A DNA stretch of 64,000 nucleotides from Ulota crispa (lineage: Eukaryota > Streptophyta > Bryopsida > Orthotrichales > Orthotrichaceae): contig OY987248.1 in the NCBI GenBank assembly GCA_963920765.1, positions 6,544,539-6,608,538 on the forward strand. Direction: 5' to 3'. Position numbers and translations under genes: made by a program. The notes beneath the pieces are model-generated. The model saw only the letters and a program-made list of their open reading frames with translations, did no database searches and was not told the origin of the DNA. Positions 1 through 64,000 of this stretch are shown here, piece after piece (within the stretch, counting starts at the first letter, position 1; the number at the start of each line of letters is the position of its first letter).

Positions 1-768
1 AATACATTCAGCTGTATCTACAATTCCCATTGGTGTGATAGATATATAAGGCATTCCAAAGTTTTTTTCTAAATAAATAGCTGTCATTAAACCTATTTCA
101 CGATATGGAACTAAATTAAACCAAGCTTTTGGTAAATCTTGAAGATCTTTTACAGAACCTCCTTCCGGAATTATTTTATTAACTTTAATATTCAAATCTT
201 GTAATAGGCGCTTTAATTCACGACAATCATGTTGATTATGAAAACCAAGTGTAAAAATTCCAAGAATATTTGCTGAAGGTTCTTTTGTTATAGCTTGATC
301 TAATGTCCCTTGTCTGCGAGCTTTTTCTAAATAATAGCGAACTACTTGTTCTAAAGTTCTGTCTGCGGCTTGAAGCTCATTAACTCGATAATGATTTACA
401 TCAGCTAATATAACATCTGAATTTGAAGTGATAGAAGCTCTATTAACAAAATTTTGTAAATCTTCTTGTAAAATGCTAGAAGTACATGTTGGTGTTAATA
501 CAATTAAATCTGGACGTTCTTCTTTATCTTTTCTAGTTATATTATCAACAACTTTTTCTTGAGATCCACGTGCTAACACATGACGATCCACTATACTAGC
601 TGTTACAGGAGTAAAATCTCTTTCTCTTTCTAACATTGAACGCATTACATTAAAGTAATCATCTCCTAAAGGAGCATGCATAATAGCATGAACATTTTTA
701 AAAGAACTCGCTACACGGAGAGTTCCAATATGAGCAGGTCCAGCATACATCCAATAAGCTAATTTCAT
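1..768 (-). CDS. chlB: Light-independent protochlorophyllide reductase subunit B, 5' half (runs off the left edge)
   Basis: ChlB and ChlN form the catalytic NB component of dark-operative protochlorophyllide reductase, which reduces protochlorophyllide to chlorophyllide without light in the plastid stroma. The complement from 768 reads [20 protein letters not shown] and stays open for 256 codons to the window edge, about half the usual length of about 510 residues. Asp36, in the APLGDD stretch, is the residue known in the bacterial homologue as the protein's unusual ligand to the intersubunit 4Fe-4S cluster; a conserved PTCTSS motif lies near residue 95. No stop or frameshift is visible. chlB is lost from angiosperm plastids, so its presence points to a bryophyte, fern or gymnosperm-grade plant. 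It lies next to trnQ, as expected in bryophytes. Confidence 0.96.
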
Positions 769-955
769 AAATATAATCTCTTTGTAACTTTCGGTAAATA
801 ATAATGTGATCTTTTTTTATTTTACACCATAGAAATATCCTTTGCCATATTTATGTAATTGTCATAATATGGTATTTCTAATACAATATATTATAATAAT
901 AGAAATTATTTTTTATTTTAACTTTTTCCTATTTAATTACTATAAATAGTAAATT

Positions 956-1026
956 TGGGACGGAAGGATTCGAACCTCCGAGTGACAGGGTCAAAACCTG
1001 GTGCCTTACCACTTGGCCACGCCCCA
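956..1026 (-). tRNA. trnQ-UUG: tRNA-Gln (UUG), plastid
   Basis: The complement folds into a cloverleaf with acceptor TGGGGCG/CGTCCCA, anticodon loop TTTTGAC and T-loop GGTTCGAATC. It lies between chlB and psbK, the standard plastid position. A run of about 13 A follows at 1117-1130. Confidence 0.95.
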
Positions 1027-1273
1027 TAAATATACACTACTAGTAAATGCTTATATTAAGATTTTGTCAATTGCTTTGTTTATTTTTTTATTATGAAATA
1101 ATTTTTTTTTTATTTAAAAAAAAAAAAAACAACTATTATTAAAAATATATAACCTCTTTGACACTAATAAAACCTATAGTAAGATATACCGAAGAGCTTT
1201 TTTTTTTATTAACTAATGAAAATTTTTTCATTTTTTATTAAATCATTATAATAATTTTTATTGGAGAACATAA

Positions 1274-1450
1274 ATGCTAGCTATGTTTAATATTTATTTA
1301 GATAACACGTTTCATTTGAATGGTATCATTTTAGCTAAATTACCTGAAGCTTATGCTATTTTCGATCCAATTGTAGATGTAATGCCAATTATTCCTGTAT
1401 TTTTTTTCCTATTAGCTTTTGTTTGGCAAGCTTCTGTAAGTTTTAGATAA
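1274..1450 (+). CDS. psbK: Photosystem II protein K
   Basis: A 58-residue low-molecular-mass subunit of the photosystem II core, inserted in the thylakoid membrane. The N-terminal extension ([17 protein letters not shown]) is removed in related proteins. The mature part begins [20 protein letters not shown] and continues into one membrane helix ending in [10 protein letters not shown]. The start at 1274 follows a GGAG ribosome-binding motif at 1263-1266. The reading frame is intact. It is usually co-transcribed with psbI; here a tRNA relic separates the two. Confidence 0.96.
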
Positions 1451-1485
1451 TTTAACATAATTGAAATTTTTTTTTATTATTTTAA

Positions 1486-1517
1486 AAGGCGAAGGTGATT
1501 TTTTTCACTTTCGCCTT
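1486..1517 (+). terminator. 3' stem-loop after psbK
   Basis: Inverted repeat AAGGCGAAGGTGA / TCACTTTCGCCTT around a T-rich loop, 36 nt after the psbK stop. Plastid 3' hairpins of this kind mainly stabilise transcript ends. Both arms are visible; the function is inferred. Confidence 0.7.
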
Positions 1518-1698
1518 ATATACGTATAATATATTTATAGGAATATTTTTTACATATATATAAATTTATATATATATATAAGAATTTATTAAGTATTAAT
1601 TATATTAAAATATTAAAAAAGGTCTAATTGGTTAATTTAGATTTTATTTAATTTAAGCATTTAATTAATTTTTTTAGATTTGTTTTATATTTTTTGGA

Positions 1699-1981
<283 letters not shown>

Positions 1982-2044
1982 TTTTTTATATTATTGAAAT
2001 TAGGAAAAAAATATAAATTTTGAAAAAAAAAAATTTTAGTTGAA

Positions 2045-2131
2045 GGAGAGAGAGGGATTCGAACCCTCGGTACAAAAAAAATGTACAACGGATTAGCAAT
2101 CCATCGCTTTAAACCACTCGGCCATCTCTCC
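2045..2131 (-). tRNA. trnS-GCU: tRNA-Ser (GCU), plastid
   Basis: The complement has acceptor GGAGAGA/TCTCTCC, anticodon loop TTGCTAA giving GCU, a class II variable arm (GTACA, eight T, TGTAC) and T-loop GGTTCGAATC. It follows psbI on the opposite strand, its usual place. It looks functional. Confidence 0.95.
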
Positions 2132-2309
2132 AACTAAAAAATAATAACACGCTGTAGAACTAGAAGTCTAGACAATAAGAAGATTTTATTATCTGTATTA
2201 TTTGATTTTTATATGGATATATATGTACAAAATATAAAATGTAAATTTTTGTTTTAATAAAAAAAAAAGAAAAAAAAAATTTAACTAAGTGTTTTATTTC
2301 ATTTTATTT

Positions 2310-2341
2310 GAGCCTAACCAGATACTGGTACTGGCCAGGCT
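2310..2341. terminator. Stem-loop between trnS-GCU and psaM
   Basis: AGCCT and AGGCT arms enclose a second short pairing CCAG/CTGG. It lies 35 nt past the psaM stop on the psaM strand, so it is probably the psaM 3' end hairpin. Inferred from symmetry only. Confidence 0.5.
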
Positions 2342-2375
2342 ATTTTTTTTGTAAATAAATAAAAAACTAATTAAT

Positions 2376-2474
2376 TTATTGATACAAACTTTTAGCTAAT
2401 CTTAAAGCTAAAATACCTGTTATAAAAGCACTAACAAGAGCTACAATAATTTGACTGTCTGAAATTGCTGTCAT
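2376..2474 (-). CDS. psaM: Photosystem I reaction centre subunit XII
   Basis: A 32-residue one-helix photosystem I subunit near the trimer or monomer interface. The complement from 2474 begins [20 protein letters not shown] and ends [12 protein letters not shown], with a TAA stop at 2376-2378. AGGAGAG lies just upstream of the ATG on the coding strand. psaM is absent from angiosperm plastomes but kept in bryophytes, ferns and gymnosperms. It is divergently oriented from psb30, about 200 nt apart. Confidence 0.96.
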
Positions 2475-2674
2475 TTTTTTTCTCTCCTAAAAATCTGTAA
2501 TATAAATAACAAATTCATTCAAAAAATTTATTTAATTAATAATTTATTAAATTTTTGAATGAATAGGTTTTCTATTATTGGACTGATCTTAATTCTATAT
2601 CGCTATAGATATTTTTTTTTTAATAATTTTCTTAATTTCATAAAATCAAATTGAAAAAGAGAGGCTAAATCAGA

Positions 2675-2776
2675 ATGAATTTAGAGGTTATTGCACAGCT
2701 TATTGCTTTGGCTTTAATAGTTGGCTCAGGTCCTTTAGTAATTGCTTTATTAGCTGCACGTAAAGGCAACTTATGA
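2675..2776 (+). CDS. psb30: Photosystem II protein Psb30 (Ycf12)
   Basis: A 33-residue single-helix subunit at the periphery of photosystem II. The sequence [20 protein letters not shown] continues [13 protein letters not shown], matching the family at full length, and ends with TGA at 2774-2776. A GAGAGG motif lies upstream of the start. Lost from angiosperm plastids, so another marker of an early-branching plant. Confidence 0.96.
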
Positions 2777-2785
2777 TTTTATAAA

Positions 2786-2837
2786 CCATCTTCGGAAATT
2801 AAATACTTAAAAAAAGTTATTTAATTTCCGAAGATGG
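2786..2837 (+). terminator. Strong hairpin after psb30
   Basis: Arms CCATCTTCGGAAATTAAATA and its near-complement ending TTCCGAAGATGG pair over about 20 bp around an A-rich loop, 10 nt past the stop codon. Probable 3' end stabiliser of the psb30 transcript. Confidence 0.75.
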
Positions 2838-2910
2838 AGTTTAATGAAAAAAATATTAAAAGTAAAAGTTTTTAAACAAAAAAAAAAAATTCTGTTATAA
2901 TAGTTTCATA

Positions 2911-3560
2911 GCGGGTATAGTTTAGTGGTAAAAGTGTGATTCGTTCTATAATTAACTTAAATATAGTTAAAAGGTCTTAAAAGTTATTTTAATTTTTTTG
3001 GACCAAAACTTTATTTCTAAATAAAATGTTTCTTATAATTTTTTTTTAAAAGAAAAAAGCAGAATTCCTATGATAGTAAAACCAAAAAAACAACACGGAA
3101 TTTTTTTTATTGAGCTAAAAATCTATGGATAGAAATCCAAAATACTTTTTTTTCGTAACTAAATCTTTAATTAAATAAAAAAAAGAAACAAATTAAAGCA
3201 ATTTAGCTTTAAAATAATAAGTTTAGTTTGCTAAATTTATTAATACTTTTATTAAAGCTCGGTAAAAAATATTTTCCTAATGATTTCTTTTACTAGAAAT
3301 AAAGAACGAAGTAATTATAATTTTTTTTAATTTTGTAAAAGGATCATCTAAAAAGTTATTTAATAAAAAAACTAACATAGATGATATGAATCTATTGGAA
3401 TACAATATAATAGAAAAAAAATTTCTAGTTCATAAAGGAGCCGTATGATATTAAAATTTCATGTTCGGTTTTGAAATAGAGGCAATAATAAAATAAAAAC
3501 GTCGACTATAACCCTTAGCCTTCCAAGCTAATGATGCGGGTTCGATTCCCGCTACCCGCC
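2911..3560 (+). tRNA. trnG-UCC: tRNA-Gly (UCC), plastid, split by a group II intron
   Basis: Exon 1 (2911-2933) is GCGGGTATAGTTTAGTGGTA plus AAA. Exon 2 (3512-3560) starts CCCTTAGCCTTCCAAGCTAA, carrying anticodon TCC, and closes the acceptor with TACCCGC. The tRNA splits in the D-arm region, as in other land plants. Both exons look intact. Confidence 0.94.
2934..3511 (+). other. Group II intron of trnG-UCC
   Basis: 578 nt. It begins GTGTG and ends TCGACTATAA. Domain V is visible at 3438-3472 as GAGCCGTATG ... ATGTTCGGTTTT. No reading frame for a maturase lies inside, so splicing would need trans-acting factors. Confidence 0.88.
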
Positions 3561-3572
3561 TATTATTCTTTT

Positions 3573-3630
3573 CATTAAAAGCGAATAATTAACTTTCTTT
3601 ATAAAGAAAGTTAATTATTCGCTTTTAATG
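3573..3630. terminator. Perfect 58-nt palindrome after trnG
   Basis: The two 29-nt halves are exact complements, starting CATTAAAAGCGAATAATTAA. It sits 12 nt past trnG and 34 nt before trnR. It probably forms a cruciform or RNA hairpin at the trnG 3' end. Confidence 0.75.
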
Positions 3631-3664
3631 TTTTAAAAAATACGAAAAAAAAAACAATTAATTA

Positions 3665-3736
3665 GCGTCCATCGTCTAATGGATAGGACAGAGGTCTTCT
3701 AAACCTCCAGTATAGGTTCGAATCCTATTGGACGTA
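3665..3736 (+). tRNA. trnR-UCU: tRNA-Arg (UCU), plastid
   Basis: Acceptor GCGTCCA/TGGACGT, anticodon loop CTTCTAA giving UCU, T-loop GGTTCGAATCC. Located between trnG-UCC and the convergent atpA, the conserved plastid order. Confidence 0.95.
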
Positions 3737-3828
3737 ATATTTACATTGAGAAAAAAGTCTAAGTAAAAAAATATTAAAAAACCTAAATTTAATATTTTTT
3801 TATTTTATTAAAATATTTGCTTGTTTTG

Positions 3829-3895
3829 TTTTTTAGTAAAAAGAAAAAAAGCCAAAAAAAAAAAAATTTCGGCTTTTTTTCTTTTTACTAAAAAA
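3829..3895. terminator. Bidirectional hairpin between trnR and atpA
   Basis: Arms TTTTTTAGTAAAAAGAAAAA... and ...CTTTTTACTAAAAAA pair over about 25 bp, with GGC/GCC near the loop. It is 12 nt from the atpA stop and 90 nt from trnR, so it could end both convergent transcripts. Confidence 0.7.
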
Positions 3896-3906
3896 TACTT
3901 AAATTT

Positions 3907-5439
<1,533 letters not shown>

Positions 5440-5473
5440 TTAATAATTTTTTGAAAAATAAAACTAATGAAAG

Positions 5474-6681
5474 CTAATTAGTTGTGCTTTCCATGGCTCT
5501 AAGTAAACCAATATGATAATCAATTACGCGTGAATGTAATTCGTTATTTAAACGTTTATTTAACGCTTCTAAAGCTCTTTCTAATGCAAGACGTGAAACT
5601 TGTTGTCTAACTTGTTCAATTGCTCTTTGTTCTTCAAAACGAATAGTAGCATTTTTTGAATCTTCTAATCATTTTGAATCGTCATCAGCAGCATTTATTA
5701 ATTCTCTTTTTTCCCTTTCTATTTGAGAAAGACCATTTACGCGAATTTCATCTGCTTTTACTTGTGCCCGTTCTAAACGCATTCGCGCTTGGTTAAGTTT
5801 ATCAGTTGCTTCATTATATCGTTCTTCCGCGTCATTAATTGTACTTAAAATAGTTTGTTTACGATTACTTAATAAATTGTTTAATGAAAGTAGATTATTT
5901 ATCGAATATTTTTACGAATTATTAATCTCTTCCCAAACCGAACATGAATTTTTCAATTCATTCGGCTTTCTTGCTTAATTTTTTAACTAAGCTTGCCCCT
6001 GTTAATTTTTAATCTTTTTTCAAAATAATTTGTAAAAATTTTATATATTTTTTTAATAGAAAAAAAATTTAAGGGCTCTTCTGACAAAAGTTATTTTATT
6101 TTTTTTATTAACTGTCAGCAAGGTCATTTTTTTGAATAACTTAATATTAGACTTTTTTTAGGTTGTCAATTTAGCATAAAAAACCAAAACTGGTTAGTTT
6201 GTAGAGATAATAACAATTTTATTTAATACATAAATGTAAAAATTAATTTGATATGAGTGTTATATATCAAATGAATCTCTAAATATGTTTTTATATTTTT
6301 TATATATAAAATATTAGGGGAAAGAAAAACCCCAATGACGCTTAGACTTCAAGCATTTTAGCTTTAACCATTTTCTTAATATTTCCGAATAAAGTAATAG
6401 TAAAAAATAAAAAATTACTAATTTTACGAAATGCTATAGTTGTTCTAAATTTTGTTTAGAAGTAATTCGTCGGAATTGTACACTTTTAAGTGTAACTGGT
6501 TTTTCCAATAATTTTATTTAAATAATTAACCCGCACACACTCCCTTTCCAAAGTAAATTAATAAACCAAGTACTACACTTAAATTAATTAAATTGGTTTC
6601 TAAAAGATTTGTATTTAAACCAAAATTACCAGCAATAGGCCAATAACTAAAATAAACAACTAAATTAACCATATTTTGCAT
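5474..6681 (-). pseudogene. atpF: ATP synthase CF0 subunit b (AtpF), intron-containing, one in-frame TGA
   Basis: AtpF anchors the peripheral stalk joining CF0 to CF1. Exon 1 is 6539-6681 ([20 protein letters not shown] ..., ending FGKG plus GT) and contains the membrane helix. Exon 2 is about 5474-5885 and forms the long charged helix. The joined frame is 555 nt, 184 residues, the normal length. Codon 120 (5669-5671) is TGA between DDDSK and [10 protein letters not shown], a place where land-plant AtpF carries arginine, so a CGA to TGA change fits. As DNA the gene is therefore interrupted. It is either a decaying nuclear copy or needs U-to-C RNA editing. The remaining sequence to MESTTN is conserved. 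Confidence 0.85.
5886..6538 (-). other. Group II intron of atpF
   Basis: About 653 nt, starting GTGTGCGGG on the coding strand. Domain V is visible at 5935-5970, whose complement reads AAGCCGAATG ... CATGTTCGGTTT. The 3' boundary was set by keeping the AtpF frame (GTA TTA AAC) and could shift by a base or two. Confidence 0.82.
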
Positions 6682-6890
6682 ATTCTCTCTCCCATGAATA
6701 GATTATCTAAGTTTTACAGAGTTTTTTACTCAAAATAACTTTAATTTTTAGTTATAGACAGAGACTTATTTATCTAATTTTAAGTCTAATTAGTAATATA
6801 ATTAAAAAATAATTTACTTTATTTACACAAAAACAAAATTATAATTTTTGTTTTTCTAAAAAATAAATTTAATTTCAATATTAAATTAAA

Positions 6891-6956
6891 AATTAAATTG
6901 TTTTTTTAAGAAATAAAACGGTTAACCATTTTATTTCTTAAAAAAACAATTTAATT
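6891..6956. terminator. Long hairpin between atpF and atpH
   Basis: Two arms of about 31 nt (starting AATTAAATTGTTTTTTTAAG) pair almost perfectly around GGTTAACC. It lies 32 nt beyond the atpH stop. It accounts for part of the 307-nt atpF-atpH spacer; the rest is AT-rich with nothing recognisable. Confidence 0.75.
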
Positions 6957-6988
6957 TGAAAAATATAATGCTTTAAAGACAATTAAAT

Positions 6989-7671
<683 letters not shown>

Positions 7672-8418
7672 TTAATGATGATCTTCTAATGATTCCCCTA
7701 TATAAGCTGCAGCTAAGGTTGCAAATATTAAAGCTTGAATAGCACTTGTGAATAATCCTAAAAACATCATAGGTATCGGAATAACCAAAGGTACTAAAGA
7801 AATAAGAACAGCAACTACTAATTCATCAGCTAATATATTTCCAAAAAGTCGAAAACTTAACGATAAGGGTTTTGTAAAATCTTCTAAAATATTTATTGGT
7901 AAAAGTACTGGAGTTGGCTGAATATATTTACCAAAATAATTTAAACCTTTTTTATGAAGACCTGCGTAAAAATAAGCTACTGAGGTTAATAAAGCTAATG
8001 CAACAGTTGTATTAATATCATTTGTAGGTGCAGCTAGTTCTCCATGAGGTAATTCAAAAACTCTCCAAGGAAGAAGAGCGCCGGACCAATTCGAAACAAA
8101 AATAAATAAAAACATAGTTCCTATGAAAGGTACCCAAGGTCGATATTCTTCTTCTCCTATTTGAGTTCTGGTTAAATCTTGAATAAATTCTAAAACATAT
8201 TCAACAAAATTTTGACCACTTGTTGGAATAGTTTGTAAATCGCGTGTTGCTAAAATAGCTAAACTTAATAAAATACCAATAACAATCCAGGAAGTTATAA
8301 GTACTTGTGCATGAACTTGAAAACTGCCTATTTGCCAATAGAAGTGTTGACCTACTTCCACACCAGATATTTCATATAAATTATTAAGTGTGCTAATGGA
8401 AAATTGTGCAGTATACAT
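7672..8418 (-). CDS. atpI: ATP synthase CF0 subunit a
   Basis: The 248-residue subunit a provides the proton half-channels next to the c ring. Its essential arginine is at residue 190 in [14 protein letters not shown], followed by the last two helices and a C terminus GESLEDHH. About five membrane segments can be read (for example [42 protein letters not shown]). The length is the family norm and the frame is intact. It lies between rps2 and atpH in the same orientation. Confidence 0.97.
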
Positions 8419-8528
8419 ATTATCCCTTCTAAAGATTAACTATAAAAAATAGAAATGAATTTTATAAACAATTCCATTATTTAAATGTCTTATTGTTTTA
8501 AATTTTTTATTATGTTACAACATATTTA

Positions 8529-8557
8529 TTACAATAAAATATTTATTTTTATTGTAA
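8529..8557. terminator. Small hairpin between rps2 and atpI
   Basis: TTACAATAAAA and TTTTATTGTAA arms around a short T-rich loop in the rps2-atpI spacer. A weak RNA-processing or stability signal by position only. Confidence 0.4.
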
Positions 8558-8612
8558 TATATTTTTAAGTTTTAAAATAGTAATGAGTAATAAAATAAAA
8601 AAAATAAAAAAA

Positions 8613-9323
8613 TTATTCAGTTTTTATTGAATTATAACGACCTGTACTAATAGCTAATGTTAATTTATTTAAAATCCATCGAATAGAAGCTCGAGCATCA
8701 TCATTTGCTGGAATTGGTATATCGGTAAGATCTGGATCACAATCTGTATCAACCAAACAAATTGTTGGAATACCTAAAGTTCGACATTCTTGAATAGCGG
8801 TGATTTCTTTTTGCTGATCTATTATTATTACAATATCGGGTAAACTTGTCATATATTTAATTCCATTTAAATATTTTTGAAGTTGAGTTAATTGTCTTTT
8901 TAAAGTTGCGGCTTCTTTTTTTGGAAGTTGATTAAATAATCCAGTCTTTTCTTTATTTTCTAAATCCTTAAATCTTTGAAGACGTTTTTCTATGGTTGAC
9001 CAATTAGTTAACATACCACCAAGCCATTTTTGATTTACGTAATGACATCGAGCTTTTATAGAAGCTAATGCTACTAAATCAGCTGCTTGATATTTTGTAC
9101 CTACAATCAAAAATTGTTTGCCTTTACTTGAAGCATTAGCTACTAAATTGCAAGCTTCTGATAAAAAACGAGCTGTTTGAGTAAGATTTAAAATATGAAT
9201 ACCTTTTTGTTCTGTAAAAATATAAGACGCCATTTTAGGGTTCCATTTTTGAGCTTGATGACCAAAATGTACCCCTGCTTCCATCATTTCTTCTAAATTA
9301 ATGTTCCAATATTTTTGTTTCAT
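8613..9323 (-). CDS. rps2: 30S ribosomal protein S2, plastid
   Basis: 236 residues beginning [23 protein letters not shown], the normal length. It binds the small subunit between head and body. The motif [20 protein letters not shown] and the terminal ILNKLTLAI are typical. The frame is intact. Compared with my memory of bryophyte S2, [11 protein letters not shown] stands where MAPYIFTERKG is usual; both differences fit C-to-T or G-to-A changes, possibly part of the decay seen in atpF and rpoB. It is the first gene downstream of the rpo operon. Confidence 0.95.
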
Positions 9324-9590
9324 TGTTGTTTTTTTATTAAAAAAGTTTAATTTGTTTTTTTTAATTAGATTAAAATCAATACATTTTTTAAATTTTTTTG
9401 TAAATTTATTTTCATTTGTTTTTTTAATAAATTACCTAAAAATTTCTAGATAAATTAATTAAATTTATTTATTGGTATTTATTTCAAAAAATGGCTGCTT
9501 TAATTTTTTATGAATCTGATCTGAAGTAAAATAAATAGAAAATTTTTCATATAAAAAAATATCTTTTATTTTATTATTAAATAATTTAAT

Positions 9591-12500
9591 TTAATTTTTT
9601 TTTTTTAATAAAATATTTTTATGTTTTTCTAAAGTTATTTGCCAAATAAGTTCTTGACAACCAGTTCCTGCAGGAACTATTCCGCCAAGAATAACATTTT
9701 CTTTTAAACCTTTTAACCAATCAATTCGACCCCGCAAAGCCGCTTTTGCTAATACTCGAGTAGTTTCTTGAAAACTAGCTTCTGGTATAAAACTTTGAGT
9801 GTTAAGAGAAGCTTTTGTTATACCTAATAACACAGGTTTATAGGGAATAATTTCTTCCAAAGCACGATTCATTCTTTTTATTTTTGTAAATTCAATTAAT
9901 TCTCCAGGTAAAAAACCATTAGTCATTCCATCTTCCAAAGTAATAACTTTAGAAGTCATTTGACGTACAATAATTTCTATATGTTTATCTGATATTTGTA
10001 CTCCTTGTGACCGATAAACCTTTTGAATTTGATCAACTAAATTTAATTGACTCTGTTCCATACTAATTCGAGCACTCAAAAAATAGCCCCATAAACTTCC
10101 AAAAAAACTTGTCATATCTTTATTCCATTCTTCAAAACCTTTTTCTAAATTAATAAAAACTGAATTTATTGGGCGAGCCTCTAATAACTGTTCTACTTTT
10201 AGAAGCCCTTGAATAATATCTGCTGATTTTAATCTTTCATATACTAAAGTTATTAATGTATTTCCTTCTTTAAAAATTTCACCATAATTATTATGAACCG
10301 TAGCCCCACCAGTAGTTAAATATGGTTTAGCTAATCTAATTACTGAAGAATAATCTTCATAAATAGCTATAATTTGACCAGATTCATTAAAATTATGAGA
10401 TTTAGATATAGAAAAACCATCGCAAAAAAAATGTCCAAGATTAATAAATTGAATTTTTTTTTTTTTTTTTAAATAACGAAAAAGACCAATTTAATAAACT
10501 AAAAACAACATTTTTAGTTAATATAAATTTATGAATTTTTTTATTTTCATCCAAAAAGTACCATATAGGTATTTTAATTTTTTTATTAAAATTATCAATA
10601 ATTGAAAAATTAATTGGTTTTAATTTATTATTAAATTTTTTATAAGAATAAGAAAAAGGTTGAAAATTTTTTGTAAAATTTTGTGAATGACCTAAAAGAC
10701 CTAGAAATTTTATAAAATTTTGTTTTAAGAAACTTTTCTTCTTTTTTATATTAGAATCTTTAATTACTACTTTTAATTCATTTGATTGATAAGTTAAAAT
10801 TTTTTCTATATTATTTTCTATTTTCGTACTTTTTTTCGTTTTGCTAACTAAATTAGTTTGAAATAAATTTGATGGTGATAAAACAAGAAAAAGTTTTTCT
10901 TCTTGGTTTTTTTTTGAAGAAGTACGGATAATACCCCAAGTTTTATTAAACAATAAATTTTTTTTATTAAAATTTTGATTAATAATCTGTTTTTTTTTAG
11001 TAAAATAAGAATTAAGAATTTTATTATTTTCTTTTTTTTTATAATTAAAGCTAAAATATTTAATTAAACTTATTTGAAAAAAAAATTTACTAATTTTATT
11101 AATACGAATTTTTATAAAAGAAATATGAGCTTCTTTGATAAATATTTTTGTTTCCCAAGTTAGGATTAAACAGCTTTGAATTAATTGAATTTCAGTATTA
11201 TTAAGAATTTCAACTTCTTCACCATCTTGATAAAAAATATATTTAATAGTTTGAAATTTAACTGCTTGTTGTTCTTTTAAGAAGTCTAAAAAAAAAGGTA
11301 TTGGTAAATTTAAAGAATTATCATTTGATATTATTTTATATTCTATTGCTGGTCTAATAAAAAAAAAAGAATTATTTTTGGAAAGTACAATCCATTCAAG
11401 ATAAATCCAATTTTTAGCATAAAATTGTTCAAAAACTTTTTTTCCTGGAGCTATTAAAATACCACTTTGTTTAAAGTTTTTTTTTTTTTCTTTAGAAGAA
11501 TATATACTTCCAGGTAATATTTTTGTTTCAAAATTTTTTTTTTTTTTTTAAATTTTAACCAAGCCAGTTACTTTACTAGTAATAGTAGAAGTTATTTTTG
11601 TTCCCGCTTCAATAAAACTATTATTTTTTATTAAAAGAGAAGAAAAAAGAGATTGATCTAAATTATGTATTTCTTCAGGAATAAAAAAAAAATTACCTTC
11701 TTTTATTATTTTATATCTTGATCTACCATTCTTATTTTTTGAGTCTTCAAAAATATTTTTTGTTTTACTAATTAAATCAACTTTTATAGTACCATATTTT
11801 ATAATTCCTGAATTTTTTATTCTATATTTAGGATCATTAAAAATAGCAAAAAGATCATTTTTTTTTAAAATGCCATTTTGGGGTATTTTAAGAATAAATG
11901 GGACTATTGGTTTTTTTTCATATTCATTTTTTTTTTTATAAAAAAAAAAAAGAGTTTTTTTCTTTTTTTGAATTTCCAAAAAATTGTAAGTATATAAAAT
12001 AATACTAGAATAAATAAAATTCCAAAAGTCATTTAAAAAATTATTTTTATAAAAACTCAAATTTTTATTTGCAATTGGAAGTTTATTATCTAACTTATCT
12101 TGATTGCGATAGAATAAAAAAGATTCATTACATTTTTTGAAATGCCCTGCTAATATCCATATATGACCCGTCATATATAAAAGATGAACATTACTATGTA
12201 TATATTCAGATGCATGGTGAACTTTTGTACTCCAATGCATTTCACCAGATAAATTTGAATAAATATATTTTTGAATTTTTTCTTTAAAAAGAGATATTTT
12301 AGCACGAATTTCTGCAATAATTTGTTTTGATTCTACATATTGATTATTTTGAACTAAAAGCATACTTTGTGGTGGAATAACCAAATTATTTACTTTTTTT
12401 TTGCTTTTAATAATAACAGATAAGTTATTATTACATATCCACGCAGGATGACCATGGCGAGTACGTGTAGGATAAACTGAATCTTTATCAAATTGAATAA

Positions 12501-13575
12501 TTCCGTTAAATGGTGTTCGTATATGTTCTGCAATATCACCTGTAAAAACTCCACCAGTATGAAACGTTCTTAACGTCAATTGAGTACCTGGTTCTCCAAT
12601 AGACTGTCCCGCAATAATGCCGACAGCTTCGCCTAATTCTATTAAATTACCGTGAGTAAGACTCCATCCATAGCATAATTGGCAAATCCATAGCATATTT
12701 TTACAAGTTAAAGGAGAACGTATAAAAATTTGTTTTTTTTTAGTAGTTATTAAGGAAAGAGCAAGGTTAGCTGTAATATCTTGATTACGGATAGCAATGC
12801 ATCTTTCATTTATGTATACATTTTCTGCTAATATACGACCAATTAATTTTTGTTGATTATTTTTTTTTTTATAAGTATCGCGCGAAGTAATTGCAAAAAT
12901 ACCTTGAAAAGTACCACAATCCATTTTTCTTACCACAATATGCTGAACTACTTCAACTAATCTACGTGTAAGATATCCAGCATCTGATGTTCGTACTGCC
13001 GTATCAACAACTCCTTTACGAGCACCATAACAAGAAATAATATATTCTGTTAAAGATAACCCTTCACGAAAATTACTTTGAATAGGTAAATCAATAATTT
13101 GACCTTGTGGGTCTGACATTAAACCTCGCATACCTACTAACTGATGAACTTGTGATGTGCTTCCTCGAGCTCCCGAAAAAGACATCATATGTACTGGATT
13201 TAACGAATCTGTCATCCGAAAATTAGGATTCATTTCTTGTTTTAAATATTCACTTGTTGCATACCATGTTTCGATTAATTGACGTAGTTTTTCTACTGCA
13301 TGAACGTTTCCATAACGATAATTTTTTTCAGAAGTATAACCTTGTTGTTCCGCATCTTGGATCAGCCAACTTTTTGAAGGTGCTGTTAAAAGATCATCAA
13401 TTCCTAATGAAATTGCAGCTTGAGTAGCCTGTTTAAAGCCTAGATTTTTAAGTTGATCTAAAATATGTGTTGTGTATGTAATACCAAAGTGAGCAATTAA
13501 TCTACTAATAAGCTGTTTTATGGCAGTTCTATCCATCACTTTATTATAGAAAAGCATTTTGGCTGGTTCTGCCAT
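9591..13575 (-). pseudogene. rpoC2: RNA polymerase subunit beta'' (RpoC2), broken by two frameshifts
   Basis: RpoC2 is the C-terminal part of the split beta' subunit of the plastid-encoded RNA polymerase. I start at the ATG 13573-13575 ([20 protein letters not shown]), the conserved N terminus; a frame-open ATG at 13599 would add eight residues. The conserved core [18 protein letters not shown] is intact. The frame stops at 11548-11550 (GLVKI then TAA), but a one-base insertion in the A/T runs beside it restores a continuous frame through KILPGSIYSSKE. It shifts again at the T17 run 10454-10470 and then reads [16 protein letters not shown] to the normal C terminus. The full span, about 1,328 codons, is near the family length. 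The shifts are assembly errors in homopolymers or true decay of a nuclear copy. Confidence 0.88.
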
Positions 13576-13676
13576 AATAAAAAACCTCTTTATTATCATA
13601 AACAGGATATACCAATAAATTTAAGCTATTTTTCATTTGGCTTTTTTTTTTTTTCTGTTTGTAGAAAAAATGAATA

Positions 13677-16464
13677 TTATATAATTATTGCTGGTAAAGA
13701 TGTATTTCGAAATTGCGAAGCTTTTAAAGTACCTTGAATAGCTTCTTCTATTTGTTGATTAAATATAATACGACCAACAGTTGTGCAAATATAAAAATTA
13801 GTAATTTGTTCTTTTTTATTTTTTCTAAGTTGATAATGTTCATAAATTTTAGAAAAAATACCAGAAGAATTGTATTGAACTTCAACAGGTTTTTCACGAT
13901 TTATTGACGTAATTATTCGCAATTTTGTTTCCCATCGAAGCCACAAAGGACTGTGTAATTTAATTTCTTTTTGTTTCTGAGCTTTTATTACATCATCATA
14001 ATTATAAAAATAAGGTGTTTTATTTAAATGAATTTTGTTATTATTGTATTTATAAGGATGATTTTTATTACCATAAATACCTTGATGATTTTCAATTGTT
14101 AATAAATAAAGTCCCAGAAGCATATCTTGACTTGGTACAGAAATTGGATCTCCTGTAGCAGGAGACAAAAGATTTGTATATGAAAACATAAGTAATTGCG
14201 CTTCAACTTGAGCTTCTAAAGATAATGGTATATGAACAGCCATTTGATCTCCGTCAAAATCTGCATTAAATCCTCCGCAGACTAGTGGATGTAAACGAAT
14301 AGCGCGACCTTTTATTAAAATAGGTTGAAATGCTTGTATGCCTAATCTATGTAAAGTAGGTGCTCGATTTAATAAAATAGGATGTCCTTGCATAATTTCT
14401 TGAAGTACTTTCCATATAATAGACTCTTTGTTTTGAATCATACTTTTAGCTGCTCTTAGATTAGGAGCAAGATGTCGTCCAATTAAACCTCGAATAACAA
14501 AAGCTTGAAATAATTCTATTGCCATTTCTCGTGGTAACCCACACTGATGTAATGGAAGAGAAGGACCAACTATAATAACAGATCGTCCTGAATAATCAAC
14601 TCGTTTTCCAAGTAAATTTTCACGAAAGCGTCCTTCTTTTCCTTCAATAACATCTGAAAAAGATTTATAAGGCCTATTATGACTATCTTTCATAGGTTGT
14701 CCCCGAATACCATTATCAATAAGTGCATCTACTGCTTCTTGTACTAATCTAGTTTGACAAACAACTAAACCTCCTGGTGTAGAACCACTTCTGGCCGAAA
14801 AATCAATAAGAGTATTATTTCTATAAATAACTCTTTGATATAGTTCATTTAAATCAGAAGTAATTAATTCGCCTTCGCCTAATTCAATCATAGGCCGTAA
14901 TTCAGGCGGAAGAACTGGTAAAAAAGATAAAACCATCCACTCTGGTTTTATATCTGTTTGAAGAAATTGTTTTACTAATTTTATACGTCTTACCAAAAGA
15001 TCTTTTCTTCTTTGAATTTTTCGATCTTCCCATTCATTTCCTGTAGATTTTCGTTCTACTAATTCTTTCCATTCTATATATGTATAATTCATAACTACTT
15101 GGAGATCGATATTACTTATTTGTTTTTTAATAGCATCACCTCCAGTAGCTATTTCTCTAGTCTGAAATGCTTCAAATCCAGTTGAAGAAAAAAAACGAGG
15201 AAATATTTCTCTCCAAGATTGATCTTCATATTTAAATAAACCTCGTAATTTTAATAAAGTAGGTTTTTTTGAAATAGGTCTAGCAAGAAAAAGATTGGGA
15301 TAGGTTTCTTTTTTTTAATTTTTTTAATTCCCCCCCGCAGAATCGGACATGAAAATTTTTTTTCATCCGGCTCAAATAGCATTAAATTTTAATTTTTAAT
15401 AATATTGTAATTGTAAATACAAGTTTTATATATGTATTTCTTGAAATATACTAAAAAAATATATATTTTGTTTTTTTTATATAAAAATTAGAAAAAAAAA
15501 CAATTTATTACTATTTTTTACTCAAGTTATATTCAAAAGTTTAAGAAATTTTTTATTTTTGAGTAATCTTACTTTCTTTAAATGATATATTTTTTTACAA
15601 AAATACCTCGAATATTTTTAGAATTAATAAGAAATTATCTTGTTTATACACTTATTTTTATAATCCTATAGGTTTTCTTTCTATTTCGATGGATCTAGTA
15701 TTATTTAGCGTATATATATGCGATGAATAAACAGCACGATCCATTATAAATCAATACAATAATAAATTTAAAATTAAATTTTATTTTTTTACGAAATCTA
15801 CAAATGTTAAAGAAAAAATTATACAAAAAATACATAAAGATAGTAAATAGTAAATATTTGTATATTTATATATATATGTAAATAGAAACCTTAGATTAAA
15901 TACTTTAAATTTAAATTTTTTTGAGTTTTATGTTACTTTTTTAACGAAACATATCAAAATAAGAAATATCCTTATAATAAATAAAATAGGATAACAGTTG
16001 TAATTAAATCTGTATAATTAAGTTCTATAAACAAGTCACACATCGCAATATACTAGACTTTCTAATTCTTTAAGAGGTTTAGCTAAAAGATTTGCAATAT
16101 AACTAGGTAAGCGTTTTAAATACCACACATGTGTTACTGGGCAAGCTAATTTAATGTATCCCATTCGATATCTTCGAACACGTGATTCAATAAACTCAAC
16201 ACCACATTGTTCACAAAATTTTGCATATTTTTCAATTGTTTGATATTTTCCACAAGCGCAAAGTCCGCTTTTAATAGGACCAAAAATACGTTCACAAAAT
16301 AATCCATCTTTTTCAGGTTTATGTGTTTTATAATGTAAGGTATATGGTTTTGTTACTTGTCCGACAATTTCTCCATTAGGTAAAATTCTTTCAGCCCAAC
16401 TGCGTATTTGTTCAGGAGAAGCTAATCGAATTCGAAGATGCTGATATTTTTCTTGATGAATCAT
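13677..16464 (-). CDS. rpoC1: RNA polymerase subunit beta' (RpoC1), split by a group II intron
   Basis: RpoC1 carries the active-site magnesium loop of the plastid RNA polymerase. Exon 1 (16042-16464) starts [20 protein letters not shown] and holds a zinc-binding cysteine set at residues 69, 71, 84 and 87. Exon 2 (13677-15293) resumes with [20 protein letters not shown]. The catalytic NADFDGDQM is encoded at 14241-14267. Total is 679 residues, close to the bryophyte norm, with no frame break. [11 protein letters not shown] appears where EARLLMFSHTN is usual in my memory of the family; both would be single transitions. It sits between rpoB and rpoC2, with which it is normally co-transcribed. 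Confidence 0.95.
15294..16041 (-). other. Group II intron of rpoC1
   Basis: 748 nt, starting GTGTGACTTG after the exon 1 codon for Asp in SLVYCD, and ending CCTATCCCAAT. Domain V is visible at 15340-15373 (complement GAGCCGGATG ... CATGTCCGATTC). There is no internal maturase frame. The interior is AT-rich. Confidence 0.88.
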
Positions 16465-16488
16465 AAAATTTAAATTTATTTTTTCTTA

Positions 16489-19400
16489 TTAAACTTCTTT
16501 AAAATTTACATTTAAGTTTTTTTCAAATATAACTGAATGATCTAAGTCTAAAGATAAAGATCTTAATTCTCGAACAAGTAATCGAAAAGATTCTGGAGCA
16601 GTACTAGGTTTAGGTATTGGCTCTCCTGTTATAATTGCACCAAGTACTTCATATCGAGCATGAATATGATCAGATTTAATAGTAAGCATTTCTTGTAAAA
16701 TATAAGCAACACCAAAACCTTCTAAAGCCCATACTTCCATTTCTCCTACTCTTTGTCCTCCACGTCTAGATCTGCCTCTAAGAGGTTGTTGAGTAACAAG
16801 TGCGTAAGGTCCACTAGAACGTGCGTGAATTTTATCGTCAACTTGATGAATTAATTTTAGCATATAAGCTTTTCCTACTATAACAGATTGTTCAAATATT
16901 TCTCCCGTTCTTCCATCTATTAAACGACTTTTTCCAGGATTTTCAGTTTCAAATAACCAAGGGTTTCCTGTTTTTGTACTTGCTTTATATAGTTCTGAAA
17001 AAACTAGTTTTCTTGAAGCTTCTCGTTCATATCTTTCATCAAAAGGGGTTATTCGATAATGTTTTTTTAAAAAATGACCGGCTAAACCAAGTAAGCATTC
17101 AAAAATTTGTCCTACATTCATTCGCGAAGGTACCCCTAATGGACTTAATACCATATCAATTGGTGTGCCATCTTGTAAATACGGCATATCTTGGCGAGGT
17201 AAAATTTTTGAAATAATACCTTTATTACCATGTCTTCCAGCTACTTTATCTCCTACTTGTATTTTGCGTTTTTGAGCTATGTAAATATGTATTATTTTTT
17301 CATAATTAGGCGAATTTTCTTTTTTAGAAATCCATCGTACATCAATAACTCGTCCTTTTCCACCTGAAGGAACTTTTAAACAAGTTTCTTTTGCAGTTGC
17401 TACTTGAATACCAAATATAGCTTGTAATAATTTTCCTTCTGGAGCACGTAATGAGTCTTCTGTTTCTTGAGGTGTTAATTTTCCTACTAAAACATCTCCT
17501 GTTTCAACCCAAGATCCTAACAATACAAGTCCATTTTTATCTAAATGACGTAGTACGTTATTTTCTAAATGAGGTATTTCTTTAGTAATTTTTTCCATAC
17601 CTTGACTTGTAGTACGAGATTTAATTTCATATCTTTCAATATGAATTGATGTATAAATATCTTCATATATTAGACGTTCGTTAATAAGTATTGCGTCTTC
17701 AAAATTATACCCTTCCCACGGCATATATGCTACTAAAATATTTTTTCCTAAGGCTAATTCTCCTTTTAGAGTTGCTGCGCCATCTGCTAGAATTTGTCCT
17801 TTTTTTAAAAATTTTTGTTGAGTAACTTGTATTTTTTGATGTATGCAAGTACTATTATTTGAACGCTGGTATATATTGAAAAATTTAGTTGTGTTTTTTT
17901 TTTTATTAGTGTCGATCAAATTTATTTTTTTACCATCAGTATATAAAATTTTTCCACTTTGTTTTATAATAGTAATACTTCCAGAATCGAGAGCTGCTTG
18001 ACTTTCTAAGCCTATTCCTACAATACATTTTTCAGGTTTTATAAGTGGAACTGCTTGACGCTGCATATTAGATCCCATTAAAGCACGATTTGCATCATTA
18101 TGCTCTAAAAAAGGAATTAGAGAAGCGCCAACAGAAAAATATTGTAAAGGATAAATACTTCGAAGATGTATTTGTTCCCAAGCAATAGCTAAAAATTCTT
18201 GTCGATATCGAGCTGGAGTTATTTGTATTTGTTGTGTATCTTGATCTAAGGCCAAACAATTTCCAGTAGCTATTCGATAATATTCATCTTCTCCGGCAGA
18301 TAAATAAAGAAGTTTTTCTTCTTTAGAAATTTTTGACATTTTATAAAAAGGACTTTCTAGAGATCCCCAAGTATTAACTTTTGCATGAATCGCTAATGAT
18401 GCAATAAGTCCGGCATTCATACTTTCAGATGTTTCAATAGGACAAATGCGTCCATAATGACTAAAATGAATATCTCGTACTTGAAAATTAGCCGTTTGTC
18501 TTGTTAATCCTCCAGGACCTAAAGAACTTAATCTTCGTTTATGAACTATTTCTGTTAATGGATTAGTTTGATCTAAAAATTGAGATAAAGGGTGTGAACC
18601 AAAAAATTCTCTAAAAGTAGCTATTAATGGAGTTGGACTAATTAAACTTTTAGGATTAGGTAAACGCTTTCTCTTAGTTGCTCCTCGTATAATTTGTCAT
18701 ACGGAATTTTCTAAACGTGTTAATGCTAATTTTAATTGATCTTGTAATAAGTCTGCTACTGATCGAATACGACGGTTTTTTAAATGATCTATATCATCAA
18801 GTGTACCAATACCAAATTTTATTTTTATCAAATAATCTATAGCAACTAAAATGTCTTGTGGTAGCAAAAAATATTCATTTTCAGGTACGTTAAGATTCAG
18901 TTTTTTATTTAAATTTAATCGACCAATTTTTCCTAATTCACATCTTTGTTGAAAATTTTTTTTTTGTAATTCTTTACGTATAGATTCGGAAAATACAATA
19001 TCTCCACCTATACAATATAATTGTTTATAAAGTTCGACTATTGCATCTTCACTTGATTGGGGTTGTTCTTTTTTTTTTTTTTTTTTCAAGACGTCTAAAA
19101 AAAATTTTGGAGAACAAACACTATCTAAAATTTGTTTTATTGTTAAACCCATGGCTAATAATAAAACTAAAATTGACACTTTTCGTTTTTTACTTATACG
19201 AGCCCAAATTCTCGTCTTGCTATCAATTTCTAATTTTAGTCTTCCTCCCCAATCAGAAATAATTGTACTTGTATATATAGGAATTGCGTTATGATCTAGT
19301 TCTAAATTATAGTAAATACCTGGACTTCTTAAAATTTGATTAATGATTACTCTTGCAACACCATTAACTACAAAAGTTCCTTGAGAATTCATTAAAGGAA

Positions 19401-19692
19401 TACTTCCAATAAATACAGTTTGTTTTTGTACTTTTCTTTTTTTTTCTCTAGCTAGTTGTGCTGGTACATATAAATCTGAAGAATATGTACTTGATTGATA
19501 TACAGCATCTCTTTCGTTTATTAAAGGTTTTACTAATTTATATTCTTTATTCAATAATCAAAATTCAAATTCTTGATCTGCGTCTTTAATTTTAGGAAAA
19601 TAACTAAGTTCTTCAATTAAACCTTTATAAATAAAACGATGAAATCCTTCAAATTGTATTTTTCCAAATTCAGGTAGTACAAAAATTTCCAT
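16489..19692 (-). pseudogene. rpoB: RNA polymerase subunit beta (RpoB) with two in-frame TGA codons
   Basis: RpoB is the second-largest catalytic subunit of the plastid RNA polymerase. From ATG 19692 ([20 protein letters not shown]) a single frame of 1,067 codons runs to the stop at 16489 with no indel. Conserved blocks include [57 protein letters not shown] and [15 protein letters not shown] occurs at codon 45 (19558-19560, [12 protein letters not shown]) and codon 332 (18697-18699, [15 protein letters not shown]). At the second site other land plants have arginine, consistent with CGA to TGA. Several Gly to Ser differences (for example SESMNAG for SEGMNAG) also fit G-to-A transitions. It is first in the rpoB-rpoC1-rpoC2 operon and 24 nt from rpoC1. 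Confidence 0.9.
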
Positions 19693-19966
19693 GGTTTTTT
19701 TCTCTAAAATAGTGTTAGAGTTTATTGTATAATAACAAATATAATTTCTAATTATTTTTATTTTCTATCTAATTGCATAACTAAAAAATATTTTCATTAA
19801 ATTTTTTTATTTTATTAAATTTTTTTTATGTTAAATATTTTTATTAAAAAAGACTTGATTAAAAAAGAATTAAGTTTTACAATAATGTAGTTTATTATTA
19901 ACAAATTCAAAATTTATAATAAGTAAAAAAACTTATAAAATTTTTGTAAAAACTTTTACTAAAAAA

Positions 19967-20038
19967 AGGCAATATGGCCAAGTGGTAAGGCAGAGGTCTG
20001 CAAATTCTCTATCCCCAGTTCGAATCTGGGTGTCGCCT
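19967..20038 (+). tRNA. trnC-GCA: tRNA-Cys (GCA), plastid, with a mismatched acceptor stem
   Basis: D-arm GGCCAAGTGGTAAGGC, anticodon loop CTGCAAA and T-arm CCCCAGTTCGAATCTGGG identify trnC. The 5' acceptor GGCAATA faces 3' TGTCGCC, giving an A-C mismatch and a G-U pair where other plants pair GGCGxCA fully. The anticodon stem is also weak (GAGGT against TTCTC). These fit C-to-T and G-to-A changes. It may be non-functional if this is a nuclear copy. Confidence 0.88.
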
Positions 20039-20687
20039 TAATAATAATAATATAAAAAAGATTTGGATTATCTATTATGTCGTATTTTAAATAAAAAATG
20101 ATATTGCTCTATATATAATATAGTCTATTACTTTTTTTTTAATTTAAATTTCTAATTAATAGATAATCCTAATATTAAGAATAAATCAAATGAGAAAAAA
20201 AAGCAAGTATTATTATCAAATTATAATAATTAGTAAAAATACATATATATATTTATAAAGTATATATATTAATTTCTATTAAAAAAATTACAATTTTTTT
20301 TTTTAATTTAATTAAATATTAATTTAGTTTTAGCTTTTTTAAAAGTATACAATTTAGCATTTATAAAAATATACAAGTAATAATTATTACTATCGTAAGT
20401 GATATAAAAATAACAAGGATAATTTTTGTATTTCTTGTTACTTTCAATTTAGTTTCTCATACGAAAAAAAAAAGATTATAAAAATAATCATTGAAAAACA
20501 AATTAGTTTAATATCTTTTATTTTTTATTTTTAATAGTAAAATAAAAGATATTAAACTAATTTAAGTAGAATAATTAAATTATATAAGAAATAAAAAAAG
20601 TATAATTAACTTTTTCCCATCCTTTATAAATCTTTCTTTTTAATTTTATATTTTTATAAGTTGTATTTTCTTTCAAAATTTTTTTTT
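20039..20687. other. trnC-ycf66 spacer, petN not found
   Basis: 649 nt, extremely AT-rich. It contains a hairpin at 20500-20563 with 25-nt arms starting AAATTAGTTTAATATCTTTT. petN usually lies in this neighbourhood, but I found no trace of its conserved short hydrophobic frame on either strand here or between ycf66 and psbM. Confidence 0.65.
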
Positions 20688-21552
20688 TTATACTAAGAGA
20701 ATTCTTTTTTTTTTAGAAAAAATTGTAAAATTAATTTTATTATTACGTAAATATAAACTTTCTGCTATAAAAAAAATAGCTGTTCCACTTAAAAGTATTT
20801 GTGATAATAAAAGAATTGGATCTAACCGCCAACCTTGAAAAATAAGAATTCCTCCACATAACAACCCAACGGATGAAAAAAAAGAATCATAATATTGAGA
20901 TAGGTTAATGTTTTTATTTAATTACATATTCCCCCTCTAAAAACCATATATGATATTTTAATTTCTTTATGGCTTAAGCAGTAAAATAACAACAAATTTG
21001 TATTTTAACTACTCTAAATCCAAGTAAGTGTATAAATGTAAAATATAGTTTTAAACATAAACGTTTTGGATTGTCTTTTATCTGTTTAAATTATTTTTAA
21101 AAATAGATTTATTTAGTTGTACTTAATTAAAAAACACATTTTATTATCTTTAGATTTATTTAATATTTCGTGGATTGAACAATTTTATTTCCAAAGAAAC
21201 AAAAAATTAATTAAATAAGAAAAAGCAATATATGTTAAAAAATAACAATATGTAATAAACTTTTTTTATGTAAATATAATTCCATTTTAATTTATAAATT
21301 TAAATATGTTTGCGGAATACTAAAAAAAAATTTAATTTTTAATCATAGATTAGATAAATAAAAAAAAACTTTCAAGTTTTATATTTATTATTATTAATAA
21401 ATAAATTGAAATTTTTACCACTTTTTAAGTACATTCTAAATCACACCTCTAGATACATTAAATTCCCTTATGCGAAGGGCATATAAAAGTATACCTACTA
21501 TAATAAGCCCTATTCCGACTATAGTGCTAGGACCTAGTTCTATATGAATCAT
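20688..21552 (-). CDS. ycf66: Conserved plastid membrane protein Ycf66, split by a group II intron
   Basis: Exon 1 (21447-21552) encodes MIHIELGPSTIVGIGLIIVG ILLYALRIREFNVSR. Exon 2 (20688-20893) continues DYDSFFSSVGLLCGGILIFQ GWRLDPILLLSQILLSGTA and ends RILLV. The joined frame is 312 nt, 103 residues, with three hydrophobic spans. Exon joining at AGAG/ATTATGAT restores the conserved reading. Ycf66 occurs in cyanobacteria and in early land-plant plastids; its role is not established. It has been lost many times, so an intact frame is notable in a segment where other genes are damaged. The C terminus is shorter than some homologues. Confidence 0.9.
20894..21446 (-). other. Group II intron of ycf66
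   Basis: 553 nt, from GTGTGATTTAG to CCTATCTCAAT, an end nearly identical to the rpoC1 intron end. A degenerate domain V with the AAGCC/GGTTTT pairing is visible at 20941-20976. No maturase frame. Confidence 0.82.
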
Positions 21553-21719
21553 ATAATAATAAATAAATAAAATTAAAAAAACTAAAAAAATTATATATAA
21601 TTTTTTTAGTTTTTTTAACTTAATTTTAATATTGTAAAGAATTGAATATTTAAATAAAAATACAATATTATTTGATAAATCCAAGATTCTTAATAATTTT
21701 TAATAATTAAAAACTTTTA

Positions 21720-21824
21720 TTAACTACCTTGACTAACGGTTTGTACATAAAGAATTAGTAAAAAAGCTGTAGGGATTAAAATGAACAATGCAGTAGCAAT
21801 AAATGCAAGAATGTTTACTTCCAT
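21720..21824 (-). CDS. psbM: Photosystem II protein M
   Basis: A 34-residue single-helix subunit at the photosystem II dimer interface. The complement from 21824 begins [20 protein letters not shown] and ends [14 protein letters not shown]; the stop is at 21720-21722. Full length and intact. It lies between ycf66 and trnL-CAA on the same strand. Confidence 0.97.
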
Positions 21825-22048
21825 ATAGTTGTTATATTAGTGTTTAATTTACAATATTAAAAAATATCATCTGATTTTTATTTATAATTTTTTATATTTG
21901 TTTTCTATTAATATAATTATTAAATCAATAATATTAATAAAATATTTTAAATAGAATAAATATATATATTTTTTTTTAGTTTAATAAAATCATTGATATC
22001 AACTAAGTAGTATAACATAAGATTATTTTTTTATTATAAAGTAAATAT

Positions 22049-22129
22049 TGCCTTGAAGAGGACTCGAACCTCCACGCTTTAAAGCATAAGATTTTGAGTC
22101 TCATGTGTCTACCATTTCACCATCAAGGC
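22049..22129 (-). tRNA. trnL-CAA: tRNA-Leu (CAA), plastid
   Basis: Acceptor GCCTTGA/TCAAGGC, anticodon loop ACTCAAAAT giving CAA, class II variable arm TGCTTTAAAGCG, T-loop GGTTCGAGTCC. In seed plants this gene is in the inverted repeat; here, as in bryophytes, it lies close to psbM, upstream of ndhB. The lower anticodon stem is AT-rich (ATGAGA/TCTTAT) relative to other plants. Confidence 0.94.
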
Positions 22130-22200
22130 TTCTGAAAAAAACTTTTATATTTAACAGTCTTTAAGAAACTATTATATAATAATAAAACAAAAAAATATAA

Positions 22201-22261
22201 ATTTAATTTGTTTTTTTTATTATTCTATATATATAGAATAATAAAAAAAAACAAATTAAAT
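22201..22261. terminator. Hairpin after ndhB
   Basis: Arms of about 29 nt (starting ATTTAATTTGTTTTTTTTAT) pair around a TATATA centre, 24 nt past the ndhB stop. Probable ndhB 3' end stabiliser. Confidence 0.7.
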
Positions 22262-22284
22262 TTTTTATTAATAATATAAAAATA

Positions 22285-23064
22285 TTAAATATGTGTAAAA
22301 CTACTTAAATTTAAATTATTTTGAAATAAATTGATAATGGGATTCATAAATATTCCTAAAAACATAGAAGCAATTACACAAATAATTATACTAATTTCAA
22401 TTGAGTTTTTGTAAAAAATGGAAAAAGAAAAACCAGTATATGTTTGTATGTAAGAAGTAACTTCTTTATTTTCTGCAGTAATTAATAATTTAACTATTTT
22501 TAAATAATAATATATAGAAATAATGCTTGTAAAAAGTCCTATAAAAACTAAAAAATACAAACCATTTTTCCATGCACACCAAAATAGATAAAGTTTTCCA
22601 AAAAAACCAGATAATGGAGGGATACCTCCTAAAGACAATAAACATAATGCAAAAGAAAAAGCTAATAAAGGATCTTTTAAAATCAATCCACTGTAATTGC
22701 GAATATTATCTGTTCCTGTACGTAATCCAAATAATATAATACAAGCAAAAGTTCCTAAATTCATAAATATATAAAATAACAAATAAACTATCATACTTAT
22801 ATATCCATTAAAATCCCCAACAATTACTCCAATCATTAAATACCCAATTTGACTTATTGAAGAGTATGCAAGCATACGTTTCATACTTGTTTGAGTAATA
22901 GCTACTAAATTACCTAATATCATACTACAAATAGATAATATTTCTAAAAGAAAATGCCATTGATTAAAAAGGAAGGGAAAAACAATATTAAAGAGACGAG
23001 CTAGTAAGGCTAACCCTGCTATTTTTGAAACAACCGAAAGAAAAGCAACGACTGGGGTAGGGGA
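22285..23064 (-). CDS. ndhB: NAD(P)H-plastoquinone oxidoreductase subunit 2, exon 2 only
   Basis: NdhB is a proton-pumping membrane-arm subunit of the thylakoid NDH complex involved in cyclic electron flow. Exon 2 starts [20 protein letters not shown] and encodes 259 residues to FTHI, with motifs [28 protein letters not shown] and [20 protein letters not shown]. The exon boundary is TCTAAC/TCCCC. Exon 1 is missing: the plastid sequence ends inside the intron near 23,340 and nuclear repeat DNA follows. The gene is therefore truncated at its 5' side here. Confidence 0.93.
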
Positions 23065-23340
23065 GTTAGAATCGAAACGAAGATTACTCATTCTTTTCTC
23101 TCATTCAAAACTGTGCATGAAATTTTTACTTCACACAGCTCCTAAGTAATAGTTTAAATTAATATTACTTTCTTCGTGTATGTATATAAAAATTAAAAGA
23201 TAAATATTAGTATTTAAGTAAAATTAAACTTTACGAAGAATCCTGCTTTAGTTATTTTTTTTTAATATTAAAATTTTAGTTATTTTGTTATTCAATCAAA
23301 ATTATTTGAACAAAGTTTAATAAAATTTAATAAAATTTCC
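23065..23340 (-). other. 3' part of the ndhB group II intron, truncated
   Basis: About 275 nt of intron remain. Domain V is clear at 23107-23142 (complement GAGCTGTGTG ... CATGCACAGTTTT). The 5' part of the intron and exon 1 are replaced by nuclear sequence. The exact breakpoint is uncertain by about 30 nt because the last bases are AT-rich. Confidence 0.82.
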
Positions 23341-23345
23341 AATAG

Positions 23346-25345
23346 CTCTTAGGTCGGTGATTCTAGGAAATTTAGTGAAGAAGGCTAAACTGTTCTATTC
23401 AGAAGTTCTAAAGGAAGGATCAAATATGGGGCTCAAGGTTGTTAGTGTCTTAGTGGAGTATGCGGAGAAGATGGAGGTGACTTTGCAAGAGATGAAGACC
23501 ATCTTGCATGGCAGAGGCGCAAGACTAGAAACATGACAAGGATTAGGTTGAAAGAAAGAAACTAAGCTTGCTCAAAAAGACCCATCATTCTAGTCACCTA
23601 AACCTACAGTGCCAAAGATCATGATGAATTAAGGACCCCAAGGTCTACATGATTGCCCATCAAAATTGGTTTTGGAACCGGAGAAGGGTCTACGCTTGGA
23701 TTCCAAACCAAGAGTCATACCCGGACGACACCGGAGGACAAGGATGCAGCAAAGGTGCCAAGCCCGGTGAAGCAAAAGGTAACAACCAAACGAGCATGGG
23801 AGTTGACTTCTCCTTTCAAGATCAACCTCGATGAGGATTCATCTTCATCATCTTCAAAGACTGAGGATACTTTGGGGGATTTGCAAGACAAGTCTGGAGA
23901 CACAGGTTCAAAAGCGGTGCCCTATAGCACGGAAAATGGAAGAAGCAAGATTAGACCTTTTGGAAAAAGAAGTCAAAGCATGGTACCCGCGCTACAGTCA
24001 GCAAAAGGCAACCGGCACAAAAGAAAGCGGCAAAGTCAACGGGTACATCTTTGAAGCAAAAGAAAGATACCTAGCCGCATAGTAATTGTAAGAGTAGGGG
24101 TAGTTATATATGTAAAATAAAGTTTGCTTACTCAAGAAGTTGAGAGATAGTTGCTTCCTATTATGATGAGCTGGGACATGCGGATTCAGATCTTTTGGAT
24201 CTGAGATCTACTTTTGGGAGAACTTTGCTATGTGGCGGTATGTCCACATTTTTTGGATTAGGGAATGAGAAGTGTCATTCTCTAATTGGTAGTTTTCCCT
24301 TCATGAAACTTTCAAGGGTTCCTCAATGATTAACCATGAGGGATTGACATGCAATTGACGCCGAGGGTGTTTTCATACTTTTGATTTTCTTTAATGTAAG
24401 CTGAGTTCTGGATTTCCACTACAGAGCGCTAAGTTCATTCCTTGGTGTGATGTTGGTATGCCAACAATGCTAGAACCATTGCTTAGTGCAGGTAGCTGGA
24501 TTTTGTTAAGTGAGGGAGAGAAGGAATAACCCCTTGGATTCTGGAATTCATTGAGGTGGTTGAAAAACTGTGCATACTAGAAGATAGTTTGTGCAAGTCT
24601 ATGCTTGGGAGACTTTTGTGAGGAATAACCATCCATAAATTGGGTTTGATCTGGGTAGAGAGCCGGATGTACGCTAGTTGATGGGTTGATGAGGTTCCAC
24701 TACAACCATGAGTGATTGTGAGCAAAAGGGATAGGGGTCTTCTAGTTATTTGGTTACCAATCATAGCAAAGGAAATTAGGTCTGAATAAGTTTGTTGTTG
24801 TAGTAAGTTGTTGTAGTAAGTTGGAACAGTAGGGGTTTCTTATGTGACCTGCTGGTCCGGACTAGTTTCCAAGTCGGTTGTGAGGGAATACTTACCTCTT
24901 ATTGTCTTGTTGTGTTGTTTTCCTTGTTGTTTTGTTTAGTGGTTATTTAGTCACTTTAAATTCTAGAAGGGTAGGATTTCACGCATCCTTCCTTAATATC
25001 AACTTGCGGAACCCTCTAATATGGAGGCTAAACTTTTGAAACATATAATTAGTGTCAAAATCAAATCTGGAAGAGGTTCAAAGTTTTAGGACACTCCTTG
25101 GTTTCCGGGTAGTTATAGTAGGTTGTTATTTGAATACAGAACTGGAGGTTAGATAATGTACAAGTAAAGAACTTCTAGTTAGTTATATTGTGTGTGTTTG
25201 TTTGTAAGTAGTAGATTTGGATTTCCATATCTTGTTCCAGTCATCTTTTAGGAAGTACAAACTAAATCCCTATGGAACAATAAATGAGTTATTTTTTTGG
25301 TGTTTTAAGCTACTTTTTACACCAATAGGAGGATTAGTACTTTCT
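23346..25345 (+). repeat. Nuclear repeat, copy A (truncated at the plastid junction)
   Basis: The region can be matched block by block, in inverted orientation, to 27745-29660. Examples: GGTATGCCAACAATGCTAGA (24459) against its complement near 28655; ATTTTTTGGATTAGGGAATG (24250) against 28855; CTTCTAGAAGGG-type sequence near 24965 against 28145; and encoded FGTGEGSTLGFQTKSH against FGTKKRPTLGLQTKSH. Copy A begins exactly where plastid DNA ends and lacks the part matching 29660-30900. It contains fragments of a protein gene (KMEVTLQEMKTIL near 23475, a basic tail near 24000) with stops. I do not recognise the family. Confidence 0.75.
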
Positions 25346-26480
25346 TGTGCTACAATACTTAGGTAGAGTACGAGTACAATTAGAGTAGTCATTCAAAGAA
25401 GATGGTCGCTCATCAAGTACTTTGGGCTCATGCAAGCTTGGTCTAATTTCAATCAACTTGCCATTGGAAAACTTCCTCATTCCCCTAGGTATGAATCCAT
25501 TTTGGGGGTGGGGAACAATCATATTAGGCTTTTGACCCTTTACAGCTGACCAGTTGGGTGAGAGTTCACTAGAGGTATACCGCTTTGGGTGTCACAACCC
25601 AAAAATGGAGGTAAACATGATTTTGTACTTGAAATTGCTCAAAGTTTAAAGGGTTTTTTAGATTCTTTTTTGTTTTCCTATTAACTATATGAGTTAAGTA
25701 CATAGGATCATAATTAAAATTGTTAAAAAAGCACTTTAAGTTCTTAAGTTTGTACATTTGTAGACCACTATCAAAATGTCACAGTACTAGAAAAGTATTA
25801 GAAAATTATGGAAAAGTACAAAAATTTTGGACTTAGAGAAATCATACTCTTCCACCTTTACTTCACAAGAGACATCCATGCCTCTTCTATCTAAATCTAA
25901 ATTCAAATTTCTAATAACATCACAAATTTTTCAAATTTCTACAAAAATAACGTTGATTTTTTGCTCATTTTTTGGCAAGGGATGATTTTTGTGAAAAATT
26001 ATGTTTTCCTTAATTGTATTTAAGATTCCAAATGATTGCAACTAGGTCTAGAATGGCTCAAAAACAAATTTCCAAAAAAAAAATTTCACAAAAGTTATTC
26101 AATATTTTAGTGTTTTTGATGTGTTTTTGTGCACTAAATATAGTAAAAATTGTGCCAAAAGTGGTACACCTCTAGTATACTTTCACCTAGTCTATTTGTT
26201 TTTGAAGTTTGAGCTCTGCCCATATGCCCCTACAAAGAAAAAATGCAGCTTTGTTTTGATGTACTAATGGAGCATTGTACAAGACTTGATGCACTTCAAT
26301 ACAACGCTCCTTAAATGCCTTGTCTTTGTAGAGCCTCAAATTTGCTATATTTCATAATGATGATAATTCTATTCTTTTGGAAAAAGTTTGAGATGTGGCA
26401 CCACTCAATGAAATTTGAGCAATCATCCAAGGTCCACAGATTCTAGACATCTTTGTAGCCTCAAAATGCAATCTTAGCAG
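25346..26480. other. AT-rich nuclear DNA, no gene seen
   Basis: No reading frame with protein-like composition, no tRNA and no clear terminal repeats. Several poly-A/T stretches. Confidence 0.5.
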
Positions 26481-26775
26481 GGTTTTGCAATACAAAAAGT
26501 TGTTTTTGGGGAAGTTCCCTCTTCATTTTGTAATTTTGTCTTTAGCCTGTTTCCCATGTGCTGCTGCTGCTGCCATTTTCAAAATTGTTAGTAGCAAAAA
26601 GTTATGCATAGTGGTAAGTGTGGATGTGACAGCTGTAGATCCCACCAATTCCAGCCAACTAGCTAATGAAAAGTGGAGGAGAAATGAGCCTGAGGCGGGG
26701 CACAGATCCTTCTTATATATGGATAGGGCAGCAGCAGATTTAGGGGCGCAAGCCATCTGCACAGAAATCAACATT

Positions 26776-27133
26776 AGACACGGACGCATTTGGCTAAGGG
26801 GTGGTTGTTGATCATGGGGTGCGGACAGAACAAAAGAGGCGCGGACGTTTGAGATAAGGCTTGGACGCTTGTGGATGGAGCATGAATGCTTGCCATCCAG
26901 GCGCAAACGTTTGTGGTCAAGGGTCACAAGCAACTCTACTTAAGGCATGCACAACCGCGGTTGGGGCGCAAACGCTTGTGGTTAAGGCGCGCACGGCCAC
27001 AGTTGAGGTGCATACGGCCGTGGTTGGAGAGCACACAGCCGCAATTGGGGCGCATACAACTGTGGTTGGAGTGTGCACGGCCCTAGTTGAGGCGCGTATG
27101 CTTGTGGTTGGGGTGTGGGCAATTGGGACTAAG
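26776..27133 (+). repeat. 21-bp minisatellite encoding a heptapeptide repeat
   Basis: Successive units such as GTGCATACGGCCGTGGTTGGA (one base over twenty omitted from its copies) recur with a 21-bp period; eight units tile 26945-27112 and more diverged ones extend left to about 26776. Frame 26861-27160 is open for 99 codons and reads heptads like TAVVGEH/TAAIGAH. The region is richer in G+C and CpG than its surroundings. Open frame probably follows from the period being a multiple of three; no evidence of a gene. Confidence 0.7.
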
Positions 27134-27744
27134 GTAGGAGGTTTGTGCATGGACCATTGAAGGGAAAGTGCGCTTTTGTAGACAAACTATGGCTGCTTGG
27201 CATAATGAAGATATTTTGGGCAGAAAGCCAAAGAAGAGACAGTTATGTGGAATTATAAATTGAATTTTTTGGAGTTAGAATGAATTCATTACAAATTTTC
27301 AAAGCAAAATGTGCATAGGTAGCTATTCTTGATCATAGGTGGTAGCCTTCATGATGCAAAGGTGGCTTGTAAATAAAGCGCATGAGTCCTAAAAGCAGCC
27401 ACTACAAAGCTAAAAATGCTCCAATAAGGCTTGTAAAGCATGCAATCATCCATTCCATATTCCAATGCTCAAATCATGATTTGAGAACATGTTTCAATTA
27501 TTTTAGTACAACATTTATCTATATTTTATTGAAAGACAAATCTAAACACAATGATGACCAATAAACACACACAAAAGTGGCTGATTTTACTCTCGTAAGT
27601 TCCTAAATCGATGCATAACTAGTACAATTTTTGAACCTAAAAAAATGTGACCCATTGAAGTACCTCTTTGCAATGTTTTAGTCACCTTACAATCCTACAT
27701 GGTTGGTTCCAAATTCTTGGTCTAAATTAGAGCCTCCTACCTTG

Positions 27745-30700
27745 CTTTTGTAGCACAAAATAGCACTAATCCTCATGTTGGTGTTAAAACTAACTAAAAG
27801 CACCAAATAGATGACTAGTGTATTGTTCCACAAAGATTTAGGTTGCAGTTCCTAAAAAGATGACCAGAATAGGATATGAAAATCTACTTCAACTCTCATA
27901 CACACACACATTGGATGAAGCACCAGAAGTTCTACACTTTAGTTATTTCTAACTCCCAATCCTATTTCTTGACAGTAATAAAATCTTGTACTTATCCGCC
28001 AACCAAATAAGATTGTTCCAAAACTTTGTACTTCTTTTGGTTTAGGTCATGATTCTGTAATTGAAGTAATTAATTTTAGAAGTTTAGCCTCTATATCAAA
28101 GGGGTCTGCTATTTGGAGTTAAGGAATGATGCATTAAATTTTACCCTTCTAGGAACTAAAGTGATTGAAGTACCACTTAAAGAAGATAGCAAAGAAAACA
28201 AATATAACAAGATGCAAGTATTCCCTCATAGCAGATCCAAAAACTAGTCTAGACTAGCAAGTCACACAGGAAATCCCTACCATCCCAAGTGACTACAACA
28301 ACAGTCCTATCCGGTCCTACTTTCCTTTGCTAAGATTGGTAATTGCCTAACCAGATAACTAGATGACTCCTATCCCGTTGCTCACCACCACTGCTAGTTG
28401 TAGTGGAACCTCATCAATCCGTCAACTAGCATACATTTGACTTTCTACCCGGATAGAACCCAATTTAAGGGTGGTTTTTCCCCACAAAAGTATCTAGATC
28501 ATGAACCCAAACAAAAGCTACCCTCTAGTACACACAGTTTTTCAACCACCTTAATGATGCTCCAAAAACTATTTTAGACAGAAATTAGGGGTCACTCTCT
28601 CTTTCTCACTCCACAAAACCTAGCTATTTGCACTAAGCAATGGTTCTAGCATTGTTGGCATACCAACATAAGACCAAGTGACAAACTCAATGCTCTGAAG
28701 TGGAATTTTGAAACTTTATTTGAATGAAAGAAAACAAAAGCATGAAAACACTTGGGGCATAAATTTAATTGCTGCTTCTAAATAACTAATCCCCCAACAA
28801 ACTGTAAAAGTTTTTAAAAGGAATAAACTACAAACCAAGAAATGACACATTGCATTCCCTAATCCAAAATACGCGGATCTTTCACCATGTAGCAAATTCT
28901 ACCAAAAGTGGATCTCAAATTCAAAAAATTCGTATTTGGGTGTCCAAATTCATCATAAAAAGAAGCAATTAGTAAGTAACTTCCTAAGTCATTTATTTAT
29001 TTATTTTTCTCTTAATACCTACTTCTGTTCCTAAATTTAGTATGGCCTTTGCTAGGAGTTTGAGTTTGCCCTTTTCTTTTTCTGCGCAAGAGAGACAAAA
29101 TTTACGGATGCGTGTCTTTTTATTCTTCTTTTGACTCAACTAAGCTGCCTTTGTTCTCTGACATTGTTAGAGACTTGACTTCCTTAGATTCAATCTTGAT
29201 AGGCAAAGTTGACTCCCTTGCTCTTTTCTTGGTTGTCTGCCGTTTCACCAAACTTACTTCCTTTGGAGCACCCTAGTCCTCTTCTACTATCTGGGAATGA
29301 CTTTTGGTCTGCAATCCAAGCGTAGGCCTTTTTTTGGTTCCAAAGTCAATCCGACTAATCAATTGTAAAGACAATGAAAACTTCATGACGCACTTGTCCT
29401 TCAGTCCTACTGATGCAAGCAAAGAGAAGGTTATAACTCTCTTGGAAGAAGTGGCTTCCTTCCTTCGACTAGATCCTTTCTTCATTTCCGATTCTAGACC
29501 ACCTTCTTGCATGATTGTCCTCATCTCCAATATATTTGTCTCCATCTTCCCCCCATAATCCACCAAGAACTTAACAAACTTTGGTTCCAATTGCAACCCT
29601 TTTTTCTAAACTCCGGCGTTGAACAACTTGGCTTTGTACACTACATCTTCCAGATTCCTAAGGAAGTTTTGGATTGGGATGAGAGCTTCTTTAGACTCAA
29701 GTGAAAACCTTGCTAACTCATACTCCTATTTTAGTTGGGCCCAAAAAACATTCACTTGGCCAGACAAATCCTATCTCCACTCTTCTAACTCCTTCACATT
29801 TTTATTGTGGAGAAGACTCTCCACTCCCTTGTATATGTCAGATGACTTGGACATGCCCATCAACTCACATACTTTCCAAGTAGTCTCTCTCTCACCAAAA
29901 ACTTGATTCCTAATTCCATTTAGTTCATCTATGACTTTAGTGAGGGGATCATTTTATTGTTTAATTGCCCAAATTAAGTCTTTCATTTTGGTCTTCTCAG
30001 CTAATTCCTTACTTTTCCCTTGGACTACTTTCTCCTTTTCCGAATCCTCAGACACCTCTCTTGACCTTCCTTGCATAGTTTCTGGTTTTGATTCTAGAGT
30101 AATATCATATTATAGCATTACCTCCACTACCCTATACGCTGTCCTCTCCGTATTCTTCATCAAATCTAGAGAGTTATAGAGGTGGAAAGAAAAGGATTAA
30201 GACCAAAAAGTTTGGTTTTCTTGATTGCTGAACACATTCCCATAACTAAATTCTAGACTAGCACCCCCCTATTTACCTTCCTATCTCCAAATAGTGCTCC
30301 AAAAATAGTATTTGCCAAAGTGACCATCACCCGGGTTGGCCTTTCTGGAGTCAAGATCAAAACTAAAAGTTCTAACACTCTTCTATACCTTTGATTTGCA
30401 CAATCCGTGACAGCATAGCCGTCTTTGGGATTCACAAAGTTGGAGAATTTACCATTGCAGAACTTGTTTGTCCAAGAAGCCATTCCTTCTTCCTTTGATG
30501 GAAAGTCGTACACCATACACCGTTCTTTGGCTGACCACTTGGATGGCTGCGCTTCCATAGTCAGCTTGCACTTGCATAACTGATCTGCCTTCAGTTCCCG
30601 CACCATCTCCTTGTTTCTCAAGTTCTAAAGGGCTTGAAAGAAGCAATGGCAACCAATTTGTTGCAAGTCCTCCTCCAAAAGCTCCCTTGACTTTTTATCC

Positions 30701-30960
30701 TTAGGCAAGCCAGGGATCACCAACTGGAGGGGAACCGGATGAAGATCCTCTTCATTCCCATTCTTCACTATCTCTCCTAGTGCACTAGGAACCAGAAACT
30801 AAAACACTTTGAACTCACTTGTCAAACCAATCACACAACAACACAACTCCTTAAACATGAAATGGTTCAGATGAGAAATGAAGCAAGTGAGAGAAATGGC
30901 CTCCATTCACCACTCTTCTTGAATTTGGTTCTGTAGACATTGAGTCAACTGTTGCGATTG
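27745..30960 (-). repeat. Nuclear repeat, copy B (inverted relative to copy A)
   Basis: Longer copy of the repeat at 23346-25345, in opposite orientation. It extends further upstream and includes frame fragments of one protein gene on the minus strand: about 30253-30621 (WSAKERCMVYDFPSKEEGMA ..., PTRVMVTLANTIFGALFGDR) and 29273-29596 (LEPKFVKFLVDYGGKMETNI ... FGTKKRPTLGLQTKSH). The middle looks like a coiled-coil rich in Lys, Glu and Leu but has many stops. No reverse transcriptase, integrase or transposase motif was seen, so it could be a gag-like gene of a non-autonomous element or a cellular repeat gene. Confidence 0.7.
29273..30652 (-). pseudogene. Decayed gene of unknown family inside repeat copy B
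   Basis: Reading the minus strand, the upstream segment (about 30253-30621) contains ERCMVYDFPSKEEGMASWTN, a bridge PKDGYAVTDCANQRYRRVLE and PTRVMVTLANTIFGALFGDR KVNRGVLV. After about 650 nt of broken frames rich in coiled-coil-like residues, 29273-29596 gives MQEGGLESEMKKGSSRRKEA and a basic C terminus. Its counterpart in copy A shares FGT...TLGxQTKSH, so both derive from one ancestral protein of perhaps 450 residues. I do not recognise it. Frames shift several times, so it is not translated as such. Confidence 0.5.
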
Positions 30961-32611
30961 TTGCAGTGATCATGCAAATTTTTTATCCATTTAGCATTCC
31001 CATTTGGCTTTCAATAATGTTTGTTAGCGTCCAGTTCATTTCCAATTCTGGTTCCGGTTTCACCAAAGTCTCCTTATCGCTCCAAGTCGACTATTTTGAA
31101 TTCTGGTTTTTGGTCAAGGTGGAAGCTTTAGTTTTCCTCCTTAACCCTTTTATCTAACTAAGAAACCATATGTGCTAATCCATAACTTTATTAATTCATC
31201 CACTTCTAGCCCATAAAAGCAAAAGATTTGCTAAGGATAGATTCCTTACTCTTAATCTACTTGAACCAACTCAAACCTTGTTTTTTAGGTTCCCACACTT
31301 ACTATTGCCAAGGAAGCACTTGGTTGTGGGGACTAGGGAGGAGTACCTGTAGTAATAAATTGATGACTAGCTTCACAAAACACAAGGACAAGCTAACACC
31401 AAATTTGTTCAGGGAAAGTCTAAAATAGCTAAAGTTATAAGATCTAAAGTCAAACATAAGGTAAATAACACTTGATTAAGGAAATGTAAGGATAAGGTTA
31501 TGACAAAGGTTTATCAATTTAGAAATTGGAATAAATGGTCTTGTGCTCACCTCCCTTATGTGGGTTCCAGTAACTAATAATCAGTCCATTAAATATGAAT
31601 GCAATCCCATGCAAATGCTATAATACTATCAAGAACTGAAAATGGGATTAGGGGAATTAACATTCATCAAACATCACATGCAATAATCTTTGGCAATAGT
31701 CACGATCAGTAACCAAATAGTCCGAGGCTATAGTCATGCTTCGTTTTTAGTGTTATCAACAACACAATGTAGCAATAGCCTAGCAGTGAGTGTCTGGTAG
31801 TAACCATGCGTCAGCCTTTTGTAATCAATAACCATTCATAGCCAATTCAATTAGTTTCCATCCTTAACAATTTTTGCTTTTAGCACGTCTATGGCCTAGT
31901 TTAGAAAGGATTTAGAAAGAATTAATCATTTGCATGAATAAATGATCCACAATTCTCCCATAATCATATGAAACATAATTCTATTATTCAGTCAATGAGC
32001 AACGGTCAAGCTTGTGAGGTAGGATCAAAGTATAAATTGTAGCCATGTGAGTTGCATCTGAGGTTTAGAAATACAATCCACCCTCGGTATCAATTCAAGT
32101 TCAAAGATGAAGGTTCTAACATCATGTCTTGCTTTACCAACGATAAACCCTAATCGAGCGGAGACTTGAAAATTTAAGATCAGCGCACTCACCGAATGGG
32201 TTGACAGCAAAATATGTTGCAGAGGCATTCCCCGACGAAGCGGACAAAAGAGTTGAGTGTGGCCAGCGTTCTCGACGCCATAGCTCCAAGAAACGCGACC
32301 TTTCCAAGAAGTTGCAACTACGCTGATAATGGCCAGCCACGGTTAATCAATCACGCAGGTCACCGGCACACAAAGTATCACTTTGAAAGATCACTCAATC
32401 AGCTTCCAGGGCAGAACGCCAATTCCTAGTCTTGGGGGTAGTCGTCCGCAGAGAGAGAGAGCCGAGATGACGCAAAAACATGTGTGACGAGGGGAAGGAA
32501 GGAAGAAGAGATTGCGTCGAAGATGCGGGGTTGCAGCAGAACGACCATGACCAAAGTCGCCCAGGTGGATGCAAGGATTAAAAACTATTTCTTCAGATGG
32601 TTGCTGAAGCA
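30961..32611. other. Nuclear DNA without a supportable gene
   Basis: Short frames only. The part from 32,000 to 32,600 is richer in G+C and CpG than the rest, perhaps an old gene fragment or promoter, but no splice pattern convinced me. Confidence 0.4.
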
Positions 32612-33574
32612 TTAACCCCTAAAGGACCAAGGGTGTTTTTTGAGAATAAATCTCAGAAACTGCCATCTTTTAGTGCATTGCCCAAAATTGAAAATAAAAA
32701 CTTTTTTTCTCAATTCCAACCATACAAAAGTGTGTCAAAGAGATAAGTTGATATGTGCAAAAAAATTCAGCCCATTTGACTACACGGATTGTAAGATTAT
32801 AACGTTTGAAGTGAGAATAATAGCTTTTTTTACATTCTCGCACAACAAGGTCAGCAAACTTTGAGCCTTCTTGGAGTAAATTTTTTTCTCTATACAAATT
32901 TAAGGTTTTTGACCATTCACAAGTGCATGATGTTAGGTTCACTCATGAAAATTTTCAGATGCAAAGATAGAATCTAGCTTATTCTAAATCACCCTGCAGT
33001 GCAAGGAGGTTTAGTCAATTGGCAATACCTTAGTCATTCTTTCATGATTTTGTTATGCAATGAAGAGATATTTTATTTGAAATCTAAAGGGCAAAAAGTT
33101 AGAGACAATAATTTGGAATATGAGAAAAAAAGTTTCAAGAGTTTTGGATTTATAGATTGAAAGATAATAGGGCCTGAAGTTAGGGGAATTTTTTTTCTTA
33201 AAACTACCCGAACATAGTTAACAAAGTTTGACTCCCTTCTAAATGTGATGTGAGAGTTTTATTTTTTTTATTTTTTTGACAATTGTACATTATGTTTTTT
33301 TAATTACATACTTGCCAAATTTCAAAAATTAATGAGAGTATTAGCGTAAGATTCTCCAAAGATGCCGAAGCTGCCCAATTTCTGTTGGATAACATAACTT
33401 TTGAACTAGGCAAATGATTGGGGAAAAAAATTACATCTTCCCTTACGAGATACATATTTACACCTTTTGTAACAATTTTGAGAACATCCAATAAAAATTA
33501 ACTTCATATGACCCATGACCCACCCCGAGTTCCCAAGTGGCTGTTGAACAGCCACCTGGTCGTTTAGGGGTTAA
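32612..33574. mobile_element. TTAA-flanked transposon-like element 1 (piggyBac-like termini)
   Basis: 963 bp between TTAACCCCTAAAGGACCAAG on the left and the complement of TTAACCCCTAAACGACCAGG on the right. The symmetric TTAA is best read as target duplication with a terminal repeat starting CCCC. There is no transposase frame, so it is non-autonomous. It shares internal words (for example GAAGCTGCCCA) with the other three copies in this window. Confidence 0.75.
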
Positions 33575-34667
33575 CTTTCAATCTTTGCTGTCAGCAAGTC
33601 GATTGCTGGGTTTGTAGGTTATCGATTTTTCAAAAAAAAGAACACGCGGAAGTAGGCCTCCGTTTCATGTCGCAAGCAGGGACGAAGCTCGCAGGGTTTC
33701 TCAATGGCGCCTGTTTCTCTCTGATTGCCAAGGTATTGTGGTGATGGGGGCGTGAGCAAGCATGGCCTTGGTTGATTGAGGTATAAAGTGTGAGCTTTCC
33801 TGGAAGGTACAAAGGGCCTGCTGTAGAAACCCTAAATGTTTGCTGAATGTACAAGAACTCGTAGCCAAAAAAATTACAGATACAAAAACTGAGTATACCA
33901 ACAGAGTGCCTGAATTTGGTGGAAATCGTAAGATCCTGGACCGCAATAAGAGTGCGTACTTACTAATCTAGCATTGGAGAAAGAGCTTGCAAGAGTATGT
34001 TTAGTATTGCTCATTTCCTGTGCAATGTCGCAAAATAAATAACGGATACCAGGAAGTTCGTGTAATTCATCATCCAGAGCTTCGAGGGAAACAAGGAAGC
34101 GTGCACTTCAATTAGGTCGAAGTAATCGCAAGAAAATTCTTGCGATGTAGACAGTGAAGAGTTCTGCGGTAAAACGTTAAATGAAAAAAAAGATCCTGCA
34201 ATGACTAACTCGGTTTCATTGGCAAATGGTAGTGACAAAACCTGGGTATTCCAGCACGTTGCTGCGGCAATGTGCTAACCAGCAGACAAATCAATAGTAA
34301 TATGCATCTAGGACTTTCCAATAAATAGTGACACTCCCACCTGCCCGAAACTTTCTACGTATATGGACAGTGTCCTAGAACTTGGAAAGAGAGTGCACCA
34401 TTTGTAACACTTATGCGGGACTTCAAAATGACTATTGCTGAAAGTTTGCTAATCTGCAGCCCAAAACCGACATCGAACATTTTGAAGCCCCAGCAAGTTG
34501 ACGCTACAGACAGTAGCAAAAGGTGGACATCACGATCTGGATATCAGAGCCCGCTACGTTGCAAGAGTATGAGGGTCAAGCGAGAAATTGCGGGCACCAG
34601 TCTCTGGGTACAGTCCCGGACGAGGGTCGCACGATGGCAGTTTGTATCAATACCACGATCAATACCG

Positions 34668-35226
34668 TTACCGTGGAATGTCTTGAGAGTTGCCTCCAGC
34701 CACTACGTTTGCGATAGAGTCGAGAACCGTCTTCGTCGCGCTTGCGAACCAGCCTGCCTCAGGTGTGGTAGCCCTGCATGCAAACAATTTCGTGCTTCGT
34801 CAGCGCTTTAAGCAAACTCACATCCACGTTGGTTTCCAAATCTCCTGCTAACTCATTGCATGCAATAACATGAACCCTAATTTTTAATACTCACCGAGCC
34901 ACTGTGTTCAATTCAAACCGCCTCGGCGTGCCGGCAGCCTCTCCACCTTCCCTAGAGTCCACCACACAGATCTTACTGAATTTCATCATCGTGTCAGTGG
35001 TAATTATAAGGTTCGTGGGCTTGAAACGTTCCCGACCCTCGCTACTAATTAGATAATCCACCTCTATTTTTTCGAAGGTACCGTCATCTCGAATGGTGTA
35101 TGTGTACGACTGGCGATGGTCTAGGGTTTCAAGATACTCGATCTTGGTACGAGTCAGGCCATAGCGGTAGCTGAATTTAAGCTTCACATTAGCACCATTC
35201 TCAAATATGACGTCACGTGCGGCCAT
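34668..35226 (-). CDS. Two-exon nuclear gene of unknown function
   Basis: Exon 1 (34895-35226) begins MAARDVIFENGANVKLKFSY and includes RTKIEYLETLDHRQSYTYTI RDDGTFEKIEVDYLI and TMMKFSKICVVDSREGG. A donor GTGAGT follows at 34894-34889, and an acceptor TGCAG at 34778-34774 gives a 121-nt intron. Exon 2 then reads ATTPEAGWFASATKTVLDSI ANVVAGGNSQDIPR and reaches TAA at 34668-34670. The joined product is 145 residues, hydrophilic, with alternating strands in the first part and no signal peptide. A further donor (GTAACG at 34671) could extend it. It is CpG-rich relative to the region and faces the next gene across 722 bp. I do not recognise the family. Confidence 0.6.
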
Positions 35227-35948
35227 ATTGCCAGGGCACTGTGTGGGTGCAGATCACAAGCTCCAGAACAACTTCAAGAGTCCCACCTGCACGATTCAAA
35301 AGTCAAGGGAAAGGAAGGAAGGGCGTGAGCAGATGCACAAGTGAGCTGAATCACCTCGACTATGAGAAGCAACTCTCAACCCAATAACACGACATCAAAT
35401 CCTATGCGCAAAGATGAAACACACTGTCAAACCCTGACAAAGTAACAGCAACAATCATCGAATCCTAAGTGAGAGTATTCTTCTCAGGGCGAAACATTCC
35501 AGAGTCCCTACTACCATAATTCTAGAGAAAATTGACGAAGCACCTCAATCGCTACCGTGACACTAATATGAACCAGAGGGGCTTGGAGATGAACTAGAGG
35601 ATGGAGGAAGAGAGAGGAAGGGGGAGAACACAGGGATAAGCATGAAGACAAATTCAACTTGAAAGCCATTTTATTTTATTCGTTATCTTTTACGCATACA
35701 ATACCGTTTACCGTATGCGTCTCGGTTTAGTTGTTGACTGAGTACTGTTCACAAAGTAGAGCAGCCCATTCGTCGCTAGGGTTTGATGCAAAACCTTGTC
35801 AATTCCGAATTGTGCCCCTCTTTGATCGTTCCATGTAAACCCTAAACCATCGTAGAGCTGCCCAAACTCTGCGGCTGGACTGTGTATTTTTGAGTTATTG
35901 AAGACCCTCTTGCTCGCACTAGGTTGATTGGTGATTCAGTTCGGTTAG
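35227..35948. promoter_or_regulatory. Shared upstream region of two divergent genes
   Basis: 722 bp between opposite start codons, so it should hold both promoters and 5' leaders. An interrupted palindrome TACGCATAC ... GTATGCGT lies at about 35693-35720 next to an AT-rich stretch (TTATTTTATT). Telo-box-like AAACCCTA words occur on both strands near 35840. Regulatory role inferred from position. Confidence 0.45.
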
Positions 35949-36700
35949 ATGGGTACAGAGGTAGGAGACCTTGGTAGGGAGGCCAAGGCTCTAGTGCAAA
36001 TTGAGTCGGAGCCGGAGCTCAGACTATCTTTCAAGAGGTGGGAAGAGAGCTTCAAAGTGCTCCAAACTAGTATTGAAAGCAAAAGAGGAAGGGTCCTGGC
36101 TGCCAAGAACGAGATGTATCTGTTGAGTTCTTTTTACTTTGTTTTTCAAGGGGGGTTGCTGAATATTACCATTCCTAAAGCGGATACTCTCGAGTGCTAT
36201 CAAACTTCATTCATTTTTTTGTTGTCCGTTCTCGCCTCCGTTGCTATCCTTTGTAGTGTACACGACAAGTTCCATGACTACCACAGAATGAAGTTCAGGC
36301 TCGAAAAAGCAGAATCTGAAGCTAGAGTAAGTTGTCCTTGCCCTTATTTCACCAAGTCCAGTTTAGCATGGACAGCTTGCATGTGGGAAGTTGAGAACTT
36401 GAGTTCCTGTTTTGTAGATTTTCAGATGTCAATGTGCTGTTGACAAAGACCATGCAAATCAAATTGTAGGAATTGGAGGCAAATATGAGCTCGATGCTGA
36501 GGCTTGGAGAAAGTTTTGCATTCGCAACATATGACTATGGGCAACAAATTTCACAGGCGACAACATCTTCACTGGCGGCAAATAACCTTAAATGGCACAA
36601 TGAAGAACCACACTACCACGATGTTATGGTATTCCTATTTGTCTTCTCTCTCACGGTCTTAGGTTTACATATACATACTTTGATAAAACACTGTTTGTAG
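35949..36700 (+). CDS. Two-exon nuclear gene for a small multi-span membrane protein
   Basis: Exon 1 (35949-36326) begins MGTEVGDLGREAKALVQIES and ends LEKAESEAR. The intron 36327-36469 is 143 nt, GTAAGT to TTGTAG, phase 0. Exon 2 (36470-36700) continues ELEANMSSMLRLGESFAFAT to the stop after HTLIKHCL. Product 202 residues. Predicted spans are near 57-74 (YLLSSFYFVFQGGLL), 86-105 (TSFIFLLSVLASVAILCSV) and 178-195 (VMVFLFVFSLTVLGL), with a charged coiled-coil segment at 110-135 between spans two and three. I know this only as a plant-type membrane protein of unknown role. Splice sites and frame agree, so it is the best nuclear gene here. Confidence 0.72.
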
Positions 36701-37000
36701 CACTTGAGTTGGGGCGTGGAATTTTAGGGCTGTGGTAACCAGAGCCGTCCATCTTGTGGATTTCTGGGAATAAAGCTCGAGGTTCTCAAGTCATATCTTG
36801 TGTGCATCGTGGACTACCTGCTGGATTTGCTCTTGCTGCTCTGATATCCGATGCTTGTACCTTACAATTTGCCCTTTGATAGGTACCAGAGTCAGCAGCC
36901 ATTTAATGCAGCCTTCTAATTGAACATCACAAAACGCCCACAAACCTTCTTTCTAAACATCGAAAAAGCAATTCACCTGTAGATGCATGCATGTCTTGGA

Positions 37001-37924
37001 TTAACCCCTAAAGGCCCAAGCCCTTTTTTCTGTGAAAGTCACACAAAACTGTCACTTTTGGAGGAATGAATAGAAAGATAGAAAAACATGTTTTTTTGGA
37101 AAATCCAACCGTAGGATCTTGCCCTAGACTATGGCGGGTACTTGTGGAAGAAAAATCAGCTCATTCTAAATGTAAATGAGTGAGATATTCACATCTGAAG
37201 TCAGAAGAAAAGTTTGTTTTCTCTACTGCCCAAAAAATTCAGAAGCCTTCAACCTCTCCCATATCAAAAATTTGCTCTACGAATAGTCAAAGTTCATTTT
37301 TCCCATGTAGAACACCAAGCTAGGTAAGTGTGGGAGAATTTTTGAATGAATTGGAGGTGTGATACATACTTTGTAAAACCTTCCAATGCCAGAAGGCCAT
37401 GAAATTTGCATATATACTAGGCAAACTTGGAGGATTTATGTAAAATTGAGAAATTTGAATAACTTTAATCCAACAAGCGAAAACCAAGGAATCCTAGTCT
37501 ACTACAACTTGGAAAAAAAAAATTAAAAAAAAAGGTCAAGGACCAAATTTTACAAGGGACAAAAGGAATGGAGGTTTGGGAATCCCATACTTCTCACTCA
37601 TAAATCAAATTTGAATGATTCAAAGCTTCCCACATTTGTAAAAATCTAAAGAATCAATTTCAGATTTTTAATTTTGAAAAATGAAATTTTTAAAGAAGTT
37701 TTTTGAGCTGCCCAGATTGCCTACACTCCCCTGTTGTTTAGAAATTCATGCATAACTTCATTAATAAATGTCAAAATGAAGAAAATATTAGATGTGCACG
37801 TACATCTTTGAATTCCCCACAATCCTCAAAAATTTCAAAAAAATTATAAAAACTGGTTTAGTCACAGGTACATGCCCGAGGTTCATTTGTCCCCCGAGAG
37901 GACGCTTGGGTCTTTAGGGGTTAA
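37001..37924. mobile_element. TTAA-flanked transposon-like element 2
   Basis: 924 bp, left end TTAACCCCTAAAGGCCCAAG, right end the complement of TTAACCCCTAAAGACCCAAG. It lies 300 bp past the gene ending at 36700. Its right third resembles element 4, sharing AAAGAAGTTTTTT and GAGCTGCCCAGATTGCC-like words. No transposase frame. Confidence 0.78.
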
Positions 37925-38938
37925 AGCTCAAAACAAATGGGCACGAAAATGAACTCGGTCTGCGCATACCAATTGCAGCTCCGTTTTAGATTTTTCCAAC
38001 TCAGCTACAATTACAATTTCGAACCTAAATTGCTTGACTAAATAGTAGATGGGTCTTCTAGGATATCGCTGCATTCATTGAAAATTTCTAACATACTTTT
38101 GGCACTCGCAAAGACTCTCAGCTGCGATGCTTCCACAATTGGCAAGATCTTAATATTTAATGAGTGCTTAAGCCATAGAGGACCAAGGCCATTTAGTTCA
38201 TTCTTGTCTACAAACATAGTCCTGAAGGATATGCACTAATTTCTAATAAATCAAAAAAAAAAAATCTAATTCTTTGATCCAACCATACGATCTTTAAATT
38301 ACCTTCGTAATGTACATTTATTAAAACATTCACACCAAAACTCTTCATTAATATGGAGATCTAAATATTCAAAACTAGTACTCATATTTTTTTATAACTT
38401 GACCAAATCATAATGTTTGTTTCAAAGTGAGTTTTTTTCTAATTACAAGTTTTTCAAAAATGAAAAAATTAATATTCAAGAAGATGTAGCAATTGATAAC
38501 ATAATCCAATTCATTTGTTTATTTATTATTCATACTTTTAATTTAAAAACAATTATCAATCATAGAAGGGTATTGGACTAAGTTTCAAAATGAAGTCCCT
38601 ATTTGATTTAGTTTTGGAATTGTGAGAAATTATGGACAGAGGACAAAAAAATGGAACAATGATAAGACCAGTCATATTCTCCATGCTCTATTACTTAAGC
38701 AACCAATAACTCGGTATTCCACGAATTGCCAAAAGAAATTTAAATAGTCAATGACACATTTTCCAACATGCAGCAATCATAAAACCCATTTCCTTGAGAT
38801 GAACTGCAAGCACTTGGCATTTGTAGCTCAATTTTTTTTTCATAGTCCATCTTCCATTAGTAAATATATTTATAGAATTTTCTAATTTATGTTACAAAAT
38901 CAACAATCCTATATATATTTTACATGACTTTGATTCAA
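37925..38938. other. AT-rich nuclear DNA, no gene seen
   Basis: No frame, tRNA or clear repeat structure. Composition becomes more AT-rich towards the microsatellite at its right end. Confidence 0.5.
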
Positions 38939-38939
38939 A

Positions 38940-38941
38940 CC

Positions 38942-38980
<39 letters not shown>
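38940..38980. repeat. (TA)n(CA)n microsatellite at the edge of the Tc1 element
   Basis: About 13 TA units then 7-8 CA units directly before AGTGACTCAC, the transposon end. Probably grown from the TA target site. Confidence 0.85.
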
Positions 38981-38982
<2 letters not shown>

Positions 38983-40574
38983 TGACTCACAAAATTGAGT
39001 GAGTGTTTACTATTATTTAATATAATTTGTCATATCAAGTACATTAATACATATATTCAAGTGTCATAAAGAATAGATTAAAGTCATTCAAGTACCTACT
39101 AATGTAAGGAAACATCAATGAAAAATTTGTAAAGGTGATTGAGGTATTTCATTTCAAAGGAGAGTCACTCATTGACTCACTTTTGGTCTTGCATGTCTAT
39201 ATCTCCATCTCTTCCTTATATTGACTATATATCATAAAATTTAAATTTAGTTGTGAGTGTTATAAGTAGGAAAGAGTGTTTCTACTCATTTTCTAATATT
39301 GTATTGCACTTTTAATTGTTCCATCACTTGATAAGGTGATTATTAAAATAAATAAAAATAGTGTGATATCATTACTACAAAACAAAAAAATCACAAAAAA
39401 TGTAATGAAATAGTTGTTGTTAGTCAGTCTAATGTTGAGAGAATCCAAAAGAAACGTCCCTTTTGTACTATTTACTATTGATAGACGGATAATAAACTAA
39501 AATTTAAAACCACTTAGGGGGGGTATGTGTGAGAGTAATGATACATAGAAGAAATGTTATTGCTCCAAAACCATTCAAAATAGTTAGGCAACAATATAAC
39601 AATGAAATGAGTGTCTAGACAATGCAATGTGCATTGAATTTGCAAGTTTAAAGGCTTTATGTGAAGAAGAAAAAACCATTTTTTTCAAAAAACAATATTT
39701 AAGTTTGTTCAAATTTTGCCAAATCTCTTGAAAATTATATTATTGCAAATTGGAAGAAAGTGATTTTTTGAGATGAGACTCTAATCAACCATTTTTGCTT
39801 AAATGGTTGTTAGTAACGTTGGGATTGAGACAAAGAGGGTCTTGTAGATTGAAGAATGAAGAAAAGTGTGAAACATTGAAAAGGTTTTACAACAGTTTGG
39901 AATTGCATAAGTGCAATTAGACTCGGTTTGATTTGCAAGATAGAAGGTACAATAAATCAATATGTTTGTTGTGAGGTATTCAAGACTAATCTTCCTATGA
40001 TGTTTTTTCAAAGTATGGCATAGATGCATCTAGAGTCATTTTTTAACATGACAATAATCCAAAACATACAACAAAATCAATGAAATGGTATTGTTTAAAC
40101 AACTTTTCAATGTTTTAAAGTGACATACTCAATCACGTGACCTAAATCCTATAAAACACCTATGGGCAACACTAAAATGGAAGCTCAATTGTTAATCAAC
40201 ATGTCCAAATGGTCTTTTAGAATTGTGAGAGCGTGGGCTTGAGATTTTCCATTCTATCTCTTTCACTGAATGTCAAGACCTTTATGAGAGCATGCCACAA
40301 AAAATGCAAGCAATTGGTTATGCATAGGGCAAGTAAATTGATTTTTGAGTGTGTATAGATACACAAGTCCAAAATTGAGTTAGTGAAGGGTTTGATTTCA
40401 GAATTTAGTGCTTCCATATATTATATGTATTCTTATTTTTATTTTCATGTGAATGATCAATAAAGCTTCTACTTTTTGAAACAATATTTTACTTGTTGGA
40501 TTGTTCACACCATGTGATATTATTGCTTATTTAATGAAGAACATCCAAACACTGACTCGGTTTTGTGAATCACT
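38980..40574 (+). mobile_element. Dead Tc1-type (DD34E) transposon
   Basis: Left end CAGTGACTCACAAAATTGAG and the complement of the right end AGTGATTCACAAAACCGAGT match over about 28 bp with a few transitions. TA repeats flank both sides, the target of the Tc1/mariner superfamily. Length of about 1.6 kb is normal for a full element. It encloses a degenerate transposase read on the plus strand. Confidence 0.82.
39750..40370 (+). pseudogene. Tc1-type transposase remnant
   Basis: Readable pieces in order: WKKVIF*DETLINHF with the first catalytic Asp at 39772-39774; VWNCISAIRLGLICKIEGTI NQ from about 39895; YGIDASRVIF*HDNNPKHTT KS with the second Asp at 40050-40052; then, after a frameshift, SRDLNPIKHLWATLKWKL where the third residue, Glu in active enzymes, is Lys (AAA, 40154-40156). 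Thirty-four residues separate the second Asp from that position, so the family is DD34E rather than the DD39D of usual plant mariner-like elements. Ending ECQDLYESMPQKMQAIG fits the Tc1 C terminus. Several stops and at least one frameshift make it inactive. Confidence 0.85.
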
Positions 40575-40825
40575 ATATATATACATACATATACATATAC
40601 TTTGATATTAAAATAGAACTATCAGCTTCATACTAGCTTAATTAAAAATGGAAGCTAATATAATTTGGTTTGGTGGCTTCAAATTTTAGATGTGAAGCTC
40701 TTAAGGGCCAAGGTTTGTTTATTTTTTACATGTTTTGACCATTTCAATGCACATGTGTAATTATGTGAAAATCTTTTACAACGACATGAAATGTGCAAAT
40801 TATAAGAAGGTAACTGGGGTATTAA

Positions 40826-41460
40826 AACGGAAGATGTCAAAAAAATGGTAGAATTGCAGGGGTTGTCAGGGTCCGTCGGAACTACCTGCATTCCTTTGTT
40901 GGTGGAGGACTACCACCTGCATTTACAAAGGAAAGGGTACACCGGTGTGACCCCCTTTGTTAGAAGTGTGACGGTGTAACCTCATAATACACTGCATTCC
41001 TGCTGCTTTGCCATAGGGCTGGTAGGTGACTAGTGTGTTAGAACACAAGATGTCAGAAAAACGGCAGAATTGCAAGAAATGTTCTAAACTAGCCAGAACT
41101 ACCCGCATTCCTTTGTTGGTGGAGGAATACCACCTGCATTTACAAAGGAAGGGTTACACCGGTGTGACCCCCTTTGTCAGAGGTGTGACGGTGTGACCCC
41201 AAAATGCACTGCATTCCCGCTGCTTTGCCACAAGGCTGGTAGGTAACTGGCGTGTCAGCACGCAAGATGTTAGAAAATCTATACAATTGCTAGGAATGTT
41301 AGGATCCGCCAGAACTATCCGCATTCATTCATTGGTGGAAAAATACTACCTGAATTTACAAAAGAAGGATTACACCGGTGTGACTCCCTTAGTTAGAGGT
41401 GTGACGGTGTAACTCTAGAATGCACTACATTCCCACTGCTTTGCTACAAGGCTGGTACCT
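40826..41460. repeat. Three tandem copies of a 217-bp unit
   Basis: The landmark GAACT before the CATTC...TTTGTTGGTGG block recurs at 40879, 41096 and 41312, giving periods of 217 and 216 bp. Each unit includes GGTTACACCGGTGTGACCCC-type sequence (GGTGTGAC with its inverted partner) and CATTCCCGCTGCTTTGCCAC. A single diverged copy is at about 46833-46980. Confidence 0.85.
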
Positions 41461-41523
41461 CCTTTTTTTAAGATAATTTGTGGTGGAAGTTTTTTAATTA
41501 GTTTGGTACGGATGTCATCAATG

Positions 41524-41634
41524 TTTTTTTTTTTGGCAACAGAGAGCCAATTTCCACCACTGGCCTTCCGTCCCTCTAGATATGGAGCAATGTGGAGTGG
41601 ACAATTGGCTCTTTGTCACCAGAAAAAAAACACT
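41524..41634. repeat. Short inverted repeat (about 37-bp arms)
   Basis: TTTTTGGCAACAGAGAGCCA ... CCACCAC pairs with GTGGAGTGGACAATTGGCTC ... at about 41594-41632, loop about 34 bp. It could be a small MITE or hairpin transcript; nothing further supports either. Confidence 0.55.
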
Positions 41635-43325
41635 GGTTGTCATTGAACATTGTTGGGAAAATGCAAGTGGAACATCCCATAAAATGTATAAGGTTATGAA
41701 GTGCCAGGTTCACCCAAAGCTGCATCAAAGCCATGACACCCCTAAAATTCTCTTTGGCTGAGTGTACGTGAGTGAAGATTTCCTTGTTTGTTCTTTTAGT
41801 GACCAAACACTTGTTCTGCCAAATCAGCAGTACTTGTGTACAACTAAATGTTGTGCAAGTAGTTCAAGGACATCAAACATATTATCTATTCCCCTAAGTA
41901 TGCTACTAAATTGTATATTTAGATGTGTTTTTCATATGTACTATGTATTTTTGTATATTTTCTTTCATTTGTTTGTTGTTATATAATACTTTGGATACCA
42001 CATCCCGTATGTCTTTATTCTTCCTCCCGGTACACAAGCTCTATGCGCACCCTACCAAACCCCTAAAATTATTGATTATCTTTTGTGTCATCCGTGCTTT
42101 TTCTTCTTCCCTCAATAATCGTTGGTAAATTTCACATTCACCTTCACCCCTAATCCTAGGCAAATACAAAGATGAGAACTTGAAAAAGTATGAACCACCT
42201 GAATTGCTATTGCAATTTAAGAGTTGATGTATGTATTAAGACGAGACTTTGTTGATGTGGTTCTTTATCCCTTCACATACACCAAGTCCTTGCAAAGCAG
42301 TTTACGTTAGATGTTCACTTTAAATTTTTGTAGACAAAGATTTTGGAAAGCCGTGAACTAATTGTAGTTTTACATGCTATGCCTTTTGACCTCATATCCC
42401 TAAACTCCTCTATTTTTAAATATCAAATATACCCTTGTGTCCAATGAATTATAAAATTCACCATTGATTTTGTGTAAGGATGTCAGTTGAATTATACCCT
42501 TGATTATCTTTGAAAATATTGGAAGTTCCCCTAATTCACTTGTAAAGAGGATTTATGATATTTTCAACATCCAAGGATAGAAGCTGAATTGGCAATATTA
42601 CGCAAAACGGAAGGTAGAAATTATATTCTAAATTGCACAGATATGTATTTGATAATTCATAATAAATGAACAATACTTTTAATAAATTTGCAAAATAATA
42701 GAGTCACAATTGATATTTTTACAAAAGGACAATAATGTTTATGATAATTCAAATCCTTGAGGGATATATTTGATTTTTCCAAAGAAAATTGAGGATCATT
42801 TTTAATATTTTTTCATAAATGAATTGTGGTACCCAAAATAAAAAAATAAAAATGTTATTCATTTTGTTTAGAGTTCTCTTGAATAAATCAAGTACTATCC
42901 AAAAGTGTGCAAATTAACAAAGAGTTGTTGATTTTATGTTGTTTTGATTATGTTATTAGTAGACTTCAAAGTTTACGAATTTTGAAGTATAGTGTGAAAA
43001 GTGAAGAAAGAAAACATTCAATACTCAATGGGAACCTATAATTATTCTTTTGTTTTTTGAAATCCAAAAATATTGTAATGAAGTCCAAAAAGATTTTAAG
43101 AAGATATCTAAACCACCCTAAAAATATCCTAATTTTATTATACATATAAAAGGTTTTAAAGTATTTTTATGAATTTCAAAAATGTTCTTAGAACCTCTAA
43201 AAGATTCTAATAGATACTCTTGTATTAAAAATTCCGATTATTTTAATGAAATCCAAACATATTTCAAGAGATGTTTCAAGATTCTAAGAAGATTCCCTAA
43301 CCCCTAAGATTTTCTAAACATCTAA
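41635..43325. other. AT-rich nuclear DNA, no gene seen
   Basis: Only short chance frames. No terminal repeats or tRNA found. Confidence 0.45.
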
Positions 43326-43432
43326 ACCAATTCTAAACACCCCAAAAAGGTTCTCAAGGATTCTCAAAGATTTTCAAAGATTCTCAAAAATTCTCAAAGA
43401 TTCTCAAAGATTCTCAAAAGATTCCAAACAAA
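43326..43432. repeat. Short tandem repeat of AGATTCTCAA units
   Basis: Eight or so near-copies of ATTCTCAAAG with 11-13-bp spacing. Confidence 0.75.
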
Positions 43433-43572
43433 TTCCTAAAAAATGTCATATAATACAATTTTCCAAAAAAAGCGGCCTTTGGTGGTAGCATTTCAGGAGG
43501 CATATTTAACAAAAAAAATACCATACTTTCTGAGTTTTCCAGTATCCACAGCCCAAAAATGTCTGAGTAAAG

Positions 43573-43905
43573 AGCCATCGGGAGGTCTCCCAATGTAGAG
43601 AACCATCAAGAGATCTCCCAATGTTTATTTGAGAAGATGCTTGTACACCCATCGGGAGATCTCCCAATGTTTATCTGAGAAGATGCTTGTACATCCATCG
43701 AGAGATCTCCCAATGTTTATCTGAGAAGATGCTTGTACACCCATCGGGAGATCTCCCGTTCAATCCAATCATTGGGAAATCTCCCAATGTAGGGAACCAT
43801 CCCTAAATCTCCCAATGGCAGGAACAATTAGGAAATCTCTCGATGCAGGGAACCATCGGGAGATCTTTTGATGCAGGGAACCATCGAGAAATCTCCCGAT
43901 GTACG
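43573..43905. repeat. Array of palindromic GGGAGATCTCCC motifs
   Basis: Ten copies of the self-complementary core (perfect or near) start at about 43580, 43608, 43654, 43700, 43746, 43775, 43803, 43830, 43857 and 43887. Spacing is 27-30 bp with TGTAGGGAACCAT-type linkers, or 45-46 bp where TGTTTATCTGAGAAGATGCT is inserted. An outlier is near 44286. The core, often extended to ATTGGGAGATCTCCCAAT, is conserved better than the linkers. Confidence 0.8.
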
Positions 43906-44754
43906 AAACCAAAGGCGTCACTGACAAATTTAGGGATATTTTGATGGAAAAGCAAATGGTTGTAGGTGATTGGGTGACAAGTTTGGGTGATGAAGTGATG
44001 GTTGTGGATGACTGGCATGACAGTTTTGAGTACTCACCTTAATATGTAGGAACCAACAAACCTTGTTTTTGGTATCTCTTATACACGGTTCCTACAATTT
44101 CAGTGATTTCAGACTTTGAGAAAACTTTGTAAACAAATGCTTAGATTTGGAACCTTGAAAATTGATGCCAATATTTTTGGTATCCACTTCCTAACTTACA
44201 ATATTTTTTTCAAAGTTAGTCAATTGTTTTACCTACTCCAAAACCCTTATTTCCATGCTTATGGGTGTGCCTAAACTCTTACACCCATTGGGAGGTCTCT
44301 CAATGTTTTTCCCAAAAGATGCTAAACTACTATAGCCCTAAATTCTTTGAATGGTCTAAACGCAGTTAAATACAACAATGAAATTGTTGTTGCTATGCAT
44401 TCAATTTTTGTGTCATTGCTGAGTGTCTAGTCCCAATTTTATACCAAAAGACACTAATTTCTTGCATGAGAATTGGTAACTCCTAAACCCGGTTATGAAC
44501 CCCTAAACCCAAAATGCACTAAATCTATGTACTTGATCCGAGGCTTTGAGAGCTCGCACCCTAAACCACTCAAGACCCATAGGATAGAGGGAACAACTGA
44601 CGCCTAGCCACATCCTTGAGAGTGTCGCACCATAATTGTGCTCTCAAACTTCGCACAGTCTCAATTGTAACCTCAAGGGCAAATTATAAGAAATGGACCA
44701 AATAATTGGCCGTATTCCAAAAATGGTCATGACAATCACGAGATATACTAAAAA

Positions 44755-45138
44755 GTGGACACCCCCCTAGTTGCCATGCGGACACTCCCCATAGTCAAAT
44801 CTTGTACATTTGAGATTATTGTTATGCTGAAATATGAAATAAAATCAACACAATACTTTAGATGACATCTAAATCCTACAAGCGTTGCAAACACACAAAA
44901 AGTTTCTCATTTGTGACACGCTCAGGGGCTAAAGCAGGAAATGAAGGGAGCAATTCCCTTAACTCCTAACTGAACCCTAAATGAGGCAAATTTGTTGTGT
45001 GTTTGCAACGCTTGTAGACGTAGATGTACACTAAAGTATTGCTTTGATTTTTATTTTGTGTTTAAGCATAATCATAATTTCAAATTTAATAGATTTGACT
45101 ATGAGGGGTGTCCACGTAGCAATTGGGGGGTGTCCACA
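44755..45138. mobile_element. Foldback MITE with about 155-bp inverted arms
   Basis: The left arm from GTGGACACCCCCCTAGTTGC to about 44912 is inverted in 44981-45138, whose complement starts GTGGACACCCCCCAATTGCT. Shared inner words include ACAAGCGTTGCAAACACAC and ATAGTCAAATC. The loop is about 70 bp. The target duplication is unclear and there is no coding frame. Arms differ by several substitutions, so the insertion is not recent. Confidence 0.75.
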
Positions 45139-46832
45139 TAGTCGCTCCGGAAAAAAACCTCACCACATATTAAAAGTGAGCCTTGCAACTAAGGTGACCA
45201 GGATGGCCTACTTTTCAAAGTATGGCTAGTTGTCAAGCCCATTTTTGACCCTCAGGTCTTTGTAAACCCCCTCAAATGCGCGCAGTGAGCCATAGGTCTA
45301 ATGCCGGTCCACCGTTGGCGCGCAGCAAATGACGACTTAGTGTTTGATTTGCTCAAGACTAACCCTAAACATCTTAGAGATGCAAAAATCATAGGATGAA
45401 TTTACGGTGCAGCTGCTGCGCAAGTTCAACTTAACATCTGGTGTTCAAAGAGGGATGTCCACCCTTGAATCCAATGCCCGGGAAAACCGCCGTTGTGTTC
45501 ACTGTATGGACAAGAGTTGCCTGATTTTAACAATGTGAGGAAATTTCCTTTTGCGGAGCTTCAGAATATGCCCTAAACTTTGGCAGCCCGCTATAATAAA
45601 CCAAATACAACAGGAAATTGAAAGAATGGAAGGGCAGGTACAAACAAATACACCAAATTTTTTATATGAGCCGATCAAATCTCAATTGTTCCCTATTGCC
45701 CATAAATTGACCATGAATCCACATATCCCAAGCGAGTATTTTTCAACCCCTCAGAATGATTTGGCTAAGGAGGATTGACTCTCAACATTTTTGCACCATT
45801 ATGCATCAAGGATGGAGCACTTCGAGCTCAGATTTATGGCAGATGTCACAAACTAACACTAAACAGCAAATACTTAGGGTTTGCGGTCATCACAAGTCGT
45901 ATAGGTCATAGTAGAAAAGACAAGACCTTGAAATGTAATAAGATCCTCAACCCCCAAAATTAAAACCGCACCCAAATAGTACGGACCAAAACTCCCCAAG
46001 ATCAAAAATATGATAATAGCTTGGACCTCAATAGACCCTTTCAACATCTTTCAGTGGACCCCTAAACCCTAAACCACAAGACAAAACAAGATGACAAGGA
46101 TCACAAATGAGACCCTTACCAAGAGACGAAGGGTTGTATTTTCAGCCAGGCCTCCTTGAAAGTCTGTGAGCAATCCAAGTACCTCAACCTCTGCACAATC
46201 AAAACCAAAATTTAGCGACTAAACAAACTGGTAGGTTGCGGCCCCTTACGCACATTTTGATATTGTTTATCAGCCAAACCCTTGACACATGCACAACTTC
46301 AAAAGCGCCCTAAAATGTTGGACTCTCTCCGGCAAGTACCGCACTCTCAGCATGATTGTGTCCATCATGTACAGCACTACAGCCCCTAAATTTAAGGAAC
46401 GCTAATAGGGCCGCAAAGATTCACTCTCAAATCGAGGGCCACGGCTCATACCTTCTCCAAAGGCTAAACCCTGATCCCATTTTTCTCCTTTGATCCAAAC
46501 CTCGGCCTTGCAATATAGCGTATAGTCGTCGCAGGATGTGAAGAGCTCGCTCAAACCACCATTGCTCCACCGCCATACACCCGCAGCGCACACTCTTTGC
46601 CATTGCCAACACAAATCTTCCGCCTTGTTAAACCGCTCTCGCCATGAAAGTTTCCGCCACTCTTGCTTCAACGAAGAACAATCCAAAATTAAATTACAAA
46701 CCTTGTTCTACATCGAAATTTGATCCATGTCATGTTAGTAGTCAGAAAGGGGAGTAAGAAATCATTTTTGTTGTCAGAATTTGAGCCAAAAGTCATATGT
46801 TAGATGTCATGAGGGCCAAAAAATCTGTACAA
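45139..46832. other. Nuclear DNA with weak gene-like traces
   Basis: A tryptophan-rich 94-codon frame on the minus strand at 46402-46686 (LSWRERFNKAEDLCWQWQRV) lies in a more GC-rich patch and ends near a possible donor GTATGAG, so it could be an exon, but I found no partner exons. CCCTAAACCCTAAA occurs at about 46059. Confidence 0.3.
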
Positions 46833-46980
46833 AGAACGTACCTGCATTCCTTTGTAGTTGCAAAATTTTGACTTGCATTTACAAAGGAAAGGTCACACCG
46901 GTGTGACCTCTTTGTAAGAAGTGTACCCAATGTGACCGCAAATGCACTGCATTCTCTCGTCGGTGAGCTATAGGCATCTC
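46833..46980. repeat. Solitary copy of the 217-bp tandem unit
   Basis: Contains ATTTACAAAGGAAAGGTCAC, CACCGGTGTGACC and AAATGCACTGCATTC in the same order as the array at 40826-41460, 5.4 kb away and diverged. Confidence 0.75.
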
Positions 46981-47199
46981 CTTCATAGGTTGTAATCTCG
47001 TTTATTGGTTTTTGTCTTGTTAAGAGGTTCTTTGTCTTTAAGGAAAAGGTTTTATCCTAAACCCTAAATTGAACCTCGTTATGAGGTTTTGGTCGCGCTA
47101 GGAGGGTTAAACCTTGTTATGTGGTTTTTTACCTCATTAGAAGGATAGCTCAAAACATATAAAAAGGAGGGTGACACTATAATCTTCTTCTCTTTTCAT

Positions 47200-48060
47200 T
47201 ACTTGTTTAGAGTTCTAGCCTTCTCCCTCTATTATGATGGCCTCTTCTCTTTGCTTTTCACTTCTTAGCTTAGAGTCCTTGCTTTTTGTCCCCATTTTGT
47301 AGTTCCTCCTTCTTTGCATTTTCATCTTTAGATTTGAGATTTTCCATTCTTTCATCTCCATGATCTCTCCTAGTTCTTCCTTCCTTGCATTTCCATTTCC
47401 ATCTTTAAGATCTAAACCCTTGCTTTTTGTTTTTCTCCATGATCTAAGCCCTAGTTCCTCCTTTGCATTTTCATCTTCAGATTTGAGATCTTGCTTTCTT
47501 TCATCTCCATGATCTCTCCTAGTTCCTCCTTCCTTGCATTTCCATTTTCATCTTTGAGATCTATCTCCCTTTTTTCCATCTCCATGATCTAAACCTAGTT
47601 CCTCCTTCCTTGCTCTCATTTCTAGCTTTGAGATCTTGTTTTTTTTTTCATCTCCATTATCTCTCCTAGTTCCTCCTTCCTTGCGTTTTCATTTCTAGGT
47701 TTGAGATCTATCTCCCTTTTTTCCATCTCCATGATCTAAACCCTAGTTCTTCCTTCCTTGCTCTCTCATTTCCAACTTTGAGATCTTGTTTTTTTTTCAT
47801 CTCCATGATCTCTCCTAGTCCCTCCTTCCTTGCATTTTTCATTTTCAGCTTTGAGATCTAAACCCTTGCTTTCTATTATCCCCATGATCTAAACCCTAGT
47901 TCCTCCTTCCTTGCATTTTCACTTTTAGCTTTGAGATCTTGCTTTTTCTTCCATCTCCAATATCTCTTGTAGTCCCTCCTTCCTTGCTTTTCAGTTTCAA
48001 ATTAGAATTCTTGTTTTTTTTAAAAATCTCCATTCCTTTGTTATCTTTTCCTAGCTCTTC
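47200..48060. repeat. Pyrimidine-rich tandem array with a two-unit higher order
   Basis: The word CCATGATCT or close variants recurs at about 47361, 47440, 47510, 47585, 47657, 47732, 47806, 47885 and 47959, a 70-79-bp period. Units alternate strictly between a CTCCTAGT form and an AAACCCTAGT form, giving a dimer of 147-153 bp. Each unit includes TCCTCCTTCCTTGCAT and TTTGAGATCT. It directly precedes the long frame at 48257. Confidence 0.82.
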
Positions 48061-48610
48061 GGTTTTAGGTTAGAGCTCTTGCTTTTTATCCCCATTCTGT
48101 TATCTCCTTTACCTTGCTTTTTATTTGCAAATTTTAGAGTCCTTCTTTTCTATTTCTATTCTATTGGTTTCTTTTCCTTGCATTGTTTCTACAATTTTAG
48201 GGTTCTAGCTTTTGGTTTCCATCTTTTGTTATTTTTTTTGCTTTTTACTTGTAGTTATGGTTTGTCCTACACATATAGACATTGATGGCCCAGATCCCTT
48301 GCACCCTTTAGATACCATTAGTCTCTCAAATATAGATTATAGTGCATGTGTCGTTTGTGGTCCGGATGTTGTTCATGGCCCACTTGTGGAGCATATCTCG
48401 GATGTCATTACTCTATCAAATTTGCATCATGGTGCAGGCCCTGTTTGTGGCCCAGATTCCATACATAGTTCGTTTTTTGTCCACATGGAGGACGTTGCCC
48501 ACACCGCAGATTCTGTTCATACGGCGGAGATTTTTCATAGGTTGATTTGTACTGGTAGTCTAGACACCACCCATATGGCAAACCTTATCTGTTCAGATAG
48601 TAGTTACACT

Positions 48611-48814
48611 GGAGACACTGTTCATCTCTCAGATCCCATCTGTTTGGAGCGTAGCCAAAGTAGTAACACCATTCATCTCTCAGATTCCATCCACTCGGAG
48701 CGTAGCCTCAATGGAGACACCATTCATCTCTCCGATTCCATCCATTCAGGGCATAGCCTTAGTGGAGACAACGTTCATATTGCGGACCCTATCCATTTAG
48801 AGCGTAGCCCTTCA
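48611..48814 (+). repeat. Four 51-bp units encoding a 17-residue repeat
   Basis: Units start at 48611, 48662, 48713 and 48764. Translation is close to GDTIHLSDSIHSERSLN each time. They lie inside the long frame beginning at 48257 and keep its phase. Confidence 0.88.
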
Positions 48815-50383
48815 CCAGATGTTTTGATTTGAGAGGACCATGGACCTTGTAAGTTGCGTTGCCTATTTAGGCCGACACCGGTTGACATTGCATCGAATGT
48901 TCAGGTGCCCCGATTTCCTCCCTTTATTAGACCCTTCACCGATGTGGATGAGTAACCTAATGCCAACAATCCCAAGTATTTAGACTTGGACGCTGCTTGC
49001 TTCATGATGCTCACCTTAGACTTGCCAAGTTTATTTGGCATTATGACCCGTCCAGCTAATTGCAAAGTGAAGGTGACGGATCTAGATGAGTTTGATGACT
49101 GGCTACACGTTATTTCAAATCCAATAGTTGTGAAGGTCTATGCTGGTAGTGATAGCATTTAGAGAGATGATTTGAAGGATTGAGCTGTGAGATTTTTGAG
49201 AGCTAAGTTTGGCGTGGTGTTGACTTGTAACTCTAGTAGCTTGATGCTATCTAGAAATCAAGTCAACGTTCCGATTTGGGCCATGTCTCGCACAATTCAT
49301 CACCTTAGAGCGCATATCTATTGAGTTCAATTTTTTGGTATGAAATGGGAAATCCCATTTGCTGAGATCAAGATAGACCATTTCATAGAGCGTTATCATA
49401 CAAAGATGGGTTAGTTTGTTCCTCTTGGAATGAACATATTTGACTACGGTGTAGTGTTAGATACAAATGGCATCCATTTGTATAGATTTAATGATGCTCA
49501 ACACGTTGCTCGATGATATAGGGACGGTCAGGTTCACGACATGTGTGGCCTGATTAGATCCGGTTTGGTAGACTTCAAGCCAATTATACACAACCGTGTA
49601 GCAAAGGTGAAGATTTATTCGGAGCTATGCCATGAGATTTTGTTTGTGATACAGAAACAGACTCTAAATGATATGCCAGCTACCATGCTTACTATACGTA
49701 CCAGATTGGGCCATCTACGGAGTTTGTTGGCACTTTGGGAGGCTATGCCAGAGGATAGGTGCAAAGCTCAACTGTCAGGTGTTTGAGTAGAGGTTACTGT
49801 TCAAACAAAGAAAGTTGTTGACGGTCGACAACTTTCTTGTGAACTGAATCTCCTGTGCATAGAGGGCATAGAGAATGCATTAGAAGGTGCGTTTCACACA
49901 GCCACCCTTCCCGTTGACCGGTTTATGAGGACTTTCAGACAAAGATACCAGGAGTTTTTACGGTTGGTTCTTGGTATGAACAAATATGCACCAACAGTTT
50001 GTATTTGAAACACCTTGACATTTGCTCGTTCGGCAATGGGATGGAGCGGCAAGAACATGGCACGCCAATTAGCAAATGCACGGGTGTGGAAGCTTGCAGA
50101 GGCACGTCAGCACGCTCTTAGAGATGCACCAAAGTTTTTGTATGATGGACACAAGCAGGATGACGGACAAACTCGTGACCTCATTGTTGATTTTCCCAAC
50201 CATGCACGATGGTTTGTCCACAGCAGAGTGCACCTTTAGACTATTGATGGACTCATGTTGAAGAAAACAAACTGACGAGGATATTGGAAGAAGGAAGGAG
50301 TGTGTGTCAACCGTGTTGGTGCAGTGCGCTATTCTACAGGACAGTTTGGAGCAGATTGGAGAGATCATGTACAATTTATTCTA

Positions 50384-50500
50384 GAGGTTGTAGTTCCAGA
50401 GGTTGTAGTTCCAAAGGATGTAGTTCCATAGGGTGTAGATCCAGAGGGTGTAGATCCAGAGGTTCTAGGCTCAGAGATTGTAGCCCCAGTGATACATATT
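50384..50500 (+). repeat. 15- to 18-bp repeats encoding VVVPE/GVDPE
   Basis: GTTGTAGTTCCAGAG and variants recur about seven times near the end of the long frame. The unit is a multiple of three and the frame is kept. Confidence 0.75.
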
Positions 50501-50943
50501 CCGCAAGTAGTGGAATTGTCTTCATCATCAGACGATATGTAGTTGATTACATGTGACACTCTGGTACACTTAGTATATTGTATAGGATTACCCCTAGTTT
50601 TTACTATTATACGTTGCACTTGTATTTGGTGCTTTTCTCTCCTTATATTCATATTCGTGCCCATGTAAGACCTCTTACAACCCTCACCCCCAATTTTCTC
50701 AACCCTAAACCCCCTAAAAAACCCCTAAACTTTGTGACTGATTACTTGTATGTGGACCCTAAACCCTAAACCTTGAACCCATGTAACCCTTGAAATCCCA
50801 AAATATTACTTGCATACATCCATTCCCATTTGAAATAATAAGAACAAGACCAAATCATCATGGATTAATCTACAAAAACTGTCCAATTTGACATCATTTT
50901 TGTCAATTTGGACACATTTAGTCAATTTGGACGTATCAATTAC

Positions 50944-50966
50944 GACGGAATTTCTTGTAGTGTTAC
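50944..50966 (-). other. CACTA-type terminal sequence, unpaired
   Basis: The complement begins CACTACAAGAAATTCCGTCG, very like the plant CACTA (En/Spm) terminal repeat CACTACAAGAAAA. I did not find its partner end within the window. Confidence 0.4.
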
Positions 50967-50969
50967 ATC

Positions 50970-53460
50970 CTGATTAGATTTTGACCCTTGCCTTGTTGCC
51001 TCAACACAGGACAGCTGCAACCCTCTCCTTGTCCATGCTGCAAACTTGGAATAACAGGAACAATGAGTCGCTCAAGAGCCTTACAAAAACGTCACCACCT
51101 CTATGCAAATAAACTGAGCCTCATTGCAAAGTTTGAGAAAGTCTTTTGGTGTATACACATATCCACAAAACCAAGTACAACTATGCCATATTTGTTCACT
51201 ATTCATGTCATCTCAAGATGGTAAAGCAATTATTTCTCCTTATAAATTATAGTCAAATTTGTTACTATTATAGGTTAGAAAACACTCAAAACCATTCCAT
51301 CTTTGCTACCAAGATGAGTTGGATGTGCAATCCACTTCAAAGTGAGATTTTGGAGTTGGATATAACAAAGGATTTTACTTGATTTTCCAAAACATGACCT
51401 TACACACGTATTCCACTTATTATGGCAAGAGTTCAAATTTATTTTAAAGTGGGCAATTTTCTTCTAGATGACGCACTTGAGTTGTAACATCCATAGCCAA
51501 ATAGTCAACTTTTACCATAGAATGATGTTAAAACTCATTTGATGAATTTTTATTCTAAAGTTTTATTTATTAGTCAATTATGAGTAATGCAAATCGTAAA
51601 GCTCAAAAAAATACATATTGTGATCAAAAATTTAATCTGCTTACTAAATTTTTGCTACTTTAGAAACATTGTAGCAAATGCCATGTAAGTCAAAAATGAG
51701 ACCCAGTCAACCACGCAAAGCAATATAAAGGATATAATGCCATATTTGTTAATTTGAGAACTATGTTCAAATTTGGGACTCTTGAAGGTTTAAGGTGATC
51801 ACCTTAAACCTAGCTCTAGGTTTAAGTAATTTTTTTTGATACACGTGCCTTCACTTGAGAGGAGGAATTTGAGAGGGAAAAAATCTTAGTAGCTCATACT
51901 AAATCTGATACCTTCAAATCTAGTTTAAGGTAAATTTTTGGGATTAAGATGAAGTTCAATTTGGAAACCACATTTTCCCAAATTAACGAATATGGCGTAC
52001 AATCCTTTAGCTTCAATTAAGATAGGTTGCTCTAAATTGTCAATTTAAGAGTAGGTCTAGATTTTCAAAAGGCTTATTAAGACAAGGAGATTTTTTGTCT
52101 AGTTTTTGGTCAAAGAGAAATGGATGCCAATTATAACACAAAGTTTTCATATATTTTGAAGTATTATTGAATTGTTGATGAATTTTCAAAGCTTTTTTGT
52201 AGTAGACACCTATTTGTGATTCTAAGTCTTCTATAAACCGTTCCCATGCAACTTATGATTAGATGAGACAAAACCAAGGCACATGATTGGCTATTGCATT
52301 AGAATACACCTTTTCTTTTATGGCTTGAAGAGGTCCATTCAAGGACCACTTCATAGCCATTCTAGAGCAACCTATGTGACAATTTATGTAAAAAGGTTGC
52401 TTTTAGAGATTATACTCCAGTTGTTCCGTGTCCATCATTGTGAGAAGTTCTTTCTTTGTACTACAAACTCTTTGTTAGAGAAAAAACTTATTTAGCTCAT
52501 TAAGAGGCAAAAAATTTGAAGCGCTTCATAAGACATTTTTTATTTTGTATTGTGGCTGAACTAAAAGCAATGCTCTATTTCAATAATGTTTATACAAACA
52601 AATCATACAAAGCCAAAATCCATCAAATATAGCACAAAACACCAAATCAAATGTACATACTGAACAAACTTAGTGCAATAGAAACCAATTAGTTGGAGAT
52701 CAAAATCCCTTTCTAAGTAGAGTAAGTAGCTCCACCAATAGCTTTATGGCTTTAAAAAAAAAACTCCTCTTTGGCTCTAAGAAAGAACTTGTTGAGTATG
52801 CCTCTAACCGCATCAAAAATTTAATCCAAAACAATTTATCTCACAAAGACTCCCGGTTATACATAAGAAAAACAGAGGCTGATCAAACCTTTCCTTGTGT
52901 GTTCTTTTATTCAAAAAGGAGTTTCTTATAGCATGTTCAAAGATTGTCTGACTTCCCCTTAAACCTTAACCACTGGAAACACGTTACAAGTGACCAAGAG
53001 CTGTGATGTCACTAATGTTATTTTTTTGATCTTCATTAGTAAAATCAAATACTGAGATTTTGTTATTAGTAGTTTGTATTTTGTTGGAATCAAAACATGA
53101 TGTCTTTAGACGTTACAAGTCCTTAGATTGATTACAAGTACCTTGATTTTGATCTTTTGATGCCGATGCTTGTGCAAGGTAGTGTTATGATAATGTTTAG
53201 GGCAGAAAGGGAACCCCTTCTTCCCAAGTGATAGAGTTTAAATTTGTATATTAAATAAATTCTTCAATCTAAGTTGCGGCCTGTATAGAAGTATATTTGC
53301 TACTATGAATTGACCTAGCATTCTTTGCTTTAGAGTCTTCTATGCATTCAATAGCCATCAAAATGCTGACTTGTAGTATGCTTCAAAGGAGGTAAGAGAC
53401 TTCTCAGTTCATGTTCTTTCACATTCTACATATTCTAAACCAAATCTGAAAGTATAGTGA
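50970..53460. other. AT-rich nuclear DNA, no gene seen
   Basis: About 2.5 kb with only short chance frames. No tRNA or paired termini recognised. The 61-codon frame at 52746-52931 is lysine-rich and unsupported. Confidence 0.45.
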
Positions 53461-53469
53461 GTTAGGATC

Positions 53470-53690
53470 ATGATGCACCTCCTTCAACCTCAATGTTGAC
53501 TTGTTGTCACAACATGGATGAACTGCAATCCCCTCCTTGCCCACGCTACAAACTTGCACTTCCTTTGACCTCATTGTTGACGTGCTATTGCAAAAATCCT
53601 AAACCACAACCTCCTCATTGCCCATACTGTGAACTTGCACCTCCTTCAACGTTGACGTGCAATTCTTGTCCCTTTTTTTGCCCAAATTGA
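53470..53690. repeat. Three tandem units of about 81 bp
   Basis: TTGCACCTCCTTCAAC and its variants recur at about 53472, 53553 and 53634, each followed by GTTGACNTG. The remainder of the region to 54600 has no clear gene; a CACTATAAGAAA motif, possibly another CACTA-like end, is at about 54192. Confidence 0.65.
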
Positions 53691-54627
53691 CCTAACTTTC
53701 TAATCCATTCTAGATCATCATGTAGCCCGCAACCTCTTCCACCTCTTCCAGCAGGCTGAAACTGTTTCAAATTTGTTGTGCATACCGTGTGCTTCTCCTC
53801 CTCTCTATGACAATGTCCCTTCAAACTCATACCCTAAAATGCGCACCTTTCCTCCACCTTACAAAGTTGCACCTTTGAAATGTGCTTGAGATTTGCAGCT
53901 CCTTCCTCCATGCCGTGGCAACACAAAGTTGAAGTTGTTGTTCTGCAATCTATGTCTCTTTCCTTTGTGCAACACATTGAAACCCTGCCGCATCTAGCAA
54001 ACCACGCACTCTCAACATTGTTCACACTAAATGCAAAACCACAATTCTAGCATGCTACAAGAAGCAAATGTCTAGTCAAAACCTTGGCTTTAGAGGTGTT
54101 TATGACAAGGTTGTGGAAGAAACTTGGCAGCTCGTTCCATTGGTGGAGATCTTAAAAAGTGAATAGTCCCACTTGCCCCGCCAGTTGAGTACACTATAAG
54201 AAACCTGTGTTTTTTCTAATGTCTGGAAGAAAACGTGGACGTATTTTTGGACATATTCTAGCCCACGGCTAGTCCCCAAGGAAGACAAAAATTCCTTGAA
54301 TAAATTGACAAACGCGCAGCAAATAGGCATTCCTTACCGAGAAAACGTATTGTTGTTCAAACAGATGCAGACGTCCTCTAAAACATTTATTCATACATGA
54401 TCTGACATCATTGTGCCATGCTGGCACAGAACTTTAGTGTTGGTGCGGTTTACTATATTGACATGACAGTGGAGTTATGTAGAAATCGCTGCCCATTGTA
54501 GAAAAAGCATTACAGCGGGCATAGTATTGTCTGCCCCTAAACAAAGATTCACCCACCAATTCAGGTGATTCACGCACCAATTCAAGTGATTTCTGCAATC
54601 CCTGCTTTGGTTATTTTCTGGGTCTGC

Positions 54628-55277
54628 TTAACCCCTAAATGCCCAAGCGACCAGATTTGGATCTTGACAAAACTTTGAAAATTAATAAAACCTTAACAAA
54701 TCACTACTTTTTGTTTTTTTTTCGCGACAAGTTTGTTTTGAAGTCTATTTTCAGCTTTGAAAATTTGATTTTGAAAATGAAAGTTGATGATTTTTCTACT
54801 CAAGATTTTGTACAAGGGTGTCCACTCCAATCTTGAGTTTTCTAGTGTTGGAAGATCTTGCAAATGAGCCTCAAATACACTAGAGCTTGGAAAAAAATCC
54901 ACTCTAGAAATCCATTTAAAAAAACATTTGAGTAGATTTTTAAAGCCGCAAATTGATTAAAGGTAGACATGTCATGACCTTAAACCTCATATTGTTTTGG
55001 TGACCAACTTTTTAGATTTGACATTTGAAATGAGGATTAGAAGACTTCCAATCAATTCTGTAGTTTTTACACCCTCTTGTTCAAACATTGTAATCTTTCA
55101 AAGTATAAATAATATTTTTGTGTTTTCTTTTCCCATGTAATCTCTAACATGTTCAGTTTGAATTTGTACAATTGAAGTTGAAAAAGACCTGATGAAATGT
55201 ATGAAAATGTTGATTGATGGTTTAGTTTCAAGAAAATGCTAGGAAGTTCAAGAAGGCCTTGGGCATTTAGGCGTTAA
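54628..55277. mobile_element. TTAA-flanked transposon-like element 3
   Basis: 650 bp. Left end TTAACCCCTAAATGCCCAAG; the right end complement TTAACGCCTAAATGCCCAAG has one change from CCCC. No coding capacity. The shortest of the four copies. Confidence 0.75.
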
Positions 55278-56666
55278 GGAAAGCAAACTTGCTTATGCAT
55301 TGTACTCATATGTTCTGACTCATAAACAATTAAAAACTTGAACTTCTTGCATACTTCAACTTTTGGATATAAAATTAAACACGTAGGACATTGGTCATGG
55401 TCAATATATATGTACTTACAAATGTTTATAGAATAATTATGTCTCCTTGCTTTTATATAACATCTACCAAAACTTGTCCTAGTCATTACACACAAAATTC
55501 TTATCTTCAAATGTGAAAATTCTTGAATTCCTAAATCAAACAACTACCCATTCCATGAACATTGCACAAAGTAAAGTAAGGGTGCCCTTACTTACTATAT
55601 TCCTCTCGCATTGCAATATATTTTTATTATATCTTCACTAGATGTTGACTGTGATGTTGCTTGACACAATTAAAATAAGGACATGCCTCCAACTTGTATT
55701 TTAATGGTTTTTAGAAATGTATATACATACAATTGCATAGAATTACATTTTTTTCATTGTAGCAATTACTACAACCTCTTTGAGATTTGCATTTATCCTA
55801 GTAAAGAATAAAAACCGTCTGTCCTAAACAAGACAATGTGGAAATAGTTGTAGCTTGTTCAGATGTCACTAAAGCATTAAACAATATTATAATTATACTC
55901 AGATTCCAATCACAGTGCTACTCTACTTAAGTTTTGGAAAGATTCAGTATATATTAAAATATTATTCAATTTTAATTTATTGATTTGTAATAAATTATAA
56001 TATATTTCTTTACAATCCATACAAAATATCAAAGTTTAGAACTTCCTCTCACACCCAAATAATTGAGGGACACATTATAAATAATAGAAAAATATTAATG
56101 AAAATTTCATTAGTTCTACCAATGACATTGGGCTAATAGGATTTGGAAAAAATCTAATTTCTCAAATTCTGAGATTCTGAGATTTTCTCCATAATGCGCA
56201 TTCTCAATTATACATACCGTACATGTTCCCCTACTCCAAATCTGTTGATATTATGTTACTATATTCACATGTACATTATTAAAGGTATTGCAAATGCTAC
56301 AAGTATTGCGTGCAAAACCTGTATTATTTAATTAGCTATTGTACTTCTACCCTTATGTGACACATTTATATTATTGATTTGATAAAATTAACCAAAAGAG
56401 TCAAAATAAGCCATCTCCTTGTCTCTGTATTCATTTAAATCAATCTCTTTGCATTGTTAAAATCATATTTAACTAAATACGTACTACCCATATATTCATG
56501 GAGTTCTATGCTTAGATTTAGACTATGGAAAATAAATATACATATATTTATATGTGAAAATATCATGATACTCTAGGAATTCAAGGGAACCCAATATTGA
56601 ATGTGTCAAAATTCACACAAACCAATTTTTCAACATTACGTTTGACGTTGAATGGTTGTTTTGTAA
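55278..56666. other. AT-rich nuclear DNA, no gene seen
   Basis: Only short chance frames. Separates elements 3 and 4 by 1.4 kb. Confidence 0.45.
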
Positions 56667-57394
56667 TTAACCCCTAAAGGCCCAAGGAGTGTTTTTTGGC
56701 AACATAGCAATTTTGGGCAGCTTCCTACAAATGGAATTTTCACTTTTTTTTTTGAAACTTTCACACGTGATGTGCCCAAAGAGTAGCTTTAAGGTCCCAC
56801 AATTTTCATAACTTTTGACCACATGAATCAAAACTTATTGCATGATATGTTGTTTTTTTTGTTTGGCAAGCCGTCCGAGCAGGATAAAAAAACTTCTTTA
56901 AAAATTACATTTTTTGGAATTGGTTCTTTAGATTTATATATATGTGAGAATTTTGAATCATTCAATTTTGATTTGTGAAATGAAAATTATGGGAAGTTTT
57001 GGTTTGTGGGTTTGTGTGGTTTTAGAAAGACTCTATACCTACCCGCAAACTAAAATTTCTCATAACTTTCATCTCTCAAATCATAACTGAATGATTCAAA
57101 ATTTTCACATATATATAAATCTAAAGAACCAATTCCAAAAAAATTCCAAAAAATGTAAATTTTAAAGAAGTTTTTTTATCTGCTCGGACTGCCCGCCAAA
57201 CAAAAAAAACAACATATCATGCAATAGCTTTTGATTCATGTTGTCAAAGGTTATGAAAATTGTGGGACCTTAAACCTACTCTCCGGGCACATCATGTATG
57301 AAAATTTCAAAAAAAAAGTGAAAATCCCATTTATAGGGAGCTGCTCAAATTTGCTATGTTGCCAAAAAGCACTGCTTGGGCCTTTAGGGGTTAA
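56667..57394. mobile_element. TTAA-flanked element 4, an almost complete palindrome
   Basis: 728 bp with identical outer TTAACCCCTAAAGGCCCAAG on both ends. The two halves (56667 to about 57020 and about 57045 to 57394) pair nearly base for base, for example TTGCATGATATGTTG, AAAAAAACTTCTTTAAAA and TTGGTTCTTTAGATTTATAT on both arms. The loop is about 25 bp. It is the youngest-looking of the four, because its termini are identical, and it could form a very long hairpin RNA if transcribed. Confidence 0.85.
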
Positions 57395-57450
57395 CTTAGG
57401 AATTTGTATAGTTGATATTCAAATAAAAAGTATATTGTCCAAAAGTGTGT

Positions 57451-57452
<2 letters not shown>

Positions 57453-57505
<53 letters not shown>
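57453..57505. repeat. (TA)n microsatellite
   Basis: About 26 uninterrupted TA units 60 bp beyond element 4. Confidence 0.9.
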
Positions 57506-57508
<3 letters not shown>

Positions 57509-59809
57509 AACATTACTTTGTAGCATACTTCATTACTATCTAGGTGGTTACGGTAAGGTAATTATCATTTTGGATTGTGATTGTGAAACCATATCCTATG
57601 ATGGCTTTTATTTTAAAAGTGTATGAATATAGGATGTATTCAAGAATAGGTCAAATTCGTATGGAAATTTTGATACTTGCTTTGAACATCTATATTGAAC
57701 AAAAAAATTTATGTCAGAAGGCATACTAACACAAAATTTGAACATAGATGATTCTAATTCATTCAAATTTGTACAAGTATATGTCATAATTATGATGCTA
57801 AATTACCAAAATGGTATTGGTTTGTTTTCCTTAATGGAACAAACAATGTTATATTCGAACATAGAGACATTTACATACTTGTAGTTAATGTAGTATGTTG
57901 CTTTTCAAGAACTCCACAATTTCATAATCTTTTCACAACATAAATTCTAGAAACATTGAACTATATCTACAAACATTGGAGTTCACATCCCCCTACGTCA
58001 AATTCCCATTGAGAATTGTGCATTTCTGAATTTATTACAACACAATCACTGAAGCTTCACAATTGCAACAATAACACATAATAGCAATCACATTCACTTT
58101 TTCTCATATAAGACAGCATTTCATTCGTATGTGACTTCTAGCATTGCAATGGGCATTACTTTAGGCTGCAATACAACACATGGAACTTCTAATCATGTGT
58201 AGTAATATCTCCACCATAACATCTTAGTAATCATCAAAAATCTTTGTTGTCTAATTCACTATCTTGCCTGTGAGTGTTGACGCAACCTTCTTTTACTCAA
58301 ATCACAACAAACACTAAGATATTTGTGCGAATGTTTGTATTTTATTATTTTGGCACTTACACAGCCTACAAAGATGACAACAGAAAAGGAAATTGAAAAT
58401 AGGGTGTTCCACATGTAATGTTGTTTGCCTAGCCAGCTCAACGTCACAAAGACTTTCCTACACTTGCACCAAAGCATCCCAAATTGCAACTTCAGAAGGA
58501 TTTTGGCAAAAATATATTCTTTGGGGATAGTGATTTTGCAAAGGAGATAGTAAAAAAGCTTCAACTTTTCATCTCGTGCGTCGTTTGTTAAAAAAATTGA
58601 TACTCTAGAGTTCACACTGACGATAGGGGGTGTACTAAAGAATGTGGGCAGCTATTTGAACGTCATATCTATCGCTATTCATATCTTCACGCATTCTCTA
58701 CATCAAGTTCCTGGAATGCCTCCGTCTTCATCGAAATTCTTCACTTTTGAGCGAGCATAGAGAAAATTCTGAAGATCACAAACTTAGCTACCACAATCTT
58801 TACTTGTTGTCCTCATTCTACTTTTTCCACGCATGATTTAGGGTTGTCTAGATTTCCAAAGCAAAATTTGTTGTTGTTATGAGCTCCATTTGGAACAAAG
58901 ACTATGCAATATTTCCTTCTTCAGAATTTGCATGTTGTCGTTTACATGATTGCAGATCTAGTCAGGTACACTGCAGCCATAGGTCCACTTGCGGGTATAG
59001 GATTGTAGCAGTGGTTCATATACGCTGCTGCTTTTCTAGCTTTCTCATTCTGTTTTTGTTGTGTTTGTGATTTCATACTCTCTTGGTATTTGACAGTGTT
59101 CTACTATTTGAGTAGCAAGCATGTGCAAGAACTTGATTATGCCCTAATGGCTGGTGTAGGATAAGCGATGTTGCTGCCAGATTTTCACCATTGATTCTTC
59201 CTTACCTATATGAAACTTCAGTGTTTGCTGAATTGTTGTGCGTGTGTAGTTGTGAAAAGTTTAAGCCTCCGTATTGACTGTTTGCAATAGCATTGCTGCA
59301 GCTACAAAGAAAGGACGTCTTGCACTCGCTAGAGATTTCAACGCTGAGTAAGAGGTGAGCACCAAACAACATGCCTCTTTTGATGTTTGGTTAAATAATG
59401 TGAATGACATTTGTGGGGGGGAGACTTTCTCATTGGCATTCTTTATGTAGCATGTTCTGCTTATTTTGTGTTTGACAATGCATTACTATTGACACACTTT
59501 CCAAAATGTGTGAAATAATATTGCTATATGACAAACTTACAGTTACAGTTGTAGAGAATGTCTGATGTCACTATACATCTATCTTTCTAGGCATCAATAA
59601 GAACATTAGTTAAAGACATGTCCTAGTTTAGGGTCCCAGTCCTTCCTGTTTACATGAATAATTCTAAGCTTTTAGAGTATGTACATCATTGACTGCCTGC
59701 ATATCAATGTTATGTTCTATCAAGAAATACACTGACTCAGAGTGTCTTGCAAAAGTACACATTGCATAGGCACTGAAATGGTAATTCACTTTTCTTGAGA
59801 ATTTACTTG
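57506..59809. other. Nuclear DNA without a supportable gene
   Basis: Short frames only, such as 58259-58615 (-) and 58879-59070 (+). No consistent exon chain or repeat boundary was found. Confidence 0.4.
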
Positions 59810-61010
59810 TCATGATAGGAGAAAGGAATTCTGGTGGTGCCCTTGTTGACGTCTCACAATTACAAAAAAAAATAGGAAGGAAGAGGCAAACCTATCCGCC
59901 GCATAGAGTTTTTGTTGATTATGACAGCATGGGATCTCAAGAGGAGACCCAATTGGTGGAGGTTGTTGAGAGCAAGCAACAGAGACATGAAATTTGCTCC
60001 AAAGATAGAGTTGATGAATGGACGGGCCCAAATGACAAAGGTAAAGAAAAGTTCAAGAAATGACAACACTTGCACATAAACATGGCAAGGGTGGCAATGC
60101 AGAGGAGGCGCATACATGTATACAAAAGAAGAAATTGCCAGAGATTGCAAATCCTTCTAGGTATGGACTTCAACCAAATATTCAAATATTCATACCAATG
60201 TAAAACTTGTTATATTTACCTTATGACATATCCTAGCATGTGTGTTTGTAGATATATTACTGAAAGTCAGAGAACATGTCCATTTTCTATAGGGGAAATT
60301 ACAACAATATTTAGAAAGCACTAATTTTTTTATTGTCATGCCTATAATGTCCATTATGATGAGCATACCAAAATGGTGGCTTCCTATAATATCTCCGGAC
60401 AATGACAATGGTGTGCAAAGGTACATTCACAACATTAGCATAAATGGTAGGCTTGTCTTGCATTTTTCTTGTGTGCGGTTGTCTGAAATGAATCACAACA
60501 TGTGCATTAACAAAAACAACTTCCCTAGATTGTACAATAGTCCACCAGACAATCCTACATGCAAGACAAATGAAGACAAAGAGGACAAAGAAGACATAGT
60601 GGAGGAAGAAGACAAAGAGGAGGAAGAAGACAAAGAGGAGGAAGAAGACAAAGAGGAGGAAGAAGACAAAGATGATGAAGAAGACAAAGGTGACAAAGAA
60701 GAGGAAGATGGCAAATACAAGCCAGATGAAGATAGCACAGATGTCGAGGCCATGGTAGTGGAGCATCTCCACCACACTAGAAAGTCTTGGAGGTCTAAGG
60801 CAGTTGCAGTGCCTACAAGATGTTACTTTGTACGTTTGAAAAGCAAAGCAAGAGAAAGGAAAACCTTGTAGGTTAACAAAGAGGGGAAGCCAATTGGATC
60901 AATGGTGACGTGTTTTGAGAGTGATGTCAACCGCATGGCAAAAGGTTTAGATCCCTTGTACAATTGGAGTAAACAACCTCAAAAAAACAAATTTTGATTT
61001 TTCAATCGAC
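59810..61010 (+). pseudogene. Decayed coding region with an acidic repeat
   Basis: Frame 59812-60063 (SQLQKKIGRKRQTYPPHRVF VDYDS...) is followed by 60338-60871, where a 15-bp repeat (GAAGACAAAGAGGAG) encodes EEDKEEEEDKEEEEDK. After an in-frame TAG at 60869 the same frame reads VNKEGKPIGSMVTCFESDVN RMAKGLDPLYNW to about 60996. Likely one old gene; perhaps a transposon-encoded protein, but I recognise no domain. Confidence 0.45.
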
Positions 61011-61639
61011 TGTACAGAGGTACAATTTGACATCTGTCTTCAGAGGGAAGTATGTCACATCTGCATAGCAAATGCAATTGCAATTTCATGTGACATATGC
61101 ATGTTGTAAACTTGCATTCAAATATTTCAAGTTAAAATGGGTCCATGAATGTAGTCTTCTTACTAACAACTTTACATACTCTCTTAGAGTGTTAGAGTGA
61201 TTTATTTGGCATCTGCATACTATGGTATAAGCAACACCAATGTATTGAGGTGTAGTGTTACTGAACTTGAATGTGAGTGTGAAGGGCAGCATTGGGTAGG
61301 AGTAAGGTATGTATACAAAGGTCATAATTTATGTCATACAGTATTATTTGTGTTGGAATTCCCATTTACACCTACTAACATGCAATGTTTCTGCAGGTGG
61401 AGAAGTATACTTCTTTATGTGAATGTTGTAATTTTCAGAATAATTCCTATGTTGCACAAGAATTCTGTCATTCACCTAGAGTCTGGCATAATCTAAGTAG
61501 CAAGGATTTATAGCACTTCTGTACAATCATATTCACTTGGTCTTTCTCAGAATTGTCTAGGTGTCTACAACTGTATAATTTAGTTACTAATTTATGTGTA
61601 CTGTATTTTGTGTCTTATGGTGATTCTGCAAAGTGGAGG

Positions 61640-62815
61640 ATTAAGGGGGCTTCTAAGAAGGTCATTGAAAACTAGATACGCCCTAAGATTACAAAGGTTC
61701 TGATATACAAATGCCACAAGCTAAACAAAATAATTGATAGAAAGCTTCCAAAACCTACAAATGTTCCCGATCACCAATGGGAGGTATTGAAGGCAATCGA
61801 GCAATTGCTATGGCTTGGAGAATCTCCAAGCACATGAGCTCAATATCAAAAGGGAAAATGTCAAAGAGCTCACAATTAATTGCATTGAAGGAAGGAGCTA
61901 TTGCAAAGGTGGTGAGGTTACTTACATGTCTTCTTAGATGAAATGTATGAATTAAGCTTGTTCTCCTCAATGTAAATGAATACTGATTATCTACATTGTT
62001 ACTCTTCAATAGAACTTTTAGCATTGCAATTGTGCTACATTGGTGTATTTATATATGCTCATGCATATATCTGCTTAGTCTTCAACAACGTTGTCATTTT
62101 GATAGATTATACAGCATTTATGTCCACCTATGCCAGCAGAGATTGAGAATGAGGTGTAGGCAGAGTACGCACTACCAGAAGACAAGAAAAGGAAATCTTG
62201 GGGGGATTATACCAAAGACGTGAAAGAAATTTTTGCCAAGATATTAGAGCTGGAGGGGGTGGTCTCAAACCTTGCATTAAAAATGAATGCAGTGGAAGAT
62301 CGTGTGGAAATGGTGACAAGAGAGGTCTTTGGCGCTGTAGGAGCAAACGTCACCACTAACACAACACCAGCAACAGACATTGTACTAGCATTGTCACAAA
62401 AGGTAGGAGTATCCAATTATCAATGTGAATGCAAAATATAATAAACCATGCTTTGTAATAATGTATTTGTTTCCAAATGTAGGTTGCTCAAGAGAAGGTA
62501 GATGTAAATGTCATTTTCCATAGTGATAAGGGAGGAGGGTTACACTATGGATGCAAAGCACAAGGAGAGGAGGTGTTTGCTGGAGGAGAGCCCAAGTTCT
62601 TTCACGGCAACAACAGAGAGGACCATGAGGGGGCCGACACTATAACAAGGATTGTTGTCTTGGTAAGACAAGATGGTGAGGAGATAAGCAGTGACATGCA
62701 AAATGCGCATAAGGCAGATGCATTGGATGAAGGTGGCCGCTTGCGGTGCACACTTGTGAAGACGACCTTAAATGAATCGGGTGGACCAAAGGCGGCAGAG
62801 ACATCAAAATAGGTA
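61640..62815 (+). pseudogene. Probable continuation of the decayed gene, with one clear intron
   Basis: 61640-61850 encodes SYGDSAKWRIKGASKKVIEN, a TAG, then IRPKITKVLIYKCHKLNKII DRKLPKP, with a later frame change. 62133-62402 reads MPAEIENEV, TAG (62157), AEYALPEDKKRKSWGDYTKD and VKEIFAKILELEGVVSNLAL (coiled-coil-like). GT-AG intron 62403-62482 (80 nt, phase 0) joins it to VAQEKVDVNVIFHSDKGGGL ... GPKAAETSK, stop at 62810-62812. The last two exons agree in phase, so the gene was once spliced. In-frame TAG codons would come from CAG or TGG. Confidence 0.5.
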
Positions 62816-63342
62816 TATGATGCTTACGTCATGTGTCAACATATATATAAGTGTCTTATGCATGTAATCTAAAAAACAAATAGTGCAACTCAATGGTCCT
62901 TGTTTCAGTCATTGCATTCAAAATTTATGAGTTTCTTTATTTATTTTCCATATTGCCTATGATAAGAAAAAAATTATATGTTCCATCATCAGATGGATGT
63001 GTATTTTTTTTGATGTTGCTGATTTGAAATTGAAGGAAATCATTAAAACAATGGGTTTTAGATTGCAAGTTCTAGATCTTGTTGATATGTTGTAAGCAGA
63101 ATGTGGGAAGGCAATGTCCTTTTGAGTACATTGAAGAAGTGCATGGCGTTGGTTTGGTAGTAATAGGTTCACAACAAAATTCACAAATGCCATTTGGACA
63201 TTGCACATGACTTTTTTGTAAATTTTGGCCTATAGTGCTGAATCGTGCGTGGAACAATTGCTAGAAACAAATCATCCTTATGCAGTACAACCTAATCAAA
63301 AAGCAAAGGCATTGCAAGTGTGGAAGGTGGTTAAGACACCAA

Positions 63343-63517
63343 CACTAGAAGAAAACTGCGTTAAAATTCACTATAAGTGTAAGGTAGTTTATGTTGAGTT
63401 CCATGTGTCCAACGCAAAATTTTGTGTTGTTCAACAAAATTTTGCGTTGGACACATGGAACTCAACATAACCTACCTTACAATTTTCAGTAAATTCTAAC
63501 ACAATTTTCTACTAGTG
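63343..63517. mobile_element. Palindromic CACTA-like MITE with 3-bp target duplication
   Basis: 175 bp. It starts CACTAGAAGAAAACTGCGTT; the complement of its end is CACTAGTAGAAAATTGTGTT. CAA flanks both sides (63340-63342 and 63518-63520), the 3-bp duplication typical of CACTA elements. The halves pair almost throughout, including the exact inner block AACTCAACATAA and its partner. No coding capacity. Confidence 0.82.
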
Positions 63518-63520
63518 CAA

Positions 63521-64000
63521 GGTCCTCACAACATAACTAGGTGGACATGCTAAAGGCGATGGATATTCCTAAAAGATCAGGGACGAGGTGAAAATGATAA
63601 TATTGTTGTATTTCTATAGGGTGAGTAACCATAATTGGGAGAGAGGGTTTTTATGCATTACATGTAATATTTGTATGTCATTTTCCGCATTGCCTATGAT
63701 AAAGCAATTGCGAGTATGAAAATGAAATGCATCATCTACAGAAAAGTAGACTTTTTTTTTCCATTTGCAATTTGCAATTTCAAAACATTAGGAGTGGGGT
63801 AGGATGTAAAATTCACATGTGAACTACAAGCAATGATTATAGAGTTTTCAAATTCTACTAAATAATTACTTTCACCCACAAAGACACTAAACCGTATGAT
63901 TAAACCTTTGAAAGTGTGTAGTAATAGCAAAATATAGAGGACAGAAATGTTCATGTGCATGATTAAAACATGTATTTGTTGGGATGCAATGAATGTGTTA
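63521..64000. other. AT-rich nuclear DNA to the right edge
   Basis: No gene or repeat recognised in the last 480 bp. Confidence 0.45.

Follow-up and report, generated by a model that had tools for sequence, protein, structure and literature searches.

A stop-rich reading frame as a probable interstitial copy of a gene from telomere-linked units

The decayed protein-coding frame at positions 48257..50542 (+ strand) of the window, by which we mean the whole 64,000-nucleotide stretch analysed (G000:C7:6544539-6608538, within a 274.8-Mb assembly), is likely to be a no longer active copy, at an interstitial site, of a gene from plant telomere-linked repeat units, with spread and methylation-driven decay along the following lines. 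The units would multiply at chromosome ends by telomere-linked recombination and telomere healing, and possibly by reverse transcription primed by the C-rich 3' end of the unit RNA annealing to the G-rich overhang. Copies stranded at interstitial sites, such as the window copy, would become cytosine-methylated, and their CGN arginine and CAG glutamine codons would then turn into stops faster than frameshifts accumulate.

The frame and its protein family

The frame comprises 762 codons and is interrupted by 12 internal stops (7 TGA, 4 TAG and 1 TAA) before a terminal TAG, without a frameshift. The original prediction of a 2.3-kb frame with this set of twelve stops was confirmed by codon count, by the sister frames and by shuffling. 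The remaining two forward frames of the same stretch contain 53 and 54 stops, and dinucleotide shuffles gave a mean of 42 stops per frame, none of 500 yielding a frame with 13 or fewer. Since the twelve internal stops stand against these values, the frame is a gene remnant and not a product of chance.

Same-genome searches returned 21 DNA matches and 59 protein matches, the window's own included. One relative, C10:15783599-15785296(-), located 1.5 kb from the telomeric contig end of C10, is open from its ATG over 566 codons, and is the kind of fully open copy that it had been proposed to look for. The remaining matched stretches, many of them fragmentary, contain none to nine stops each. The conserved core of the window frame (48854..50539, +) is homologous to the open relative. 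Near its C-terminus there is a 15-bp in-frame repeat (50379..50483, +), whose copy number varies between relatives, and a C-terminal tail, QVVELSSSSDDM (50504..50539, +), which is like the tail in 7 of 16 aligned members, those reaching this end. The tail of the family reads VVELSSSSDDM or VVIELSSSSESM and bears what we take to be a resemblance to a SUMO-interacting motif.

The N-terminal 191 codons (48257..48829, +) are stop-free, have no match in any other copy and include 51-bp (17-codon) tandem repeats at 48610-48778 (+). In the same-genome searches the window frame was unmatched at the DNA level upstream of query base 640 and at the protein level upstream of residue 198, and no relative was found for the leader and the first 191 codons of the window copy. 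The stretch 48200-48899 has 207 consecutive codons without a stop, a length attained by 1 of 1000 shuffles; the coding status of the N-terminal part is nevertheless uncertain, because tandem repeats of 3n bases can carry an open frame along.

We regard the frame as an old member of a plant gene family not described so far. That the protein belongs to no recognised family held true within Pfam, NCBIfam, PHROGs and PDB, where no match beyond chance was obtained for the family protein. We set aside as chance some weak Pfam matches, each confined to a single one of the 16 members (best E 0.0043), as well as an NCBIfam hit of the window frame (E 0.16) and a multicystatin hit in PDB (E 0.27). No relative was found in the prokaryote and viral contigs scanned or in phage records, and a term search of the open-access literature, which was not exhaustive, found no published description of such a plant family. 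Between the subfamilies dN is 0.40 and dS is saturated, which indicates that the protein was constrained. The predicted structure of the open protein had a mean pLDDT of 38.3, with blocks above 70 only between residues ~450 and 520, and a Foldseek search with it returned nothing at E<=0.001; because the prediction is unreliable, no fold is claimed.

Other parts of the window have a different character. Positions 1 to ~23,500 look plastid by their tRNAs, group II introns and composition, and the remainder is nuclear-like. The plastid genes, together with telomeres of the TTTAGGG type, point to a land plant, perhaps a bryophyte judging by gene order and genome size. A 1.9-kb test piece of 1-23500 shows 100% identity with contigs C73 and C157, and the plastid DNA appears either to have been transferred very recently or to reflect a join made in assembly; shorter plastid pieces are numerous elsewhere in the genome. 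Adjoining the plastid insert, 24213-28907 contains inverted arms of 83-142 bp, 71-78% complementary and spaced 3.7-4.5 kb apart. An 18-bp tandem repeat, GAAGACAAAGAGGAGGAA, at 60554-60735 is accompanied by overlapping open frames of 154 and 177 amino acids on opposite strands.

Telomere-linked units and their spread

The original prediction had suggested an undescribed repeat family. This was supported, the family being part of telomere-linked units. At the C10 end, where the unit is best preserved, it consists in order of telomeric repeats, a leader of ~1.5 kb, the 566-codon ORF, ~0.4 kb of 3' sequence and the terminus. The 5' end of its ORF points toward the telomere, and its conserved terminus, CCATGTAACCCTAAA, merges into CCCTAAA repeats. 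Telomeres of the TTTAGGG type are present in the genome; the C10 contig end has only about three such repeats. The same unit is found at the C10 and C4 ends. At C4 the telomeric tract exceeds 2 kb, with ~0.4 kb of non-telomeric sequence beyond it toward the contig end, and inward of the tract there is a 0.63-kb 3' fragment and then a leader-truncated unit still holding the ORF region, each of them ending near CCATGTA and CCCTAAA-like repeats. At the C4 and C11 ends the units are arranged head-to-tail and lack portions of their 5', telomere-facing side. At the right end of C11 (L058, G000:C11:6210000-6213500) there are at least 35 internally deleted units with a period of 2072 bp over ~82 kb (best 40 of 1178 candidates scored), their 5' side toward the telomere, and the deleted form is present at the left end of C11 too.

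To describe the distribution, an 815-bp unit from C1 was used as a query, which matched mostly by its last ~190 bp. It identified 31 loci (63 of 70 match rows, telomeric-repeat rows and one overlap being left out), and 24 of these are no more than 500 kb from an end, a zone that makes up 0.041 of the genome. The 5' side faced the telomere at 18 of the 24 loci and at 7 of the 10 within 50 kb. Protein matches (40 of 59 rows, without those from repeat arrays and those that added pieces to loci already counted) gave 35 loci, 17 of them within 500 kb of an end and 18, including the window copy, farther away; here the 5' side was toward the telomere in 11 of the 17, and in 3 of the 7 within 50 kb. 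The orientation of the units toward the telomere is only partly regular. The exact 3' motif had 32 matches in the genome versus none for the reversed control; by our count, 17 of the 32 were no farther than 500 kb from an end and another 8 were more than 1.2 Mb from any end. One of the motif loci, L059, contained no frame over 96 codons.

The strand of the telomeric stretches was more uniform: 54 of 55, over 17 non-palindromic loci of which several are mutual duplicates, lie on the gene's own, C-rich strand. The count was made by hand and leaves aside the C4 telomere, three palindromic loci and any locus lacking such a stretch. The agreement holds also in copies that are inverted relative to the chromosome end. 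The window copy has two short CCCTAAA-type stretches on the gene's own strand downstream of the frame (50698-50712 and 50755-50774, +), and next to them CCATGTAACCC (50779..50789, +), which we read as a decayed version of the conserved 3' terminal motif of the family; the window copy is absent from the exact matches to this motif. Upstream of the frame there are C-strand telomeric stretches at 46058-46076 and 47054-47069 (+), within the part 46058..47069, and a 149-bp CT-rich tandem array (47300..47999, +). Further C-strand stretches are at 35835-35850 and 44501-44514.

Several known systems resemble these units in part. Drosophila HeT-A has a single non-RT ORF, long non-coding parts, a 5' end toward the chromosome end and truncated head-to-tail arrays, and it replaces telomerase repeats. 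The same ORF type, non-coding length, orientation and truncated arrays are seen here, a likeness of layout; unlike with HeT-A, the genome has TTTAGGG telomeres, and their repeat forms the end of the unit. Yeast Y' elements are subtelomeric ORF units bounded by telomeric repeats and spread by recombination, and their ORFs are helicases. Our unit is likewise a subtelomeric ORF unit bounded by telomeric repeats, as are Y' elements and the fungal telomere-linked helicase genes (TLHs) named in excerpts of PMC12857005, but its protein has no helicase match.

The fungal MoTeR and FoTeR elements share with the units described here telomeric repeats at the unit ends, 5' truncations and decayed copies. 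As in FoTeR (PMC12857005, in excerpt), the 3' end runs into C-strand telomeric repeats, and as in MoTeR (PMC7367193, in excerpt), units form head-to-tail arrays with telomeric tracts between them and with the middle replaced or lost. According to the same excerpts, MoTeR1 and FoTeR encode a reverse transcriptase and MoTeR2 does not (PMC7367193, PMC12857005); unlike in MoTeR1 and FoTeR, neither an RT nor any other known domain could be detected in the sole long ORF of our best-preserved unit. The decay also differs from that of the fungal elements, being of the CG/CHG type and not RIP, in a plant-like host. C-rich telomeric repeats at the 3' end are common to our unit and to the Terminons/Athena Penelope-like elements and Selaginella PLEs, for which pairing with G-rich overhangs has been proposed and which carry an RT and, adjacent to the C-rich repeat, a hammerhead motif (PMC12477314, in excerpt). 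In contrast to these elements, no RT was seen in our unit, and a search for hammerhead ribozymes found none at E<=2 in the five loci L026, L020, L021, L028 and L058.

Some units were copied as whole subtelomeric blocks, and blocks of up to ~9.8 kb are duplicated at 91-94% identity. A stretch of ~670 bp lies downstream of the gene in C10:394k, C1:41.21M, C10:15.75M, C10:446k, C6:123k, C10:29k, C9:18.83M and C2:36.9M (L009:7800-8476 in the subtelomeric unit, where it marks the block duplications), and it occurs at many interior places as well, with 81-83% identity. It is best read as an inserted dispersed repeat copied along. Its common presence suggests that the group from C10:394k to C2:36.9M arose by block duplication; an origin of these copies by independent, 5'-truncated insertions was accordingly rejected.

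The duplicated blocks and the dispersed stretch common to that group would be expected of a purely DNA-based, Y'-like subtelomeric unit, moved by recombination between telomeric repeats and by erosion and healing, with no reverse transcription at all. Erosion alone would also produce telomere-side truncation; truncation with de novo telomere addition has been documented for MoTeR (PMC7367193, in excerpt), and telomere-side truncation with healing explains the C4 arrangement. This account has a little less than an even chance of being right. It leaves unexplained the common terminal motif that merges into telomeric repeats across unit types, though a recombination hot spot could produce it. The common terminus would follow from overhang-primed reverse transcription, but in the units read no reverse transcriptase came to light; the 566-aa ORF had no Pfam match, and the weak single-member matches among 16 members included no RT.

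An ordinary dispersed transposon, persisting near telomeres only through weak selection there, might be suspected from the 18 of 35 protein-match loci, the window copy among them, that are more than 500 kb from any end. We regard this as unlikely, since the 3' terminus contains telomeric repeat, the units abut telomeric tracts, and the telomeric stretches keep to the gene's strand almost throughout.

Mutation spectrum of the decayed copies

The original prediction had pointed out that every stop could be reached by C-to-T or G-to-A. This is not evidence, because TGA, TAG and TAA can each be reached in this way from some sense codon and the statement is true of any stop codon; relatives are therefore needed for the test. 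Changes were counted as private to the window copy at sites where C10:394k and C1:41.21M agree. There were 73 of them at 1276 sites; 63 were transitions, with 52 C>T/G>A versus 11 A>G/T>C. The private C>T/G>A rates were 0.217 at CG (13/60), 0.162 at CHG (6/37) and 0.038 at CHH (12/318), so that CG and CHG sites changed about four to six times as often as CHH sites. An excess of CG and CHG over CHH is the plant cytosine-methylation pattern. The proposed comparison of aligned paralogues thus gave mostly transitions, with C>T/G>A rates highest at CG and CHG, and the CG/CHG bias of the private changes supports the methylation-driven option of the prediction.

The bias extends beyond the gene: four duplicated non-coding flanks had 15/100 changes at CG, 24/146 at CHG and 80/3711 at CHH. 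Because these flanks lie outside the gene and show the same bias, the decay acts on the region as a whole and does not single out the ORF. An excess of C>T/G>A with raised CG and CHG rates was also found in six decayed copies (C1:41.21M, C10:446k, C10:29k, the C4 end, C11:730k and C6:18.64M). The least decayed copies, C10:394k (22 versus 31) and the open copy (12 versus 19), have no net excess of C>T/G>A; their CG and CHG rates are nonetheless above CHH.

Over the 487 codons common with C10:394k the window copy has 9 stops, 1 of which is a stop in C10:394k too. Of the 8 facing sense codons there, 5 are opposite CGN arginine codons, 3 are two-base differences and 1 involves a transversion; 3 of the 8 are also stops in C1:41.21M. 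A simulation with the context rates gave 4.9 new stops (95% range 1-9), reaching the observed 8 or more in 10% of runs, and one with a flat rate gave 3.2 (0-7), with 8 or more in 1.4% of runs. Some stops may have another origin. One faces a tyrosine codon in all three members of the open subfamily that cover the position, and it probably needed a transversion, although the subfamily is distant and the assignment is not certain. Two more may be transversions: one has Glu opposite in one relative and Gln in another, and one lies within the 15-bp repeat, where the alignment offers no counterpart and neighbouring repeat units of the window carry Glu. Most stops nevertheless look like ordinary methylation-driven C-to-T decay.

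For frameshifts, 11 relatives were aligned with the window copy and indels were counted from the homology boundary of each copy, by which the edge gaps of truncated copies were removed. There was no frameshift relative to the window copy in 6 of the 11 and one in each of the other 5, so the lack of a frameshift in the window copy is not exceptional. Between the window copy and its nearest relative, C10:394k, there is one 15-bp in-frame gap and no frameshift over 1443 aligned bases; from the open relative it differs at 653 of 1560 bases, with a 3-bp gap, a 30-bp gap and again no frameshift. The claim that the frame has no indel therefore stands for frameshifts and fails for in-frame gaps, those of 15, 30 and 45 bp toward the C-terminus setting the window copy apart from its relatives. 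In the non-coding duplicated flanks 47 indels with a length other than 3n were found per 1159 substitutions (six comparisons, mutually non-independent). This rate predicts ~3 frameshifts per 73 changes, and with none seen (P = 0.05) the divergence of the window copy was probably not wholly neutral, part of it having accrued while the frame was still constrained.

RIP prefers C>T at CpA, whereas the window copy shows a preference for CG and CHG with CHH low, CpA not being counted as such. RIP-like hypermutation targeted at repeats is accordingly very unlikely in this plant-like genome, even though a repeated sequence with a strong C>T/G>A bias is what it would leave and a telomeric family decayed by RIP has been described in Fusarium (PMC12857005, in excerpt). 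In the form aimed at the gene it is not supported, adjacent non-coding DNA showing equal bias; that DNA is itself duplicated, and its rates would also fit targeting of all duplicated DNA.

Recoding, by which TGA, TAG and TAA would be decoded as amino acids throughout the family, and RNA editing that restores the frame as in plant organelles are not needed, because the open 566-codon relative exists. The low frameshift content and several stops common to some relatives could be held to favour recoding, but the kinds and positions of the stops vary among copies and are not conserved at the same sites in the family, one site is arginine, glutamine or stop depending on the copy, a frameshift is present in 5 of 11 aligned relatives and one relative is open without any recoding, which makes this option of the prediction hardly credible. 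Members of both subfamilies carry TGA at one position, which fits recurrent hits at a CpG. Editing is just as improbable: stops opposite arginine and glutamine codons are sites that U-to-C editing could restore and plastid DNA lies within the window, but the gene is in a nuclear contig, stop-restoring editing of the plant type belongs, to our knowledge, to organelles, an open genomic copy exists, and non-coding flanks have decayed in the same manner.

Inverted duplications and a possible control of terminal units

Four interior loci contain inverted duplications of overlapping parts of the middle of the ORF: L016:3844-5281, L017:3822-5180, L019:3154-3962 and L023:3235-3940. Their arms are ~86-95%, 95-97%, 98-99% and 67-70% complementary, respectively, and three of the four loci were folded and gave very stable hairpins. 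No terminal repeats or target-site duplications were seen in their 40-bp flanks. The internal order of L019 differs, and the arms of L016 and L017 are 83-84% alike; this differing arrangement suggests at least two origins, perhaps four. From their structure the four duplications could be siRNA sources. The argument is weakened by a dispersed fold-back family, which shows that palindromes are not rare here; its member in the window is a 0.73-kb palindrome at 56667-57394, with at least 74 matches in the genome (best 40 of 4075 candidates scored).

The ORF product may serve the unit's own maintenance at the ends, as a Gag-like or end-binding protein. We tentatively consider, as a possibility of rather low probability, a telomere-capping element made of ~3.6-kb one-protein units with a tail of the SUMO-interacting type, which would add itself beside telomerase by means of its telomere-complementary 3' terminus and be restrained by the hairpins. 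If this is true, siRNAs from the hairpins would direct CG and CHG methylation, giving rise to stop-rich, frameshift-poor copies.

Stops without indels should not be read as recoding; the pattern observed here looks like ordinary methylation decay. Telomere-associated elements are described as rare in plants in the excerpted part of a 2025 review, which also states that no Drosophila-like telomeric retrotransposons have been found in plants so far (PMC12477314). An open ORF 1.5 kb from a telomeric end, units at several ends and copies in graded states of decay are direct test material, and they open to experiment how plant chromosomes that have telomerase gain terminal elements and keep them in check.
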